NCBI GenBank assembly: GCA_017477505.1
Contig: JAFUVQ010000062.1
Location: 48,370 to 112,369 of the forward strand
DNA from: Eubacterium sp.
GTDB taxonomy: Bacteria > Bacillota > Clostridia > Lachnospirales > Lachnospiraceae
Length of the DNA stretch: 64,000 nucleotides
Direction: 5' to 3'
Part shown: piece by piece, positions 1 through 64,000 of the stretch
Position numbering within the stretch: the stretch's first letter is position 1
Layout of the letters: every line of letters starts with the position of its first letter
Program-made: the position numbers and the translations under genes
Notes under the pieces: model-generated
What the model was told of the DNA's origin: nothing
Database searches by the model: none
Seen by the model: only the letters and a program-made list of their open reading frames with translations

Positions 1-1718
1 AGCATATCATATTCCAGATTAAGCTGAGCTCCTTTATAGTCTTCGTTCTGATGAAGCAACGTGATATATCTGTTATGAGTCTTCTGCATCACTCCTCTGT
101 CGTATCCCAGGCTTGTAAGCAGAATATCGGAAAACTCGTATGTATATATATCCCTGTCGGGTATGTCAAGGTTCATGTTATTGATGATAACATATTCGGT
201 CTGATTGATCTCTCCCTCTTTGAACTGTCCGTCGGAGAATTCAAGGGCGGGTATATGATCACCATAAAGGAACAGGATGTAATTTCCTCTTCTCTTATCA
301 AGACGGTTCTTGAGATTTCTGATCATCTGGTCCATCTCGTAACACTGATTAACGAAGTATCCGAACTGATTTGTAAGTTCAGGATCCTCATCATCTCTTG
401 TTACCACAACATGCTCATCACATTTCAATTCATCCTTAGGATATTTACCATGGCCCTGAACCGATACAGTAAATACAAAATCCTTCTCCGGAGTTGAATC
501 AAGAGCCTTGAGAATCTCATCTACCAGTATGCTGTCCTTCGCCCAGTTTGTCTCTGTCCTCTCAATATGAGTCATATATTCCAGTGATGTAAATGTATCG
601 AATCCGAGATTCGGATAAACCTCATCCCTGCTGTAAAACTTTGCTCTGTTATTATGAATGGCATGAGTTCCGTAGCCCTGACTCTTTAGAATATGCGCAA
701 GACTTTCACAAGGTTTTTCAGTCAGTATAGTCTTATACGGATACTCTCCCGCACCAAAATCTTTGGAATTCATACCGGTCAGAATCTCAAATTCCGTATT
801 TGCGGTACCTGCTCCTATGGCAGGAACAGTAAGATAACCGGAAGGATATTTATTGCAGAAATTTCTGAAATTAGGAATAGGCTCCCTGTCTACATTTACT
901 CCTTCAACACGTTCGATGTCTATAAATGATTCAAGCTGAATCACAATGATGTCCGGCTTATCCTTCATCTGCTTCCTGTAAACAGAAGTCTTTTCAATAT
1001 CCGACTCTATATTTCCGATACGAACTGCCGAGTAATCCTGCGGTTTACCGATTCCGACATCTATAACACTGTTGGAGAAGCAATAAGCAAAACCATAGTC
1101 TTTATACGCCGTTCCCAGATTGGAAAAGTCATCGGAAATGATATCTGTCTTGAGACTTAAGACTGTCAAAACATACAGAACTCCGAAGGCTGCGAAGCAT
1201 ATAAGAATAGTTGTTATATAATGAACACTGCCTCTGATCTTCGGCATCTTTATAAATGCAAAAACCAATAATGTAATGACAGCAAAGATTCCAAAGAATA
1301 TCAGGAACTGCTGGTAGGTTTTAAAATAAACATCCAGCATACTCATAACATCCGATACCATAAGGAAGTCTATAAATGAAAATGGGGTGATTCTGTGACC
1401 CAGGACAAAGAAATTGATGGTTCCCATGACCAGCCATAAAAATGATATAAAGCCAACCATAAATACCCTCTTCTTCAGGAGCAGCCCCAGAAGCAGGGTA
1501 AAGAACACCAGAAATATATTATAAATAAAAACCAGTGGTGAATGAATAACGAAGAGAACCGCACTTATCGGCGATCTTCTACCGAGTATTTCCAGAATAA
1601 ACTCAAGTAAAAGAGCTGTAAGGAAGCATACCAGTACCCACCTCCAAAGCGGAAGGTCATTTGTCTTCTTTACAACGTCTTTAAATTTCCCAAAACCTTT
1701 CTTAAATGTCTCTTTCAT
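1..1718 (-). CDS. LtaS-type lipoteichoic acid synthase (sulfatase fold), 3' end outside window
   Basis: Membrane enzyme of the alkaline-phosphatase/sulfatase superfamily that, in the LtaS family, transfers glycerol-phosphate from phosphatidylglycerol onto an extracellular polymer. I translated it from the minus strand; it is open from the ATG at 1718 to the window edge. The first ~170 residues are several hydrophobic segments. The extracellular domain follows with the family landmarks: QLESF (metal Glu), GTANTEF (nucleophile Thr) and LYGDHIPAL (metal Asp-His). A modest AGGA lies about 8 bases before the ATG. It is separated from the tRNA gene upstream by a strong terminator, so it probably has its own promoter. 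It is the second LtaS-like gene in the window and is only distantly similar to the one at 4330. The exact polymer made is not shown by the sequence. The last residues are missing because the window ends. Confidence 0.88.
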   Translation of the reverse strand, partial: MKETFKKGFGKFKDVVKKTNDLPLWRWVLVCFLTALLLEFILEILGRRSPISAVLFVIHSPLVFIYNIFLVFFTLLLGLLLKKRVFMVGFISFLWLVMGTINFFVLGHRITPFSFIDFLMVSDVMSMLDVYFKTYQQFLIFFGIFAVITLLVFAFIKMPKIRGSVHYITTILICFAAFGVLYVLTVLSLKTDIISDDFSNLGTAYKDYGFAYCFSNSVIDVGIGKPQDYSAVRIGNIESDIEKTSVYRKQMKDKPDIIVIQLESFIDIERVEGVNVDREPIPNFRNFCNKYPSGYLTVPAIGAGTANTEFEILTGMNSKDFGAGEYPYKTILTEKPCESLAHILKSQGYGTHAIHNNRAKFYSRDEVYPNLGFDTFTSLEYMTHIERTETNWAKDSILVDEILKALDSTPEKDFVFTVSVQGHGKYPKDELKCDEHVVVTRDDEDPELTNQFGYFVNQCYEMDQMIRNLKNRLDKRRGNYILFLYGDHIPALEFSDGQFKEGEINQTEYVIINNMNLDIPDRDIYTYEFSDILLTSLGYDRGVMQKTHNRYITLLHQNEDYKGAQLNLEYDM

Positions 1719-1763
1719 AATAATTCCTATCAAAGATACAAAACGGAAAACATACCCATTATG

Positions 1764-1802
1764 TAAAAAAAGTGCCATGAAACCTATATAGCTCCATGAC
1801 AC
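1764..1802 (-). terminator. Rho-independent terminator after tRNA-Gly
   Basis: Read on the minus strand, arms GTGTCATGGA and TTTCATGGCAC form a stem of about 10 pairs (1772-1802) with G-U wobbles, followed at once by seven U. It lies 20 bases past the tRNA 3' end, where it would stop the tRNA transcript before the LtaS-like gene. Confidence 0.8.
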
Positions 1803-1821
1803 CGCTTTAAGTAAAAAAAGA

Positions 1822-1893
1822 AGCGCGAGACGGGAATCGAACCCGCGACCCTCTCCTTGGCAAGGAGATGCTCCACCGCTGAGCCACTCGCGC
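1822..1893 (-). tRNA. tRNA-Gly (GCC anticodon)
   Basis: The minus strand folds as a full cloverleaf. The acceptor arm is GCGCGAG/CTCGCGC, the D arm contains GGCTCAGCGGTGGAGC, and the anticodon stem TCTCC/GGAGA encloses the loop TTGCCAA, giving anticodon GCC for glycine codons. The T arm carries the GGTTCGAATCC signature. The 3' CCA is not encoded, as is usual in Firmicutes. It is flanked by its own promoter at 1937-1965 and a terminator at 1764-1802, so it is a stand-alone unit. Confidence 0.96.
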
Positions 1894-1901
1894 AAAATAC
1901 C

Positions 1902-1932
1902 ACGTTACTGACTGCTTTCATGTCAGCAACGT
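1902..1932 (-). other. Hairpin between tRNA promoter and tRNA 5' end
   Basis: Arms ACGTTGCTGAC and GTCAGTAACGT (minus strand) pair over 11 positions with one G-U, loop of 9. It sits between the predicted -10 box and the mature tRNA 5' end, 8 bases before the latter, and is followed by a short TTTT. It could be a 5' leader processed by RNase P, or the terminator of birA read-through. Confidence 0.6.
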
Positions 1933-1936
1933 GTGT

Positions 1937-1965
1937 ATATTACCACAATGATTGAACAGTGTCAA
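1937..1965 (-). promoter_or_regulatory. Sigma-A-type promoter of tRNA-Gly
   Basis: TTGACA (1960-1965), a 17-base spacer and TAATAT (1937-1942) on the minus strand. The -35 box is perfect. It begins 11 bases past the birA stop codon and points at tRNA-Gly. Confidence 0.75.
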
Positions 1966-1976
1966 CTATTTTTTTA

Positions 1977-2948
1977 TCATTTTATATTTTTATTTTTTTC
2001 TCTGAAAAGAATCTCTCCAGTAGTAACCATATCAGTCTCACCGCTGTCTCTCTTTACTTCAAGCGCACCGTTTTTCCTTACCGTTACTACCGTTCCCAGG
2101 CAGGCTTTGCCGTCTGCTTCGTACTTTATATGCTTTCCATTTACATTTGAATGAGCAATATACTCTTCCATAAATGTTTCTCTCTCATGCCGGCAAAGCT
2201 CGTTGAGATTAGTTAACAGCTCAGCAATCAGCTGGTTCCTGGTCACATCAGTAATCCCAAGAGAAGTAACTATATCAGAAAGCTCAGGCGGAAGATCAAC
2301 CGGTCTTACATTGAGTCCTATACCGACTATGATATCCGATGAAAGCCCTGTCTCGAGATCAGTTACAGCTTCCGTAAGAATTCCGCAGCATTTCTTATCA
2401 CCGATAAAAATGTCATTTACCCACTTGATTCCCGGTTTTATATCCGTGAACTTCTCTATAGTCCGTACCACAGCTACAGCTGCAGCCATAGTGACCATCA
2501 TAGGATTACGAACACCGTGGGGAGATCTGTAATATACAGACATATATATACCGGCGCCGGGCGGTGAGAAGAAAGACTTTCCCATTCTGCCCCTACCCCC
2601 GGTCTGAGTCTCTGCAACAAGAAGCGTTGTCTGAGCACCATAGGTATTGATATTACGTTTAGCCTCATTATTGGTGGAATCCAATTCATCGTATACCATT
2701 ATCTCCACATCTGAAAGTCTGTCTCCGAGATAACTTCTGATACCCTCTGCTGAGACCTTATCGCTGGACTCTGAAAGATAATATCCCTTATTTCTTCCCG
2801 AAATAATCTCATGTCCGTCTTCTTTAAGTGCATTGACTGCCTTCCAGACTGCATTTCTGGATACATTATTTTTTTCGGCAAGAGCCTGACCGGATATAGG
2901 CCTCCCTCTGTTTTCCTCAAGATCCTTAAGTATCTTACTCTTTAACAT
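1977..2948 (-). CDS. birA: Bifunctional biotin-protein ligase / biotin operon repressor
   Basis: Activates biotin with ATP and attaches it to carrier-protein lysines (acetyl-CoA carboxylase and relatives); the N-terminal domain allows it also to repress biotin genes. Residues 1-60 are a winged helix of the BirA HTH_11 type. The catalytic domain follows with the biotinyl-AMP loop GGRGRMGK at 117-124 and GIKWVNDI with the catalytic Lys at about 176, then a small C-terminal SH3-like domain. The length of 323 is typical for the two-domain class. Its first 14 bases overlap the 3' end of the patatin-like gene, so the two are translated from one message. No biotin synthesis genes are in the window. 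Confidence 0.95.
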   Translation of the reverse strand: MLKSKILKDLEENRGRPISGQALAEKNNVSRNAVWKAVNALKEDGHEIISGRNKGYYLSESSDKVSAEGIRSYLGDRLSDVEIMVYDELDSTNNEAKRNINTYGAQTTLLVAETQTGGRGRMGKSFFSPPGAGIYMSVYYRSPHGVRNPMMVTMAAAVAVVRTIEKFTDIKPGIKWVNDIFIGDKKCCGILTEAVTDLETGLSSDIIVGIGLNVRPVDLPPELSDIVTSLGITDVTRNQLIAELLTNLNELCRHERETFMEEYIAHSNVNGKHIKYEADGKACLGTVVTVRKNGALEVKRDSGETDMVTTGEILFREKNKNIK

Positions 2949-3792
2949 ATTCTTTAATCCTATCCATCATATTAATGGCATCAAATCTTCCAAGTTTATA
3001 CATACGTTTGATGCTTTCAATATTCTTCTCGGTTCTGCTGACTCCAAGGTCTCTGCTTGGTCTTATTACAAGCACTTCACCCGCCTTTTCAAGCTCATCT
3101 ATATGCTTCAGAGTTTTATTGTAATCTATGTATCTGTACCTGGCTGTTTCAAGATAATCCGGATAATCCTTATACATATAATTCATTATAGGCATAGTCT
3201 TATCAGGCTTTTTGGTATATCCCGCAGGCTGGGTAAGCACCAGGATATTCTTTGCAAAGCCCTTTTCTCTCATGGCATCAACAGGTATAGAATCTGAAGT
3301 TCCTCCATCAAGGTACTTTCTGCCCTTATATTCCACAGTTCTAGAAACCAGTGGCAGTGATGCCGATGCACGTACGGCATCCATATCTGTCTTAAGATCA
3401 TATATTCTTATATATTCCGCATTACCTGTTTCAAGATCGGTAACACAGGAATACACTTCTGTCTTTGCTGCATTCTCTTTAAACTTATCATAGTCAAACG
3501 GGTAAAGCTTATCCGGAATATCTTTATAACAGAATTCAACCTCACATATATCTCCGGTTTTGATAAGAGATTCAAAACTCATAAATCTCTTATTCTTTCT
3601 GAGATTCACATAATATCTGCCATCCCTTCCGAACTGTTCCGAAATATATGACAGTCCGTGAAGTATACCGGCCGATACACCTATCAGTCCGTCTACTTTA
3701 ATTCCGTTCAGAAGAAACTCATCGAGAACTCCCGCTGTATATATACCTCTTATCCCTCCGCCTTCAAGTACGAGACCAAGTCTTTTATCCAT
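2935..3792 (-). CDS. Patatin-like phospholipase (YjjU/RssA-type)
   Basis: Serine lipid acyl hydrolase with a Ser-Asp dyad, expected in the cytosol or at the membrane face. The oxyanion loop GGGIRG is at 11-16, the nucleophile elbow GVSAG places Ser at 40, and the catalytic Asp lies in the DGGTSDSIPVD segment near the middle of the protein. At 285 residues it has the usual length of the bacterial YjjU-like group. An AGAGG lies before the ATG. It overlaps birA by 14 bases. The substrate (membrane phospholipid or a signalling lipid) cannot be told from sequence. Confidence 0.9.
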   Translation of the reverse strand: MDKRLGLVLEGGGIRGIYTAGVLDEFLLNGIKVDGLIGVSAGILHGLSYISEQFGRDGRYYVNLRKNKRFMSFESLIKTGDICEVEFCYKDIPDKLYPFDYDKFKENAAKTEVYSCVTDLETGNAEYIRIYDLKTDMDAVRASASLPLVSRTVEYKGRKYLDGGTSDSIPVDAMREKGFAKNILVLTQPAGYTKKPDKTMPIMNYMYKDYPDYLETARYRYIDYNKTLKHIDELEKAGEVLVIRPSRDLGVSRTEKNIESIKRMYKLGRFDAINMMDRIKEYVKE

Positions 3793-3859
3793 CTCTTTAT
3801 TAACCTCTTTAAATACCCTCTTTTATCAAACATCATCCTGTAAACAGGCTGTATTCATA

Positions 3860-4312
3860 TTAATCCAGCATAGGAACTCCGCCGACCTCTTCCTTAATAG
3901 TCCTGAGGACGATATGGGTTTCAGTCTTTTCCACGCCTTCATAGCCTTTTACAATCTTGTATGCGTCATCAAGTCCTTCTGTTGAATCTGTAACTATACG
4001 GAGTACAAAATCAAACTCTCCGGTCTGATAATAACATGCAGCTATACAGCTGTTGCTTCTTATCACCTCAACAAATCCATCATAATAATCCGGATGACGG
4101 AGGCTTACTTCCATAAGAGCCACCATAGAATTACCTACAGTCTTAGGATCAACATCAATGGTATATCCACGGATAATCCCTGAATTCTCCATCTTCCTGA
4201 TTCTCTCTATAACAGCAGATACAGAAAGACCAATCTCTTCGCTTATCGAGGACGCTGTGAGTCTTGCATTCTTCTTAAGGCATTTAAGTATACTGATATC
4301 AATATTGTCCAT
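3860..4312 (-). CDS. Lrp/AsnC-family transcriptional regulator
   Basis: Small feast/famine-type DNA-binding protein. Residues 1-55 form the AsnC helix-turn-helix (LDISILKCLKKN-like start, then the recognition segment SVSAVIERIRKM). Residues 65-145 are the RAM ligand-binding domain that usually senses amino acids and builds dimers or octamers. At 150 residues it is full length. The start has an AGGAG nine bases upstream. It begins only 17 bases after the LtaS-like gene, suggesting joint transcription. The target and ligand are unknown. Confidence 0.92.
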   Translation of the reverse strand: MDNIDISILKCLKKNARLTASSISEEIGLSVSAVIERIRKMENSGIIRGYTIDVDPKTVGNSMVALMEVSLRHPDYYDGFVEVIRSNSCIAACYYQTGEFDFVLRIVTDSTEGLDDAYKIVKGYEGVEKTETHIVLRTIKEEVGGVPMLD

Positions 4313-4329
4313 AGTCCACTTCTCCTCTC

Positions 4330-6411
4330 TTATTCTTCATCTTCACCAGGAATATAATCCTTTATATACTTGTAGTAATTATTTACAAGTATCATATCAG
4401 ACATATTCTTTTTGTTTTTAACTACATTTTTATAATAATCTATATATTCATCAGGAACATCTCCGTCTACCTGTCCCGTATTGCTGTTGTACCTGCACCT
4501 GTCGGTTATGAAACTGCCGTCATTCATGATGACAAGCCCTTCATTTCCCGAAAGGATATCCTGTCCTGCAAGCATACGTGAGTCGTAATCGAAGCCCAGG
4601 AGGTTTGACAGCGTCGGCAGAACATCAAGGCTCATACATACTTTGTCAATAGGAACTCCATGGTCCATGCCCTCAGAATATAAGATAAATGTATTCTTGT
4701 ACCATCCAAATGTATTATCAAGCATCTTGCCTGAAAGCTCATCCACTATCTCTTTGTTGCCATATGGCACATGATCTGCAACAAGAGCTATCACGGTATG
4801 ATCTGCTATTCCTTCCTTCTCCAGATCCTCCAGAAGCGCTGTGAGCATAAGCTCAAGCTCGTACTGGCAGGCGATATATGCCTTTGTTCCATCCGAATAC
4901 GGAAGGTCTTCAACGATATCCTTATGCCTTGCAGACATTGCATTTCCACCGAAGTTGTACTGCACATGACCGCTTACCGTAAGATAATATACATGGAAAG
5001 GTTCTTCGTCCTTATAGATATCAAATGTATTCTGTTCCATGAAAAGATCAGACTGCGGCCAGAGCACTCCGCCACCTGCGTTCTTCTCATATTCCATTCC
5101 GTTTCCTATTCCAAGCCAGTTATCATAGCCAAGCTTGGGATGCGAAACATTTCTGTTATAATAATCATAATAATTATCGTGGAAGCCAAAGGTATTATAG
5201 CCATTTCTCTTTGACTGATTACAGAGGGTAAATGGCATATACGCCCCGGTACTTCCCACTTTATTCATGGAGAGATATCCACCGTTTCTCGGCATAAGAC
5301 CTACCAGATCGGCATACTCTCCTCCACTAGTAGAACCATACCAGAGAGGTGTATAGAAATTCTTAAACCAAAAACCCTGATGCGTCATCTTGTAGAGAGT
5401 AGGTGTAAGCTTCTGATCTATCACGAATCCATCAAAGCCTTCGGCTACGATGAATATCGTATTATATCCCTCGAACATTCCTGTGTACTCATTTCTGTTG
5501 GTACACTGGGCATTCTGAAGATATTCATTTATAGATGTAACCGCCCCCGAATTTGCCGCCGCATTTACAGCCTCAAAATCTATATCCAGGGTATTCGGAG
5601 ACATATCGATAGTAGCCTCTTCTGTGGTAGCTTCGGTAGTTGCTTCAGTTGATTTACTTTCTGCCGTTGTTGCTTCCGTAACGGTAGTGGTTTCCATGTC
5701 AAACTCAGGGACATAGGTCTGCTCGGCAAATTCAGCCTCTTTCTTTTCATTTCCCGTTGCTCTTTTAATTCCATATTCAGCATCCAGGAAAGTTGTCCTT
5801 ATGACTCCAAGCCTTTGTACTGACCTTTCAACCGAATCATAATTCTTCAGCATGGCATAGGCTGAATCATCGCCTTTTCCCGTAACAATGAAGAAAAGAT
5901 ATATATAAAATGTAAATATCATAAGAAACAGCGCTTCAAGTGAATATGCCACCGGTTTGCGTTTCCCTTTGTATATGATCTTACGTCCTATCACTGCATA
6001 AAAGATTATAGGTATCAGCCATATGAGTATGACAGGAAGCTTTGCAACAAATGCACTCCATATCAGATCTCCGAAATTAGTAAAAGCCTGTCCCGTCATG
6101 CCGCCCACGCCTGATATAGAAAGGTATGAATTGAATACATGACTGTACATCAGGTGAGCAACGAAGAAAAGGTATATAACTACAAGAACAATGATGGTAT
6201 ATATCACCTTTCCCTTATCCTTCAGAAAGCTTGTTACGATTCCTGCCGCAGACCCAAAGGCAATAGACAGAAATACTATTCCGGCGATATCTCCTGAGAC
6301 TGCCTCAAATCTTAAAAAGTGAAAGAACAATTCATAAAAAATGATAACAGCCGTGAAGAAAAACTCGTATGAACTAAGTACAGATTTTATAAAGTTTAAA
6401 AACTTACCCAT
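4330..6411 (-). CDS. LtaS-type phosphoglycerol transferase with Thr/Glu-rich linker
   Basis: Membrane-anchored sulfatase-fold enzyme, probably adding glycerol-phosphate or a related group to a wall or membrane polymer. Five or so hydrophobic segments fill the first ~185 residues. A low-complexity stretch of repeated ATTE/TTEA units (codons around 5590-5700) links them to the extracellular domain. That domain has VAEGFDG (metal Glu), YGSTSGGEY (nucleophile Thr) and VADHVPYG (metal Asp-His). An upstream in-frame TTG at 6432 is possible, but the ATG at 6411 has GGAG eight bases before it, so I use it (693 residues). The Thr-rich linker is unusual for LtaS and suggests an extended, perhaps glycosylated, stalk. 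It is followed closely by the Lrp/AsnC gene. Confidence 0.9.
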   Translation of the reverse strand: MGKFLNFIKSVLSSYEFFFTAVIIFYELFFHFLRFEAVSGDIAGIVFLSIAFGSAAGIVTSFLKDKGKVIYTIIVLVVIYLFFVAHLMYSHVFNSYLSISGVGGMTGQAFTNFGDLIWSAFVAKLPVILIWLIPIIFYAVIGRKIIYKGKRKPVAYSLEALFLMIFTFYIYLFFIVTGKGDDSAYAMLKNYDSVERSVQRLGVIRTTFLDAEYGIKRATGNEKKEAEFAEQTYVPEFDMETTTVTEATTAESKSTEATTEATTEEATIDMSPNTLDIDFEAVNAAANSGAVTSINEYLQNAQCTNRNEYTGMFEGYNTIFIVAEGFDGFVIDQKLTPTLYKMTHQGFWFKNFYTPLWYGSTSGGEYADLVGLMPRNGGYLSMNKVGSTGAYMPFTLCNQSKRNGYNTFGFHDNYYDYYNRNVSHPKLGYDNWLGIGNGMEYEKNAGGGVLWPQSDLFMEQNTFDIYKDEEPFHVYYLTVSGHVQYNFGGNAMSARHKDIVEDLPYSDGTKAYIACQYELELMLTALLEDLEKEGIADHTVIALVADHVPYGNKEIVDELSGKMLDNTFGWYKNTFILYSEGMDHGVPIDKVCMSLDVLPTLSNLLGFDYDSRMLAGQDILSGNEGLVIMNDGSFITDRCRYNSNTGQVDGDVPDEYIDYYKNVVKNKKNMSDMILVNNYYKYIKDYIPGEDEE

Positions 6412-6477
6412 AACTACAACTCCGGGAAACAACTAGTATAGTTAAGTATGTAATAAATAACACACTTATTATGATTT

Positions 6478-6503
6478 AAGCCGGCAGCATTTGCCGCCGG
6501 CTT
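6478..6503 (-). terminator. Strong hairpin after the pyrE / small-peptide unit
   Basis: On the minus strand AAGCCGGCGGC and GCTGCCGGCTT pair over 11 positions around an AAAT tetraloop, beginning 11 bases past the stop of the 49-residue membrane peptide. There is no U-tract behind it, so it may end transcription weakly or protect the message 3' end. Confidence 0.55.
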
Positions 6504-6513
6504 AGAACCCGTA

Positions 6514-6663
6514 TCAGAACAGAATATTACTTCTGCTTTTAAGCAGTTTTCCGCCGCTTACGATGCTGATAGTTCCCAAAGTAATCCCGAAAACGATAAC
6601 AAGGATTCCTACAACTATATCAGATGCACCTGCAGAATTCATAGTCTTATATATTTTTTCCAT
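6514..6663 (-). CDS. 49-residue single-span membrane peptide
   Basis: Short gene read directly from the sequence: ATG at 6663, TGA at 6514-6516, with a very strong AGGGGGTG ribosome site about 6 bases upstream. The product starts MEKIYKTMNSAGASD, followed by a hydrophobic helix (residues ~15-36, IVVGILVIVFGITLG and on) and a basic tail ending KLLKSRSNILF. This predicts one transmembrane helix. It starts 12 bases downstream of the pyrE stop and is followed by a strong hairpin, so it is the last gene of a pyrE unit. I do not recognise a family and give no function. The clean ribosome site and coding pattern make it likely to be real. Confidence 0.75.
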   Translation of the reverse strand: MEKIYKTMNSAGASDIVVGILVIVFGITLGTISIVSGGKLLKSRSNILF

Positions 6664-6675
6664 TTGAAACACCCC

Positions 6676-7335
6676 CTATTTCACACCATATAACTCATAA
6701 TATGCCTTTATTCTGGCAAGAAGTTCATCATCGATGACACCCTTCTCTACAAGATAATCAACTATCTCATCCATAGATACTATAGCGCCGGTTCTGAATC
6801 CGTAAAGCTCGCTGATTTCTTCAAGAGCTGACTTGTCGCCTTTACCCTTCTCACAGCGATTAAGTGAAACCATAAGTCCGATGATGGTTACATCACCCTG
6901 GGCTCTTACTATAGGAATGGTCTCTTCCATGGATTTTCCTGATGTGGTAACATCCTCTACAACTACTATCCTGTCGCCATCCTTAATAGGACTTCCAAGA
7001 AGTATTCCAGCATCTCCGTGATCCTTTGCTTCCTTACGGTTAGAGCAGTATCTCTTCTCCTGTCCGTACAGTCTGCTGTATGCTATAGCTACTGCAACAC
7101 TGATAGGAATACCCTTATATGCCGGTCCGAATATCACATCAAAATCATCACCATAGGTATCATGAATTGCCTTTGCGTAATACTCACCAAGTTTCATAAG
7201 CTGTGAGCCTGTCACATACAGTCCGGCATTCATGAAGAATGGAGATTTTCTTCCGCTCTTCAGTGTGAAATCACCGAATTTAAGGACATTGCTTTCAAGC
7301 ATAAAGTCGACAAATTCCTTTTTATAAGCCTCCAT
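6676..7335 (-). CDS. pyrE: Orotate phosphoribosyltransferase
   Basis: Joins orotate to PRPP to give orotidine monophosphate, the fifth step of UMP synthesis. The PRPP-binding motif is the VVVEDVTTSGKS segment in the second half, and FTLKSGRKSPFF near the N-terminus is the usual orotate-side loop. At 219 residues it is the common bacterial length. GGAGG stands nine bases before the ATG. It stands alone here, apart from the other pyrimidine genes, with its own promoter overlapping the coaBC stop, and is followed by the 49-residue membrane peptide. Confidence 0.95.
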   Translation of the reverse strand: MEAYKKEFVDFMLESNVLKFGDFTLKSGRKSPFFMNAGLYVTGSQLMKLGEYYAKAIHDTYGDDFDVIFGPAYKGIPISVAVAIAYSRLYGQEKRYCSNRKEAKDHGDAGILLGSPIKDGDRIVVVEDVTTSGKSMEETIPIVRAQGDVTIIGLMVSLNRCEKGKGDKSALEEISELYGFRTGAIVSMDEIVDYLVEKGVIDDELLARIKAYYELYGVK

Positions 7336-7372
7336 GCCGATGCACCTCCGTCATTTTGTTTATAACGACAAT

Positions 7373-7401
7373 ATTTTAGCATATTTCGGCGTATCATTCA
7401 A
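7373..7401 (-). promoter_or_regulatory. Promoter of pyrE
   Basis: TTGAAT (7396-7401), 17-base spacer, TAAAAT (7373-7378) on the minus strand, with the -35 box overlapping the coaBC stop codon. It gives a leader of about 30 bases before pyrE. Confidence 0.6.
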
Positions 7402-8600
7402 ATATTTTTCGTTCTGAGAATGGCATCAAAAATTTTATCGGACACTTCATGCTTTGTCATTATCGGGAGCTCTTCCATGCCTGTTCCCGTGATTATTGTA
7501 ACGATATTTGTATCTACCTTATAACCTGCGCCGGGGGTGCGAAGGCTGTTGGCACATATCATATCTACATTTTTCTTTATAAGTTTTGCTCTTGAATTCT
7601 CAAGAACATTCTCTGTCTCCATCGAGAAACCGCAGATGAACTGCTCCGGTTTTCTTATCTCACCAAGAGTCTTAAGAATATCCTTTGTCCTCTTTAGCGG
7701 GATAGCCATATCTCCGTCGTTCTTCTTGATCTTCTCATCTGCCGTTGTTACAGGGGTATAATCTGCGACCGCCGCGGACATGATGATGATGTCCTGTTCC
7801 GGAGCCTCTGCCATAACAGCATTATACATATCCTCTGCAGATACTGTATCAATAATCTTAATTCCATAAGGCTTTCTTATGGATGTCGGTCCGGAAATGA
7901 GTGTTACATCAGCTCCGCGCATAGCTGCAACCTCAGCCAATGCGTAGCCCATTTTTCCTGAACTGTGATTCGTGATGAATCTTACCGGATCAAGCGCTTC
8001 CTCTGTAGGTCCTGCTGTTACAAGAACCTTCTTTCCTTCGAGATCATGAGGCTTTGCAACTGCCTTAAGAACGGCATCCACCAGTTCTGCCTCTTCAGGA
8101 AGCTTACCTTTTCCGTCATAGCCGCAGGCAAGGTGTCCCTCTGAGGGCTCAACGATGATAAAACCGAATCTTCTCAGCTTTTCGATATTTGACTGAACAA
8201 TCCTGTTCTCATACATATGAACATTCATGGATGGAGCAATAATAACAGGGCATCTTGCAGGAAGTACTGTCGTTGAAAGCATATCGTCTGCAATTCCATT
8301 TGCTATCTTGCCGATTATATTTGCTGTCGCAGGCGCTATAAGAATTGCATCTGCCGTTTCACCGAGATGCACATGAGGAACATATCCGTTCTCCGGCTCA
8401 CCGGGAGCAAATACATCTGTATAAACCTTATTCTTTGTAAGCACCTCGAACGCTTCTTTGGTAATGATCTTTGTCGCATTCTCAGTCATGACAACGTGAA
8501 CGTCAGCATTCAGCTTCACAAGCATGCTCGCTACATTTGCCATCTTATATGCTGCAATTCCACCGGAGACGCCAAGCAGAATTTTCTTTTCCTTTAACAT
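7398..8600 (-). CDS. coaBC: Phosphopantothenoylcysteine decarboxylase / phosphopantothenate-cysteine ligase
   Basis: Two-domain enzyme of coenzyme A synthesis: the CoaB half couples 4'-phosphopantothenate with cysteine and the CoaC half decarboxylates the product to 4'-phosphopantetheine. Residues 1-180 are the FMN-dependent decarboxylase, with the catalytic His region HVHLG at 76-80, the PSMNVHM motif from 123 and a Cys-containing flap (HLACGYDGKG). Residues 190-395 are the ligase domain (VLVTAGPTEEALDPVRFITNHSSGKMG). The length of 400 is standard. It is the last gene of the pan operon, 18 bases after panD, with a GGAGGG ribosome site. Confidence 0.96.
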   Translation of the reverse strand: MLKEKKILLGVSGGIAAYKMANVASMLVKLNADVHVVMTENATKIITKEAFEVLTKNKVYTDVFAPGEPENGYVPHVHLGETADAILIAPATANIIGKIANGIADDMLSTTVLPARCPVIIAPSMNVHMYENRIVQSNIEKLRRFGFIIVEPSEGHLACGYDGKGKLPEEAELVDAVLKAVAKPHDLEGKKVLVTAGPTEEALDPVRFITNHSSGKMGYALAEVAAMRGADVTLISGPTSIRKPYGIKIIDTVSAEDMYNAVMAEAPEQDIIIMSAAVADYTPVTTADEKIKKNDGDMAIPLKRTKDILKTLGEIRKPEQFICGFSMETENVLENSRAKLIKKNVDMICANSLRTPGAGYKVDTNIVTIITGTGMEELPIMTKHEVSDKIFDAILRTKNI

Positions 8601-8618
8601 GGTGAAATCCCTCCATAT

Positions 8619-9023
8619 TTAATCATCAAAACGAGCTTCGTCGAAGAGTTCGCCGTGCTTCTCATAGTGGGTGATGCGGGTTACGTGATTTTCTGCATCT
8701 ACGAAAACTACGCGAGGCGGATTCTCTTTGAATTCTTCAGGTGTCATGGAAGCATAGCTCATGATGATTACTTTGTCACCGACACTTACGCATCTTGCAG
8801 CAGCTCCGTTGAGGCATATCATACCTGTACCTCTCTCTCCTGCAATTACGTAGGTTTCAAGACGGTTTCCGTTATCTACATCAGCTATCTGAACCTTCTC
8901 GTATTCCACGAGTCCTGCACCATCCATAAGATCCTCATCTATGGTGATACTTCCTACATAATTGAGAGCCGCCTCTGTTACTACTGCTCTGTGAATCTTG
9001 CTCTTAAGTACATTTATCTGCAT
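8619..9023 (-). CDS. panD: Aspartate 1-decarboxylase (pyruvoyl enzyme)
   Basis: Makes beta-alanine from aspartate for pantothenate. It is synthesised as a proenzyme that cuts itself between Gly24 and Ser25 to form the pyruvoyl cofactor; the motif YVGSITID is exactly at residues 22-29. At 134 residues it matches the family. AAAGGA lies before the ATG. It sits between panC and coaBC in the operon, with a 135-base structured gap on the panC side. Confidence 0.97.
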
Positions 9024-9127
9024 AACTAATCCTTTCTACTACACGTTCCTGACTGTTCAGCCCGCTCATCACAAGACGCTGAACCAGCCGCTAGACTTCC
9101 ATCATAGTAATACGCCACCTGCCCGCA

Positions 9128-9145
9128 CATGCACTTCCGTGCATG
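9128..9145 (-). terminator. Small hairpin after panC
   Basis: CATGCAC and GTGCATG form seven perfect pairs around a four-base loop, 14 bases after the panC stop. A second pair of arms, GTTCAGC/GCTGAAC, lies further downstream in the same panC-panD gap. Neither has a U-tract, so they look more like message-processing or stabilising stems than terminators. Confidence 0.35.
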
Positions 9146-9158
9146 CACGGCACCGTGG

Positions 9159-10028
9159 CTACTGGTCATTTCTTTCAGAAATGACCGATGTCATAAAGTT
9201 GTCAATCAGCCTTACCTTATCATTTATCTTCACTGCGATGGCGCAGAGGATGTCGCCGACTACTGTATCGATGCTTTCCATAGTATTGTTGTCTACTATC
9301 TCAACGTAGTCAATAACTGCCATAGGCTCGCTCTCTATCATTTCTGTCATTGCCTGCTTGATGGTAGCTGCATCTCTTTCACCGGCTGCTATCATATCCT
9401 GTCCAAGCTTGATGGAACGTGAAAGCACGAGCGCCGCCTGTCTTTCTTCTGCATTCATGTATGTATTTCTGGAGCTCATAGCAAGCCCGTCTGCCTCTCT
9501 TACTATCGGACAACCTACAATCTCAAGCGGCATATTGAGATCCTTAACCATACGCTTTATAACTGCAAGCTGCTGTGCATCCTTCTGTCCGAAGTATGCT
9601 CTGTCAGGCTGTACGATGTTGAAGAGCTTGCTGACTACTGTACATACACCTCTGAAATGTACCGGCCTTGAAAGTCCGCAGAGATGATTTGTAAGTCCGT
9701 TCATATCTACAAATGAAACGAATCCATCTTTATACATTTCCTCCGGTTCCGGATTGAAGATCAGATCTGCACCTGTCTTTTCGCAGAGCTCTGCATCACG
9801 GTTCAGGTCTCTCGGATAGCTCTCGAGATCCTCTGTAGGGCCGAACTGCATTGGGTTTACGAATACTGATACTACTGTTCTGTCATTCTGCGCAACTGAT
9901 GCTGCTATAAGTGACTGATGTCCTGCATGAAGGTATCCCATTGTAGGAACAAGACCTACTGTAAGTCCTTCCTTTCTCCATGCCTTTACTGCTTCTCTTA
10001 CTTCATCTACTGTCTTTGCTATTTTCAT
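9159..10028 (-). CDS. panC: Pantothenate synthetase
   Basis: Condenses pantoate and beta-alanine through a pantoyl-adenylate. It belongs to the nucleotidyltransferase superfamily: MGYLHAGHQSL at 30-40 is the HIGH-type motif (His34, His37), and MSSRN is the KMSKS-like loop in the second half. At 289 residues it is slightly longer than usual because of a C-terminal tail (SVISERNDQ) whose codons form a ten-pair hairpin at 9164-9186. AAAGGA lies before the ATG. It is third in the panG-panB-panC-panD-coaBC operon, 14 bases after panB. Confidence 0.96.
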   Translation of the reverse strand: MKIAKTVDEVREAVKAWRKEGLTVGLVPTMGYLHAGHQSLIAASVAQNDRTVVSVFVNPMQFGPTEDLESYPRDLNRDAELCEKTGADLIFNPEPEEMYKDGFVSFVDMNGLTNHLCGLSRPVHFRGVCTVVSKLFNIVQPDRAYFGQKDAQQLAVIKRMVKDLNMPLEIVGCPIVREADGLAMSSRNTYMNAEERQAALVLSRSIKLGQDMIAAGERDAATIKQAMTEMIESEPMAVIDYVEIVDNNTMESIDTVVGDILCAIAVKINDKVRLIDNFMTSVISERNDQ

Positions 10029-10042
10029 TTTTCGTTCCTTTC

Positions 10043-10870
10043 TTAATACAGTTTATTCAAAACTTCATCTGAAATTGTGTATGTATGTTCTGCTGATGGG
10101 TAGGTTCCTGCTTTGACTTCGTCGTCATATGCTTTGAATGCTCCGACCATCTGCTCGGAAAGATTTGCGAACTGCTTTACGAACTTTGGTTTGTAGTCGC
10201 TGAACATTGCGAGCATATCTGCATACACGAGAACCTGTCCGTCTGTTCCGGCACCTGCCCCGATTCCGATTGTAGGGATGCTGAGTTCGTTAGTAATCTT
10301 TTCTGCAAGAGCTGCAGGAACACATTCAAGTACTACTGCGAAAGCGCCTGCCTCTTCTACTGCGTGTGCATCTTCGATAAGCTTTTTGGCCGCTTCAAGT
10401 GACTTACCCTGTACCTTGTATCCACCGAATGCGTTAATACTCTGTGGTGTAAGTCCTATGTGTGCGCATACAGGAATGCTCGCTCTTACTATTCCCTTTA
10501 TAACATCTGCCATCTCAACGCCGCCTTCAAGCTTAACAGCGCCGGCTCTGCCTTCCTTCATAAGACGCCCTGCATTTACTACTGCGTCATAGGTACTTGT
10601 CTGATATGACATGAATGGCATATCTATAATAACCAGTGCATTCTTTGCTCCTCTGGCAACTGCTGCACCGTGATGTATCATATCTTCCATGGTTACCGAA
10701 ACGGTATCCTCGTAGCCGAGCATTACATTTCCAAGTGAATCTCCGACAAGTATGGAGTTGATCCCTGCTGCGTCGACAAGCTTTGCTGTTGAATAGTCAT
10801 AAGCTGTAAGCATGGTAATCTTTTCCTGTCTATCTTTCATTTCCTTAAATGTAACGACTGAGTTCTTCAT
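10043..10870 (-). CDS. panB: 3-methyl-2-oxobutanoate hydroxymethyltransferase
   Basis: Adds a hydroxymethyl group from methylenetetrahydrofolate to 2-ketoisovalerate to give ketopantoate. The (beta/alpha)8 protein shows [19 protein letters not shown] (metal Asp), DMPFMSYQ and the [17 protein letters not shown] segment typical of PanB. An ATG at 10885 is also in frame, but it contains the ribosome site itself. The ATG at 10870 has GGAGGAG six bases before it and gives 275 residues, so I use it. Its 5' end overlaps panG by 26 bases, indicating translational coupling. Confidence 0.96.
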
Positions 10871-11681
10871 AGGCTTCTCCTCCATTCTTTATTCTTGCAA
10901 GCTTCAGCACTTCTGCTGCCAAAGCCGTGTAAGTATTCTTATCATCCTCATTCAGTGCTTCCAAATGAGCCTTTACCGTGACTGCATCTCCTCTTTCTAT
11001 GGGTCCGGTGAGCTGCTTTGCAGCTCCTTTACTGACAACACCTTTTGCATTGTCAAGGAACAGTCCCGAAAGTGCCGTGTGCGCATCCTCCTCGCTGAAA
11101 CCACATTCTGTAAGGAGTCTCTGGGCCATTGCGAAAATGCCGCAGACCATATTGCTGGCGAGACATGCAGAAGCATGATATTTCACTTTATCATGAGCAT
11201 TGATGATACTGTGCTTAAGTCCCATCTGATCAACCATAGCAACTATAGTATCCATGTACTTCTCATGACCTTCAATTGTTATAAATGCATTTTGGAAATC
11301 TTTGTACGATGTCAGCTTATCACTGACTGCATATATAGGATGAATCGAATAACCATACACCCCTGAAGAATCTGAATCGGTGAACACCGAGGATGTCATG
11401 GCACCACTTGTGTGGCATATTATCTTCCCTTCGATAGGAAGTCCTTTGAGGCCGTCAAAAACCTCTGCAATTGCTTTATCACTTACTGTAAGAAAAATGA
11501 TATCGCAATCATTAACCAAATCGTCTGTTCTCTCATAGCATAAAGTATCAGTAAATGTGGCAGCTTCACGGGCATGCTCTAAGTTTCGGCTGTAATATCC
11601 TGCAACATCAAGTCCATGCAGTTTCATATATTTGCCGAAGGTGCATCCTACCCGTCCTGCGCCGATGAATCCAATCTTCAT
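10845..11681 (-). CDS. panG: PanG-type ketopantoate reductase (Rossmann plus DUF2520)
   Basis: Probably reduces ketopantoate to pantoate, the step otherwise done by PanE. The N-terminal half is a Rossmann fold starting [12 protein letters not shown], with GxGxxG at residues 7-12; the C-terminal half is the all-helical DUF2520 domain. No panE is in the operon, and this gene lies first, overlapping panB. PanG was described as an alternative ketopantoate reductase in Francisella and some Firmicutes and, as I recall, belongs to this family, so context and family agree. An upstream in-frame start at 11717 exists, but the ATG at 11681 has AGGCGG eight bases before it and begins exactly at the Rossmann strand (278 residues). 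That ribosome site lies inside a hairpin. Confidence 0.85.
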
Positions 11682-11685
11682 ACCT

Positions 11686-11712
11686 ATCACCGCCTTTCTA
11701 TTGGCCGGTGAT
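11686..11712 (-). promoter_or_regulatory. Leader hairpin that buries the panG ribosome binding site
   Basis: In the message, ATCACCGGCC and GGCGGTGAT pair over nine positions with one bulged G and an eight-base loop. The panG Shine-Dalgarno AGGCGG (11690-11695) lies in the 3' arm, so the folded leader would block initiation. The stem ends four bases before the ATG. Confidence 0.6.
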
Positions 11713-11770
11713 GCCAAGACGCTTCAGTTTTTCTTAGGGTACAGTTTCTTTCGAATACCATCCAAGAAAG

Positions 11771-11799
11771 TTTATACTATGAAGCATCAAAAATGTAAA
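11771..11799 (-). promoter_or_regulatory. Promoter of the panG-panB-panC-panD-coaBC operon
   Basis: TTTACA (11794-11799), 17-base spacer and TATAAA (11771-11776) on the minus strand, each five of six to consensus. It gives a leader of about 80 bases to panG and lies downstream of the terminator of the hybrid sensor gene. Confidence 0.75.
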
Positions 11800-11854
11800 T
11801 GATTTATTTGTATTAATTTCAATACAACATATGCTGTTCACAAAATCTATATAT

Positions 11855-11886
11855 TGTGTTTTGGGACACTGAAGCCCCAAAACACA
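11855..11886 (-). terminator. Terminator of the hybrid sensor gene
   Basis: TGTGTTTTGGG and CCCAAAACACA form eleven perfect pairs around a ten-base loop, starting at the base next to the stop codon. The following stretch is AT-rich but has only a short T run. Confidence 0.7.
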
Positions 11887-14800
11887 TTAATACTTCAAAC
11901 TGATATAAGTATCAATCAACTCCTGTACTGTCTCGTAGTCTTTGTTCTTTACGCACTCGGTCATGGCTTCGAAGAAGTCCTGGTCGTCAGCGGTGTTGAT
12001 GTGATTTTTAAGATCCTTCAGGCGGCGGCGGAGGCGGGCGTCATCCTTCTTGGCGGCATAGTTTGACATGCTGTCGAGGTACTTTCTCGGAATGACATTT
12101 TCCGTATCACCGTCCATTGAAGCTACGGTCTGATTAATATCGCTTCCTCCTGACATTGAAGTTCCGGCTATATCACCTGCCGTAAGCGGAACCGCTGTTT
12201 CACCGATAGCGGCATTCTCTGCGTCTTTACTGAGTTCGGCCTTCAGCATGTTCTCGTACTCTTCGTCGGTCATCCCCTTGGTCTTATCCACGAAATCAAG
12301 ATACTCTCCTACCATGGTTACTATCTTCTTAAGATATACGGTAAATGCATGGAGGTTGTTCTTTACGTAGGTTCTGTTGCCGATATTGATGGCTGACTCG
12401 AGCTTTGTAGCTTCATTTGCAAGTCCTGCTGCACCGATATTGATGGCACCGTTTCTTATATTGTGAATCCTGTTTCTAAAACCGCGGAGGCTCTCATTGA
12501 ACAGTCCCGGAAGTTCCTTCGGATAGCTTTCATTCTGATTGTAAAATGCAGTGAGGACCTTGTTGTAAACCTCTATGCTTCCACCTATCTTCTCAAGTCC
12601 CATGGCAGTATCTATCTCACTGCCGAGTGCTGAAAGTCCGTCCCAGTATCTCGTTTCTGTTATGTATTTCGCAGTAACAGGCGGCTTCTCGAAAAGCTTA
12701 TAGGAAGGAAGATATTTCTTCAGTATGGATGCCACATGTCTTATATCCATAGGCTTGAGCATGACTTCACTGAAGCCTGCAGCTATAAGTCCGTCTCTGT
12801 CCTCACCGGTTGCATCCTCAGACATAGCTATAACAGGCAGCTTCTTGTACCTTGAACCGGTAAGCTCCCTTATCTCCTTCAAAGCATCCGAACCACTCAT
12901 GACCGGCATCACAGCATCCATGAATACGATATCGTATTTATTATTCATAACCATATCGATGGAGTTAACACCTGATGTCGCCACGTCAGTCTTTATCTCA
13001 AATCTGTTGAGGATAGAAACTGCAACCGTCCTGTTAACATCAACATCATCAACAACAAGTGCCGATACTTCCTTGGCCATCAGCTTCTCAGCCTCAGCCT
13101 CAGACATCATATATACATCGTCACTTTCAACCGTTGAATATATCTTTCTGTCACCCTTCTTCTCCATAAGAGAAAGGGTAAATGTAGAGCCGGCGCCATA
13201 AGTACTGTCTGCAACCAGCTCACCTCCCATAAGTTCGGAAAGCTTCTTTGCAACTGTAAGACTTACATTCATACGTCCATTTTCAGACTTCTGAATATCA
13301 AAAAGATTCTCCAGAGTTTCCGGTGTAAGTCCCACGCCGGTATCGGAAATGGTAAAGTTAATGGTCACCATATCCTTATCATTTGCATCACTGTAAGGGA
13401 AGCTATCTACAGAAAGTGTAACAGAGCCTTCCTTCGTATGCTTTATCGCATTATCAAGAAGTATGGTAAGTATATTTCTTATCTTATCATAATCACCGAG
13501 GAGGATATCAGGAATATCCTTGCCGAGGTCCACCATGAATCTTACAGGGCTCTCACCAAGATTATTCACCACATAATCTGATACATCACACATAAGAGTT
13601 GTTACGGAATAAGGTTCTTTCTTTGCAACCGCACGACCTGATTCGAGCTGGGCAAGTGCGATACTCTCGTCAACCAGTTCGATAATCTTATTTCCTGATT
13701 CTATAATACTGTCAAGACTCCTTCTCTCCTCGTCGGATTCAGGATTCATACTCCTTACATTTTCCGCAAGCCTTATGATGGAATTGATAGGAATCTTGAT
13801 ATCATTACTCATATTTGCAACAAAGTCAGTTCTTGCGGAGCTGGTCTTCACTGCATTTTCATGCTCTTTTGAAAGTCTGAGGAGCTCGTCCTCTTTACCT
13901 ATGAGCTGCTTTCTTAGCTTGATGGAAACCAGAACGATGGCACCGATAACCATAATCGAAACAACAACAAGCGCTATCCTGAAATAAATATTGTCAAGGA
14001 TTCCGTACTCCTTCTTCACTTCAAAAGTAACCGGAGTCTCACCTCTTACACCATCTCCGTTTTCAGCAATTATGGAGAATGTATAATGGCCACCCTCAAG
14101 ATTGGTATATACCACCTGCATCAGCTGATCACCATTGATAGTAACAGGTTCAGCATCAACGCCTCTCAGCATATACTCAACTTTTCCATTTTCATGATTC
14201 GCATAGGAAAGAAGGGCAAATGAAATTGTTACCCTGTTTACATCCTTAGGTATGGTAAGGCTTCCGCCTATCTGATCATAGAAGTATGTAGTACCATCGA
14301 CATCAATTGAGGAAACAGCGAATTTCGGTGTTGTTTCATTTATCTTTATATTACCGGTATCAAGTGTCATGACACCTTCGTTGCAGCAGATATAAAGAAT
14401 GCCATTTGTCCCGAGATAGCTCTTGGAATTGATGGTAATGGTTTTGAAAAGCCCGTCGCCGCTTGCCCAGTATCTTCCTGTTACGCCGCCCGCCTGAAGC
14501 AGTTCATCCTCAGATGTACGGAGTATACCCTTTGAACCGACTATCCATACCTCTTCACCGTTTATGATTATGCTATATATATTACTGGAATAATCCACAC
14601 TGGATATCTGACGTATGGAACCATCCATGACAAAAAGCCCGTTATCCGTTCCCAGATACAGACAGTTCTTACCTTCTGCTATACTTATGACGTTATCAGA
14701 ATTAAGACCCTGATCAGCATCATAATTCGTTACCTTTCCGTCTCTTATGGCATAAAGTCCGCCACCTTCGGAACCGGCATAAATAACTCCGTCATTAGCT

Positions 14801-16227
14801 TCGTAGATTATATTTATAGTGGAAAATGCAAGTCCATCCTCTTCCTTATAGGTTCTTTTTATTACATCATTTTCGCCGATAATGGCTATGCCTGCATCGG
14901 TTGCAACAGCGATGCTTCCGTCTTTCAGAACTGTAACATAATTGATGCGGTAACTCGGAAGTCCGTCATTACTTCCAAAGCTTCGTATAGTCTTGTCTTT
15001 TGTATTGTACCTTATAAGTCCTGAAATACGCGGTGTACATACCCATATATTTCCCTTCTTATCAGCGGTTATATAATTTACCTTTGAATCCGAAAGCATC
15101 TCGGTAAGTTCATTCTCAACTATATCACCTTTGGCATTCAGAATCTTCAGTCCTTTATCTGTTCCGAAATATGTTGCTCCGTTGTAAGTAAAAACAGAGT
15201 TAGTTATCTCCTCGGGAACTGAGCATGATTTGTTAAGATCGGAAAACTTACTGAGTGACATTTCCATAAGCCCGAGTCTGGATGAAGCAAACCAGAGATT
15301 CCCCTCATAGTCTACTATGGAGTCAGTGATATAACTGTCAACCAGGGCATCCTTGAGACTGAAATATTCCCCGGACTGGCTGAAATATCCGATACCGTTA
15401 TCCGCGGATATATAGATAACGCCATCATTTATATTTATATCATTTATGGATTCCTTGCCTGTAAGGAATGACTTATATTCAGTGAAGCTCTTAAGTCTGA
15501 TGATACTTCTGCCGCGGGTTCCGACATAAAGAAAGCTTTCTGACGCTTCTATACAGCTGAGTTCATCTTCTGTATATACTGATGACCTGGTCTCCTCAAG
15601 ATTCATCTCACTGTCGATGGAGAAAAGCGTATTTCCTCCTTCAATGCCCCAGACTTTGCCGTCATAAACCGTGAGGTCATTAATCTTCTTTCCGACAAGC
15701 TGATCCATCCTTGAGAGCGACATATCTTCTGTTGATGCCGTATACATTCCATATGCCGTGGCAACGAAAACAGTACCCTCAGGTGACACGCATACATCCA
15801 GGATATTCTTTACGCCGTTATAATAATCATTTGTAAAATGAAAGCTTTCACGGCCAAGTATATAGAAAAGGCCATAATTCTTTGTACATACCCAGAGACG
15901 TCCGAAATCATCCTGATACATGGAATTAATTACATAGACATCATCCCTGTCAGTATTCCAGAGATTGTATAGACGGAATTCATTTCCGTTATATCTGTAC
16001 AGCCCGGCATCGGTTCCTATCCAGATGTAACCTGACTTAGTCTGTAAAACTGCATTTACGCGATTACTGCCCAGGCCGTTATTTACATTATAGAGAATCT
16101 GATTGTACTTTGGTGAAATGATATCTCCCGCCGCATTTGAAACAAAACTTCCTGACATGCCAAGAAGGCATGCCATAAAGCATGCCGTTATGAGAATATA
16201 TGCTGTTATTCTTCTCACTCTTTTCAT
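11887..16227 (-). CDS. Giant hybrid two-component sensor (propeller, degenerate HisKA, HATPase, REC, HPt)
   Basis: A 1446-residue membrane sensor. Order: signal peptide (1-33); about fourteen two-component beta-propeller repeats (to ~640, blades with WIGT/GLYR/NVNDI-type motifs) and a Y_Y_Y domain; a transmembrane helix near 748-772; HisKA; HATPase_c with N-box LLDNAIKHT, DTGVGL and GAGSTF; a receiver with phospho-Asp 1104 (FMDAVMP); and an HPt-like helical bundle with His1255 (RIHNIRNGAINIG). The HisKA phosphoacceptor His is replaced: the motif reads MSNDIKIPIN with Asn808. The propeller architecture is known from carbohydrate sensors, but no DNA-binding output domain is attached. It starts 18 bases after the M18 peptidase stop with a weak ribosome site, suggesting low, coupled translation. 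Its ligand is unknown. Confidence 0.9.
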   Translation of the reverse strand: MKRVRRITAYILITACFMACLLGMSGSFVSNAAGDIISPKYNQILYNVNNGLGSNRVNAVLQTKSGYIWIGTDAGLYRYNGNEFRLYNLWNTDRDDVYVINSMYQDDFGRLWVCTKNYGLFYILGRESFHFTNDYYNGVKNILDVCVSPEGTVFVATAYGMYTASTEDMSLSRMDQLVGKKINDLTVYDGKVWGIEGGNTLFSIDSEMNLEETRSSVYTEDELSCIEASESFLYVGTRGRSIIRLKSFTEYKSFLTGKESINDININDGVIYISADNGIGYFSQSGEYFSLKDALVDSYITDSIVDYEGNLWFASSRLGLMEMSLSKFSDLNKSCSVPEEITNSVFTYNGATYFGTDKGLKILNAKGDIVENELTEMLSDSKVNYITADKKGNIWVCTPRISGLIRYNTKDKTIRSFGSNDGLPSYRINYVTVLKDGSIAVATDAGIAIIGENDVIKRTYKEEDGLAFSTINIIYEANDGVIYAGSEGGGLYAIRDGKVTNYDADQGLNSDNVISIAEGKNCLYLGTDNGLFVMDGSIRQISSVDYSSNIYSIIINGEEVWIVGSKGILRTSEDELLQAGGVTGRYWASGDGLFKTITINSKSYLGTNGILYICCNEGVMTLDTGNIKINETTPKFAVSSIDVDGTTYFYDQIGGSLTIPKDVNRVTISFALLSYANHENGKVEYMLRGVDAEPVTINGDQLMQVVYTNLEGGHYTFSIIAENGDGVRGETPVTFEVKKEYGILDNIYFRIALVVVSIMVIGAIVLVSIKLRKQLIGKEDELLRLSKEHENAVKTSSARTDFVANMSNDIKIPINSIIRLAENVRSMNPESDEERRSLDSIIESGNKIIELVDESIALAQLESGRAVAKKEPYSVTTLMCDVSDYVVNNLGESPVRFMVDLGKDIPDILLGDYDKIRNILTILLDNAIKHTKEGSVTLSVDSFPYSDANDKDMVTINFTISDTGVGLTPETLENLFDIQKSENGRMNVSLTVAKKLSELMGGELVADSTYGAGSTFTLSLMEKKGDRKIYSTVESDDVYMMSEAEAEKLMAKEVSALVVDDVDVNRTVAVSILNRFEIKTDVATSGVNSIDMVMNNKYDIVFMDAVMPVMSGSDALKEIRELTGSRYKKLPVIAMSEDATGEDRDGLIAAGFSEVMLKPMDIRHVASILKKYLPSYKLFEKPPVTAKYITETRYWDGLSALGSEIDTAMGLEKIGGSIEVYNKVLTAFYNQNESYPKELPGLFNESLRGFRNRIHNIRNGAINIGAAGLANEATKLESAINIGNRTYVKNNLHAFTVYLKKIVTMVGEYLDFVDKTKGMTDEEYENMLKAELSKDAENAAIGETAVPLTAGDIAGTSMSGGSDINQTVASMDGDTENVIPRKYLDSMSNYAAKKDDARLRRRLKDLKNHINTADDQDFFEAMTECVKNKDYETVQELIDTYISLKY

Positions 16228-16245
16228 ATCACGTTTCTGCGACTT

Positions 16246-17694
16246 CTAGGCTTCTCTTAAGAAAGCTTCGTAGCCCTTCTCAGTTTCGTAAATATCTGCT
16301 TTGGAAGTTACTTCCCAAGGTGCATGCATGGAAAGTACTGCTACTCCACAGTCTATAACATTCATGCCATATAATGCAAGTATATAAGCGATAGTTCCGC
16401 CGCCGCCAACATCAACTTTACCCAGCTCTGCAGTCTGATAATACACATGATTACCCTCGAGAATACCACGGAGTTTACCGATATATTCTGCATTTGCATC
16501 ATTGGAACCGGATTTTCCTCTGGCCCCCGTGAATTTATTGAATACCATACCGCGTCCGAGATAAGCTGCATTCTTCTTCTCAAAGAAGTTTCCATACAGG
16601 GGATCGTAACCTGCACTTACATCGGATGAAAGCATATTTGATGATGTAAGACATCTTCTGAGACGAAGTTCATCACTGATTTTTGAATCTTTCTTTGGAA
16701 GAAGATTGAGTATCTCAGCCACTATATTCTCAAAGAATCTTGACTGCATTCCTGTTGCTCCGACTGAACCTATCTCCTCTTTATCAACAAGAAGGGTACA
16801 TGATGTCTTCTTTACTTCTTCAACATTCAGCATAGCTTTAAGAGATGTAAATGCGCATACCTTATCATCCTGTCCGTAGGCAAGTATCATCGAACGGTCG
16901 ATGCCCATATCCCGTGGCCTGCCTGCCGGAACTACCTCTAGCTCTGCAGAAATAAAATCCTCTTCTTTAAGGCCGTATTTCTTTTCAAAGATATCAAGAA
17001 CCTGCTTCTTAACCATATCCTTCTCATTTTTCTTATCACTCTTCTTTGCATCGTCAGCACCGCCATCTTCGGAAGCATTTGTAATAACATACGGTCTTGA
17101 AGCTATAAGGAGATCAAGAGCTTCACCCTCAACAGCCTTCGCCGCCTTCTTGTCCATCTGTTCAGCAGCAAGATGAATAAGGATGTCAGTCACGCAGAAT
17201 ACAGGATCGTTCTCATCCTCACCGATATTAAATTCAACCACTGAACCGTCTGTCTTTGCAAATACACCATGAATGGCAAGAGGAAGTGTCACCCACTGGT
17301 ATTTCTTGATACCGCCATAATAATGAGTATCAAGGTAAGCAAGCTCACTGTCCTCATAGAGAGGATTCTGTTTAATGTCCATTCTCGGAGAATCTATATG
17401 AGCACCGAGGATATTCATGCCCTGCTCTATAGGGTCGCTGCCGATATTAAACATGGCTACGGTCTTACCCATATTTACGGCATAAACCTTATCACCTGCC
17501 TTAAGAGTTTCGCCCTTAGCGATAATATCATTTATATCTCTGTAGCCTGCCTTCACGGCAGCATCAACGATATACTTTACTCCTTCACGTTCAGTCTTTC
17601 CCTTAAACAGATAATCCTTATACTCGTCACAAAGCTCTTCAAGAGCCTTTACATCTTTCTCGTCATATGTCTTCCATGCATTTTTTCTTTCCAT
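16246..17694 (-). CDS. M18-family metallo-aminopeptidase
   Basis: Cytosolic zinc aminopeptidase of the M18 (aspartyl aminopeptidase) family, which removes N-terminal, often acidic, residues from peptides. Visible metal and catalytic landmarks are GAHIDSPRMD, the LVDKEEIGSVGATG segment with the paired Glu, and SMHAPWE near the C-terminus. At 482 residues it fits the clostridial M18 group, which carries a variable charged insert (here the DDAKKSDKKNEKD segment). GAGGG stands before the ATG. It follows argD after about 86 bases and precedes the hybrid sensor by 18. Confidence 0.92.
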   Translation of the reverse strand: MERKNAWKTYDEKDVKALEELCDEYKDYLFKGKTEREGVKYIVDAAVKAGYRDINDIIAKGETLKAGDKVYAVNMGKTVAMFNIGSDPIEQGMNILGAHIDSPRMDIKQNPLYEDSELAYLDTHYYGGIKKYQWVTLPLAIHGVFAKTDGSVVEFNIGEDENDPVFCVTDILIHLAAEQMDKKAAKAVEGEALDLLIASRPYVITNASEDGGADDAKKSDKKNEKDMVKKQVLDIFEKKYGLKEEDFISAELEVVPAGRPRDMGIDRSMILAYGQDDKVCAFTSLKAMLNVEEVKKTSCTLLVDKEEIGSVGATGMQSRFFENIVAEILNLLPKKDSKISDELRLRRCLTSSNMLSSDVSAGYDPLYGNFFEKKNAAYLGRGMVFNKFTGARGKSGSNDANAEYIGKLRGILEGNHVYYQTAELGKVDVGGGGTIAYILALYGMNVIDCGVAVLSMHAPWEVTSKADIYETEKGYEAFLREA

Positions 17695-17756
17695 GTTCTG
17701 TCCCTCACGTTAATCTCTGATTATTTCTGCTGTCAAATTTTTATCAGTTTTTATAC

Positions 17757-17800
17757 TATACTACGCCATACTATGCCGTACTACGATATACTATTTAAAC
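17757..17800. repeat. Short degenerate 10-bp repeats at the argD 3' end
   Basis: About four consecutive units of the form ATACTAYGCC / GTACTACGAT run across the argD stop codon and the first bases after it. The last codons of argD are written in this repeat. The units are imperfect, so this may be old slippage. Confidence 0.5.
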
Positions 17801-18992
17801 ACTCCTTCAGTATGTTAACAGCCGTATCGCACTGTTCTTTGGTCACGATAAGCGGCGGTATCATCCTTATGGTATTAGGCTTGATAACCGTAAAGAGCAG
17901 ATGACGGTCAGCCGCAAGATGCTTAAGTTCCGCTGCTATATCACTGTCAAACTCAGCTCCCACCAGAAGTCCCATACCACGGGATTCTTTGACATGAGGA
18001 AGTTCTGCCAGCTTTTCCTTAAGATATGCGCCGACTTCTTTTGCATTCTCCGGAAGCTTCTTCTCTATAATCTCATTTACTTCTGCATAAGCCGCTGCAC
18101 AGCATACAGGATTTCCTCCAAATGTAGTTCCATGTGCACCTGCTCCGAAGGTACTCATAACCCTCTCACTTGCGCATATGGCTGCGATAGGCATACCTCC
18201 GCCGAGAGCCTTTGCCATGGAAACAACATCCGGCTTTACTCCATAGCTCATGAATGCCATAAGATCTCCGGTCCTGCCCCAGCCTGTCTGAACCTCATCA
18301 AAGAGAAGGAGCATTCCCTTCCTGTCACAGAGTTCCCTGAGTCCCTGAAGGAATTCTTTTGTTGCAGGATAAACTCCGCCTTCACCCTGAACAGGCTCAA
18401 CCATTACTGCTATGACTTCATCATCACATGCAGCTTCAAAGGATTCAAGATTATTGAACTCGGCATACTTGAAGCCTTCTACCTCACCAAAGCCCTTCTG
18501 TATAGCAGTCTCAGGCTGGCCGGTTGCCATAACGGTAGCAAGAGTCCTTCCATGGAATGAGCTGTAAGCCGTAACTATCTTATTCCTCTTTGGACCAAAG
18601 TTGTCATTACCATACTTACGTGCAAGCTTGATCATCGCTTCATTTGCCTCGGCACCTGAATTCTGATACTGGAATTTCTCCATGCCTATGCTTTCGCATA
18701 CAAGTTTTGCGAGCATAGTCTGCGGAATACTGTAAAAATAATTTGAAGAATGGATAAGACAGTCAGCCTGCTCCTTAATTGCTGCCACAACTGCCTCGTT
18801 GCAGTGACCGGTTGCATTTACAGCGATACCACCGATAAAATCAAGATACTCCTCACCCGTTGCATCAACCAGATACATATCATGTCCGGTCTGGGCTACC
18901 ACATCATACCTCTTCATGAGAGACTCATTCAGGTATTTATGCGCTGTTTCTATCAGTTCTTCTTTTGTCATGTTAAAATCAGATAATTTCAT
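17781..18992 (-). CDS. argD: Class-III aminotransferase, acetylornithine aminotransferase type
   Basis: PLP enzyme of the ornithine/acetylornithine aminotransferase group, converting N-acetylglutamate semialdehyde to N-acetylornithine in arginine synthesis. The PLP region is LLFDEVQTGWGRTGDLMAF, and the Schiff-base Lys lies in VSMAKALGGGMPI; GAHGTTFGGNPV is the phosphate-side loop. At 403 residues it is full length. No other arg genes are nearby, so a role on succinylornithine or 4-aminobutyrate is possible but less likely. It starts 18 bases after the ABC exporter pair, with AAAGGAAG before the ATG. Confidence 0.88.
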   Translation of the reverse strand: MKLSDFNMTKEELIETAHKYLNESLMKRYDVVAQTGHDMYLVDATGEEYLDFIGGIAVNATGHCNEAVVAAIKEQADCLIHSSNYFYSIPQTMLAKLVCESIGMEKFQYQNSGAEANEAMIKLARKYGNDNFGPKRNKIVTAYSSFHGRTLATVMATGQPETAIQKGFGEVEGFKYAEFNNLESFEAACDDEVIAVMVEPVQGEGGVYPATKEFLQGLRELCDRKGMLLLFDEVQTGWGRTGDLMAFMSYGVKPDVVSMAKALGGGMPIAAICASERVMSTFGAGAHGTTFGGNPVCCAAAYAEVNEIIEKKLPENAKEVGAYLKEKLAELPHVKESRGMGLLVGAEFDSDIAAELKHLAADRHLLFTVIKPNTIRMIPPLIVTKEQCDTAVNILKECLNSIS

Positions 18993-19010
18993 ATAATACT
19001 TCCTTTCTAT

Positions 19011-20753
19011 CTACTGAGTCTCAAACTGACTCATATAAAGTTCTTTGTAAAAACCTCCCAGGTTTATAAGTTCCTCATGGTTCCCCTGCTCCACTATATT
19101 TCCGTCGCGTATAACAAGTATAACATCAGCTTCCTTAATAGTAGACAGTCTGTGAGCAACGATGAAGCTGGTACGTCCCTTCATAAGCTTTGAAAATGAA
19201 TCCTGGACATAATGCTCCGTTCTGGTATCGATGGAGCTTGTTGCCTCATCAAGTATGAGCATAGGCGGAAGATTCAGCATTACTCTGGTGATACACAGCA
19301 GCTGTTTCTGTCCCTCGGAAAGGCTGCCGCCCTCTTCTCCAAGTACTGTATCATATCCGTTTGGAAGCCTCTTTATAAAATGATCCGCATGAGTCATCCT
19401 TGCTGCCTGCATTATCTCTTCTATAGGAGCATCTTCACGTCCGTAAGCGATATTGTCTCTCACAGAAGCTGTCTTCAGCCAGGTTTCCTGCAGCACCATT
19501 CCATAGGAATTCCTGAGGCTCTCTCTGGTCAGTTCTCTTATATCGCGGTCTTCCGTTTTTATAGAGCCCTTATCAACGTCATAGAATCTCATGAGAAGGT
19601 TGATAATAGTACTCTTGCCGCTGCCGGTAGGTCCGACTATAGCGACTCTCTTACCGGGGCTGACCGAAAGATTCAGCCCCTTAATCAGCTCCTTATCCTT
19701 TGTATACGAAAAGTCTACATTTTCTATATCAATCTTTCCTCTTTCACCCTCGGGCAGTGCATTCATAATCTCAGTAAGATCAGCAGCATCGTCAGGTTCC
19801 GCAGGTTCAGGTTCAGCCTCGATAAGCTCTATAACTCTGTTGGCACAGGCAACTGCATTCTGAAGCTCTGTTATTACATTTGAAATCTCATTAAACGGTT
19901 TCATGTACTGGTTAGCATATCTCAGGAATGTTACCAGCTGTCCTACCGTAATACTTCCTCCCAGCACCATGAATGCTCCTGCTATAGCGACTACCGCATA
20001 TATCAGGTTATTCACAAAACGTGTAGATGGATTTACAAGAGATGAGTAAAATGTGGCTTTGAAGCTTGACTCCGTCAACTCGGCATTAAGCTTTTCAAAA
20101 CCTTCCACGGCTCTCTCCTCATATGAAAAGGCCTGTACCACTTTCTCCTGCCCTATCATCTCATCGATGTAGCCTGTAAGACTTCCCCTCTTCACTGACT
20201 GATCCACAAAAAATCTGTGGGTTCGTTTGGCAATAAATGATGCCGTGAAGAGCGAGAGCGGCGTCAGTACGATTACCATGATACTTATCCGTACATCAAT
20301 AGTGAACATGAAAACAATGGTTCCGAGTATAGTCAGAACTCCTGTGAAGAGCTGTGAGAACCCCATCAGAAGTCCATCCGAAAACTGATCTATATCAGAG
20401 GTAAGTCTTGAAACTACATCTCCCGCCTGATGCGAATCAATATATTTGAGCGGAAGCTTTGAAAGGGCTTTAAATCCCTTTATCCTTATATCCTTGACAA
20501 CCCCCTGGGTTATGCGGTTATTGACCAGATTAATGACAAGCTGCAGAAATACTATGCAGATAACATATCCCGCTATACTGGTCACAGCCAACACAAGCCC
20601 GCGTCTGTCAATATTGCCCGGTCCGATGATACAGTCTATACCCTGCCCGATAAAAAGCGGAAGCTTTATCTGGGCATATACCATCCCGACCGAAAGAATA
20701 AGTGATATCACCATAAGGAAAATGTATTTCTTCAGGTATTTCATTATCTTCAT
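19011..20753 (-). CDS. ABC exporter half, subunit with canonical Walker B and LSEGQ signature
   Basis: Fused transmembrane and nucleotide-binding half-transporter (six helices, residues ~1-310; ATPase ~340-580). Walker A is GPTGSGKST, Walker B is MLILDEATSS with the catalytic Glu present, and the signature is LSEGQ instead of LSGGQ. An in-frame ATG at 20789 overlaps the upstream gene by 40 bases; the ATG at 20753 has GGAGG seven bases before it and overlaps the partner's stop as ATGA, so I use it (580 residues). It pairs with the gene just upstream as a heterodimeric exporter of the LmrCD/BmrCD kind, whose substrates are often drugs or lipids. Confidence 0.93.
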   Translation of the reverse strand: MKIMKYLKKYIFLMVISLILSVGMVYAQIKLPLFIGQGIDCIIGPGNIDRRGLVLAVTSIAGYVICIVFLQLVINLVNNRITQGVVKDIRIKGFKALSKLPLKYIDSHQAGDVVSRLTSDIDQFSDGLLMGFSQLFTGVLTILGTIVFMFTIDVRISIMVIVLTPLSLFTASFIAKRTHRFFVDQSVKRGSLTGYIDEMIGQEKVVQAFSYEERAVEGFEKLNAELTESSFKATFYSSLVNPSTRFVNNLIYAVVAIAGAFMVLGGSITVGQLVTFLRYANQYMKPFNEISNVITELQNAVACANRVIELIEAEPEPAEPDDAADLTEIMNALPEGERGKIDIENVDFSYTKDKELIKGLNLSVSPGKRVAIVGPTGSGKSTIINLLMRFYDVDKGSIKTEDRDIRELTRESLRNSYGMVLQETWLKTASVRDNIAYGREDAPIEEIMQAARMTHADHFIKRLPNGYDTVLGEEGGSLSEGQKQLLCITRVMLNLPPMLILDEATSSIDTRTEHYVQDSFSKLMKGRTSFIVAHRLSTIKEADVILVIRDGNIVEQGNHEELINLGGFYKELYMSQFETQ

Positions 20754-22480
20754 GCCGTCACCTCCTCTTTGGACATCTGAGAGAGACATATCTCTCTGTA
20801 GATATCACAATCCTTAAGCAGTGACTCATGAGTACCTGAACCCACAAGATTTCCTTTGTCGAGAACCAGTATCCTGTCGGCTCTCATTATAGTGGAGGCC
20901 CTCTGACTTACCACAAATATTATTCTGTCAGCCTTCACGGCTTCCAGATTCTTTCTGAGTCTGGCATCGGTTGCAAAATCCAGTGCAGATGAGCTGTCAT
21001 CAAGTATGAGTATTCCCGAATCCTTTACAAGGGCTCTGGCAATGGTAAGCCTCTGCTTCTGACCACCGGACAGATTCCTTGCACCTTCTGAAATCTCATA
21101 ATTCTTTCCGCCTTCCTTGGCGCTGACAAATTCTTCGGACACGGAAAGCTCTATAGCCCTGTCAACTTCCTCATCCGTTGCTCCTTCTCTGCCCCATCTC
21201 AGATTATCTGCAATACTTCCCTTGAACAGTGCAGCCTTCTGAGGAACAACAGCAACCTTGCCTCTTATATCATTCCTGGCGTATGACCTGATATCAACGC
21301 CGTCAATAAGTATCTCACCTTCCGTTGCATCGTAAAATCTTGGGATAAGATTTACAAGAGTCGACTTTCCCGAGCCGGTTCCGCCTATGATTCCTATGGT
21401 TTCACCACGTCTGGCAGTAAAAGTCACGTCCTTTAAAGCATCATCCGCAGCATCCTTATATCTCATGGATACATTCGTAAATGTAATCTCATTTACCGAC
21501 GTATCGCCTTTCTTTCCTGTTTCAGGATAGCTCTGATCGGGTGCCGTATCAAATATTACCGCAACTCTCTTCGCCCCGGCAAACATCCTTGATACTGTTA
21601 TGATAAAGTTGGCAAGCTTTATCAGTTCAACCAGTATCATTGACATATACTCAACAAGGGCGACCACATCACCCGTAGCAAGTTTTCCTTCTCTTACATC
21701 AATTCCGCCGGAATAAAGAACTATAACTATCCCTATATTTATGATTGCAAATGTAACCGGATTAAGTAATGCCGAAATACGTCCCACTATAAGCTGCATC
21801 CGTGTCAGTCTCTTAACGGAATGGACGAATTCTTCTTCTTCCTCATCTTCTCTGTTAAAGGCTCTGATAACCCTTGCACCCTTGATATTCTCTCTGGTAT
21901 GCAGAGTAACCGTATCAAGCCTCTGCTGTACCTTCCTGATAAGAGGAATGGATGTAAGTATTATGGCAAATACTATAACAAAAAGTGCTCCCACCACTTC
22001 TGCAAATACAAGCAGGTAATCATGACTTACCCTGTATGCCATAAAAATCGCACCGAATACTATGAATGGTGATCTCAGGAAAAGCCGGAGTATCATATTC
22101 ACACCGGTCTGCATCTGATTTACATCACTGGTCATTCTTGTGATCAGAGTCGAACTTCCGATACTGTCGATATTACTGTAGGAAAGATTTTCGATATGCC
22201 TGAAAAGGTCATTCCTGACAGCCTGACCGAACCTGGTAGCCGCCTTTGCCGAAAAATACTGTGCCGTAATCGCTGCAGTCAGTCCCACGAGCGCAAGCAA
22301 AAAGAGAAGCCCCCCATCCAGAAGAAGCGTACCTCTGTTGCCTGTCCCGATACCTTTATCAACAAGGTCTGCTATTACAAGAGGAACAAGAAGCTCAAAG
22401 GACGCCTCCAGCATCTTAAATAAAGGTGCCAGTATGCATTCTTTAATATATGGTTTTAAATACTTTAAAAACCTTTTCAT
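20750..22480 (-). CDS. ABC exporter half, subunit with degenerate Walker B
   Basis: Half-transporter of 576 residues with six membrane helices and a C-terminal ATPase. Walker A is GGTGSGKST and the signature is the canonical LSGGQKQRL, but Walker B reads LILDDSSSALD: the catalytic Glu position is Asp495. In heterodimeric exporters one composite ATP site is degenerate, formed by a Walker B lacking Glu and a non-canonical signature from the partner. The partner here has exactly that (LSEGQ). Its ATG overlaps the helicase stop as ATGA, so helicase, this subunit and its partner are coupled in translation. Confidence 0.93.
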   Translation of the reverse strand: MKRFLKYLKPYIKECILAPLFKMLEASFELLVPLVIADLVDKGIGTGNRGTLLLDGGLLFLLALVGLTAAITAQYFSAKAATRFGQAVRNDLFRHIENLSYSNIDSIGSSTLITRMTSDVNQMQTGVNMILRLFLRSPFIVFGAIFMAYRVSHDYLLVFAEVVGALFVIVFAIILTSIPLIRKVQQRLDTVTLHTRENIKGARVIRAFNREDEEEEEFVHSVKRLTRMQLIVGRISALLNPVTFAIINIGIVIVLYSGGIDVREGKLATGDVVALVEYMSMILVELIKLANFIITVSRMFAGAKRVAVIFDTAPDQSYPETGKKGDTSVNEITFTNVSMRYKDAADDALKDVTFTARRGETIGIIGGTGSGKSTLVNLIPRFYDATEGEILIDGVDIRSYARNDIRGKVAVVPQKAALFKGSIADNLRWGREGATDEEVDRAIELSVSEEFVSAKEGGKNYEISEGARNLSGGQKQRLTIARALVKDSGILILDDSSSALDFATDARLRKNLEAVKADRIIFVVSQRASTIMRADRILVLDKGNLVGSGTHESLLKDCDIYREICLSQMSKEEVTA

Positions 22481-24348
22481 TGCATCTCCCTTATAAAACG
22501 GGAAATATTCATTTCCCTGTCACCGCTTTTCTCCGGTGCATAAAGTCTGAGTTTTTTACCTGTCCTTGTCACTGCAACGTAGAACATACGACGTTCTTCT
22601 TCCAAAAGAGATACGGCCTTTGATTTTCTGTGAGGAACCTTTCCTTCCACACATTCTATGATATGAACTTCCTTCCACTCAAGGCCCTTGGCACCGTGGA
22701 ATGTCATGAGTGAGACCGCATCCTTCTTTTCCCGCCTGTTACGTGAGTTCTCGTCACGTATCAGTTTTCTGTATTCATCAATATGCCCGAAGAGCTCATC
22801 TACCGTATCAAATTCCGCGGCTATGGACTGGAACTCATCAAGTGTATCCATGATCTCATCATAGTCCATATTTCTTTCCGCAGCATATTCCTTGAAATAA
22901 TTATTCAGTCCAACTGCTTTACGAAGGAAATTAACCATGGCGAAAGGATTCATTCTTTCCATCGCATGTATCTGATTAGAAAAGGAAATGAGCTTCACCT
23001 TAAGATACTCTTTGCCTTTGGCCATAAGCTTAAGGCGTTCCATATCAACAGTTTCCCCGGTAAGCATATTCCTCTCTATATATCTGACAGGTCTGTTCAT
23101 GATCCTGAGGAATCTTCCTCTTGATCTGTCTCCCGTCACGAACGCCATATAATCCAGCACGACACTCACCGCAAATGAACTGAATATATCAAGGCTTCCA
23201 TCTTTAACATCAAAGGGTATATTGTACTCCCTCAATCTGAATATCAGTCTCACCGGATCACGGTTCGTCCGATAAAGAACGGCTATATCACTAAGAGCAG
23301 TTCCTTCCGAAATGCTCTTTCTTATCTCTGTAACAACAGTCCGCGCTTCTTCCCCGGGATCTTTGGCTCTGATAAAATCTATATCACCTTTGGTCTTATT
23401 TCCCGATATCAGTTTTTTAGAGAATCTCTTAGTATTCTTTTCTATCAGCTTCTCCGCAGATCTTACCACTATCTCAGGGCATCTGTAATTGACAGGAAGT
23501 ATGACCTTACTGCATCCTTTATACTCTCTTTCAAAAGCAAAGAGAACATCAGGTCTCGCACCTCTGAAGCCGTATATTGACTGGTCATCATCACCCACAA
23601 CAAATACATTTCTGTCCCTGCCCGAAATAAGCTTCAGAATCTCGTACTGAATACGATTGGTATCCTGGAATTCATCAACCATGATATAAGGATACATCTG
23701 GCTTATCCTGTCAGCAATATCCGGTCTTTCGGAAAGCAGTGAATAACAATCATCCATCATATCAGAGAAATCAATCCTGCCGCTTTCTCTCTTGAGTTCC
23801 CTGAACCTTCTGTACAGGGTACGCATACTGTCTTCAGGAAGATCATCACTGTAGTAGTCGGCAATATTTATCATATCGGAGCTGATGATATCCAGCTGTC
23901 TTATGACACTGGCAACAATCTCATCGCTGACTTCCTTTTCATCAGTCACTTCGGAAATGAGTTTCTTTATGACAGAATATCTCTCATCTTCGGGCATGAC
24001 AGTCATATTACTGCCTTTATAGGCTGTCCTGAGTATCCAGTAAAAGAAGCTGTGAAATGTACCGAATCTGACATTTCCGTCCGATTCCGAAATCCCATCC
24101 ATCCCTTTATATCTCCTCTCCATCTCAAGAGCCGCTTCTCTTGTAAATGTAATGACAAGGATGTTTGACGGCTTCACGCCCTCAGTCTTTACAAGCCTTG
24201 CAATCCTGTTGACTATAACAGTCGTCTTGCCGGAACCCGGAGTGCCTATACATAGCATAGGACCATCCTTATGCTCTATTGCCTTATTTTGTTCTTCATT
24301 AAAACAGGTCTGCGCAATCTCTTGCACAGACCCTGATAATTTAAGCAT
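22477..24348 (-). CDS. UvrD/PcrA-like superfamily 1 DNA helicase
   Basis: ATP-driven 3'-5' helicase. The Q-motif (FNEEQNKAI) is followed by motif [10 protein letters not shown], motif [10 protein letters not shown], motif [17 protein letters not shown], motif [14 protein letters not shown] and motif [15 protein letters not shown]. It is shorter than PcrA and lacks the long C-terminal tail that contacts RNA polymerase. An ATG at 24402 is in frame, but it lies 62 bases inside the SEC-C gene; the ATG at 24348 overlaps that stop by 8 bases, the pattern seen between other genes here. The ribosome sites are weak for both, so the start is uncertain (623 or 641 residues). It is cotranscribed with the ABC exporter. 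Confidence 0.9.
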
Positions 24349-24847
24349 TTGCGCCACAACACTTCTTATACTTTTTACCGGATCCACAAGGACATGGATC
24401 ATTTCTGCCTACCTTAGGAGGCTTAATAACAGTATGTGACTTCTTCTCAAGCTTATAAAGCTCATCTCTCTTCTGCTGTGAGAATATAGCATCCCATTCA
24501 GGCAGCTTATAAAGCCACTCTGCATTACAACCTACCATATTCATATAGAGCTTCTCCGGATTGATATTAAGATAAATCTCGGTATCTTCTGTCATATTAT
24601 CTATATCAACAGGAGTATTAAGACTGTCATTGATACCATCAATGAAACCTGTCATAGTCTCTATATCTGTCTCATACTTCTCAGCAAACTCCTTAAGAGT
24701 ACCCTTTTCAGTTTTAGTAACATCAGCAAGAAGCTGCTGATAAATTCCCTTTTCAACTTCAAAATAGTGAAGCCAGAACTTTTCTCCTTCAGGTGTTCTG
24801 TCATCGAGACCATATGCATGATCTCTCCACTCCTTTAATAAACCCAT
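24341..24847 (-). CDS. SEC-C motif protein
   Basis: 168-residue protein ending in the zinc-binding SEC-C motif ([14 protein letters not shown]), the tail by which SecA and other proteins bind SecB or ribosomes. The N-terminal ~130 residues are mainly helical and acidic, with no domain I recognise. It is first in the SEC-C/helicase/ABC exporter unit and has its own perfect promoter at 24916. GGAG lies before the ATG. The SEC-C tail shows zinc binding and probably a protein or ribosome contact; the rest is unknown. Confidence 0.85.
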
Positions 24848-24915
24848 TACTACTATCTCCTTTTCATATTATATAACTAAATATTCTGATTTGCGAATGT
24901 GATACACAGCAATGT

Positions 24916-24944
24916 ATTATACCAAAAAGTAAATGCAAGGTCAA
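24916..24944 (-). promoter_or_regulatory. Promoter of the SEC-C/helicase/ABC exporter unit
   Basis: TTGACC (24939-24944), 17-base spacer, TATAAT (24916-24921) on the minus strand; a near-consensus sigma-A promoter beginning just after the rarA-side stop codon region. Confidence 0.8.
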
Positions 24945-24957
24945 ATCCTACCGAACT

Positions 24958-26286
24958 TTACTGCTCTGCCTCTTCTCTGATCCTTCTGAGGTATTCGGCG
25001 ATATCTTTCTCACGCCCCAGCTCACCAGGAATATAGAATCTCTCATCCTTTACGGCATCAGGAAGATACTGCTGCTTTACATAGTGATTTGGATAATCGT
25101 GGGCATATTTATATCCCACATGACCGAGTTCCTCAGAACCGTTGTAATGAGCGTCCCTTAGATGAGGAGGCACCGACGCATTTCCTATATTCTTTACAGC
25201 TGAATTGGCTGCAAATATAGCATTTACCACGCTGTTACTCTTAGGTGCCGACGCAACGTAGATAGCTGCATTTGCAAGTATTATCTGTGACTCGGGAAGT
25301 CCCACTCTTTCAACTGCCTGGCAGGCGCTTGTGGCCACAACCAGTGCCATGGGATCGGCAATTCCCACATCTTCCGATGCGCATATCATAATACGCCTTG
25401 CAATAAACTTTATATCCTCACCGCCATAGAGCATCTTGGCAAGATAATAAACCGCCGCATCGGGATCGGAACCTCTCATGCTTTTTATAAAGGCGGATAT
25501 CACATCATAATGATTATCGCCATCCTTATCATATCTGATATTCCGTCTTTCCAGACAGGCTTCCGCGACAGCTGTATCGATGATAATCTTTCCTGTATTC
25601 TCATCCCTGTCAGTTGAAAGTATTGCAAGCTCTATGGCATTGAGAGCATGCCTTGCGTCCCCCTCAGCCGTATCTGCCAGGAACTCCGCAGCCTCATCTG
25701 TTATTTCAGTTCCATATACTCCCATACCCTTTTTCTCGTCGTATACAGCCCTGTGTATAAGGGTAAGAATATTCTCTTTGGAAAGAGGCTTAAGCTGAAA
25801 GATAGAAGACCTTGAGATAAGAGCTCTGTTAACCTCAAAGTAAGGATTCTCGGTGGTTGCTCCAATCAGAATTACCGTCCCGTCCTCTACGTAAGGAAGA
25901 AGGAAATCCTGCTGTGCCTTGTTAAATCGGTGTATCTCGTCGATAAAAAGTATGGTCTTCTTATCGAACATCTTAAGGCTGTCCTTCGCTTCATTCACAA
26001 CCATTTCCATATCCTTCTTGCCGGAGGTGGTTGCATTGATCTCTTTAAATGAACTTTTTGTGGTGTTGGCAATTACCTTGGCTATACTGGTCTTGCCTGT
26101 CCCGGGAGGTCCATAGAAAATGATTGAAGACAGTTTATCTGCTTTTATAACGCGATAAAGGAGCTTATCCTTACCAAGGATATGCTCCTGTCCTACAATT
26201 TCATCAAGGCTTTCGGGACGCATTCTCCTCGCAAGAGGTGCTTCCTTATCGCCCTTATCTTCATTTATAAAATCAAAAAGATCCAT
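24958..26286 (-). CDS. rarA: RarA/MgsA-type AAA+ replication-repair ATPase
   Basis: Clamp-loader-like AAA+ protein acting at stalled replication forks. Walker A GPPGTGKT is at 59-66, Walker B is ILFIDEIHRFNK, sensor 1 is LIGATTENPYFEVN, and the C-terminal MgsA-type oligomerisation domain contains EDVGIADPMALVVA. At 442 residues it has the family length. It starts eight bases after the stop of the lone receiver gene, so the two share a message. Confidence 0.95.
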   Translation of the reverse strand: MDLFDFINEDKGDKEAPLARRMRPESLDEIVGQEHILGKDKLLYRVIKADKLSSIIFYGPPGTGKTSIAKVIANTTKSSFKEINATTSGKKDMEMVVNEAKDSLKMFDKKTILFIDEIHRFNKAQQDFLLPYVEDGTVILIGATTENPYFEVNRALISRSSIFQLKPLSKENILTLIHRAVYDEKKGMGVYGTEITDEAAEFLADTAEGDARHALNAIELAILSTDRDENTGKIIIDTAVAEACLERRNIRYDKDGDNHYDVISAFIKSMRGSDPDAAVYYLAKMLYGGEDIKFIARRIMICASEDVGIADPMALVVATSACQAVERVGLPESQIILANAAIYVASAPKSNSVVNAIFAANSAVKNIGNASVPPHLRDAHYNGSEELGHVGYKYAHDYPNHYVKQQYLPDAVKDERFYIPGELGREKDIAEYLRRIREEAEQ

Positions 26287-26294
26287 CTTTTATC

Positions 26295-26687
26295 CTACTC
26301 GGTAAGTCCGAGTTTCTTAACCATATTGTCAAACTTGATGATGTCTATCGGCTTGCACATATATGCATCATAATCCTCACTTGCATAGGTTGCATCAAAA
26401 TCCTCATCAAGCGCACTGATCATCATAACCTTGCATCTTGAGATCCTCGGAATACCGAGCTTTCTTTCAGCATCTCTTATGGAAGCAAGGGCTTTATATC
26501 CATCAATTTTCGGCATCATGATATCGAGACATACAAGATCATACTTATCACCAATTGTCACTGCCTCTACGAAACGTTCCACTGCTTCTATTCCGTCTGT
26601 TGCAAGGGTAACGTCTCCATACTTTGCCATAAGCTTAGAAAGAAACTTTCCGCTTGCTACATCATCTTCTGCAATTAAAACCTTCAT
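26295..26687 (-). CDS. Stand-alone response-regulator receiver domain
   Basis: A 130-residue CheY-like receiver without an output domain. The acidic pocket is Glu7-Asp8-Asp9, the phospho-acceptor is Asp55 in CLDIMMPKIDG, the conserved Ser is in MMISALDED, and the Lys is in CKPIDI. GGAGG lies before the ATG. It lies between a TetR gene and rarA, with no sensor kinase adjacent; the nearest, the hybrid sensor at 11887, is not in the same operon. It could act through protein contacts. Confidence 0.92.
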   Translation of the reverse strand: MKVLIAEDDVASGKFLSKLMAKYGDVTLATDGIEAVERFVEAVTIGDKYDLVCLDIMMPKIDGYKALASIRDAERKLGIPRISRCKVMMISALDEDFDATYASEDYDAYMCKPIDIIKFDNMVKKLGLTE

Positions 26688-26728
26688 CTCATTACCTCCG
26701 ATAATTACAAATGAGTAATCATTTTTTA

Positions 26729-27319
26729 TTACTTCGCTGATATAATGGCATACAGCTTATCTATAAACTCCTCAAGACAAATGCTGAACGGCTCGGTATA
26801 TGGCATAAACCTTCTGTTTAATGTAAGAAGCATTATATGGCCTGTAAGAACCTCAGTCAGATCATTTGCCGTAAGCTCTGTTTTGGTTTCTCCGTTATCT
26901 ATGGCACACCGGAAAAGCTTTTCCACAAATTCTCTTCGTTTCACGGTACCCTCGGTAACGATTTCTCTCGTGTCAATATTGTGGAGAAACTCTTCATAAT
27001 GAAGCATGATAGCCGCTATGGCCGGGTAGGTATCATAGTACTTGGCATACTGATCCGTATAGAATCTTATCTTCTCGAGATAAGTAATATCCTTACCGTC
27101 CACAGTATTTCTCAGCGACTTATCAAATTCAAAATAATATTTTACAACATCGACAAGTACGTCGTTCGTATCCCCATAATACTTATACAACTGATCCTCG
27201 GTCATATTTGCTTTATATGCAAGGTTCTTAAATGTAATCCCTGCGAGACCGGAATCATTGATCACGTCGATTGCTGTAAGGATTATCATGTCCTGTTTAG
27301 AAATATATTCCTGAATCAT
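26729..27319 (-). CDS. TetR/AcrR-family transcriptional regulator
   Basis: Dimeric repressor of 196 residues. The helix-turn-helix lies at about 25-55 (GITFKNLAYKANMTEDQLYKYYG), followed by a helical ligand and dimer domain. An in-frame GTG at 27349 exists, but the ATG at 27319 has AGGGAG four bases upstream and starts at the usual distance before the HTH, so I use it. The promoter at 27377-27405 and a perfect palindrome at 27352-27373 imply that it represses itself. The other target is unknown; no transporter is adjacent. Confidence 0.9.
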   Translation of the reverse strand: MIQEYISKQDMIILTAIDVINDSGLAGITFKNLAYKANMTEDQLYKYYGDTNDVLVDVVKYYFEFDKSLRNTVDGKDITYLEKIRFYTDQYAKYYDTYPAIAAIMLHYEEFLHNIDTREIVTEGTVKRREFVEKLFRCAIDNGETKTELTANDLTEVLTGHIMLLTLNRRFMPYTEPFSICLEEFIDKLYAIISAK

Positions 27320-27351
27320 ATTGCTCCCTTCACCCCAAAAGGATAGCACGC

Positions 27352-27373
27352 AAGATATAGTATATTATATCTT
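27352..27373. promoter_or_regulatory. Inverted-repeat operator of the TetR regulator
   Basis: AAGATATA and TATATCTT form a perfect 8-base inverted repeat with a 6-base centre. It covers the predicted transcription start, a few bases downstream of the -10 box. Confidence 0.7.
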
Positions 27374-27376
27374 TAC

Positions 27377-27405
27377 ATTTTATGTGCCTGACTTCCATTT
27401 GTCAA
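27377..27405 (-). promoter_or_regulatory. Promoter of the TetR gene
   Basis: TTGACA (27400-27405), 17-base spacer, TAAAAT (27377-27382) on the minus strand. The -35 is perfect. Confidence 0.8.
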
Positions 27406-27446
27406 CGCAAAATGTAATCTATTTATGCCTATTTGGAGCCTTTTTT

Positions 27447-28472
27447 CTATCTCACGACAGCGTGAGTCTTAAGATAATTCACCCACAACGTGTAGGATGA
27501 CGGATTCATATGAATACCATCCGGTGAAGAACCTGCTGCAAGCCCCCTGTCGGGATCGGTCAGCACGTCATTTACATCCAGATAAAAAATATCTATACCG
27601 TTTGCAAATGAAGCCGATGCGACATTCTTATCATTAAGATTGGTATTGTTCATATAATCACTCTGCATGGAATATGCAGTAGTCATATTTATATTTGCCT
27701 GAATGTAGATTATGGCATTCGGCTGCAATGCGCGAATGGTAGACAGTACATTTGCATACTCCTGCTTGAAGCCGGCTGTAGTTCCTATACCAAGATTATT
27801 TATTCCTATCATGATATAGATTTTACCGAACTGTCTTTCACGAAGTGCCTCCGCTATAGTAACCTTCGCACCCGAAAGATTAGTGGCGATCGGATCGGAC
27901 ATAAGATTATAAATAGTCTCGCCATTCTTACTGTAGAAGGTTGCACCCGGAAGTCCGCCGTATATCCTCATACCTTCAGTACGTGAATCACCTATAAAAA
28001 GGGCATCTGCAAAATAGTTATTATCTACCGTAACATAGTTATATGTAGTAGTAAGAGCGATCATTCCGGGATCGCTGTAGTAAGGTGAGCTGGCACCTGA
28101 AGGTGAATATGTTATATACTGCTGAGTGCCTGTTCCGGAAACCATATTACCTCCTCCATATGTAAGATGTGTTCCTCTTTCGAAGTCATCATCATCTTCT
28201 TCAGCATCCTTTTTTGCTGTCCGGGTGGTCTGTTCCGGTTCATCCTTGGGAAGATAATCAGAACCCATTATATCCTCAAGGTTTGATTCATTTCCGTTCC
28301 TTTTATTCTGTGTAATGGTACCAACATTCTCGATAATATAGTTAATACCACTATCCTCTCCACCGCCGAAAAGAAGCACACCAAGAGCAATACCCACCGT
28401 TCCGATAATAAGGAATACGGGCATCATAGAACGTCTCTTTTTATTTTTTCCTTTACTCTTCTTCAATATCAT
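27447..28472 (-). CDS. Membrane-anchored SGNH/GDSL hydrolase, copy 1
   Basis: Secreted or tethered esterase of the SGNH fold. A basic start (MILKKSKGKNKKRR) and a hydrophobic helix (about 16-36) form a signal anchor, then a disordered acidic linker to residue ~120. The catalytic domain has FIGDSRTEG (nucleophile Ser), the IMIGINNLG block with Asn, and SPDGIHMN (Asp-x-x-His). It is a clear paralogue of the next gene, so the two probably act on related wall or polysaccharide acetyl groups (inferred). The ATG at 28472 has GAGG only two bases away; a TTG six bases downstream is better spaced, so the start is uncertain by two codons. Confidence 0.88.
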   Translation of the reverse strand: MILKKSKGKNKKRRSMMPVFLIIGTVGIALGVLLFGGGEDSGINYIIENVGTITQNKRNGNESNLEDIMGSDYLPKDEPEQTTRTAKKDAEEDDDDFERGTHLTYGGGNMVSGTGTQQYITYSPSGASSPYYSDPGMIALTTTYNYVTVDNNYFADALFIGDSRTEGMRIYGGLPGATFYSKNGETIYNLMSDPIATNLSGAKVTIAEALRERQFGKIYIMIGINNLGIGTTAGFKQEYANVLSTIRALQPNAIIYIQANINMTTAYSMQSDYMNNTNLNDKNVASASFANGIDIFYLDVNDVLTDPDRGLAAGSSPDGIHMNPSSYTLWVNYLKTHAVVR

Positions 28473-28530
28473 CGCCTCATTTACGTGTGAATACTTACTC
28501 TATGTCTCTTAACGAAACACCTTTTGTCCA

Positions 28531-29604
28531 TCATTCAAATGCGTATTCGGGCAGAGCATGCTTATTAAGGTAGTCAACCCAGAGATCATAATATTCATCT
28601 TTTAGATGAAGTCCGTCTCCCGAGTAACCTGCCTTGATATCAAAATTATCCTCACATATCAGCTGATTCAGATTTATGTAGAAAATATCCTTACCATCGG
28701 CAAGTGTTGATATCGCTACGTTTCTGTCATTTATATTAATATTATTGGTAAGTCCCGAGCCTCCGTCATTATACCTTGCAGAAACATGCATGATCGAAAG
28801 AATGAATATCTTTGCATCAGGCTGCTTCTCTCTTATAGTATTTATCATATCGGAATATACCTGAAGGAACTGCTCTGTATTATGGGCTGCCATATTGTTG
28901 ACTCCGACCATAATATAGATTTTCTTAAACTGAGTATACTGCAGGGCGTCGGGAATTGAAGTAAGAACACCGTTTGGCGCCATAGCTATCTGTTCCCACA
29001 TGATGGTTGATATGCCTATACCCGTCTTGCTGTAATATGTAGCACCCGGAAATGCATTGTGAAGTCTGAAGCCCTCTATCCTGGAATCACCGATAAAAAG
29101 AGCATCATTGTAATAATCATCTTCCGCAGTTACATAATCATAATCAGTCGTAAGAGCATACTTTCCGGGATCGCTGTACATGTCCGAATTCACCTCGGTC
29201 GGTGTATACTCAACATACTCGGTTTTACCGGATGCTTTTTTTCCACCTCCGAAAAAGTCGGTAAACTTTTTCGAAATATCATCCTTTTTCTCAGCTTCGG
29301 TAGCTACAGTATTCCCTTCCTCATCAGTAACAGGCGTAGTATTATTTCCGAAAGAAATCGAAAGATCCTTAAAGAATATAAAATAAACTCCTGCAAGTAT
29401 CATGAGTCCGAAAAGCACAAATGTAAATATAGAAACACCCAGTGCAGCCTTGGCACTCTTCTTTCTTTTTCTTATCTTTTCTCTTTCTTTCTCCTGCTTA
29501 CGATGCTCAGCCTCTCTCTTCCTGGCCAGCTTTTCGTTGCCCGGTTTCATGCTCCTCTTTATCTGAAGATCATAATCGTCATCAAAATTTCCCTGCGTGC
29601 TCAT
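28531..29604 (-). CDS. Membrane-anchored SGNH/GDSL hydrolase, copy 2
   Basis: 357-residue paralogue of the gene downstream. A charged cytoplasmic stretch (residues 1-60) precedes one transmembrane helix, a linker, then the SGNH domain with FIGDSRIEG, IMVGVNNMA and SGDGLHLK (Asp and His). An upstream in-frame start at 29706 would run through the cspA terminator; the ATG at 29604 has GGAGG eight bases before it and lies behind a good promoter, so I use it. The two copies share the catalytic core but differ in tail and linker. Confidence 0.88.
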   Translation of the reverse strand: MSTQGNFDDDYDLQIKRSMKPGNEKLARKREAEHRKQEKEREKIRKRKKSAKAALGVSIFTFVLFGLMILAGVYFIFFKDLSISFGNNTTPVTDEEGNTVATEAEKKDDISKKFTDFFGGGKKASGKTEYVEYTPTEVNSDMYSDPGKYALTTDYDYVTAEDDYYNDALFIGDSRIEGFRLHNAFPGATYYSKTGIGISTIMWEQIAMAPNGVLTSIPDALQYTQFKKIYIMVGVNNMAAHNTEQFLQVYSDMINTIREKQPDAKIFILSIMHVSARYNDGGSGLTNNININDRNVAISTLADGKDIFYINLNQLICEDNFDIKAGYSGDGLHLKDEYYDLWVDYLNKHALPEYAFE

Positions 29605-29634
29605 TATCAGAACCTCCAACCTCTTAACTGATAA

Positions 29635-29663
29635 ATTATACCAAAATAATGTGTCATTTACAA
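29635..29663 (-). promoter_or_regulatory. Promoter of the SGNH hydrolase pair
   Basis: TTGTAA (29658-29663), 17-base spacer, TATAAT (29635-29640) on the minus strand, directly behind the cspA terminator. Confidence 0.7.
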
Positions 29664-29694
29664 GAAAAAGGACCGGTTTTAAAACCGATCCTTT
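29660..29694 (-). terminator. Terminator of the cold-shock gene
   Basis: AAAGGATCGGTTTT and AAAACCGGTCCTTT pair as a 14-bp stem (29667-29694), followed by five U. The stem has a G-U pair in the minus-strand RNA where the plus strand would have a C-A mismatch, confirming the direction. Confidence 0.85.
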
Positions 29695-29731
29695 CTCTTC
29701 GAGCATTTATCCAATAATTCTTTTTTGTGAG

Positions 29732-29935
29732 TTATTTGATAACTGTAACATTGGTAGCCTGTGGTCCCTTTTCGCCATTGACCACTTCATACTCTACCGC
29801 CTGGTTCTCTTCAAGAGTCTTGAAGCCTTCCATATTGAGCCCTGAGAAATGAACGAATACATCAACGCCATCCTCACCTGTAATGAAACCATAGCCCTTC
29901 TGGTTGTTGAACCATTTCACTGTACCTCTAGCCAT
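29732..29935 (-). CDS. CspA-family cold-shock protein
   Basis: 67-residue single-stranded nucleic acid binding protein acting as an RNA chaperone. RNP1 (KGYGFI) is at 13-18 and RNP2 (VFVHF) at 26-30, with the usual aromatic face. GGAGG stands nine bases before the ATG. It is monocistronic, with its own terminator and a long leader. Confidence 0.96.
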
Positions 29936-30147
29936 TACTTAATTCCTCCAATTCTGCAATAATACTTACAAGTCTACATAAGGAAGTTTATCACAAAAGG
30001 AGATATTCTTCAAGGTTTCGGCTGGTTTTTGTCACCATTTTTTGGAATCGGTTAACAATCCGTCTTTTTTACCACTTAAGGTTACATAATTTAAGTATTG
30101 TAGCTAAGATACCTGTTTTTTTAAAGTAATAATTAACTCCTATGTAA

Positions 30148-30759
30148 CTATTTAACAGTAATCAACTTCCCTAAACTACAGTCATAACGGTAAATATACC
30201 ATGACATAATATCTTCCGGCCGGGCTATCTCACTATTCACTTTAAGTATCATCCCTTTTAGATAATCAATATCGGCAATACTTACCGGAGATATAAGGAT
30301 TTCATTTATACTTGAAGGGACCACGTAATAATCCTCACCAAGAATCTTCTTTAAATCATCCAGTACGGGAGCCTTAAACATAAGTGTAGCTCCATAATAG
30401 TATTCGTAATTACTGAGGATAAACAGCGGAGCATTTTTATTGATTTTTTTTATATCCCCATCCGGATCTATGCTCTTCATGAGATTCCCTGTACTGTCAA
30501 TAAACATTCTGAACATAGAATCATAATTCGATTCTCCTGTCCGGAAAGCCTCATCTTCAGTAACGCCCCATTCCTCAAGCATTTTTTCAGTTACTCTGAA
30601 GTCTTCAATTCTTCCATTTTCTTTATTTGCTATATACCTGAGTGTAAGTGCCATATCCTCATATATTCTTTTCGGATAAGGCTCATCTTTTTCATTCTCC
30701 GTATTAAGCGAAGCAACGCACACTATTCTGTTTTTATAGTCATTTATTTTTCCAGTCAT
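30148..30759 (-). CDS. Short DUF5688-family protein
   Basis: 203 residues that correspond to the central and C-terminal part of DUF5688, a family common in Lachnospiraceae: INTE-like start (ASLNTENEK), then the YYVVPSSINEILI block and a C-terminal YRYDCSLGKLITV. Family members I know are near 300 residues or more and begin about 100 residues earlier, so this is an N-terminally short form. It is not simply broken: it has its own promoter at 30813-30842 and a GGA-type ribosome site. Function unknown. It lies between cspA and purA. Confidence 0.7.
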   Translation of the reverse strand: MTGKINDYKNRIVCVASLNTENEKDEPYPKRIYEDMALTLRYIANKENGRIEDFRVTEKMLEEWGVTEDEAFRTGESNYDSMFRMFIDSTGNLMKSIDPDGDIKKINKNAPLFILSNYEYYYGATLMFKAPVLDDLKKILGEDYYVVPSSINEILISPVSIADIDYLKGMILKVNSEIARPEDIMSWYIYRYDCSLGKLITVK

Positions 30760-30812
30760 ACCAGTCCTTTCCGCATCAGCGGACTATAGACATGAAGCGC
30801 AAAGACACAGAT

Positions 30813-30842
30813 ATTATCACACTGCATGATGTCCATTGTCAA
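30813..30842 (-). promoter_or_regulatory. Promoter of the short DUF5688 gene
   Basis: TTGACA (30837-30842), 18-base spacer, GATAAT (30813-30818) on the minus strand. The leader has a small nested hairpin ending near the ribosome site. Confidence 0.65.
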
Positions 30843-30858
30843 GGATAACACTTGCCAT

Positions 30859-30889
30859 TAGAAAAAGCATGCTGCCTGCAACATGCTTT
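30859..30889 (-). terminator. Rho-independent terminator of purA
   Basis: AAAGCATGTTG and CAGCATGCTTT form an 11-pair stem (30864-30889) with a CAGG loop, followed by TTTTTC on the minus strand. Confidence 0.85.
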
Positions 30890-30925
30890 ATTCTATTCAT
30901 TCCTCGTGAAAGGGATGCTTATTAT

Positions 30926-32224
30926 TTATTTTGAGAGAGCTGACTCTCTGTATATAATCTCATGTCTTGCCGGTCCGTTTGAAACCATAGTGATAGGATA
31001 TCCTATATGTTCCTCACAGAACTCTATATACTTACGGCAATTCTCAGGAAGATCCTCGTACTTTGTGATTCCTCTGATGTCACATTTCCATCCCGGAAGT
31101 GTCTCATATACAGGCTTTGCTTTCTTAAGATCCGTGGTTGTAGGGAATGAAGTAGTAACTTCTCCATCAATGTCATATCCTACACAAACCGGAATCTCAT
31201 CAAGATATCCAAGGACATCAAGAACAGTAAATGCAACGTCCGTAGCACCCTGAAGTCTGCAGCCATATCTGGATGCAACACAGTCAAACCATCCCATACG
31301 TCTTGGTCTTCCTGTTGTAGCACCGTATTCACCACCATCACCGCCACGGCGACGAAGCTCATCAGCCACTTCGGTATCAAGAATCTCAGATGTGAACTCA
31401 CCAGCTCCGACAGCACTTGAGTATGCCTTACATACTACTACTATTTTCTTTATCTCATATGGTGGAAGTCCTGCTCCGATAGCGCCATAAGCTGCAAGTG
31501 TCGAAGACGATGTAACCATAGGATAAATTCCATGATCGGGATCCTTAAGTGAACCCAGCTGTCCTTCGAGAAGTATATTCTTACCTTCCTTAAGAGCATT
31601 GTCAAGGTATGCGGAAACATCACATACATATGGCTCTATCATTTTCTTATATTCCATAAGAGTATCATATACTTCATCAACGGTAAGAAGAGGCTTATGA
31701 TAAAGATGTTCAAGAAGAACATTCTTCTGTGCTATTACTCTCTCGATTTTTTCTCTGAGAGAATCCCTGTCATCAAAAAGCTCGCTTACCTGAAAGCCGA
31801 TCTTTGCATATTTATCAGAATAAAATGGTGCGATGCCGGACTTGGTAGATCCGAAGGATGCACCCTTAAGTCTTTCTTCTTCATATGAATCAAGAAGCAC
31901 ATGATAAGGCATTACCATCTGCGCCCTGTCTGATACAAGAAGCTTAGGTGCGGGAACTCCTCCCTTTACCACATCATTGTATTCCTTGAAAAGTTTAGGA
32001 ATATCAAGCGCAACACCATTTCCTATGATACTTACGGTATGTCCGTAAAACACACCTGAAGGAAGTGTATGAAGAGCAAACTTGCCATAATCATTTACAA
32101 TTGTATGACCAGCATTTGCTCCGCCCTGAAATCTGATGATGATATCAGACTCCTCTGCAAGCATATCTGTAATCTTGCCCTTTCCTTCATCACCCCAGTT
32201 AGCACCTACGATTGCTGTTACCAT
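30926..32224 (-). CDS. purA: Adenylosuccinate synthetase
   Basis: GTP-dependent condensation of IMP with aspartate, the first committed step to AMP. The P-loop-like GDEGKGK is at 11-17, followed by the catalytic GANAGHTI segment; the C-terminal GTP site includes TVLDVLGYLDEIPV. The length of 432 is standard. AAGGAGA lies before the ATG. It follows purB and has its own extended -10 promoter in the gap, so it can be expressed separately. Confidence 0.97.
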   Translation of the reverse strand: MVTAIVGANWGDEGKGKITDMLAEESDIIIRFQGGANAGHTIVNDYGKFALHTLPSGVFYGHTVSIIGNGVALDIPKLFKEYNDVVKGGVPAPKLLVSDRAQMVMPYHVLLDSYEEERLKGASFGSTKSGIAPFYSDKYAKIGFQVSELFDDRDSLREKIERVIAQKNVLLEHLYHKPLLTVDEVYDTLMEYKKMIEPYVCDVSAYLDNALKEGKNILLEGQLGSLKDPDHGIYPMVTSSSTLAAYGAIGAGLPPYEIKKIVVVCKAYSSAVGAGEFTSEILDTEVADELRRRGGDGGEYGATTGRPRRMGWFDCVASRYGCRLQGATDVAFTVLDVLGYLDEIPVCVGYDIDGEVTTSFPTTTDLKKAKPVYETLPGWKCDIRGITKYEDLPENCRKYIEFCEEHIGYPITMVSNGPARHEIIYRESALSK

Positions 32225-32246
32225 GAGTTAATCTCTCCTTTATATA

Positions 32247-32281
32247 TGACAGACTGCTCTGTCACTGTCATTATTATAACA
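32247..32281 (-). promoter_or_regulatory. Extended -10 promoter and 5' hairpin of purA
   Basis: TGTTATAAT at 32273-32281 (minus strand) is an extended -10 box with no good -35. The transcript would start next to the stem TGACAGA/TCTGTCA (32247-32264), a 5'-end hairpin that ends shortly before the ribosome site. Confidence 0.55.
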
Positions 32282-32433
32282 AAATTCTCGTTAAATCCGG
32301 ACTGAACGTTGACTGCTTAACCTTGAGCAACCATCAATTTCATCTTCGGAATTTATCGGAATAATGTCTCCCAACGCACAAACACAGACACTATACACTA
32401 ATAATACTGCATTGTAAATAATAAACTGTAATT

Positions 32434-33888
32434 TTACACATTAATCTCTGCTGTAAGTCCGAGCTCGTCACTGTTTGCATCAAGAACAGGTTTAATAACT
32501 TCATTTATGAACTCTTCTGTCTGTTCAGGCGCACGTCCTACATAAAGTATAGGCTTCATGATCTCAAGCAGCTCTTCTTTGGTCTTTCCAAAAGCCGGGT
32601 CAGCTGCAATTCTGTCTACAAGATCATTCGGCTTTCCTTCTCTCTTGACCACTGCTCCTGCTTCCATGGAGTATGTACGTATCTTCTCATGAAGCTCCTG
32701 ACGGTTTCCGCCTGACTTAACGGCATCCATCATGATATTCTCTGTAGCCATGAATGGAATCTCTTCCATGAATCTCTTTGTGATAACCTTGTCATAAACA
32801 ACAAGTCCGTCAACAACGTTAAGATAAAGATCAAGGATACCGTCTATGGCAAGGAAGCCTTCAGGTATTGAGATTCTCTTGTTAGCAGAATCATCAAGCG
32901 TTCTCTCAAACCACTGTGTAGCTGCTGTGATGGCTGGATTGATGGTATCTGCTATAACATAATTTGCAAGTGAAGCGATTCTCTCACTTCTCATAGGATT
33001 TCTCTTATATGCCATTGCTGAAGAGCCTATCTGATTCTTCTCAAACGGTTCCTCAATCTCCTTAAGATGCTGGAGAAGTCTGATATCATTTGAGAATTTA
33101 TGAGCGCTCTGGGCAATTCCTGCAAGTACATTCAGTACACGTGAATCAACTTTACGTGAGTAGGTCTGACCTGATACAGGGTAGCATTCCTTAAAGCCCA
33201 TCTTCTCAGCAATCTTCTTATCTATAGCTTTAACCTTCTCATGATCCCCGCCGAAAAGCTCAAGGAAGCTTGCCTGAGTACCTGTAGTACCCTTTGAACC
33301 GAGAAGTTTCTGCTGATCTATCATATACTCAACATCCTGAAGGTCCATATAGAGATCCTGCAGCCAGAGAGTTGCTCTCTTACCTACTGTTGTAGGCTGT
33401 GCAGGCTGGAAATGAGTAAATGCAAGGGTAGGAAGATCCTTATATTCCATAGCGAACTTAGAAAGCTCATTGATTACATTTAAAAGCTTCTTTCTAACAA
33501 GCTTAAGGGCCTCAGTCATAATGATGACATCAGTATTATCACCAACATAGCAGCTGGTCGCACCCAGGTGGATGATGCCTGCCGCTTTAGGACACTGCTG
33601 ACCATATGCATAAACATGGCTCATTACATCATGTCTTACGAGCTTTTCTCTTTCCTTTGCAACCTCATAATTGATATCATCTGCATTTGCCTTCAGCTCT
33701 TCTATCATCTCATCTGTTATACGGGGCTGTCCGTCACTTCCGAGAAGTCCCAGCTCCTGCTCAGTCTCAGCAAGCGCAATCCAGAGCTTTCTCCATGTCT
33801 TAAATTTCATATCAGGTGAGAAGATATACTGCATTTCCTTACTTGCATATCTCTCACTAAGCGGGCTTACATACTTGTCGTTACTCAT
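32434..33888 (-). CDS. purB: Adenylosuccinate lyase
   Basis: Cleaves adenylosuccinate and SAICAR, releasing fumarate, in purine synthesis. The signature SSAMAYKRNPM with the catalytic Ser loop is present, with the fumarase/aspartase superfamily fold. At 484 residues it belongs to the longer class found in Clostridia and eukaryotes. AGGAG is well placed before the ATG. It lies just upstream of purA, so the two AMP-branch genes stay together, away from the main pur operon. Confidence 0.96.
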   Translation of the reverse strand: MSNDKYVSPLSERYASKEMQYIFSPDMKFKTWRKLWIALAETEQELGLLGSDGQPRITDEMIEELKANADDINYEVAKEREKLVRHDVMSHVYAYGQQCPKAAGIIHLGATSCYVGDNTDVIIMTEALKLVRKKLLNVINELSKFAMEYKDLPTLAFTHFQPAQPTTVGKRATLWLQDLYMDLQDVEYMIDQQKLLGSKGTTGTQASFLELFGGDHEKVKAIDKKIAEKMGFKECYPVSGQTYSRKVDSRVLNVLAGIAQSAHKFSNDIRLLQHLKEIEEPFEKNQIGSSAMAYKRNPMRSERIASLANYVIADTINPAITAATQWFERTLDDSANKRISIPEGFLAIDGILDLYLNVVDGLVVYDKVITKRFMEEIPFMATENIMMDAVKSGGNRQELHEKIRTYSMEAGAVVKREGKPNDLVDRIAADPAFGKTKEELLEIMKPILYVGRAPEQTEEFINEVIKPVLDANSDELGLTAEINV

Positions 33889-33957
33889 TTTTTATATCTC
33901 CTTATTTCTTTATCTTTTCTGTATTATTCTAACCAACTTATCCGTATAACAAAATCC

Positions 33958-34000
33958 AAAAAATGTCCTGTTAAACACCATACTGTTAAGTTAAACAGGA
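33958..34000 (-). terminator. Terminator of rfbD
   Basis: TCCTGTT and AACAGGA, extended past one mismatch, form a stem at 33966-34000, followed on the minus strand by CATTTTTTGG. It begins six bases after the rfbD stop. Confidence 0.65.
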
Positions 34001-34005
34001 TAGTA

Positions 34006-34863
34006 TTAACTCAGATATTCAGCAATCGCATCCTTCCAGTCTGCAAATGTATAATTCAGTCTCTCACGGAATGCCTTATTATCAAGAACAGAGTAAGCAG
34101 GTCTCTCTGCCGGAGATGGATACATATCAGATGTGATATGCTTTACCTTGGTATCCTTCCCTGCAAGTCGGAATATCTCTTCAGTGAAATCTGCCCATGA
34201 ACACTGTCCCTCGCAGGTTCCGTGATAGATTCCATACTCCTCAGTAGGCACCAGAACCTTGATGCCTCTGGCAAGCTCCATGGCACTTGTGGGTGAACCA
34301 ACCTGATCACATACTACAGAAACCTCATCACGTGTCTCGGCAAGACCGAGCATCGTCTTAACGAAGTTCTTTCCGTCACCGTAAAGCCATGCAGTTCTGA
34401 CGATGAAATACTTATCGGCATTTTCAGTCACGAACTTCTCTCCTGCATACTTTGTACGTCCGTAAGCCCCTATAGGCTTCTGTTCATCTGACTCGACATA
34501 AGGAACAGTATTGGTTCCATCGAATACATAATCGGTAGATATATGAACCAGCTTGATATCTGCCTCTTTGGAAACTATGGCAAGGTTACGCGGTCCCTCA
34601 GCATTAATCTTATATGCTATATCCTCAGCTGATTCCGCCGCATTTACATTTGTAAATGCAGAGCAGTTAATAATCACGTCAGGCTTCTCCTCAGAAACCA
34701 TCTTTCTTACTGCTTCTATATCAGTAATATCAAGAGTCGCAATACCGTCAATACCGAAATCGGTATTCACCAGTGTTACGCTTCCATCCTTAACTTCGTC
34801 AGCATAAACAGCATTTATCGCTCTTCCCAGCTGTCCGTTACAGCCGGTTACTAAAATCTTCAT
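34006..34863 (-). CDS. rfbD: dTDP-4-dehydrorhamnose reductase
   Basis: NADPH-dependent short-chain-type reductase that completes dTDP-L-rhamnose. Rossmann start MKILVTGCNGQLG, substrate motif STDYVFDG and the catalytic YGRTKYAGE (Tyr-x-x-x-Lys) are visible. The ATG at 34863 has AGAGG seven bases before it; an earlier start at 34923 would add a sequence unlike the family, so I reject it (285 residues). The rhamnose partners rfbA, B and C are not in the window. It follows the GT4 gene after about 130 bases. Confidence 0.9.
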   Translation of the reverse strand: MKILVTGCNGQLGRAINAVYADEVKDGSVTLVNTDFGIDGIATLDITDIEAVRKMVSEEKPDVIINCSAFTNVNAAESAEDIAYKINAEGPRNLAIVSKEADIKLVHISTDYVFDGTNTVPYVESDEQKPIGAYGRTKYAGEKFVTENADKYFIVRTAWLYGDGKNFVKTMLGLAETRDEVSVVCDQVGSPTSAMELARGIKVLVPTEEYGIYHGTCEGQCSWADFTEEIFRLAGKDTKVKHITSDMYPSPAERPAYSVLDNKAFRERLNYTFADWKDAIAEYLS

Positions 34864-34996
34864 CCTGTTACCTCTCTCATATGAACTACTGATTATAATC
34901 ATCCAGCATCTATCAGTACTCATAAGTCACCATGATCATGCCTATTTAACATGATAATTATCAGACTATTTGAGTACTGAAACTCACAATATAATA

Positions 34997-36238
34997 TCAT
35001 AACACCATTTCAAAGAATTCCGCAAGTTCTCCTTCTATCTTTTCCTCTTCAAAATTATCTAGGAAGAGTCTTCTTGAAGCCTTTCTCATATCTTCGACAG
35101 CATTTTTGTCCTTACTTAGGAAGTCTCTAATATTATTCTTATAATTTTCATTTGAAACACTTACACCTGCTCCGTATTCTTCCATGAGCTTTGCTGTATC
35201 ACCCTTAACACTGTTTATAACAGGTATTCCAAGTGAGAAATAATCAAGGGATTTCATGGTTGCACCGATGTACACAGTTTCCTTCATGATATTCAGGGCA
35301 GCATCCGCATCTCCCATGATTCTTGCCTTTTCATATTCATCATAGACTATGCCATGATTGATGAATCTCGCACCTGCAGCTTCAGTAAGTTCTTTAAGAG
35401 TATCAATACCTTCTCCGTTTCCTATAAAATGAAGTACGACTTTTCTACGCTTTGCGATTTCCGCTATAACCTTTCCTATAAGTTCTATATCCGTTATGTT
35501 ATTGATAGCCCCGAGATAGATAATCTTGAAACTATTCTGATTCTCACCTGTTTCTTTAAAGTCAGGTCCTTTCTCCAGCATCGATTCAAATCCACCTGAT
35601 GTAAGTGCCCGTCCGAGAGGTGATGACTTTTCAAAGATCATGCTGTCTTTCTTACATAAATAAACTCTTTTCTGGAGCACTCCTTTTTTAGAGAGAATTT
35701 CTCCCAGATCATCATTTACCGTATCCCTGAAGAGATTGCATTCGTATAGGATTCCGTCTGCGTCAGGAAGCGCTTTGTTCCTGATACTCTTCCATACAGA
35801 AAGAAATGGGCTTGCCAGCTTCTTAAGCATTCCAGTAACAGGAAGCGTCTCCGGCCACATATCTACAACGTCGTATACTACCTTTGCATCACGTTTTGCT
35901 TTCTTCTTATAATTTGAAACCGCAGAGAATTCAAAATTCGGAGGAGTTATGGCATATACAAGCTCAGGCTTTATCTTCCTCAGAATTCTTTCAACCTTAT
36001 GTCCGTAGATATAATGTGAATAAATCCTTCCCACCGAAAGATTCCTCTTATAGGTCGGAACATGGATCATCTTTAGTCCGTCTCTCTCCACGTGGTAAGT
36101 AACCTTATTCCTGTGGTCAAAGTCACCGGCTACGATCACAGTCCTGTAACCCATATCACGAAGAACCTTCTCTATATATTTAGTTCTGACTTCGTAGCTG
36201 TAATTATCAAAACAGCTGACTATGACTGCTTTTTTCAT
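34997..36238 (-). CDS. Glycosyltransferase, GT-B fold, group 1 type
   Basis: 413-residue cytosolic glycosyltransferase. It has the N-terminal acceptor half (IVAGDFDHRNK, PPNFEFSAVSNYKK) and a C-terminal nucleotide-sugar half (IIYLGAINNITDIELI, KSLDYFSLGIPVI), the layout of GT4 enzymes. GGAG precedes the ATG. The sugar and acceptor cannot be told. It lies between a GT2 enzyme and rfbD, within the surface glycan region. Confidence 0.85.
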   Translation of the reverse strand: MKKAVIVSCFDNYSYEVRTKYIEKVLRDMGYRTVIVAGDFDHRNKVTYHVERDGLKMIHVPTYKRNLSVGRIYSHYIYGHKVERILRKIKPELVYAITPPNFEFSAVSNYKKKAKRDAKVVYDVVDMWPETLPVTGMLKKLASPFLSVWKSIRNKALPDADGILYECNLFRDTVNDDLGEILSKKGVLQKRVYLCKKDSMIFEKSSPLGRALTSGGFESMLEKGPDFKETGENQNSFKIIYLGAINNITDIELIGKVIAEIAKRRKVVLHFIGNGEGIDTLKELTEAAGARFINHGIVYDEYEKARIMGDADAALNIMKETVYIGATMKSLDYFSLGIPVINSVKGDTAKLMEEYGAGVSVSNENYKNNIRDFLSKDKNAVEDMRKASRRLFLDNFEEEKIEGELAEFFEMVL

Positions 36239-36266
36239 ACATCACTCCACTTATTGAGATTCAAGT

Positions 36267-37016
36267 TTATCTGTCTGTCGTTTGTTTTCCACTCATAAGT
36301 TTTCTTCGTTTCTCAACATTTGCAAGCCGTTTACTCACCATAGTCTTCATTCCGATAACATTTGATATCTTCCGCTTTACTCCGACGCCTTCGGAGCTGT
36401 TGCTCTCACTGTAATCACGATACAGTATCAGCTTTTCATCTATGATTCCGACTTTGCCGACCTTTTCAGCTATAAGACCTATCCATTGGTCATGCATCGC
36501 AACGTGAGGCGGAATCGGACAGATGTATCTTATAAGTTCTCTCTTAAATGCCATGCAGCAGCCCTGATAACCATTCTTCAGCAGGTTATGGTTAAAGCCC
36601 TGCTTTACATTTCTATATGAATAAAGATCCCTTCCGGTTCTCTTCAGGTCTTTATCGACAAAATCACAGTTATGAAGAAGAAGTATATCATCAGTCTCTT
36701 CGAAATGCTTTCTTGTGACTTCTGCTTTCTCCGGAAGCCAGATATCATCCTGATCGGAAAGGATTATTATCTCATTCCTGGTATGTCTTATCGCATAATT
36801 AAAGTTCGGGATGATTCCCTTTTTCCTACAGTGAACAAGGCATATCCGGTTATCATCAGCTGCCAGGTCTCTAACGATTTCCTCGGTATTGTCAGTGCTC
36901 TCATTCATAGATATTACCAGCTCATCATCAGCACCGATACTGTTCAGTATACTCCTTATCTGCTCTTCTATATAAAGTTCACCATTGTATGCCGCAAGGG
37001 CAACTGAAATATTCAT
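36267..37016 (-). CDS. Family 2 glycosyltransferase
   Basis: 249-residue GT-A enzyme: NISVALAAYNGELYIEEQIRSIL, then the SDQDDIW motif (metal DxD equivalent), and a C-terminal basic tail. This is the rhamnosyl-transferase-like branch of GT2. The ribosome site is weak. It starts after the Uma2 gene with a 78-base gap and is followed by the GT4 gene. Confidence 0.85.
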   Translation of the reverse strand: MNISVALAAYNGELYIEEQIRSILNSIGADDELVISMNESTDNTEEIVRDLAADDNRICLVHCRKKGIIPNFNYAIRHTRNEIIILSDQDDIWLPEKAEVTRKHFEETDDILLLHNCDFVDKDLKRTGRDLYSYRNVKQGFNHNLLKNGYQGCCMAFKRELIRYICPIPPHVAMHDQWIGLIAEKVGKVGIIDEKLILYRDYSESNSSEGVGVKRKISNVIGMKTMVSKRLANVEKRRKLMSGKQTTDR

Positions 37017-37094
37017 ATTCTTCTAACACTAAATGCCAGGCTGCGCCATGTTTAAAATATAGTCTCAAGTTTATATGGCAGTGCATGTGCATTA

Positions 37095-37952
37095 TTAAAT
37101 ATTAACATCACGAAGTGTTACAACCAACTTCCCATCATAAATATAAACAGGAATATCATCTTCAAATGAATGTATGGTTGTCTTTTCTTCACCTTCAAAA
37201 ACTGTCTTTATTACAGTTCTCGACTCAGGGTCTGCAATCCAGTATTCCCTTACGCCATCTTCTTTGTATTTCTGTCTTTTTAAATTCAGATCCCTTCTCC
37301 TTGTACTTGGCGAAGTAACCTCCATAACAAAATCTGGCGCTCCCTGGACAGACCTATTATCCGAAAACTTATCCTTATCACACACCACCAAAAAATCCGG
37401 CTGTACGACAGTCATATCACCTTTATCATACTCAAGGCGAACATCTACCGGCGCAAAAAGCACAACACATTTACCTTTATTTTTTTTGATATATGTATAA
37501 AACTGAATATGCATTTCTCCTATGATAAGCTGATGGATAACCGATGGTGCAGAAATCTCGTATATCACCCCATCAATAATTTCTACTCTCGTACCCTCAG
37601 GAAGCTCCAGTTTACAGTAGTCATCATACGTATATCCGCTTTGCGTATATATCTCTCCCGAAAAGCTGCCGTCCTCACTCTTTAAAGCAGAGCTCCCCTT
37701 AGAACAATAATAACCCGTCTCTCTGAAATAATCGTCATCGCCGGAATCATATGCTCTATAGACAAGACCAAGATTCTTATATTTGTCAAAGAACTTAGAA
37801 AGTGCCTCTATAGTATTCTTTCTGGGATTCTTGTTTATCCCACCGAGAACCTTCTGCACCGTACTGATCGGAACCTCTGATTCCTGACTTATGTATTCAT
37901 ACGAAAGCCCATACTTTTTCTTTAAACTGATCATCTCTTCAACTGTACACAT
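37095..37952 (-). CDS. HTH-Uma2 fusion protein
   Basis: 285 residues in two domains. Residues 1-60 form an XRE-type helix-turn-helix (MISLKKKYGLSYEYISQESEVPISTVQKVLGG). Residues ~100-270 are a Uma2 (DUF820) PD-(D/E)XK-like domain, with GVIYEISAPSVIHQLI, PVDVRLEY, VQPDFLVVC and EVTSPSTRRRDLNLKRQKY. The Asp...Glu-x-Thr and lysine pattern of the nuclease core is intact. GGAG stands seven bases before the ATG at 37952; a start at 37988 is rejected. It has a strong promoter with two direct repeats behind it, so it is probably self-regulated. Whether the nuclease fold cuts DNA is unknown. Confidence 0.85.
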   Translation of the reverse strand: MCTVEEMISLKKKYGLSYEYISQESEVPISTVQKVLGGINKNPRKNTIEALSKFFDKYKNLGLVYRAYDSGDDDYFRETGYYCSKGSSALKSEDGSFSGEIYTQSGYTYDDYCKLELPEGTRVEIIDGVIYEISAPSVIHQLIIGEMHIQFYTYIKKNKGKCVVLFAPVDVRLEYDKGDMTVVQPDFLVVCDKDKFSDNRSVQGAPDFVMEVTSPSTRRRDLNLKRQKYKEDGVREYWIADPESRTVIKTVFEGEEKTTIHSFEDDIPVYIYDGKLVVTLRDVNI

Positions 37953-37976
37953 GATGATTCTCCTTTCCGGCATCCT

Positions 37977-38009
37977 CAATCTATCCATTTTCTATCCATT
38001 TCATATCAT
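37977..38009. promoter_or_regulatory. Tandem direct repeats downstream of the HTH-Uma2 promoter
   Basis: Two AAATGGATAG-like units and, just before them, two ATGATAT units lie in register about 10-11 bases apart on the minus strand, between the -10 box and the ribosome site. The helical-turn spacing suits binding by the HTH of the downstream protein. Confidence 0.45.
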
Positions 38010-38010
38010 T

Positions 38011-38039
38011 ATTATATCATTTTTGAAGAGATTTATCAA
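38011..38039 (-). promoter_or_regulatory. Promoter of the HTH-Uma2 gene
   Basis: TTGATA (38034-38039), 17-base spacer, perfect TATAAT (38011-38016) on the minus strand. Confidence 0.8.
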
Positions 38040-38079
38040 TTGTCTGTCATGAATTTATCATATTTTTATCATTTTTATA

Positions 38080-39294
38080 TTATTTTATCTCAACACTGAT
38101 ACAGGAAAGCGCCTTTTCACATTTGGTCTCAGCATCATCAGCATCATTGCCTTTTGCTATTACAAATCCTACGCGGTCGTTTGAGCTTCTTATCTCTTTC
38201 GCTGTCTCTCCGACGTCATGAACTATCGTAACGTTAACAATGCCCTCGGAGTTTCTTGCTTCATCCACTCCGTTTATACCGGTTATAACTCCAACATCAT
38301 TTTTAAAATATCTGATTGCCGATCCTTTTTCCTTCTTAGGAGTAATATCTGCTTTCTCTCCAAGTGCAAGATGGATGCAGCACTCCACCATATCAACTCC
38401 CGTAGAAAGCGGTACGAGAAATGTGGTGATGTTGTCTCCTCCAAGTCTGGCACCAAGCTCGACAATCTTCGGGCCATCCTTGGTAATCTTTATCTCAGTA
38501 TGGGACGGTCCCGTAGTAATACCTATAGCCTTGCAGGCTGCCTCTGTCACTCTTCTTATCTCGTCCTGAACATCCTTCGGCAGTCTTGAGGGCTGGGTAT
38601 GCCCCATCTCTACAAAATAAGGAGCCTCGGTAGTAATCTTATCTGTAATCTGAATAACGTGACATTCACCATCAACTGTAAGAGTTTCCACACTTACTTC
38701 AGGTCCTTCCATGCACTCTTCTGCAAGAACAACACCGGATTTAGAGAAACTCTTAGTATATTCGTATGCATCAGAGAGCTTTTCCATATCATTAATATCT
38801 TCTTTTTCCAGAAATGAGATTCCCCTGCTTCCCGAATTATCCGCAGGCTTAACTATGCATCTCATACCTCTTGAAATAATATCATCCACTGATTCTTTAA
38901 ACTCCCCGAAATCATGATTTATATGAAATACGGGAACAGGAACTCCGGCAGCTTTAAGCGCCTCTCTCATGTATGACTTATTGATAGCCTTGAGCGCGGT
39001 ATCCTTCGTCACTCCGGGAAGCCCCATCTTCTCACACACTGAAGCAACTGTCATCATAGGCATATCACTGGCAAGAGTCATAATCCCGTCTATCCTGTGA
39101 CGTAAGGCTGCTTCCATAACCCTTTCGGTATCAATGGTGCTTATAACTTCCTTTACAACCCCCGGCACCTTAAAACCTACAGCATCTGGATCCATATCGA
39201 CAGCTATGGCGGTAAGTCCCATCTCTATACTCTTTTCAATTGCCGGAAGCTGTAATATACTTGCTCCCAGAATCATTATCTTCTTCTTTTCCAT
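38080..39294 (-). CDS. ATP-grasp ligase, amino-acid-ligase-like
   Basis: 404-residue ATP-grasp enzyme. The pre-ATP-grasp fold (MILGASILQLPAIEKS) is followed by the ATP loop CIVKPADNSGSRGISF and the C-terminal metal and substrate block GPSHTEIKITKDGPKIVELGARLGGD. The segment YFVEMGHTQPS resembles the ELGH-xxPA signature of carboxylate-amine ligases that join amino acids. It is the last of four overlapping or near-overlapping genes (dehydratase, aminotransferase, sugar-phosphate transferase, this), three bases after its neighbour. It probably forms an amide on the amino-sugar made by them (inference). A purine-biosynthesis role is unlikely in this setting. Confidence 0.8.
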   Translation of the reverse strand: MEKKKIMILGASILQLPAIEKSIEMGLTAIAVDMDPDAVGFKVPGVVKEVISTIDTERVMEAALRHRIDGIMTLASDMPMMTVASVCEKMGLPGVTKDTALKAINKSYMREALKAAGVPVPVFHINHDFGEFKESVDDIISRGMRCIVKPADNSGSRGISFLEKEDINDMEKLSDAYEYTKSFSKSGVVLAEECMEGPEVSVETLTVDGECHVIQITDKITTEAPYFVEMGHTQPSRLPKDVQDEIRRVTEAACKAIGITTGPSHTEIKITKDGPKIVELGARLGGDNITTFLVPLSTGVDMVECCIHLALGEKADITPKKEKGSAIRYFKNDVGVITGINGVDEARNSEGIVNVTIVHDVGETAKEIRSSNDRVGFVIAKGNDADDAETKCEKALSCISVEIK

Positions 39295-39297
39295 CAG

Positions 39298-39918
39298 TCA
39301 GTCTTTCTTTTCTTCACCGGAACGGTATACATTTTCATGCGAAAGCACTGTCTTTACAGTCATCATTATGATCTTGATATCAAACAGAAGTGACATATGC
39401 TTCACGTAATAAAGATCATTCTTCAGTTTCTCATGTGCCGTAACAGAATTCCTGTTAACAGCCTGATTGTATCCGGTTATACCCGGCCGAACCAGAAGTA
39501 TCTTCCTCTCTTCTTTTGAATAAGTATAGATATCATCAGGAAGATCGGGTCGGGGTCCGACAAATGCCATCTCCCCCTTCAGTATATTGAGAAGCTGTGG
39601 CAGTTCATCTATACTGGTCTTTCTGGCAAAACGTCCAAACCTTGTAACACGTGGATCATCCTCTGCATTATAAGTGGAGCCATCCGCAAGTCTTATATCG
39701 GGTGCATTAACCTTCATACTTCTCAGCTTGTACATCCTGAAGACTTTGCCATGCCTCCCCAGCCTTTCGCCCATATAAAAAACCGGTCCTCCGTCCTCCA
39801 GCTTAATAAATAAAGCTGAAGGAATAAGCACCAGTATCAGTATCGGAAGTAACATGAGTGCTATAAAAAAGTCTATGATCATTTTGATATTGATATAAAT
39901 CCTTCTCATTTCCTGCAT
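39298..39918 (-). CDS. Initiating sugar-phosphate transferase (PglC/WcaJ-like)
   Basis: 206 residues: one N-terminal membrane helix, then the polyprenol-phosphate hexose-phosphotransferase domain with LGRHGKVFRMYKLRSM, RVTRFGRFARKTSIDELPQ and MAFVGPRPD. It moves a sugar phosphate from a UDP-sugar to undecaprenyl phosphate, starting a glycan on the membrane. The short single-domain form is the PglC type, which prefers di-N-acetylbacillosamine-like sugars. It overlaps the aminotransferase gene by 13 bases. Confidence 0.9.
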   Translation of the reverse strand: MQEMRRIYINIKMIIDFFIALMLLPILILVLIPSALFIKLEDGGPVFYMGERLGRHGKVFRMYKLRSMKVNAPDIRLADGSTYNAEDDPRVTRFGRFARKTSIDELPQLLNILKGEMAFVGPRPDLPDDIYTYSKEERKILLVRPGITGYNQAVNRNSVTAHEKLKNDLYYVKHMSLLFDIKIIMMTVKTVLSHENVYRSGEEKKD

Positions 39919-41213
39919 TCCTCTATGATATTTCCAAAATGATAAATGATATAATCCACATCCTCATCTGTAAGTCTGGTATGGAGCGGCAGTGTTATCT
40001 CTTTCTCATAATGATTATAAGCATTCGGATAATCCTTAATATCAAACCCAAGTTTTCGGTATGCCGTCATCATGGGAAGCGGCTTGTAATGAACATTGCA
40101 GGCAATGCCGCGCTCAGCCATCCTTGTTATTATCTCTCTCCGCAGCATATCATCTGCCCATGGTATGAAAGTAAGATACAGGTGTCCCGAGCTTTCATAT
40201 TCATCAGTGAAATGAACAAGGTGATCAATACCCAGTCTCTCACACATCTCATCATAACGTCCGATTATGGCTTTACGCCTTTTCAGCATTTCAGGATATC
40301 TCTTAAACTGCACCAGCCCCATGGCAGCTGCCACATCAGTCATATTTGATTTATAATACGGTCCGAGGATATCATACTCCCATGCTCCGAGCTTTGTCTT
40401 AGCAAGAGCATCCTTGCTCTGTCCATGAAGACTCAGCAGCTGATAGACTTTATATATATCATCATTATCAATACCGGGAATATCACGCCATGCGGCGGCT
40501 CCGCCTTCAGCAGTGGTAAAATTCTTTACGGCATGAAATGAAAATGAAGTAAAATCCGCTATAGCTCCCGCCATCTTCCTATCCGGTTCCGCTGAGCCAT
40601 CATTCTTAATGAAACGTGAGGCTCCCAGAGCATGTGCGCTGTCACTGAGAACGGCAACCCTGCCTATACTCTCACTAACCGACTCCGTAAGCTTCTCAAT
40701 AGGATTCTTTTCAGAATCCCGATCTGCTGTTAATGCCGGCACAAAGAGAGATTTCTTCTCACTGACTACATCAAAAAGCTTTCTATAATCAGGAATGACC
40801 CCGCCGAGATCCACCGCCACTACAGCTTTAGTCTTCTCATTGATAAGAGAGGCAACCGAATCCATATCCATAAGGGGACCGTCTTTCTCTGAGTCCGCAA
40901 AGCGTATCGTCGCCCCGACATGAACCGCAGCCGATGCTGTGGCCGTATAGGTATATGCAGGAACTATCACTTCATCCCCGGGACCGATTCCAAGGACTCT
41001 GAGGTTAAGTTCCTCTGCTGCTGTTGCAGATGAAAGACATACCGTCTTCTCCACGCCTATATATCCTGCGAGCTTCTTCTCAAGCTCCTTTGTTCTGGGT
41101 CCTGTAGTTATCCAGCCTGATTTAAGGGCTTTCACTACTTCTTCACATTCCTCATCCGTAATATCCGGAGGGCTGAAGCTTATATTTCTTTTATCATTTA
41201 TATCACTACTCAT
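39906..41213 (-). CDS. DegT/DnrJ/EryC1-type sugar aminotransferase
   Basis: PLP-dependent aminotransferase of UDP-4-keto-6-deoxysugars, PglE-like. The PLP Lys is in FSFHAVKNFTTAEGG, and the conserved VAVDLGG and LSDSAHALG segments are present. The central region carries an insert (EKKSLFVPALTADRDSEKNPIEKLTES) longer than in PglE. The ATG at 41213 overlaps the dehydratase stop by 8 bases; a GTG at 41237 would overlap it further, and neither ribosome site is strong, so the start is uncertain by eight codons. The product should be a UDP-4-amino-sugar. Confidence 0.9.
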   Translation of the reverse strand: MSSDINDKRNISFSPPDITDEECEEVVKALKSGWITTGPRTKELEKKLAGYIGVEKTVCLSSATAAEELNLRVLGIGPGDEVIVPAYTYTATASAAVHVGATIRFADSEKDGPLMDMDSVASLINEKTKAVVAVDLGGVIPDYRKLFDVVSEKKSLFVPALTADRDSEKNPIEKLTESVSESIGRVAVLSDSAHALGASRFIKNDGSAEPDRKMAGAIADFTSFSFHAVKNFTTAEGGAAAWRDIPGIDNDDIYKVYQLLSLHGQSKDALAKTKLGAWEYDILGPYYKSNMTDVAAAMGLVQFKRYPEMLKRRKAIIGRYDEMCERLGIDHLVHFTDEYESSGHLYLTFIPWADDMLRREIITRMAERGIACNVHYKPLPMMTAYRKLGFDIKDYPNAYNHYEKEITLPLHTRLTDEDVDYIIYHFGNIIEECRK

Positions 41214-43413
41214 AATCTGTCTTTTCAGTCTTCTCACTTAATAACTTTTCCATTTCCTGCTCTTCTTCCTCAGTCTCCTCAATGACCCTGTCGATAATTA
41301 TCCGGCTCTTCGCAGACTTCTCAAGAAGCACATTAAGAATCTCTCTATATTCCGCATCTTTACTTGTATCTTTATCATACGGATTATAAGTACTTACCAT
41401 ATCCTGTACCATCAGTCTGATACCGTCGAAATTCTTATAAGCGATTTCCATAAGGTCTTCCATGGAATCAAGGAATTCATCAGTATCAAACTCAACCGGA
41501 TGCCCTATATGAATAAGCTTATTTCTGGTCTTCTCAAGTCCTTCTTCCGCCATAAGCTTTTCTTCAAAAAGCTTCTCACCCGGACGAAGTCCTGTATATT
41601 CGATGGCTATATCCACGTCAGGCTCATAACCGCAGAGCTTGATAAGATTTCGGGCAAGGTCGTCAATCTTGACAGGTTCACCCATATCAAGTACAAAAAT
41701 CTCGCTGCCCTTTGCATAAGTACCTGCCTGAAGCACCAGCTGTGCAGCCTCAGGAATAGTCATGAAATATCTGATTATATCAGGATGAGTAACCATAACC
41801 GGTCCTCCGTCAGCAATCTGCTCCTTGAAAAGAGGAATAACAGAACCGCTGCTGCCGAGAACATTTCCGAATCTTACGGCAACGAATTCAGTCTGAGCCT
41901 TAATATGACCTGCCATATCCTGTCCCGGAATAGTGAAAAGCGGCTTGCCTTCCTTGTCAACTCTTATGGAATCAGGACCCACAGGATACATGCTTTCTTC
42001 CTCATCTTCAAGATGCACGTGGAGCACAGGAATCTCTGACTCTCTGTTCTCTTTGATCTTCTTGTCAAAGGACTGGATTATCATCTCACATATTCTCTTG
42101 CTGGCTCCCATGATATTCGTAGGATTAACAGCCTTGTCGGTACTGATAAGAACAAATCTCTGGGTTCCGTACATCATGGCAGCATAAGCAACCTTATATG
42201 TACCGATTGCGTTATTCTTAATAGCCTCACACGGACTGACCTCCATTAGAGGTACATGCTTATGTGCTGCCGCATGATAAACCACATCCGGTCTGTAGGT
42301 TCTGAATATCTGATTAACCCTTCGGCTGTCTCTTACTGAACCTATCATAACCTTAAGATCAAGTTTCGGATGCTGTCTTGTAAGTTCATTCATGATATTA
42401 TAAGCATTATTTTCATATATATCAAAAATGATAAGCTGCTTGGGACTGTGCTTAGCTATCTGACGGCAGAGTTCTGAACCTATGGAGCCGCCTCCGCCCG
42501 TAACCAGTATAGTCTTACCCGAAATAAAATCATATATCTCAGTCATATCAACCTTGATAGGGTCTCTGCCGAGAAGGTCCTCAATGGCTATCTCCTGCAT
42601 GGCTGACATATTTACTTCGCCGTTAACCAGCTGATAAACTCCCGGAAGACTCTTCATCTTGCATCCGGTTTCCTTACAGATATTGAGGATATCTCTCTTA
42701 TCCTCAAGCTTTGCCGTAGGAATTGCGAGATATATCTTCTCTATGCTGTATTTCTCACAGGCAAGAAGGATATCATCACGTCCTCCGACTACCGGAACGC
42801 CATCAACCAGCTTATTCCATTTGCTTGAATCATCATCGATCATACATACCGGTCTGTCCTCAAGTTCATTGGAGCTGTTCAGCTCGCGTACTATGATACG
42901 CCCTGCATTTCCCGCTCCTATGACCATGACCCTGCAGTATTTTGCATTATTCTTCTTGCTCTGAGCCCGCAGCAGCACCACAAACCTGTTAAGGAATCTC
43001 AGAGCCAGTACGAGGAAGAACTGCAGCATGGAGCCCATGAAATAATATGAAATAGGCATTCTCTGGAAGAATACCGTTATTGCAACTATATGGATAACAC
43101 TGGTAACAAGAGTTGCATAGATAACCCGCTCAAGTTCCACAAAGCTGGCAAATTTCCAGATACTTCTGTAGAGTCCGAAGAACCAGAAACATGCAAGACA
43201 TATTACTGTATAAAACGGAGCGAATTTGTAGAATGGAGTAAGATACATCTCCTCAATAGCTGATACACGGCAGTCAAATCTGAACCAGAGTGCAGCAAAA
43301 TAAGATATGTTTACAAAAAACATATCTAAAACCATGAAAACTATGTTTACAAACTGACTATGTTCAGCCAGACCGCTTTTTTTCGGAGAGTGTCCGGTTT
43401 TATCACTGTTCAT
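41206..43413 (-). CDS. Membrane UDP-sugar 4,6-dehydratase (CapD/PglF-like)
   Basis: 735 residues: four membrane helices (to ~150), a CoA/NAD-binding module (VMVIGAGNAGRIIV), then the extended short-chain dehydrogenase domain starting VTGGGGSIGSELCRQI, with STDKAVNPTNIMGASKR. Family members convert UDP-GlcNAc to UDP-4-keto-6-deoxy-GlcNAc. As in PglF relatives, the catalytic Tyr is replaced in the STDKAVNPTN loop. It has a charged Glu-rich C-terminus. It starts the dehydratase, aminotransferase, sugar-phosphate transferase, ATP-grasp series. Confidence 0.93.
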   Translation of the reverse strand: MNSDKTGHSPKKSGLAEHSQFVNIVFMVLDMFFVNISYFAALWFRFDCRVSAIEEMYLTPFYKFAPFYTVICLACFWFFGLYRSIWKFASFVELERVIYATLVTSVIHIVAITVFFQRMPISYYFMGSMLQFFLVLALRFLNRFVVLLRAQSKKNNAKYCRVMVIGAGNAGRIIVRELNSSNELEDRPVCMIDDDSSKWNKLVDGVPVVGGRDDILLACEKYSIEKIYLAIPTAKLEDKRDILNICKETGCKMKSLPGVYQLVNGEVNMSAMQEIAIEDLLGRDPIKVDMTEIYDFISGKTILVTGGGGSIGSELCRQIAKHSPKQLIIFDIYENNAYNIMNELTRQHPKLDLKVMIGSVRDSRRVNQIFRTYRPDVVYHAAAHKHVPLMEVSPCEAIKNNAIGTYKVAYAAMMYGTQRFVLISTDKAVNPTNIMGASKRICEMIIQSFDKKIKENRESEIPVLHVHLEDEEESMYPVGPDSIRVDKEGKPLFTIPGQDMAGHIKAQTEFVAVRFGNVLGSSGSVIPLFKEQIADGGPVMVTHPDIIRYFMTIPEAAQLVLQAGTYAKGSEIFVLDMGEPVKIDDLARNLIKLCGYEPDVDIAIEYTGLRPGEKLFEEKLMAEEGLEKTRNKLIHIGHPVEFDTDEFLDSMEDLMEIAYKNFDGIRLMVQDMVSTYNPYDKDTSKDAEYREILNVLLEKSAKSRIIIDRVIEETEEEEQEMEKLLSEKTEKTDYE

Positions 43414-43458
43414 ATTCTATCCTCACAATGCCCAAACGCAGGGCAGTGGTTATTTTTT

Positions 43459-44379
43459 CTATACATCAATGAACCCGGATGTACCTTCGAGTACCATTGG
43501 AATCTTCCTGTAAAGCACCTCAATACGTGCATCATCGGTTTCTCCTCCGAATTCACCGTCTATGGTCCATGAAATAGGTTCGGATGACTTAATCCTTACA
43601 TTTCTGGCCTTCTCATAATACATAAGCTCATCATCATTTTCACCTGTGATGAGTGCATTGAATATTCTTTTCAGATCCTCATAGGAATGCGGTGTCCTGA
43701 TGAGTATGCATTCAAAGAGTCCGTCATTGAAAATGACCTCTTTATTTGCAAGCATCTTAAAACCACCTACTGACAGGGTATTCGTAACCTGACCGTAGAT
43801 GTACTCACCCGTAACAAGCCTGTCATCAAAGCTTGCTTCGATTTTAAATACCTTTATATTTGTCAGTTCCTTCATCCCTTCAAGAATGTAGGCTGAATGG
43901 CCGAGAGCATTCTTAAGCTCCTGAGATGTATTATAAGATACATTTGTAAAAAGCCCGAAAGCGGCTATGTAGATAAATGGATCGCCATTCATCATTCCGA
44001 GATCTATAGGCACAGGACGACCTGCCGCTATCTGCTCTGCCGCCTTAAGAGGTATAAGACTTATACCAAGGCTCCTCGCATAATCATTTGTAGAGCCGCA
44101 GGGAATATAGCCCAAGGTAATCTCCTTATCAGTCTTCTCCTTGAGTTTCATAAAGCCCGTGGCTGTTTTATCGAGTGTTCCGTCGCCGCCTGCGCAGACT
44201 ATCATGTCATAGTCCCCGCCAACCTCGGCTATATAGTCAATTATATATTCCTGTCTCTGCACAGGATGAACTACTGTGTCGTAGCCGGCCTTAGTAAATA
44301 TATCCGTCATATCAAAAAGGTCGACTCCTGCCTTTCCTTTCCCGGCAGTAGGATTTATTACAAAAAGAAGCTTTTTCAT
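43459..44379 (-). CDS. Diacylglycerol kinase/LCB5-type lipid kinase
   Basis: 306 residues of the DAGK catalytic family (DgkB/YegS-like). The GGDGT motif is at 64-68, with NPTAGKG at the N-terminus and LGYIPCGSTNDYARSLG after it. It recycles diacylglycerol, the by-product of LtaS-type polymer synthesis; two LtaS-like enzymes are in this window, so that role is a reasonable inference. AAGGAG precedes the ATG. It lies 26 bases after queC. Confidence 0.92.
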   Translation of the reverse strand: MKKLLFVINPTAGKGKAGVDLFDMTDIFTKAGYDTVVHPVQRQEYIIDYIAEVGGDYDMIVCAGGDGTLDKTATGFMKLKEKTDKEITLGYIPCGSTNDYARSLGISLIPLKAAEQIAAGRPVPIDLGMMNGDPFIYIAAFGLFTNVSYNTSQELKNALGHSAYILEGMKELTNIKVFKIEASFDDRLVTGEYIYGQVTNTLSVGGFKMLANKEVIFNDGLFECILIRTPHSYEDLKRIFNALITGENDDELMYYEKARNVRIKSSEPISWTIDGEFGGETDDARIEVLYRKIPMVLEGTSGFIDV

Positions 44380-44405
44380 AGAAAATTCTCCTTCTCATTT
44401 TCTGA

Positions 44406-45095
44406 TCAGTTTTTTGTGGATCCGGAACTTCTGTGTGACATGTATTTCTCATAGCCCGCACGTCTGAGTTTGCAGGCAGGACAGTTACCACATCCTTCTC
44501 CCATTATACCATTATAGCAGGTAAGAGTCATGTCCCTAATTATTTCAAGTCCGCCCAGACTGTCTGCAAGAGCCCATGTCTCTTCTTTATCAATCCACAT
44601 CAATGGTGTTATTATATCAAATTCATAGTCCATTGCAAGGTTTAGCGTTACATTTAATGATTTAATGAATATATCCCTGCAGTCAGGATAGCCTGAAAAA
44701 TCGCTCTGTGAAACACCTGTAATGATATCTGTGATGCCCTCACCCTTTGCATAAATGGCCGCATAGGTAAGAAAAAGCATATTTCTTCCTTCAACAAAAG
44801 AATTCGGAGTACCTTCCTCCGGTGCATCACTGTCCACTTCTATGTCATCTCTTGTAAGAGAATTCGGCGCCAGTGCATTCAGCTCACTCAGATCGATGAC
44901 CTTATTTGTCACCCCGAACTTCTCACATATCTTTGCTGCGCACTGAAGCTCTGCTGCATGTCTCTGCCCGTAGTCAAATGAAACGGTTTTTACATTTTCA
45001 TAATTCTTAAGTGCCCAGAGAAGGCAGGTCGTGCTGTCCTGACCACCGCTGAGAACCACCAGTGCTGTATTCTTATTCTTTGTACTTATATTCAT
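44406..45095 (-). CDS. queC: 7-cyano-7-deazaguanine synthase
   Basis: ATP-dependent conversion of 7-carboxy-7-deazaguanine to preQ0, the nitrile base of queuosine precursors. N-type ATP pyrophosphatase motif SGGQDST is at 16-22, and the C-terminal zinc site is CYNG...GCGNCPAC. The length is 229. GGAG precedes the ATG. It is last in the queD-queE-folE-queC order; queF and tgt are not in the window. Confidence 0.96.
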
Positions 45096-45155
45096 CTTAT
45101 TGCTCCATTTCTCTCTTCGTCCTACGACGTTATCACGACATTATCAATATATTTA

Positions 45156-45737
45156 TCAGTTCAAAACGGCATTTATGACTTCAGAACGGAGTGTATCATC
45201 ATTTTCAAAAGCCCCTCTGAGAGTTGTGGTGACAGTATGCGAAGGCATGTTCTTAATGCCGCGGGCTGTCACACAGCTGTGTTTTCCTTTGATGATAACC
45301 GCAACGTCAGGTGAACCGGCAACTTTCTCCATGATGTATGCTATATCCGCTCCTATACGTTCCTGGAGCTGAAGTCTCTTGGAAACCATATCCGCTATAC
45401 GTACTATCTTGCTGAGACCTATAACCTTGTCCCTGGGGATATATGCAACCGCTACAGTCATGTCATACATTAATGCTATATGATGTTCGCAATAGCTGAA
45501 TACCTCTATATCCTTAAGAAGCACCATATCCCTCTTGCCTCTGGCAGGAGCATCGAAGGTCCTGCTGAACATATCAGCAATCTCATCATTTGTGTAATTC
45601 ATGCCTTCAAAGACTTCCTCATACATCCTCGCTACTCTGTCAGGAGTATCTTTAAGACCTTCTCTCTCCGGATCATCACCCAGGGCGATCAGTATTCCCT
45701 TAATATGTTCTTTGATTTTTTCTTTATCAATTGCCAT
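45156..45737 (-). CDS. folE: GTP cyclohydrolase I
   Basis: Opens GTP to dihydroneopterin triphosphate, the shared start of folate and queuosine routes. Zinc-binding CEHH, the [23 protein letters not shown] block and the CVTARG loop are present; 193 residues. Its place between queE and queC shows that it feeds QueD in this operon. Confidence 0.96.
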
Positions 45738-45815
45738 TTTTTATCCTTTCCTCTTCGATATGTACGATGTATCAAACATACATTTAGCTTTGTGGTAATA
45801 ACAAAATTACAAAAG

Positions 45816-46499
45816 TCAGACCCCGCGTTTTTCCGGAGGCCATATATATTTATGCAGCTGAAGCTGAAGCCGCAGGCCGTTCAGTTTATGTTCTGTCATA
45901 AAGCCGACCACGTCTGCAGGCTTAATGGCCCCAAATGCTGTACTGACGTAAACTGCAGTTTTTTCAAGCAATCTGTATTCCGATATTATCTCCAGCATGC
46001 GATTCAGATCGTTCATATCGGAAACTACGAACTTTACGGTATCTGAATTCCGAACATTTTCAAAGTTCGGCATATACATATAGCTTTCGCAGCCGCTGGC
46101 GGGACATTTGTAATCAATTGTAAATGAAACGCGTTCCGCAGCCGGGACTGTCATTCCCTCTAAAAACTTTTGAGTGTCGATACTGCCGTTGGTTTCAATC
46201 TCTATACTGAGATTTTCATCTATGGTCAGGCGTCTTATCAACTCCGCTATTCCGGGCTGAATAAGGGGTTCGCCGCCGGTCAGCGTTACATTTTTCACTC
46301 CTGTATTTTTGATATATTCATATATCTCAGCCTCTGACATAAGGCTTACCGGCGTATCAATGTCCATAGCATAAAGCGTATCACAATAGGTACATCTCAT
46401 GTTACAGCCGGCAAATCTTATGAATACGGCAAGCTCACCTGCAAGTTTTCCCTCACCATTTATACTTATGAACTTTTCAACAACTCTGAATTTATTCAT
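45816..46499 (-). CDS. queE: 7-carboxy-7-deazaguanine synthase (radical SAM)
   Basis: Radical SAM ring contraction from carboxytetrahydropterin to 7-carboxy-7-deazaguanine. The cluster Cys are C32, C36 and C39 (CNMRCTYC), followed by the GGEPL motif. At 227 residues it is in the family range. It is preceded by queD and followed by folE. Confidence 0.94.
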   Translation of the reverse strand: MNKFRVVEKFISINGEGKLAGELAVFIRFAGCNMRCTYCDTLYAMDIDTPVSLMSEAEIYEYIKNTGVKNVTLTGGEPLIQPGIAELIRRLTIDENLSIEIETNGSIDTQKFLEGMTVPAAERVSFTIDYKCPASGCESYMYMPNFENVRNSDTVKFVVSDMNDLNRMLEIISEYRLLEKTAVYVSTAFGAIKPADVVGFMTEHKLNGLRLQLQLHKYIWPPEKRGV

Positions 46500-46569
46500 C
46501 TTTTATACTCACATATCTATACGGACAGATCAGCCTGTTTTCTCATCCAGTCACATTGATCAACCTGAA

Positions 46570-46989
46570 TTACGGCATAAAGGTTGCCTTGTTATCAGGA
46601 GTCTCACAGACTGTAACTTTCAGAACCTTGTATCCTTTAGCAGACATCACGTCATAAAAATGCTTTGCAAAATTCTCGGCCGTAGGTCTGAATGGAAATA
46701 CAATGATACGGAAGCCTTCCTCATTTAGAGCTTCCATAGTCTTATCCATAAGGCTGCCTTCCTCAATAATGAGTGCATGATCCAGCCTCTTCGTCTCCTC
46801 TCTCAGATCCTTTTTCAGAACCGCGAAATCCACGATCATTCCACGGAACGGGCCTTCGGTCTCAAGTGAATCCCCACCTACTTCAAGGATGATCTCCCAT
46901 CTGTGGCCGTGGATATTGGCACATTTTCCTTCATAGCCTTTAAGGAAATGAGCGCTGTCAAATTTAGCTTTAGTTTCCAGAGTATACAT
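46570..46989 (-). CDS. queD: 6-carboxytetrahydropterin synthase
   Basis: Converts dihydroneopterin triphosphate to 6-carboxytetrahydropterin. With the ATG at 46989 (GGAG seven bases upstream) the protein is 139 residues, with zinc His14, His27, His29 and catalytic Cys23. An earlier start at 47022 lacks a ribosome site and adds an unlikely basic tail. The C-terminal CETPDNKATF block with Glu completes the active site. First gene of the queuosine precursor operon. Confidence 0.94.
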   Translation of the reverse strand: MYTLETKAKFDSAHFLKGYEGKCANIHGHRWEIILEVGGDSLETEGPFRGMIVDFAVLKKDLREETKRLDHALIIEEGSLMDKTMEALNEEGFRIIVFPFRPTAENFAKHFYDVMSAKGYKVLKVTVCETPDNKATFMP

Positions 46990-47077
46990 TTTTTCTCTCC
47001 TGTATATTTTAAAGCATGCCACGCGCGAGTGCGCTTCCCCTTATGTAATAAGAACCGCAGTTTCCTATTATATTATA
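46990..47077 (-). promoter_or_regulatory. queD leader with overlapping TATAAT boxes
   Basis: Two overlapping TATAAT sequences (47067-47072 and 47072-47077, minus strand) lack a clear -35. The ~75-base leader that follows holds CTTAT/ATAAG inside TGCG/CGCA pairs and a second small stem. It does not match the preQ1-I pattern I know. Confidence 0.4.
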
Positions 47078-47239
47078 AAAGCGAGAAGACAGAGTCCTCC
47101 CGCTAAATACAGTCCGGGTTTTGATTCGTCTCAAAGTTTCGAGCAGGATGGCACAAATGAACTGCTCATTTATTCTGTTCTTATAAAATCGACCGGGGAA
47201 TATTACCGCCACCCGATGATGTGATGCTTACGCATTTGA

Positions 47240-48730
47240 CTAAACACCGAGGAAGTTCTTGACAACCTTCTCCATGTCTTCTTTGTCACAAACTGTCTTA
47301 TGAAGCACCTCGGCACTTCTGATGTCCTCTATAGCCTGAGGAACTTTGATTCCCGAAAGTTTCTCAAGTTCATCTACAAGCTCGAAGTCACTCTTCTCAC
47401 TGTAGGACTCGTCTATAGCTGTCATTACGCTTCTTGTAAACTTATATGGGCTTGCTGTTGATGCTATTACAGAAGGTGTTGTATCGCCTGTCTCGGCTAC
47501 ATATTTACCATATACAACGCTTGCAACCGCTGTATGTGTATCCATGATATAATTATCAGCGCTATACACTCTTCTTATCTCTTCTGCAACTTCGTCCTCA
47601 GTTGCATAGTTGCCGTAGAACTGTTCAAGATTCTTCTTCATATCATCTGTAATCTCATATGAACCGGTCTCGTTAAGGCTCTTCATGAGTTCAGCATTCT
47701 TCACAGCGTCATTTCCTGCAATTCTGTAGATAAGTCTTTCAAGATTGCTGGAAATAAGTATATCCATGGATGGTGATGATGTGAGTATGAACTCTCTCAT
47801 CCTGTCATATTTACCTGTAGTAAAGAAATCAAAAAGCACTTTATTTTCATTTGAAGCACAAATGAATTTATTTACAGGAATTATCATCAGTGATGCGTAA
47901 TATGCAGCAAGAATATTTCCGAAGTTACCTGTAGGAACAACTACATTTATCGGATCGCCGCTCTTAATGGAACCATCCTTAACAAGTCTTGTATAAGCAT
48001 AGATATAATATACCATCTGAGGAACCAGACGTCCTATATTGATGGAATTTGCTGATGAGAACTGGAATCCTTTCTCATCAAGATATGCAGCAAGCTCCTT
48101 ATCCTGGAACATTTTCTTAACACCTGTCTGCGCATCATCGAAGTTGCCTGTGATACCCGCTACAAATGTATTCTTTCCTCTTTCCGTAACCATCTGCTTT
48201 TCCTGAACAGGGCTCACACCATTCTTTGGATAGAATACAGCTATACGGGTGCCGGGAACATCAGCAAAGCCCGCAAGTGCAGCCTTGCCCGTATCGCCTG
48301 AGGTTGCGGTAAGGATCACAATTTCATTTTTAACTCCATTTTTCTTTGCAGAAACAGTGAGTAGATAAGGCAGTATTGAAAGTGCCATATCTTTAAAAGC
48401 TATAGTCTTTCCATGAAAAAGCTCAAGATAATTAGTGCCTGAATGCTTTGCTATAGGAGCGATGAGCTCAGTATCGAACTTGCTGTCATAGGCATTGTTG
48501 ATACAATACTTAAGCTCTTCCTCAGTAAAGTCAGTGAACATGAGCTTCATAACCTCATATGCCACTTCCTGATAATTCATACCTGCAAGATCATCCAGAG
48601 TGAGTCCTGTCATCTTCGGAATCTCATCAGGTACGAAGAGACCGCCCTCTCCTGCAAGTCCTTTCAGAATAGCTTCTGATGCGGATGCAGTTTCATTTGC
48701 ATTTCTTGTGCTTCTGTAGATCATTTCCAT
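47240..48730 (-). CDS. thrC: Threonine synthase
   Basis: PLP lyase making threonine from O-phosphohomoserine. The N-terminal RSTRNAN and the PLP-lysine segment GKTIAFKDMALS are present, along with the long C-terminal domain of the 496-residue class-I type. AAGGAT lies before the ATG. It starts 18 bases after the 3D-domain protein gene and so is probably read from that gene's promoter. Confidence 0.95.
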   Translation of the reverse strand: MEMIYRSTRNANETASASEAILKGLAGEGGLFVPDEIPKMTGLTLDDLAGMNYQEVAYEVMKLMFTDFTEEELKYCINNAYDSKFDTELIAPIAKHSGTNYLELFHGKTIAFKDMALSILPYLLTVSAKKNGVKNEIVILTATSGDTGKAALAGFADVPGTRIAVFYPKNGVSPVQEKQMVTERGKNTFVAGITGNFDDAQTGVKKMFQDKELAAYLDEKGFQFSSANSINIGRLVPQMVYYIYAYTRLVKDGSIKSGDPINVVVPTGNFGNILAAYYASLMIIPVNKFICASNENKVLFDFFTTGKYDRMREFILTSSPSMDILISSNLERLIYRIAGNDAVKNAELMKSLNETGSYEITDDMKKNLEQFYGNYATEDEVAEEIRRVYSADNYIMDTHTAVASVVYGKYVAETGDTTPSVIASTASPYKFTRSVMTAIDESYSEKSDFELVDELEKLSGIKVPQAIEDIRSAEVLHKTVCDKEDMEKVVKNFLGV

Positions 48731-48748
48731 TTTGGTTATCCTTCCATT

Positions 48749-49585
48749 TTAATATGCATAAACATCCATAGTCCTGCGGCCCCAGTTAAGTGCCTCCTGA
48801 TGGGTGTTAAAATATACATCGATACGGTTGCCCTTGATTGCGCCGCCTCGGTCTTCAACAGTATAAACCTGGTTACCGATGATCAGCTGAGTACCGAATG
48901 CGAACATAGTGTCTGTAGCTATAGTATGATTTGCCCTTGCGGTCTTGCCGCTGGCTGTAATACCATTTGCAAACTCACCACAGCAGATAGAACATGGACA
49001 GTAAGCTGTAACCACGAACTTGCCAAGATACTTCTTGCCTGCAAGCTGTGAGGAATCTATATAGATAGCGTCACCCGTTCCGCCCATGCTTGTAGTAGTC
49101 ATAGTAGCCGCAGCGGATAGTTTAACACTTTCCTGAATTTCATTCAACTTATATTTACGAGTTCTTGCTTTAACCTTATCTATATCTACGCCCTTACCGT
49201 CTGCATCTGCCACATCATCATAAGAAAGGTTGTCTTTTTCAGCGCCGTCAAGAGCGGCCTGCTCAACCTCACCACCCGGCGTATAATTATTATTCTGAAC
49301 AGAATTGATGATGAGCATATCGTTATAGGTAAGTCTCTTAATCTGAGCGACAGTTTCCTGCTTTTCCTCAAGAGCAGTTATAGAAAGAATCTTTCCTACA
49401 TATTTATCCTTCTTAGGCTGAATATTACCCGCAAAAAGACTTGCGGCACCGATGACACCCATCACAACAACGACTGCTGCAACAACACCGGTCCTCTTAA
49501 GAAACTTCATCATCTTCTGCTTTTTTCTGGCTTTTTCCTTCGGAGAAAGAGCAGCTTTTTTAGTTTCAGATTTCTTAGAAGCCAT
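48749..49585 (-). CDS. Membrane-anchored 3D-domain cell-wall protein
   Basis: 278 residues: a basic cytosolic tail, one transmembrane helix (about 30-50), a linker, and a C-terminal 3D (Asp-Asp-Asp) domain as in resuscitation-promoting/MltA-like factors (YCPCSICCGEFANGITASGKTA, then DTMFAFGT, VEDRGG and RIDVYFNTH with the three Asp). It probably cuts or remodels peptidoglycan. The ATG at 49585 has AAAGGAGGT before it; an earlier start at 49699 would run through the promoter, so I reject it. Confidence 0.9.
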   Translation of the reverse strand: MASKKSETKKAALSPKEKARKKQKMMKFLKRTGVVAAVVVVMGVIGAASLFAGNIQPKKDKYVGKILSITALEEKQETVAQIKRLTYNDMLIINSVQNNNYTPGGEVEQAALDGAEKDNLSYDDVADADGKGVDIDKVKARTRKYKLNEIQESVKLSAAATMTTTSMGGTGDAIYIDSSQLAGKKYLGKFVVTAYCPCSICCGEFANGITASGKTARANHTIATDTMFAFGTQLIIGNQVYTVEDRGGAIKGNRIDVYFNTHQEALNWGRRTMDVYAY

Positions 49586-49627
49586 AACGATACCTCCTTT
49601 CAACGTCATAGATAAGTAGTCAAAGCC

Positions 49628-49656
49628 ATTATATGCATGACACCGATTATGGTCAA
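49628..49656 (-). promoter_or_regulatory. Promoter of the 3D-domain gene and thrC
   Basis: TTGACC (49651-49656), 17-base spacer, TATAAT (49628-49633) on the minus strand. Confidence 0.8.
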
Positions 49657-49703
49657 CTGAATTTTCTGTGATTTCATGTGGCGCCCCATATGGTGCCACA
49701 TAT

Positions 49704-49813
49704 GGTGCCTGTCACTTAATAGTTTATTCATATTTAGGGAAGTCCGCAAGCGGCTATCTGCGCGGCAGATACCGCCAGCGGTGACAGGCACTTAATAGTT
49801 TGTTCATATTTTA
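49704..49813. repeat. Repeat pair after dusB (element A)
   Basis: Two copies of a ~33-base unit (49704-49736 and 49780-49813) share CACTTAATAGTTT and TTCATATTT and differ in having GTGCCTGTCAC versus GTGACAGGCAC, which are reverse complements of each other. The second copy ends with the dusB stop codon itself. Between them are hairpin-forming arms (ATCTGC/GCAGAT). The same unit recurs near dapB. Confidence 0.7.
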
Positions 49814-50761
49814 GAGGTTTTGGATTGCCGCGAAGAGGTCTTCGGCGGTTTCGATTTCGCAGACGCGGGCGCGAAGGCGGGCGGAATTTGGGATGCCGGA
49901 GGTGTACCATGCGACGTGCTTTCGCATTTCATGGACGCCGGTGTATTCGCCTTTTAGCTTTATCATCATTTCTGTATGTTCTGTGAGGACTTCCTTCAGT
50001 TCCTCAAGTGTATGTTTGCTTCCGTCGGTACTTTTATCTCCGTCTTCCTGTTTCAGTCCCCTGAATATCCATGGATTGCCTCTGGCAGCACGTCCGACCA
50101 TGACGCTGTCGCAGCCGGTTTCTTCCTTCATTTTAAGCATATCTGCACGGGTTCTGATATCTCCGTTTCCGATAACAGGAATTGAAACTGCCTCTTTCAC
50201 AGCTTTGATAACACTCCAATCTGAGTGACCTGCATAATACTCTTCTCTCGTTCTTGCATGTATCGCAACTGCAGCAACTCCTGATGCCTCAAGTATCTTC
50301 GCTATCTCAGGTGCATTTATATTATCTTTTGAAAAACCTGCCCTGATCTTAACTGTAAGTGGGACGTTTATCGCCCTTCCCACTTTGTCTGCTATATGTC
50401 CCACGAGTTGCGGCTCTTTAAGAAGTGCGGAGCCCTCTCCATTTCCAACGATTTTAGGAACAGGGCAGCCCATATTTATATCTACGAAGTCAAATCCGTA
50501 AACCTCAACCAGCTTTGCCGCCTGTTCTGCCATTATTTCCGGTTCCCTGCCGAATATCTGTACACCGACGGGCTTTTCCGCGTCATCGGTCACAAGAAGA
50601 TTATCCGCCTTGTGCCAATTGTACATAAGTCCTTTGGCGCTGACCATCTCGGTAACGCCAATGTCCGCACCGAATCTGCGGCATAACAAACGAAATGGCA
50701 GGTCTGTAACCCCTGCCATTGGCGCAAGAAATATTTTATTTTTAAAATCCAGTGCAGTCAT
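49811..50761 (-). CDS. dusB: tRNA-dihydrouridine synthase
   Basis: FMN-dependent reductase of tRNA uridines. Core signatures are FLAPMAGVTDLPFR, DINMGCPVPKI and the Cys-containing MGC segment, and SVMVGRAARGNPW. Earlier ATGs at 50809 and 50791 are in frame, but only the one at 50761 has a good ribosome site (GGAGG, eight bases away), giving 316 residues. It begins 64 bases after the coaX stop. Confidence 0.95.
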   Translation of the reverse strand: MTALDFKNKIFLAPMAGVTDLPFRLLCRRFGADIGVTEMVSAKGLMYNWHKADNLLVTDDAEKPVGVQIFGREPEIMAEQAAKLVEVYGFDFVDINMGCPVPKIVGNGEGSALLKEPQLVGHIADKVGRAINVPLTVKIRAGFSKDNINAPEIAKILEASGVAAVAIHARTREEYYAGHSDWSVIKAVKEAVSIPVIGNGDIRTRADMLKMKEETGCDSVMVGRAARGNPWIFRGLKQEDGDKSTDGSKHTLEELKEVLTEHTEMMIKLKGEYTGVHEMRKHVAWYTSGIPNSARLRARVCEIETAEDLFAAIQNL

Positions 50762-50825
50762 AACTGCTGCCTCCGATGAAACTTTACTCATATCTGTGCC
50801 GCATTTCATTTATCAAAAAAATCTG

Positions 50826-51593
50826 TCAATGCTGCTTGTCATGAATTATGCGAAGCCCGTGAAGTGTAAGGTGCGGATCGTAAACATCTATGCAGTCTGT
50901 GGCATCAGATATAATCTTGCCGAGTCCGCCTGTTGCAACAACCTTGACATCAGGAAGCTTAGATTCCTTCTTAAGTCGCTTTACTATGTACTCAGTCTGA
51001 CCTACATATCCGAAATAGATACCCGCCTGCATGCTGGACACAGTGTCTCTTCCAAGTATGGTATCCACCTTCTTGATCTCTACCTCGGGAAGCTTTGCAG
51101 TTCCCTTCCACAGAGCATTTGCAGAAAGCCTGATACCTGGAGCAGTTACTCCGGCGTAAAATGTACCGTCGCCGAGTACGAGGTCATGTGTTGTAGCGGT
51201 ACCAAAGTCCAGAACGATGACCGGGCCGCCGTACATTTCATATGCAGCAACTGCATCAACAAGTCTGTCAGCACCGAGTTCCTTCGGATTTGGGATAGAA
51301 ATGTTAATTCCTGTCTTGATTCCCGGTCCCACTATAAGCGGTGTAATATCAAAAAACTTGATGATACCGCTGGTAAGTGAATGCATGATATCCGGAACAA
51401 CCGACGAAATGATAACATCAGATATATCTTCCTTCCTGAATCCATTCAGAATAAGCCATTCAGCAAGAAAAACTCCGTATTCATCAGAAGTCCTGTCCTG
51501 TTTTGTAGTCATACGGAAAGTCTTACGAAGCTCCTTACCGTCAAAAACTCCATTTGTGATATTTGTATTTCCAACATCAATTGCAAGTAACAT
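50826..51593 (-). CDS. coaX: Type III pantothenate kinase
   Basis: Phosphorylates pantothenate, the first step from vitamin to CoA; with the pan operon it completes the early CoA route in this window. ASKHA-fold motifs: [12 protein letters not shown] at 6-17, [12 protein letters not shown], and the phosphate loop DFGTATTHD. At 255 residues it fits type III. AAGGAG precedes the ATG. Confidence 0.95.
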
Positions 51594-51683
51594 TTTTTCT
51601 CCTTATCAGTAACCGAGAAGTATCTCTTTGCTCACCCAGCGATCATCAAATGATTGAATATACCATAGAATCAAATTCGCAAA

Positions 51684-51992
51684 TCAGAAAAATGCATCAT
51701 AGTATTCTTCAAGCTGAGTGAAGAACTCCTTCTTCTCTACCTGAAGCTGCTTGACTTTAAGATGACAGCCAATCTCGTCAAATGCAGCGTCATCCTCGTT
51801 CGCCTGAGTCACGATCTTAAGATTACCTTCTTCGTCAAACAGAAGTATTATAACACCTCCAACCTCTTCGGTAAAGAGAACACACATAATCTTAAGCTCA
51901 TCCTTTACAAGAGTCGGAAGACCTCTAAATTCCTCATTAAGATAGTATTTCTGAGTGTATCTTGATGCACTGCAGAGAACTTTTTTTTCCAT
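51684..51992 (-). CDS. DUF6145-family protein
   Basis: 102-residue acidic protein that I recognise as the small Lachnospiraceae/Clostridia family DUF6145 (KYYLNEEFRGLPTLVKDELKI, CVLFTEEVGG). Its function is unknown. No signal or membrane helix is seen. AAGGG lies before the ATG. It is between dapB (with repeat elements) and coaX. Confidence 0.8.
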   Translation of the reverse strand: MEKKVLCSASRYTQKYYLNEEFRGLPTLVKDELKIMCVLFTEEVGGVIILLFDEEGNLKIVTQANEDDAAFDEIGCHLKVKQLQVEKKEFFTQLEEYYDAFF

Positions 51993-52011
51993 CGATATTC
52001 CCTTTCCTTTC

Positions 52012-52154
52012 GGTGACAGGCACTTAACAGTTTAGTCATAATTTAGTGCCCGACATTTTTATACCAAACACCTGGCTTTTAGCGGTTTTGCAGCAATTTT
52101 GTGCCCCGCTGTTTACTGCCAGGTGACAGGCACTTAACAGTTTGGACATATTTA
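52012..52154. repeat. Repeat pair next to dapB (element B)
   Basis: Copies at 52012-52045 and 52122-52154 share GGTGACAGGCACTTAACAG, TTT and CATA-ATTTA. The second ends in the dapB stop codon. Between the copies CACCTGGC and GCCAGGTG, then AGCGG/CCGCT, can pair across about 60 bases. It matches element A near dusB. Confidence 0.7.
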
Positions 52155-52910
52155 GCCGTTGATGACGTCGGACATGTCGTACATTCCGGCTGGTTTTCCT
52201 GCAAGGTATTTTGCGGCGTTGACTGCTCCGTTTGCGAAGATTGAACGGGAATATGCCACGTGCTTTATCTCGATGAGCTCGTCCGGTCCGGCGAAGATTA
52301 TCTCGTGGGTGCCCGGTATTGTTCCGCCTCTGACTGCTGAGATTCCAAGTTCTTTCTTTTCTCTCTTCTCGCGTCTCTGGGATCTGTCGAATATGTATTC
52401 GTACTGTCCGTCTGCTGCTTCATTTATAGCATCGGCAAGTGCGATTGCTGTGCCGCTCGGTGCATCCAGTTTCTGGTTATGATGTCTCTCTACTATCTCT
52501 ATATCATAGCCTGCCGATCCGAGTACTTTTGTCGCTTCTTTAAGAAGGCTGATGATCGTGTTGATTCCCATGCTCATATTTGCAGACTTAAGTACTGCTA
52601 TCTTTTCAGAAGCGGCCTTAACTTTCGCAAGTGTCTCGTCGCTGAGCGCTGTAGTACAGAGTACTACAGGAAGGTTCTTTGTAACAGCATAGTCAAGCAG
52701 TGCATCAACAGCACCTGCATTTGAAAAATCAATTATTACATCTGCTTCAACATCACATTCAGCGGCTGTTTTAAACATTGGAAATGATGCGCTTCCGTCA
52801 TCGAAAATATCAATTCCAGCTACTATCTCAGCAGTCTCATCTTTCTTTACCATTTCTGTTATTACTTTTCCCATGCGCCCCATAGCGCCGTGCATGATTA
52901 TTCTTGTCAT
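52152..52910 (-). CDS. dapB: 4-hydroxy-tetrahydrodipicolinate reductase
   Basis: NAD(P)H-dependent second step of the lysine/diaminopimelate branch. The GAMGRMG motif is at 8-14 and ERHHNQKLDAPSGTA contains the catalytic His and Lys. At 252 residues it is full length. AGGAGAGA precedes the ATG. It is separated from dapA by the giant surface protein and a hairpin array. Confidence 0.95.
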   Translation of the reverse strand: MTRIIMHGAMGRMGKVITEMVKKDETAEIVAGIDIFDDGSASFPMFKTAAECDVEADVIIDFSNAGAVDALLDYAVTKNLPVVLCTTALSDETLAKVKAASEKIAVLKSANMSMGINTIISLLKEATKVLGSAGYDIEIVERHHNQKLDAPSGTAIALADAINEAADGQYEYIFDRSQRREKREKKELGISAVRGGTIPGTHEIIFAGPDELIEIKHVAYSRSIFANGAVNAAKYLAGKPAGMYDMSDVING

Positions 52911-52947
52911 TTTATCTCTCTCCTATCTTCTTGTTCATAAACCTATA

Positions 52948-53081
52948 GGTATTCGAATGCATCAAGCATTCGGATACCGTACTGGCCCAGTTCCGAAGGA
53001 ACTGCCCGAAGGGTTAATGAACGGCTATCCTTTGCCGTTCATTAAGGTATATCTTCACGAACGGCAACGGATGGCCGTTCG
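52948..53081. repeat. Array of four hairpins between the surface protein and dapB
   Basis: 52948-52978 pairs GGTATTCGAATGC with GCATTCGGATACC (13 bp, one G-T). 52988-53004 is CAGTTCC/GGAACTG with a GAA loop. 53014-53045 is TTAATGAACGGC/GCCGTTCATTAA (12 bp). 53058-53081 is CGAACGGC/GCCGTTCG. The last two share GAACGGC arms. No U-tracts are seen. Confidence 0.75.
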
Positions 53082-53093
53082 TTCACAAACCTC

Positions 53094-56000
53094 TCAAAGT
53101 CCTGATGACCTTATAAATCTCATTACAAACATAGCACTCTGAGCTCTTGTTGCATTGTCGTTCGGTGCAAGCACAAGTGATCCTTTCTTATTCTTTCCTG
53201 CCATGATACCCGATGCAACTGCCCAGCTCATACTGTCTCTGAACGCAACATTAAGACTGTTATAATCACTGTAAGTCGTTACCTCTTCACTTCTTAAAGT
53301 CGTATCAACCTTACAGTAATCAGCAAATCTCATAAGCATCAAGGTAATCTGAGCTCTGGTGATATTCTGCTTTGGCTTAAACTCTCCTGAGGAGAATCCG
53401 GTTATGATTCCATTTGAAGCAGCCCATCCAACCTCCTTATATCCGGTGTCACCCTCATGCAGGTCAGTAAAGGTTGATGTCTTATCACCATAAATCGGAG
53501 TACCTCCCTTCTTAGCAATTATGTTGTAAAGCATTATCGCAAACTGTGCCCTGCTAAGAGGATTAGCCGGCTTGTACTTAACCTGATTGTTATCATCAGG
53601 CTTAGTAACTCCATTTACAATACCTTTCCTGTATGCCGCAAAAATATCGCTGGCACCGGTGTCTGTCGGATAAACATCTGAGAATGGCCAGTCATCTCTT
53701 ATGAGAACTGTATCAGTTACATCAAGTTTTTCATGAACTGTACCTGTCTTCTCATCCTTAAACTTAATCCCGTCCTGACTGGTAAATGAAATTTTAGGGA
53801 ACTCAATCTCCTCTTCCGGAAGTCCCTTAGGTCCCTTGATATATGCAAGAGAATAGCAGCCATTGAATACATTACCCATTCTCTTATATACGGAAAAATC
53901 AGATTCACTGATATCGATATACTGAAGGTTTTCACAGCTCTCAAACACACCATTACAGGTATCATCCCCGACCCATTTGAAATCTCCGGCAATTACAGAC
54001 TCAAGCTTATTATTACCTTGCAAAAGATAATCCATATGGCCCAGTCCACTTGTGTCAAGTCCGGTAAGATTTATGGTTCGAAGATCTGTATCCCTGAAAC
54101 TCCATGTATCTTCAAGTATAACTCCCTTTTCAAAGCTGAGATTCTCTATCGTTCCAAATCTAGTATGCTTTAATGCAGTCTTATAGGTAGTTCCCTTTAT
54201 AGTATCGGTTGCCGGAATCTTATAAGTTTTTGCATCGCCGTTATACCTGATAAGGATGAGCATATCATCCTGGATAAGAAAATCAAAATCATCAGACCAT
54301 GTTCCGTTAAAGCTGTGTCTCTCTAATGTAAGCTTCTTATTAAGGCTTTCCGGTGTTATATGATCATAACCATCTTCATCATCATAAAAAATATTAGGAA
54401 GCTCTATATTTACAGGATTTCCATATTCAGTATACAAGCTTGCCGGCGTCATTATCTCAGCCAGATTACTGCATTCATACAGCATATCGTCATAATCTTC
54501 GACGTTGGAAAGATCAAGTCCGCTAAGATCCAGGGTAATCAGTGATTTACATCCTGAAAACATCTCATACATTTTTGTTACATTTGTAAGAGTCAAGGCT
54601 TTGATATCTACTGTTTCAAGCGCTTTGCACCCTTTGAACATAATACTGATATCTTCCAGCTCCGGTGTGTAGATTTTTGTAAGATTGACACTCCTTAAAC
54701 AGTCGCAGCCTGAGAATAACCCACGAAATGACGTAAGTTTCGGAAAATCCATATCACTCATATCAACTTCTTCTACATCTGTATATGAGAACAGACTATC
54801 CATAATTGTCAGCTCGGACACATCAAGATTTCTGATATCCACTGTTTTAATATGTCCAAAGAAACTAGCTGAATCAGTCAAAGGAATTCCCTGCTCAAAT
54901 GAAAGATTTTCTATGGTTCCCCAGTCTACATTGTCCATAACCACTTTATATGTCTTACCATTAAACTCTGCTGTTTTCGGACATACAAATTCAATAGCAG
55001 AACCCAGGTATTCTACAGGATATATTTCGTCACCGGACATATAATACTCGAAATCATCCAGCCATGTTCCTGTTTCCTTTTTCTTATTCGTAAATGTTCT
55101 TCCTGCCATAGAACTATCAAATTTGATATATCCTAAACCTTCTTCATCAAAAAGCGGATCTCCTGCTACAGTGAAAGTTGCCCCTTCATCCATTTTATTT
55201 GGCAGATGTAATGTTTCAATCATTCTAGGCAGCCTGATATCCAGTGTTACTCCATTCATATTAAGTCCGGACATATCCAGCTCGCTGCAACAACTATCAA
55301 GAAAGTAAAATCTTTCATAATCATTTGCACACGGCGTTAGTGTTACGCCTGAAAGATCTATTTTTTCAAATGTATTACTGGAAGAGTTTTGGAAAACATA
55401 ATTCCATGCTTCAGTAATAATAACACCCGGTTCAAATGAAAGGTTAATGATAGTTCCCCAATCCATTTCATGTGCATTCGGGTTCTTAAATGCTATATTG
55501 TAAGCTGTATCATCAATCATTACTGAACCAGGTACAACATAGGATTTTTCATTTCCATAGTACCTGTTAAGATATATCAAATGCTTTTCATCTGATCTGG
55601 AATAAGAAAAATCACTGAGCGAACTCACTATACCCGGCTTATTATAGAATACAACTCCCACATCATCAGAGGTTATTCCTGTTACAACCTTCATGCTGTT
55701 TTCTTTATACATCGGTTTATCCGTACCGGTATCAAATCTTATAGTCTGGCCATCGGCCATGGCTGCCGGAGCATATACCTTCTCAAGCTTTCGGCTGTTG
55801 GCGAGCATATTTTCAGTGGTAGCTCCTGCATTTGAAAGATCAAATCCATTCAGATATACGTTCTTAAGATAAGAACAGGCACTAAGCATGTAAGAAACGC
55901 TTGTTGCAACACTGTTAGTCCATTCAGCTGTATCGATATCGTCAAGATTAGCGCAATTATAAAACATGTAAGTAAAATCAGTTACATTTTCAACATTGAA

Positions 56001-56729
56001 TGAACCAAGACCGGTTATACGGCCCAACTTGCTGTCTTTCATAAACATTCTGGCCATATTTTTACAGTTCGAAGTATCAACGTTATTCATATCAGCAGAC
56101 AAAAGCTCTGGACAGTTATTGAACATATAACTCATATTCTCACATTGTGAAAATGTGAGCTCGCCAAAATAAACTCGCTTCAAGCTCTTACAGTCAGAAA
56201 ACATCTTCTCTACATTCTTTACATTCTGACCAGATTCGGTTTTAAATGTAATAATCTCCAGATCAACCGGTCGGAGTGTTGTACTGGCAAACAGACCTGT
56301 TGAATCATCGGGAAAATGTGTTCCGTCAAATGTAGCTTTCTTCAGACACCCGTAATCTGTATCCTTGTCCAACACGAGCTCATAAGTATCTGTACCATTT
56401 GTAAATGCATCAGGAAATGTAATCTCCTCTTCTGTTCCGATATAACTTGTGATATAGACTTTTTTATTCTCCTGATCCCACTTAACCTCAATCTTGTCTT
56501 GCCAGTCACTGAAGTCTTCAGCCCCAAGATTGTCCACGTTCTCATCAATATTTAAAATCTCTTCAGCATCATTCTCCTCAGTAACAAATGAATCGCTTAT
56601 CTCGGCATCTGTTACTGTTGCAGTATCATTTTCAGGTGTTCCGGCTGCTGATACAGGGAATCCGTTACAGAGTCCGAGACACATTGATACAACTGCTGCT
56701 ATTGCAATACCTTTCTTAAACTTTCTCAT
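53094..56729 (-). CDS. Giant BspA-like surface protein with SLH domains
   Basis: 1211 residues: a signal peptide (MRKFKKGIAIAAVVSMCLGLCNG, cleavage near AAG), then long arrays of BspA/DUF285-type leucine-rich repeats (units such as CSNLAEI, CENLQYIDISES, MFYNCANLDDI), interrupted by short spacer blocks. The C-terminal ~190 residues hold three SLH domains (SRAQFAIMLY, TRAQITLMLM, TRAQSAMFVM) that bind secondary wall polymer and anchor the protein to the surface. It probably contacts host, food or other cells (inferred). The ATG at 56729 has GGGGG before it; an earlier start at 56771 would spoil the signal peptide. It lies between dapA and dapB. Confidence 0.92.
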   Translation of the reverse strand: MRKFKKGIAIAAVVSMCLGLCNGFPVSAAGTPENDTATVTDAEISDSFVTEENDAEEILNIDENVDNLGAEDFSDWQDKIEVKWDQENKKVYITSYIGTEEEITFPDAFTNGTDTYELVLDKDTDYGCLKKATFDGTHFPDDSTGLFASTTLRPVDLEIITFKTESGQNVKNVEKMFSDCKSLKRVYFGELTFSQCENMSYMFNNCPELLSADMNNVDTSNCKNMARMFMKDSKLGRITGLGSFNVENVTDFTYMFYNCANLDDIDTAEWTNSVATSVSYMLSACSYLKNVYLNGFDLSNAGATTENMLANSRKLEKVYAPAAMADGQTIRFDTGTDKPMYKENSMKVVTGITSDDVGVVFYNKPGIVSSLSDFSYSRSDEKHLIYLNRYYGNEKSYVVPGSVMIDDTAYNIAFKNPNAHEMDWGTIINLSFEPGVIITEAWNYVFQNSSSNTFEKIDLSGVTLTPCANDYERFYFLDSCCSELDMSGLNMNGVTLDIRLPRMIETLHLPNKMDEGATFTVAGDPLFDEEGLGYIKFDSSMAGRTFTNKKKETGTWLDDFEYYMSGDEIYPVEYLGSAIEFVCPKTAEFNGKTYKVVMDNVDWGTIENLSFEQGIPLTDSASFFGHIKTVDIRNLDVSELTIMDSLFSYTDVEEVDMSDMDFPKLTSFRGLFSGCDCLRSVNLTKIYTPELEDISIMFKGCKALETVDIKALTLTNVTKMYEMFSGCKSLITLDLSGLDLSNVEDYDDMLYECSNLAEIMTPASLYTEYGNPVNIELPNIFYDDEDGYDHITPESLNKKLTLERHSFNGTWSDDFDFLIQDDMLILIRYNGDAKTYKIPATDTIKGTTYKTALKHTRFGTIENLSFEKGVILEDTWSFRDTDLRTINLTGLDTSGLGHMDYLLQGNNKLESVIAGDFKWVGDDTCNGVFESCENLQYIDISESDFSVYKRMGNVFNGCYSLAYIKGPKGLPEEEIEFPKISFTSQDGIKFKDEKTGTVHEKLDVTDTVLIRDDWPFSDVYPTDTGASDIFAAYRKGIVNGVTKPDDNNQVKYKPANPLSRAQFAIMLYNIIAKKGGTPIYGDKTSTFTDLHEGDTGYKEVGWAASNGIITGFSSGEFKPKQNITRAQITLMLMRFADYCKVDTTLRSEEVTTYSDYNSLNVAFRDSMSWAVASGIMAGKNKKGSLVLAPNDNATRAQSAMFVMRFIRSSGL

Positions 56730-56803
56730 AAAACCCCCATAAATATGTATAAGGTGTGTCACTCGCGGCACACGCTACGCCAGGTGTAAGATAATATAAA
56801 AGT

Positions 56804-56860
56804 CAAAAAGGTGCCAGGTTTTTGAACCTGGCACCTTCACTACGGTTACCCGGCACCGTA
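56804..56860 (-). terminator. dapA terminator with a second small hairpin
   Basis: AAGGTGCCAGGTT and AACCTGGCACCTT form a perfect 13-bp stem (56808-56837) with a four-base loop, then TTTTTGACTTTT in the minus direction. A second stem, TACGGT/ACCGTA (56841-56860), lies between it and the dapA stop. Confidence 0.8.
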
Positions 56861-56885
56861 AGGTTTATTATATCATAAATGCTCT

Positions 56886-57773
56886 TTAGAATGAAAGACC
56901 GTAATCCTTCATAGCCTTTGCCAGCTTTTCTGCATTCTGTGGCTCCATCTCAGTAAGAGGCATACGAACCTTTCCGTTGCACATTCCAAGGAATTCACAA
57001 GCCTTCTTAACAGGGATAGGATTAACCTCACTGAAGAGTTCTTTGCAAAGTGGCATAGCCTTAAGCTGAAGCTTTCTTGAGCCTTCAACATCGCCTTCAA
57101 GGAACTTCCAAACAAGGTCATGTGTATCTTCAGGAATAATATTAGATGTAACAGAGATAACTCCGATTCCGCCAAGTGAAAGAAGTGGAAGTATCTGGTC
57201 ATCATTTCCTGAATAAATATCGATGCAGCCGTCAGCCAGTGCTGCGAGTGTAGCAACCTGTGAAATGTTGCCGCAGGCTTCCTTGATAGCAACGATATTC
57301 TTGTTATCCTTTGCAAGTCTTACTGCTGTCTCAGGCATGATATTACAGCCCGTTCTGCTCGGTACATTGTAAAGAATGATCGGTATATTTACTGCTTCAG
57401 CAATTGCGCTGTAGTGCTTATAAAGTCCATTCTGAGTAGCCTTATTGTAATATGGTGTAACGATAAGAAGTGCATCAACCCCATCCTTTTCAGCTGCCTG
57501 AGAAAGCATGATTGCGGTCTGTGTATCATTTGACCCTGTACCTGCAATAACCGGTATTCTGCCTGCTGCCTGCTCAGCAACAACACGGATTGCCTCTGAA
57601 TGCTCAGCCTCAGAAAGTGTTGATGACTCGCCTGTTGTACCACAAACGATTATTGCATCTGTCTTATGCTCAATGTGGAAATCAACAAGTCTACGAAGTC
57701 CGTCATAATCTACTGTAAGATCATCATTAAATGGTGTAATAAGTGCTACACCTGCACCCTTGAAAATTGACAT
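56886..57773 (-). CDS. dapA: 4-hydroxy-tetrahydrodipicolinate synthase
   Basis: Condenses pyruvate and aspartate semialdehyde, the first committed step to diaminopimelate and lysine. The (beta/alpha)8 aldolase shows Tyr135 and Schiff-base Lys164 in VAIKEACG, with TT at 46-47. AGGAGGAC lies before the ATG. It is under a lysine riboswitch, so expression falls when lysine is plentiful. 295 residues, full length. Confidence 0.96.
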   Translation of the reverse strand: MSIFKGAGVALITPFNDDLTVDYDGLRRLVDFHIEHKTDAIIVCGTTGESSTLSEAEHSEAIRVVAEQAAGRIPVIAGTGSNDTQTAIMLSQAAEKDGVDALLIVTPYYNKATQNGLYKHYSAIAEAVNIPIILYNVPSRTGCNIMPETAVRLAKDNKNIVAIKEACGNISQVATLAALADGCIDIYSGNDDQILPLLSLGGIGVISVTSNIIPEDTHDLVWKFLEGDVEGSRKLQLKAMPLCKELFSEVNPIPVKKACEFLGMCNGKVRMPLTEMEPQNAEKLAKAMKDYGLSF

Positions 57774-57819
57774 ATATCTGTCCTCCTAAAATAGTGTGTT
57801 TCCAGCCTTAGTTAACACA

Positions 57820-57850
57820 AATAACGGGCTGGTGTACGCACACCAACCCG
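57820..57850 (-). terminator. Lysine riboswitch expression-platform terminator
   Basis: CGGGTTGGTGT and ACACCAGCCCG pair over 11 positions (57825-57850) with a GCGT loop, followed by TTATTTGTG. It lies 30 bases past the aptamer, before dapA. Confidence 0.75.
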
Positions 57851-57880
57851 AAATAATCCAAAAAGACTTATTCCAAAGCC

Positions 57881-58045
57881 GGTAGCGCTCCATCAAGTTA
57901 TTGATGACAGTCCAGTGGATATTCTCCACAAAACCAGCTCGAAACCTCTCCGGAGATTCCTCACTTCGGCGGTTCATCCTTTCATCCATCTTCATATGAC
58001 CCGGATGTCATCCGATGGACTAATCTTAATCACCGCACCTCTACC
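57881..58045 (-). ncRNA. Lysine riboswitch (L box) upstream of dapA
   Basis: The leader carries the aptamer landmarks: GGTAGAGGTGCG at the 5' side, AAAGGATGAACCGCCGAAG, the GAGGAATCTCCGG arm and CTGGACTGTCATC, closed by P1 (GGTAG/CTACC) at 57881-57885 and 58041-58045. Length, order and closing helix fit the known lysine aptamer. High lysine should close the terminator at 57825 and stop dapA transcription. Confidence 0.93.
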
Positions 58046-58060
58046 TCATATACAAGGGTG

Positions 58061-58090
58061 AATATACACCCAATATTATACTTATGTCAA
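58061..58090 (-). promoter_or_regulatory. Promoter of the lysine riboswitch/dapA transcript
   Basis: TTGACA (58085-58090), 18-base spacer, TATATT (58061-58066) on the minus strand. It begins ten bases past the orphan 58-codon frame. Confidence 0.75.
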
Positions 58091-58099
58091 CAGGTTTTT

Positions 58100-58276
58100 C
58101 TAATTCTCTTCCTTCAGTTTTCTCTCGGAAGTTTGACAGTTAAATAATAATAATAAATGTTCCTTCATCACTGCCGACAATAATTCTGCTGAGATATAGG
58201 TTGTCATACGCAGAGCAGTCAAAGAAGTTTTTTTCGGATCATAGTTGGTTCCGGCAATAGCAATCATTTTGTTCAT
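58100..58276 (-). CDS. Orphan 58-residue reading frame of unknown function
   Basis: Starts at an ATG (58276) that overlaps the epimerase stop as ATGA, with AAGGAG before it, and reads MNKMIAIAGTNYDPKKTSLT, then a hydrophobic-basic tail ending KLKEEN. The beginning looks like a strand-turn of a Rossmann or flavodoxin-like protein, but nothing after it supports a domain. It may be the leftover of a longer gene cut off when this polysaccharide cluster was joined to the dap region. The good coupling argues for translation. I do not assign a function. Confidence 0.45.
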   Translation of the reverse strand: MNKMIAIAGTNYDPKKTSLTALRMTTYISAELLSAVMKEHLLLLFNCQTSERKLKEEN

Positions 58277-59358
58277 CGGTAATACTCCTTGTACCATTCA
58301 GCAAATTTTCTCAAACCTTCTCGAATTCCTATCTGCGGTGTAAATCCAAAATCATTCTCCAACGCGGAGCTATCTGCGTAGGTGATAGGTACATCTCCAG
58401 GTTGCATAGGAACTAACTCTTTGTGTACGTCAAAATCATAGTCTGCCGGAAGAACACCCGCGCGAGCCAATTCTTCCTGAAGAACAGTTACAAAATCCAA
58501 CAGGTTTTCAGGATGGCCGCCTCCGATGTTGTAAATTGCATATGGTGGAAGAGGCAAACCATCAGCGCCAAATTTGCGTTCCGGAGCCCCCTGCATAACG
58601 CGGATAATACCTTCAACGACGTCATCAATATAAGTAAAATCACGCTTCATGTTCCCATAATTGAAGATTTGAATGTTATCGCCCCGGACAAGTTTTTGTG
58701 TTGCGGAATAGTAGAACATATCTGGCCGTCCGGCGGGGCCATAGACGGTGAAAAAGCGCAGACCAGTGGAGGGAATATTGTAGAGCTTGCTGTAGGCATG
58801 GGCAAGAAGCTCATTGCTTATCTTTGTAGCAGCATAGAGAGACACAGGGTTGTCCACCTTATCATCCGTGCTGAATGGAACTTTCTTGTTCCCTCCATAG
58901 ACTGAAGAGCTGGACGCATATACAAAATGCTTTACGCCCTTCGCTCCACTGTCATAGCTATGGCGACAAGACTCCAAGATGTTATAAAAGCCTATAATAT
59001 TGGAATCTATGTACACATCCGGGTGTTCAATCGAATACCGAACTCCGGCTTGCGCTGCTAAATTGACAACAATATCAGGGCAATAGTCTCTGAAAACTTC
59101 CTCTACGAAACCCTTGTCTGAAATTGAACCCTTAAAAAACTTCCAGATTGCTTTCGGATTCTGTTTTGCTATTTCTTGAATTCTTCTCAGACGGTATTCT
59201 TTCAAGCATGGGTCGTAATATTCGTTTATGTTATCGATTCCAATTATATTGACAATATCACCAGATTTCAACAGGTTAATAACAAGACTCGCGCCGATGA
59301 AACCGGCGGCACCGGTGATAAGAATGTTTTGTTGTGTTAAAGGCACCCGCTTTTTCAT
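58273..59358 (-). CDS. NAD-dependent epimerase, UDP-glucuronate 4-epimerase-like
   Basis: 361-residue short-chain epimerase. The NAD motif NILITGAAGFIGASL is at 11-25; the catalytic Ser is in SSSSVYGGN and the Tyr/Lys pair in YAATKIS. The N-terminal GIDNINEYYDPCLKEYRL block is typical of UDP-glucuronate 4-epimerases (CapI group), which make UDP-galacturonate for capsules. A distant ribosome site (GGAG, 11 bases). It is followed by the orphan reading frame. Confidence 0.88.
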   Translation of the reverse strand: MKKRVPLTQQNILITGAAGFIGASLVINLLKSGDIVNIIGIDNINEYYDPCLKEYRLRRIQEIAKQNPKAIWKFFKGSISDKGFVEEVFRDYCPDIVVNLAAQAGVRYSIEHPDVYIDSNIIGFYNILESCRHSYDSGAKGVKHFVYASSSSVYGGNKKVPFSTDDKVDNPVSLYAATKISNELLAHAYSKLYNIPSTGLRFFTVYGPAGRPDMFYYSATQKLVRGDNIQIFNYGNMKRDFTYIDDVVEGIIRVMQGAPERKFGADGLPLPPYAIYNIGGGHPENLLDFVTVLQEELARAGVLPADYDFDVHKELVPMQPGDVPITYADSSALENDFGFTPQIGIREGLRKFAEWYKEYYR

Positions 59359-59425
59359 AATCTGAAATTCTCCAGCTAAAAATGTTTTGCTTATACTATT
59401 TCATATCCGTTTGGATTCTTTGAAT

Positions 59426-60667
59426 CTATGGAATCACGGGGTAATCACGAAGCATCGGTTCCCCTTTTTCATCATATACTTCTATCATCTGTATGATCTC
59501 AGCAATGTGGCATTTTACTTCAAAAATATCCTTTCCGTAAATAAAGACCCTGCTCAGCACCTGAAGAAACAGCCCGGAATACTTCATTTCATCGCCTTCT
59601 GCGTAATAGGTAAATAGGCTGTAAACATACGGTTTCTGCGAAACCTTGTCAAGTCCGATGATCCTGCCGATTTTCCCGTTTTTCAGCCCGATGCACAAAG
59701 TCGCGTAGGCCATGTTGAGCGGTCTGCTTAACGCGGAAAAATCACCGCCAAACTTTCCGGTAAGGGCATACTCCATATGGCTGGCAACCAGGTCAACTCC
59801 CTTGTCCTTTTCAACGACTCTGAAATCCATGCCCCCACTGAGCCGAAAGGCCGTATCCATGATATACGGGTAACCGTTCCAGAGTAGCCCTTGGAACATA
59901 CAGGAACCGTTATCCACCCCAAGGGAGTCGAAGATCTCTGACATAGGGGCATACAGCTCGCGCAGGATCAAATCATCAGAAGTAGACGGATAAATATCGG
60001 CAAACGGCTGCTGCGGGAAATCACCGACCGCGGCATAAAAAAGCCGTTCCTTTGTGTAAGGGAAATACGATTTGCCGTTCTGCCGCCAGATTTCAAACTG
60101 AAAATAATCTCCCTCTATGAATTTCTCGCAGATTACGTTACCGGAAAGAGAGTTCTCCCTTGCGTATTTGACAGCTTCGCTGAGCTCCTGATGAGTATTG
60201 CAAATCCTGATACCAAACGATCCGCCGTTATCGACCGGCTTGACTATCACGGGAAAATCTATGTCTTGTGACATAGGATCATAGTCCGGGATTTTCTTGA
60301 TACCGAAGTGACTTGCGTACTCCTTGAACTTCTGCTTGTTCATCAGAATATCCCATTGATGGGCAGTGGCAAAGTATCGGATGCCCATGCCTTCGATGAA
60401 GCCCACAGAGCGCCGGATGACGGGTTCACTTGAGCACGACAGCAGACCATCAATATGTTTTTCTGCAAACAACTGCTTTATGGCAGCCTCATCCGTACAG
60501 TCTACATAATACTGTTCCTGGGAAACCTTGTGCATGGCACTTTCCGGTATGTTGCCCACTGATATCAGAACAATTTCATTTTCCTTGGCAAATCTTGTAA
60601 CCTCTGCAATAACATTGTTTGCCCCGAACACGGCAAGTCTTTTACCCTTTAATGCTTCATTACGCAT
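59426..60667 (-). CDS. ATP-grasp ligase of the polysaccharide cluster
   Basis: 413-residue ATP-grasp protein: N-terminal Rossmann-like LAVFGANNVIAEV, ATP loop PVIVKPVDNGGSFGI, and a C-terminal block around MDTAFRLSGGMDFRV. Its length and two-domain order match carboxylate-amine ligases. It lies between a WbqC-like gene and an epimerase, so it may build an amide or peptide link on a surface sugar (inferred). It is a separate branch from the ATP-grasp gene at 38080. Confidence 0.82.
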   Translation of the reverse strand: MRNEALKGKRLAVFGANNVIAEVTRFAKENEIVLISVGNIPESAMHKVSQEQYYVDCTDEAAIKQLFAEKHIDGLLSCSSEPVIRRSVGFIEGMGIRYFATAHQWDILMNKQKFKEYASHFGIKKIPDYDPMSQDIDFPVIVKPVDNGGSFGIRICNTHQELSEAVKYARENSLSGNVICEKFIEGDYFQFEIWRQNGKSYFPYTKERLFYAAVGDFPQQPFADIYPSTSDDLILRELYAPMSEIFDSLGVDNGSCMFQGLLWNGYPYIMDTAFRLSGGMDFRVVEKDKGVDLVASHMEYALTGKFGGDFSALSRPLNMAYATLCIGLKNGKIGRIIGLDKVSQKPYVYSLFTYYAEGDEMKYSGLFLQVLSRVFIYGKDIFEVKCHIAEIIQMIEVYDEKGEPMLRDYPVIP

Positions 60668-60688
60668 GACTGCATCCCGTCCCTTCGC

Positions 60689-61384
60689 TTATGGTATGAG
60701 CGTATACTTGTCTAACATATCCCTGATCTCTTCCCTGGAATTAAACATGATCACGTCTATAATCGAAAGCTTTTCGACAAAAGAATCGCCAAATTGTTTA
60801 TAAACAATTTCATCCGTATTGATAAATCGTAACTTTATGCCCTGTTTTTCAAATTCCCCTCCGTCATAAAGCTCCTTTCCTCCGATCGGATTGACGTAGG
60901 TATCCGCACCAAGTCTGTGACACATATCATATATTCGTTCCTCACGCTTAAAACTATCATTTCCTACAAGTTCTGACATTTTTCGTATTGGGGTCTTGAT
61001 TTCAAGATAGTCGCATATCGTCTTAATGGACGAAATAAGGAATTCCGACAGGTTTTCCTCCGGAGAATCCAGTATTTTCTCCATAAGCCGTGCCCCGGTT
61101 TCATAATATGGCGCTTTGTGGTACGCCTCATAGAGCTTATTCATTTTTTTCCGTTTGTTTATTTTTGCAATATTCAATTCACTGATCAGGCTGAATGAGC
61201 TTGCATGAAGCACTTCTATGCCAAACAGCTCCGGCGCTCCACGAAACAGTATCCTGTTCCGGTTGATCCATCCGCGTCTTATATAGGCATAGTTATCGCC
61301 AATAAAGAAAACGTCAGCAGCGTTTATCAACTGCCAATACGAAATATAAGGCAGGAAATAGGGTTGATTGGCCGCAATTATCAT
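60689..61384 (-). CDS. WbqC-family protein
   Basis: 231 residues with the WbqC-like signature: MIIAANQPYFLPYISYWQLI and DVFFIGDNYAYIRRGWINRN at the start, then LGADTYVNPIGGKELYDGG. WbqC genes occur in O-antigen and capsule clusters, and their reaction is still unsettled. It starts 81 bases after the broken acyltransferase and ends 21 bases before the ATP-grasp gene, which agrees with an operon. Confidence 0.88.
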   Translation of the reverse strand: MIIAANQPYFLPYISYWQLINAADVFFIGDNYAYIRRGWINRNRILFRGAPELFGIEVLHASSFSLISELNIAKINKRKKMNKLYEAYHKAPYYETGARLMEKILDSPEENLSEFLISSIKTICDYLEIKTPIRKMSELVGNDSFKREERIYDMCHRLGADTYVNPIGGKELYDGGEFEKQGIKLRFINTDEIVYKQFGDSFVEKLSIIDVIMFNSREEIRDMLDKYTLIP

Positions 61385-61465
61385 TGACTAAAGACCTCTT
61401 ATAAGTGTATAGCCATTAGAAATGATGGTTCACACTTATCCTTTCTATATTTATAGGCAGGAGAA

Positions 61466-62634
61466 CTACTCCTGCACTTTCATTTTTGCAAATACTTTTG
61501 TTTCAAGCTTTTTATACCATGCCAAAAAATCATCCCAGTGTCTGTCCCAAAGATTAAAGAACGGTTTTTCGATCAGTTTGATACGAAGCTGGTCGATAAT
61601 CGTACAAACGATGAAGATTGCCGCTACGCTGCCAAGATGATAAAGCGGCAAAAACGGTGCATTATAATGGCCCACCGCATCAAGCATGTCCCCCCACAGC
61701 CACCGGCGCATGATATCGCTGTTTGCATGAATCACTATTACTCCAAAGGCGGAAGCGGCAACTGTATTGATGGTCTTGACATATCCGATTTTTAAGTTTT
61801 TGAAAAACAAAAACGCGCTTAATGAGGTTACGACAGTTAAGAATGAATTGCAATCACGGACAAAGAAGTATATCAAGTATGTTGAACTGCGATTCATCTT
61901 CACACCAAGCCACGTACAGACAATCACGGAAAGCGCAGACAGGAAAACAAAAAGGACTGTCATCCACGCCCATAGACCGCAGTTCTGATATATCTTTTTA
62001 GGATAAAGTCGAATATAGGACATGATCACAAACAAAACAGAAAACCATGAAACATAATTCATCAATACTGAAAAACCAGGAACCGATCCCAGAAAGACGT
62101 ATGTGAAACCGCACCACAGAATCAGATAGATGTGTTGCTTCTCGTTTAAGTGCTGAACCAGTACACTCAGGAATGGAATCAGGAGAAAAAACAAGGGATA
62201 AGCACACAGAAAATCATTGCTGAGATGCCTGAGCGGCAGGATGTTTTTGATATACCCGGCAATAGAAAAGGGTTCATATCCCGAAATATAGAATAACGTG
62301 CTGATTACGGTTTTGTAGAAAAAGATTTCAAGGAATAGTTTAGCGAATTTTTTTGCGTAATCTTTGCTTTACACATAAAATATGCAGTTATCATCACAAA
62401 GACATTGACACAAGCCTTTGTCACAGAGTAAAATTCCAACAAATAAATAGAGCGCCACGAGAGAGGGTCGGCATAAACCGGTCCATCCGGTGCGAGCAGA
62501 CCTGAATTTATAACATAATGAACGGCAATAAAAATCAGCACCGCAATAATCCGGAATAGTTCTATACCGGATTCTCTTTCCTTTTTTGATGGAGCAGCAA
62601 CTGTTTCCACTGCATTTTTACTGCGTTTCAACAT
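61466..62634 (-). pseudogene. Acyltransferase-3-type membrane protein, split by a one-base shift
   Basis: Polytopic O-acyltransferase that would add acetyl or similar groups to the cluster's glycan. The start at 62634 (GAGGGG seven bases upstream) leads to ELFRIIAVLIFIAVHYVINSG with the conserved N-terminal Arg/His. The frame then stops after about 109 residues. The plus strand has T7 at 62348-62354; one extra T there restores one continuous frame through YKTVISTLFYISGYEPF and on to the stop at 61466 (about 390 residues). So it is a frameshifted gene, a phase-variable gene, a slippage gene or a sequencing error. The part after the shift has several more membrane helices. Confidence 0.85.
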
Positions 62635-62645
62635 GATTTTTCCCC

Positions 62646-63752
62646 TCACTTTCTGCAAGACAGAATGATTTCACAGATTCTGTCGACATCTTCGAGCGCC
62701 AGATCAGCGTACATCGGCAAGGTCAGTACCCGCTTGCTAATTTGAAGAGCAACCGGCGTTGCCAAAGCATTATACTTTCCGTGAAAAGCCGAGTACGTGT
62801 TGGTCAGCGGATAGAAGTATTTTCTGGTATGTATATCCTGTTCTGCCAATACATCATACACCCGATCGCGATTGGCTCCGAAAATCCGTTCGTCAAAAAT
62901 AACGGGGAAATAAGCATAATTTGATTCCACGTCAGGTTGAACCGCATTCAACTGAATGCCCTCAACTCCCTCCAAATGGCTTCTGTAGCATGCTGCCACT
63001 GCTTTCCGTTTGGAAATCTCACCCCTGACATGTCTCAGATTACAGAGCCCCATTGCCGCGCAGAATTCATTCATCTTGGCGTTTGCTCCGACGGCACTGA
63101 CCTCTTCGAGACCATGAATGCCAAAGTTTTTCAGATCATACAGTATATCCCCAAGTCTCTTATCACGGAACGTAACCGCCCCACCTTCGATCGTGTTAAA
63201 AACCTTTGTTGCGTGAAAGGAGAAGCAGGATGCATCACCAAAGAATCCCACTCCTTTTCCTTTATAGGTCTCACCGAAGGCGTGGCAAGCGTCATAGATT
63301 ACTTTCAGTCCGTATCTGCGAGCGAGTTTCTCAATCTCTTCTATGTTGCAGATGTTCCCATATACATGCACAGGAAGGATCGCGCAGGTACGCTCTGTGA
63401 TCAGGCTCTCCATCTTCCGGGTATCCATGGTGAACGTCACGGGATCGACGTCACAGAAGACAGGTTCCAGACCGTTGCGGACGATGGAATGGGTGGTGGA
63501 AGCGAAGGTAAATGGCGTTGTGATCACTTCTCCCCGCAAATTCATCGCCTGGAGCGTCAGTTCGATCGCCATATGGCCGTTTGTAAAGAGTTCCACATTC
63601 TCCACTCCCATGAAGCTGCGGAGTTCCTCCTGCAGCTGCCTGTGCTTGGGTCCCATGTTGGTAAGCCAATGGGTATCCCACATTTCCCTGATTTCATTTA
63701 TATATTCATCCAGTTCGGGCATGGATGAGCGGGTTACTAATATTTTATTCAT
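62646..63752 (-). CDS. DegT/DnrJ/EryC1-type aminotransferase of the polysaccharide cluster
   Basis: 368-residue PLP enzyme of sugar amination. It shows TPFTFASTTHSI, IYDACHAFGETYKGKG and the Lys segment SFHATKVFNTIEGGAV. The ATG at 63752 has GGGAG nine bases before it; the one three codons earlier is too close to that site, so I reject it. It probably aminates a keto-sugar nucleotide of this cluster. It precedes the broken acyltransferase by 11 bases. Confidence 0.92.
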   Translation of the reverse strand: MNKILVTRSSMPELDEYINEIREMWDTHWLTNMGPKHRQLQEELRSFMGVENVELFTNGHMAIELTLQAMNLRGEVITTPFTFASTTHSIVRNGLEPVFCDVDPVTFTMDTRKMESLITERTCAILPVHVYGNICNIEEIEKLARRYGLKVIYDACHAFGETYKGKGVGFFGDASCFSFHATKVFNTIEGGAVTFRDKRLGDILYDLKNFGIHGLEEVSAVGANAKMNEFCAAMGLCNLRHVRGEISKRKAVAACYRSHLEGVEGIQLNAVQPDVESNYAYFPVIFDERIFGANRDRVYDVLAEQDIHTRKYFYPLTNTYSAFHGKYNALATPVALQISKRVLTLPMYADLALEDVDRICEIILSCRK

Positions 63753-63803
63753 TTCGGTCATCTCCCAGGAAGAATCTAACGAAACAGTCAGTTCTTGTTT
63801 CTG

Positions 63804-64000
63804 TTACTTTTTTGTATAACTCTTGATAAGCCCCTTGACATACTCATAGCTGTCAATATGCAGCAGCTTTGAGCCCACGATATAAATGAGCGCTCCCAGC
63901 GGAACCTGAATCAGCAAGGTTGCTACATCGGATAATCGTAGGAATTGAATCAGGAATATAATTGCTCCCATTACCGCAGACACTCCGATCTGCGGTAGCA
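63804..64000 (-). CDS. C-terminal end of a polysaccharide flippase (Wzx/MATE-like), 5' part outside window
   Basis: Sixty-five codons read from the minus strand to TAA at 63804: LPQIGVSAVMGAIIFLIQF, then ATLLIQVPLGALIYIVGSK and a tail ending YTKK. Two hydrophobic helices with the spacing of the last helices of Wzx-type flippases, which export lipid-linked glycan repeat units. Its position at the head of this sugar cluster fits. Confidence 0.75.
   Translation of the reverse strand, partial: LPQIGVSAVMGAIIFLIQFLRLSDVATLLIQVPLGALIYIVGSKLLHIDSYEYVKGLIKSYTKK

What the first reader, a model, noticed from the sequence alone, without database searches (positions are those of the whole stretch)
38080..43413. 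Four-gene set predicting an aminoacylated 4-amino-sugar on a lipid carrier
A CapD/PglF-like dehydratase, a PglE-like aminotransferase, a PglC-like phosphosugar transferase and an ATP-grasp protein overlap or lie within three bases of each other. In the known bacillosamine route the third modifying enzyme is the acetyltransferase PglD; here there is none, and an ATP-grasp protein with amino-acid-ligase-like blocks (YFVEMGHTQPS, GPSHTEI) takes its place. This suggests that an amino acid or other carboxylate, not acetate, is joined to the 4-amino group. Domains and overlaps are seen; the chemistry is inferred.
Basis: partly seen in the sequence, partly recalled or inferred. Interest (0 to 1): 0.72.

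Follow-up and report, generated by a model that had tools for sequence, protein, structure and literature searches.

The report
Probable amino-acid-capping set for surface sugars
Four neighbouring genes in a gut- or rumen-type bacterium probably make an unusual amino sugar, attach an amino acid (or similar acid) to it and load it on a membrane lipid to start a surface glycan; close relatives of the set recur in several bacterial phyla, but the chemistry is inferred and has partial precedents.

Summary
The four genes are real and tightly packed: dehydratase, aminotransferase (AT), phosphosugar transferase (PGT), ATP-grasp (overlaps 32 and 13 bases, gap 3). The ATP-grasp has the L-amino-acid-ligase fold and conserved catalytic residues. 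Among the 80 best relatives kept, 73 lie within four genes of the same PGT type and 62 near the same AT; more distant relatives lose this link.
(2) The ATP-grasp does not simply replace PglD: in an AT-centred sample one PGT clade usually has an N-acylator, GNAT or ATP-grasp (8 of 9), the other usually none (5 of 24); 24 of 71 ATP-grasp modules also carry an acetyltransferase. The window's genome has no PglD- or PseH-family match over cut-off.
Best reading (0.6): the ATP-grasp acylates the sugar's 4-amine, probably with an amino acid, before lipid loading. Precedents: Neisseria PglB2, C. difficile Fuc3N-peptide. New variant of a known kind.

The parts
41206..43413 (-). Membrane-anchored UDP-GlcNAc 4,6-dehydratase (PglF/CapD type), predicted to make the UDP-4-keto-6-deoxy sugar
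   Evidence: Pfam Polysacc_synt_2 and CoA_binding_3; best solved relative C. jejuni WlaL 5bju, E 1.8e-83 (that WlaL is PglF, and of C. jejuni, is recalled)
39906..41237 (-). PLP aminotransferase of Spr1654 type, predicted to make UDP-2-acetamido-4-amino-2,4,6-trideoxygalactose (AATGal/FucNAc4N); an in-frame ATG eight codons downstream would start at 41213
   Evidence: Pfam DegT; 6ewj E 2.8e-136 over residues 17-439 (that 6ewj is Spr1654 is recalled)
39298..39918 (-). Small monotopic phosphoglycosyl transferase (PglC type), member of the clade that mostly goes with N-acylating genes
   Evidence: Pfam Bac_transf; nearest solved 8g1n, N,N'-diacetylbacillosaminyl-1-phosphate transferase, E 2.7e-38; tree; D104-E105 invariant in 11 rows (that this is the catalytic dyad is recalled)
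38080..39294 (-). ATP-grasp ligase of L-amino-acid-ligase type, predicted to acylate the sugar's 4-amine
36267..37016 (-). GT2 glycosyltransferase, probable next step on the lipid-linked sugar
   Evidence: Pfam Glycos_transf_2; kept beside the set in L028 and L029
34997..36238 (-). GT4-type glycosyltransferase
   Evidence: Pfam Glyco_trans_1_4; kept in L028 and L029
34006..34923 (-). dTDP-4-dehydrorhamnose reductase (RmlD)
   Evidence: NCBIfam rmlD 303.9 bits, cut-off 224.05; kept in L028 and L029
37095..37988 (-). Uma2-domain protein, probably an insertion and not part of the pathway
   Evidence: Pfam Uma2; present in L028, absent at this place in L029, where the ATP-grasp gene is followed by GT2

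Best explanation
The set makes the first sugar of a lipid-linked glycan and caps its 4-amine. UDP-GlcNAc is dehydrated to the 4-keto-6-deoxy sugar; the Spr1654-type aminotransferase adds a 4-amine, giving UDP-AATGal (UDP-FucNAc4N); the amino-acid-ligase-type ATP-grasp activates a carboxylic acid, most likely an amino acid, as an acyl phosphate and joins it to that amine; the PGT then moves the acylated phosphosugar to undecaprenyl phosphate, and the two neighbouring glycosyltransferases extend it. Shown: genes, order, families, fold (predicted), conserved catalytic residues, cross-phylum linkage of close relatives, and the link between PGT clade and acylators. Inferred: sugar stereochemistry, the donor acid, the acceptor, and that acylation comes before the PGT step.
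Against: 24 of 71 modules also carry a GNAT or hexapeptide-type acetyltransferase, and in L171, L189, L195 and L177 (GNAT plus ATP-grasp) the PGT groups with GNAT-only PGTs, so there the GNAT may acylate the 4-amine and the ATP-grasp act elsewhere. The link fades outside the closest relatives: of 20 class loci read for the ATP-grasp profile (of 24 places besides the window), only L063, L072 and L074 have a clade-X PGT beside it; L064 (48% identity), L065 (43%, short contig) and L066 (38%) show no PGT in the held stretch, and distant ATP-grasp relatives (28-33%) sit near PGTs of other types in L031, L033 and L067. One clade-X PGT (L117) shows no acylator among eight of its twelve held neighbours scanned by Pfam or by the models. 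In five relatives at pseudaminic-acid-type loci a PseH-like protein exists in the same genome, in four on the same contig. No enzymatic data; the fold does not tell the acceptor, and known L-amino acid ligases join free amino acids (recalled). The GNAT and hexapeptide models were built from proteins of these same loci.
Confidence: 0.6

Rival explanations
1. The acid is not an amino acid but a hydroxy acid such as glycerate, as in Neisseria PglB2; the rest of the scheme is unchanged.
For: PglB2 shares PglB's pathway but is proposed to make a 4-glyceramido sugar (PMC6959607 passages). The fold cannot tell amino from hydroxy acid.
Against: The solved relatives with an amino acid activity in their titles are L-amino acid ligases; the BacD Glu/His pair is kept (its role at the amino acid is recalled); GNATs fused to or beside the ATP-grasp would fit acetylation of an amino acid's amine.
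Confidence: 0.2
2. The 4-amine stays free (AATGal as proposed for pneumococcal teichoic acid; that it is free there is recalled) and the ATP-grasp acts on another sugar, on free amino acids or on the finished glycan.
For: The AT is closest to Spr1654; 19 of 24 AT loci with the other PGT clade show no acylator, a group of them with GT2 and LicD neighbours (by cluster and Pfam of one representative each). Some ATP-grasp relatives lie without the PGT.
Against: The window's PGT belongs to the clade that has an acylator in 8 of 9 loci; in the 80 loci no neighbour cluster is more constant than PGT (72 loci) and AT (64 loci), the next being a GT4 cluster (36 loci).
Confidence: 0.15
3. The ATP-grasp acylates the sugar after the PGT step, on the undecaprenyl-linked form.
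For: The ATP-grasp gene usually follows the PGT gene (of 73 clustered PGTs, 39 lie at -1 and 25 at -2).
Against: In the classical route acetylation precedes the PGT (PMC6959607 passages); PGT clades track the acylator, as expected if the PGT sees the acyl group.
Confidence: 0.15

Closest known systems
Neisseria PglB/PglB2 (diNAcBac and GATDH synthesis; PMC6959607, passages seen)
   Same: A PGT paired with alternative N-acylating domains; PglB2's distinct C-terminal domain is proposed to put a glyceryl group where PglB puts acetyl
   Different: There the domains are fused to the PGT and the sugar is gluco-configured; here the ATP-grasp is a separate gene, the AT is of Spr1654 type, and an amino acid is predicted. 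That PglB2's extra domain is an ATP-grasp is recalled; I could not compare the sequences.
Pneumococcal teichoic acid AATGal route (Spr0092, Spr1654; PMC5936713, abstract, outline and section 2.5 seen)
   Same: Membrane dehydratase and the closest solved aminotransferase
   Different: No ATP-grasp appears in the parts I read; the place of the pneumococcal PGT in my tree was not tested
C. difficile type B flagellin peptidylamido-glycan (PMC5207245, PMC5207246, passages seen)
   Same: An amino sugar (Fuc3N) acylated by a peptide in a Gram-positive, with an ATP-grasp (Pfam 13535) gene, CDR20291_0245, in the locus
   Different: A 3-amino sugar at the glycan's outer end; a FemAB-like gene is the authors' candidate for acylating the sugar
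L-amino acid ligases (BL00235, BacD/YwfE, RizA)
   Same: Fold, LAL_C2 domain, catalytic residues
   Different: Those join two free amino acids (recalled); gene context here points to an amino-sugar acceptor
C. jejuni PglF-PglE-PglD-PglC bacillosamine route (recalled)
   Same: Dehydratase and PGT closest to WlaL and a PglC-type enzyme among solved structures
   Different: AT far from 1o61 (E 5.4e-8; that 1o61 is PglE is recalled), and no PglD in the set

Membership tests
L-amino-acid-ligase-type ATP-grasp | ATP-grasp domain plus LAL C-terminal domain above the Pfam cut-offs | tested here: met
   ATP-grasp_4 77.9 bits (cut-off 27), LAL_C2 68.2 bits (cut-off 29.4)
L-amino-acid-ligase-type ATP-grasp | Fold and metal/phosphate residues of solved ligases | tested here: met
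L-amino-acid-ligase-type ATP-grasp | Joins two free amino acids | not testable with these tools
   Needs an assay
Bacillosamine (Pgl) route | PglF-type 4,6-dehydratase | tested here: met
   WlaL 5bju E 1.8e-83
Bacillosamine (Pgl) route | Aminotransferase closer to PglE than to other solved types | tested here: not met
   6ewj (Spr1654) E 2.8e-136 against 1o61 (PglE by recall) E 5.4e-8
Bacillosamine (Pgl) route | PglD acetyltransferase in the genome | tested here: not met
   No NeuD/PglD-family match over the cut-off in the window's genome, 96.95% complete; a divergent enzyme is not excluded
AATGal (Spr1654) route | Aminotransferase of Spr1654 type, with its insertion | tested here: met
   Alignment of residues 17-439 including the insertion region (insertions described in PMC5936713 section 2.5)
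AATGal (Spr1654) route | Product is galacto-configured AATGal | not testable with these tools
   Even for Spr1654 the product is predicted (PMC5936713 abstract and section 2.5)
Neisseria PglB2-like N-acyl swap | PGT tied to an ATP-grasp acylating domain in place of an acetyltransferase | tested here: inconclusive
   Association and partial swap shown; 24 of 71 modules also hold an acetyltransferase; homology to PglB2's domain not tested

The most novel reading that the evidence does not exclude
A dedicated PGT clade found in Bacillota and Bacteroidota (and on contigs labelled Fibrobacter, Planctomycetales/Thermoguttaceae and Adlercreutzia) takes 4-N-acylated AATGal as the first glycan sugar, with an acyl slot filled by GNAT or by amino-acid-ligase-type enzymes, sometimes together; the ATP-grasp branch would be the first broad class of L-amino acid ligases whose acceptor is a nucleotide sugar, giving many gut and rumen bacteria an aminoacylated first sugar.
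Probability: 0.42. Interest if true: 0.66.

Novelty: new variant of a known kind. Interest (0 to 1): 0.5.

Why it matters
The first sugar on the lipid carrier decides which PGT and glycosyltransferases can work and is part of what hosts and phages meet. If right, a common ATP-grasp gene in capsule and glycosylation loci, annotated only by its domain in the two plasmid records that I opened, gets a substrate class; glycan structures become more predictable from gene sets (free amine, acetyl or aminoacyl); and a simple purified-enzyme test follows. It would also extend the acyl swap described for Neisseria PglB/PglB2 to a much wider range of bacteria.

Tried and rejected
Rejected: 'the ATP-grasp replaces PseH in pseudaminic acid loci'. 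Five relatives (L203, L205, L206, L208, L210) have no PGT module; L210 shows PseB-PseC-PseF-PseI-PseG-like-ATP-grasp with no PseH between (the other four were tested for one gene at most, or placed by clustering). The idea was dropped.

Rejected: 'PglD always missing'. Hexapeptide-type or GNAT acetyltransferases lie near in 24 of 71 modules; L161 and L172 hold NeuD/PglD-family proteins just under the cut-off (158.9 and 153.2 bits against 160.8). One search gave 20 of 80 with a cruder pattern that missed two hexapeptide proteins seen by Pfam (L135, L138); one search supersedes it.

Set aside: uronic-acid amidation (sugar acid plus amino acid amine), because the usual partner is an aminotransferase. 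A phage origin: no match among phage records at E 1e-20.

Led nowhere: ten literature searches listed no paper that I recognised as being on this gene set; I saw listings, not whole texts, and the library is open-access only.
Full report
What is there. On the minus strand four genes run 43413-38080: dehydratase, aminotransferase (AT), phosphoglycosyl transferase (PGT), ATP-grasp, with overlaps of 32 and 13 bases and a gap of 3. Pfam gives Polysacc_synt_2/CoA_binding_3, DegT, Bac_transf, and ATP-grasp_4 plus LAL_C2. Downstream lie a Uma2 gene, a GT2, a GT4-type transferase and RmlD; a diacylglycerol-kinase-type gene (my reading, not searched) ends 45 bases upstream. Terminator-like sites are no commoner than in shuffles (7 against 6.3). 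Two sister species keep the whole block between the same neighbours (L028, L029; the AT of L029, hidden by my ORF picker, is open by tblastn).

The sugar. Among solved structures the dehydratase is nearest to WlaL (E 1.8e-83) and the PGT to N,N'-diacetylbacillosaminyl-1-phosphate transferase 8g1n (E 2.7e-38). The AT is different: its best solved relative is 6ewj, E 2.8e-136 over residues 17-439, against 5.4e-8 for 1o61, which I recall as C. jejuni PglE. I identify 6ewj as Spr1654 of Streptococcus pneumoniae from recall; PMC5936713 describes Spr1654 as predicted to make AATGal, with glutamate as likely amino donor, and the authors could not detect products of the preceding dehydratase (abstract, outline and section 2.5 seen). 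So the sugar is more likely AATGal (FucNAc4N) than bacillosamine.

How common. A pattern scan of genome contigs confirmed 278 relatives, of which the best 80 were kept, so what follows holds for close relatives only (46% identity or more in that table). Titles are mostly Bacillota and Bacteroidota, with one Fibrobacter, two Planctomycetota-type and one Adlercreutzia contig. In these 80, a PGT at least 46% identical to the window's lies within four genes on the same strand in 73, adjacent in 47 and two genes off in 24; an AT of at least 46% lies within four genes in 62; a dehydratase longer than 450 aa is seen anywhere in the held stretch in 31. Of the 7 without the PGT, 5 are pseudaminic-acid-type loci and 2 (L204, L212) have the AT but no PGT by my labels. 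Two annotated plasmids show the module: a capsule-type cluster of Enterococcus hirae (dehydratase-AT-oxidoreductase-PGT-ATP-grasp-GT-GT-polymerase-acyltransferase-flippase) and a Parabacteroides distasonis cluster (ATP-grasp-PGT-ATP-grasp-AT). In 391 class genomes the ATP-grasp profile reached 1e-40 in 23, the own one included. There the link is weaker: of the 20 loci read (of 24 places besides the window), only L063, L072 and L074 have the same PGT type beside the ATP-grasp; L064 (48% identity), L065 (43%, short contig) and L066 (38%) have none in the held stretch, and the rest are 27-38% relatives in other settings. Within the genus, L031 pairs a 33% relative with a PGT of another type.

Is it an acylator? 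I searched the same 391 genomes with an AT profile (made from four loci that all hold an ATP-grasp; up to four candidates a genome scored): 53 genomes at E up to 1e-120. I read the neighbourhoods of the 52 besides the window. A PGT lies within four genes in 33. PGT similarity is bimodal: 9 score 186-226 bits against the window's PGT ('clade X'), 24 score 82-123. With hidden Markov models for GNAT, hexapeptide and ATP-grasp genes, 8 of 9 clade-X loci have an acylator within three genes of the PGT (4 GNAT, 3 ATP-grasp, 1 both) and 5 of 24 of the others do (Fisher p 7e-4; rows are related and the GNAT and hexapeptide models came from these loci, so the p-value is indicative; a cruder scan gave 8 of 9 and 4 of 24). 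A group of the other loci has GT2 and LicD genes next (clusters of 11 and 7 proteins, one representative of each scanned), as fits free-amine AATGal. A PGT-centred search (profile from 11 clade-X rows, up to seven candidates a genome scored) found 12 genomes: 11 at E up to 1e-90, with GNAT only 4, ATP-grasp only 4 (window included), both 2, none 1; for the last, L117, eight of twelve held neighbours were scanned by Pfam. The twelfth (E 4e-72, L213) is a PGT beside a gene with Pfam PglD_N and Hexapep domains. A tree of 63 PGTs (the AT-centred ones, every third of the 80 ATP-grasp loci by number, and six others) separates 24 rows from 39 at 100/100; the 39 are clade X plus L213 and L031. Inside the genus the clade-X PGT is in 3 of 61 genomes, the same three that hold an ATP-grasp of 73% identity or more; one search examined 37 genomes of that genus for it. 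The dehydratase is in 21 of 61.

What speaks against a simple swap. Of 71 ATP-grasp loci with an unfused clade-X PGT, 47 have no acetyltransferase detected within three genes of the PGT, 13 a hexapeptide type, 10 a GNAT and 1 both. Nine loci share one GNAT cluster; the member scanned, L169, is PseH-like (81.9 bits, cut-off 93.1), and some such PGTs group with GNAT-only PGTs. Either the GNAT acetylates the amino acid's own amine (N-acetyl-alanyl and N-acetylglycyl substituents on 4-amino sugars are on record: PMC3210612 passages), or the ATP-grasp acts elsewhere in those loci. A GNAT fused to an ATP-grasp of this family (L153) and to another ATP-grasp (L137 by Pfam; L142 by my model) favours a shared pathway. 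In pseudaminic-acid-type loci a PseH-like protein is also present in the genome. The window's own case is the simplest: ATP-grasp only, and no PglD-family (43.1 bits at best, cut-off 160.8) or PseH-family (32.7 bits, cut-off 93.1) match over cut-off in its genome; other GNATs exist there and are not excluded.

Verdict. I put 0.6 on 4-N-acylation of UDP-AATGal by the ATP-grasp before lipid loading, an amino acid being the likeliest donor. Similar chemistry is on record: Neisseria PglB2, proposed to make a 4-glyceramido sugar where PglB makes diNAcBac (PMC6959607 passages), and the C. difficile flagellin glycan, whose Fuc3N carries a taurine-Ala-Gly peptide and whose locus encodes an ATP-grasp protein (PMC5207245 and PMC5207246 passages). 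The finding is therefore a new variant of a known kind. Ten searches of the open library listed no paper that I recognised as being on this gene set.

Noticed in passing
L144:6926-8002, and 13 further loci listed: A ~360-aa family (no Pfam or NCBIfam match for L144's copy) lies near the ATP-grasp in 14 of 80 loci: ten between PGT and ATP-grasp, one fused to the PGT, three near the ATP-grasp at pseudaminic-acid-type loci. A profile places it near ColD/DegT PLP enzymes (E 3e-9); perhaps it supplies or alters the amino acid.
   Followed up: partly
window 37095-37988: A Uma2-domain gene sits between the ATP-grasp gene and GT2 here and in L028 but not in L029; short AT-rich 11-base tandem repeats and a promoter-like site (38039-38011, minus strand) precede it. 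Likely an insertion.
   Followed up: partly
L136, L156, L160, L184, L194, L202, L207 and others: A second, ~430-aa ATP-grasp gene often follows the module (a further ATP-grasp relative within four genes in 20 of 80 loci); it could add a second residue.
   Followed up: no
L153:7488-9209; L142:6333-7988; L163:6311-8065; L204:5250-7367: Fusions: GNAT plus this ATP-grasp; GNAT plus another ATP-grasp; PGT plus the ~360-aa PLP-like protein; what looks like the dehydratase's N-terminal part plus the AT.
   Followed up: partly
L143:6322-7332 and ten other loci: A ~336-aa family between AT and PGT in 11 of 80 loci; L143's copy is an SDR epimerase-like protein. It may change the sugar's configuration.
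   Followed up: no
L203, L205, L206, L208, L210: Relatives of the ATP-grasp (49-51%) lie at pseudaminic-acid-type loci without the PGT, perhaps for an aminoacylated nonulosonic acid.
   Followed up: partly
PDB 4dim (Anaerococcus prevotii): Titled phosphoribosylglycinamide synthetase, yet it is the best profile and fold match to this ATP-grasp family, and several Anaerococcus species carry the module; the title may be wrong.
   Followed up: no
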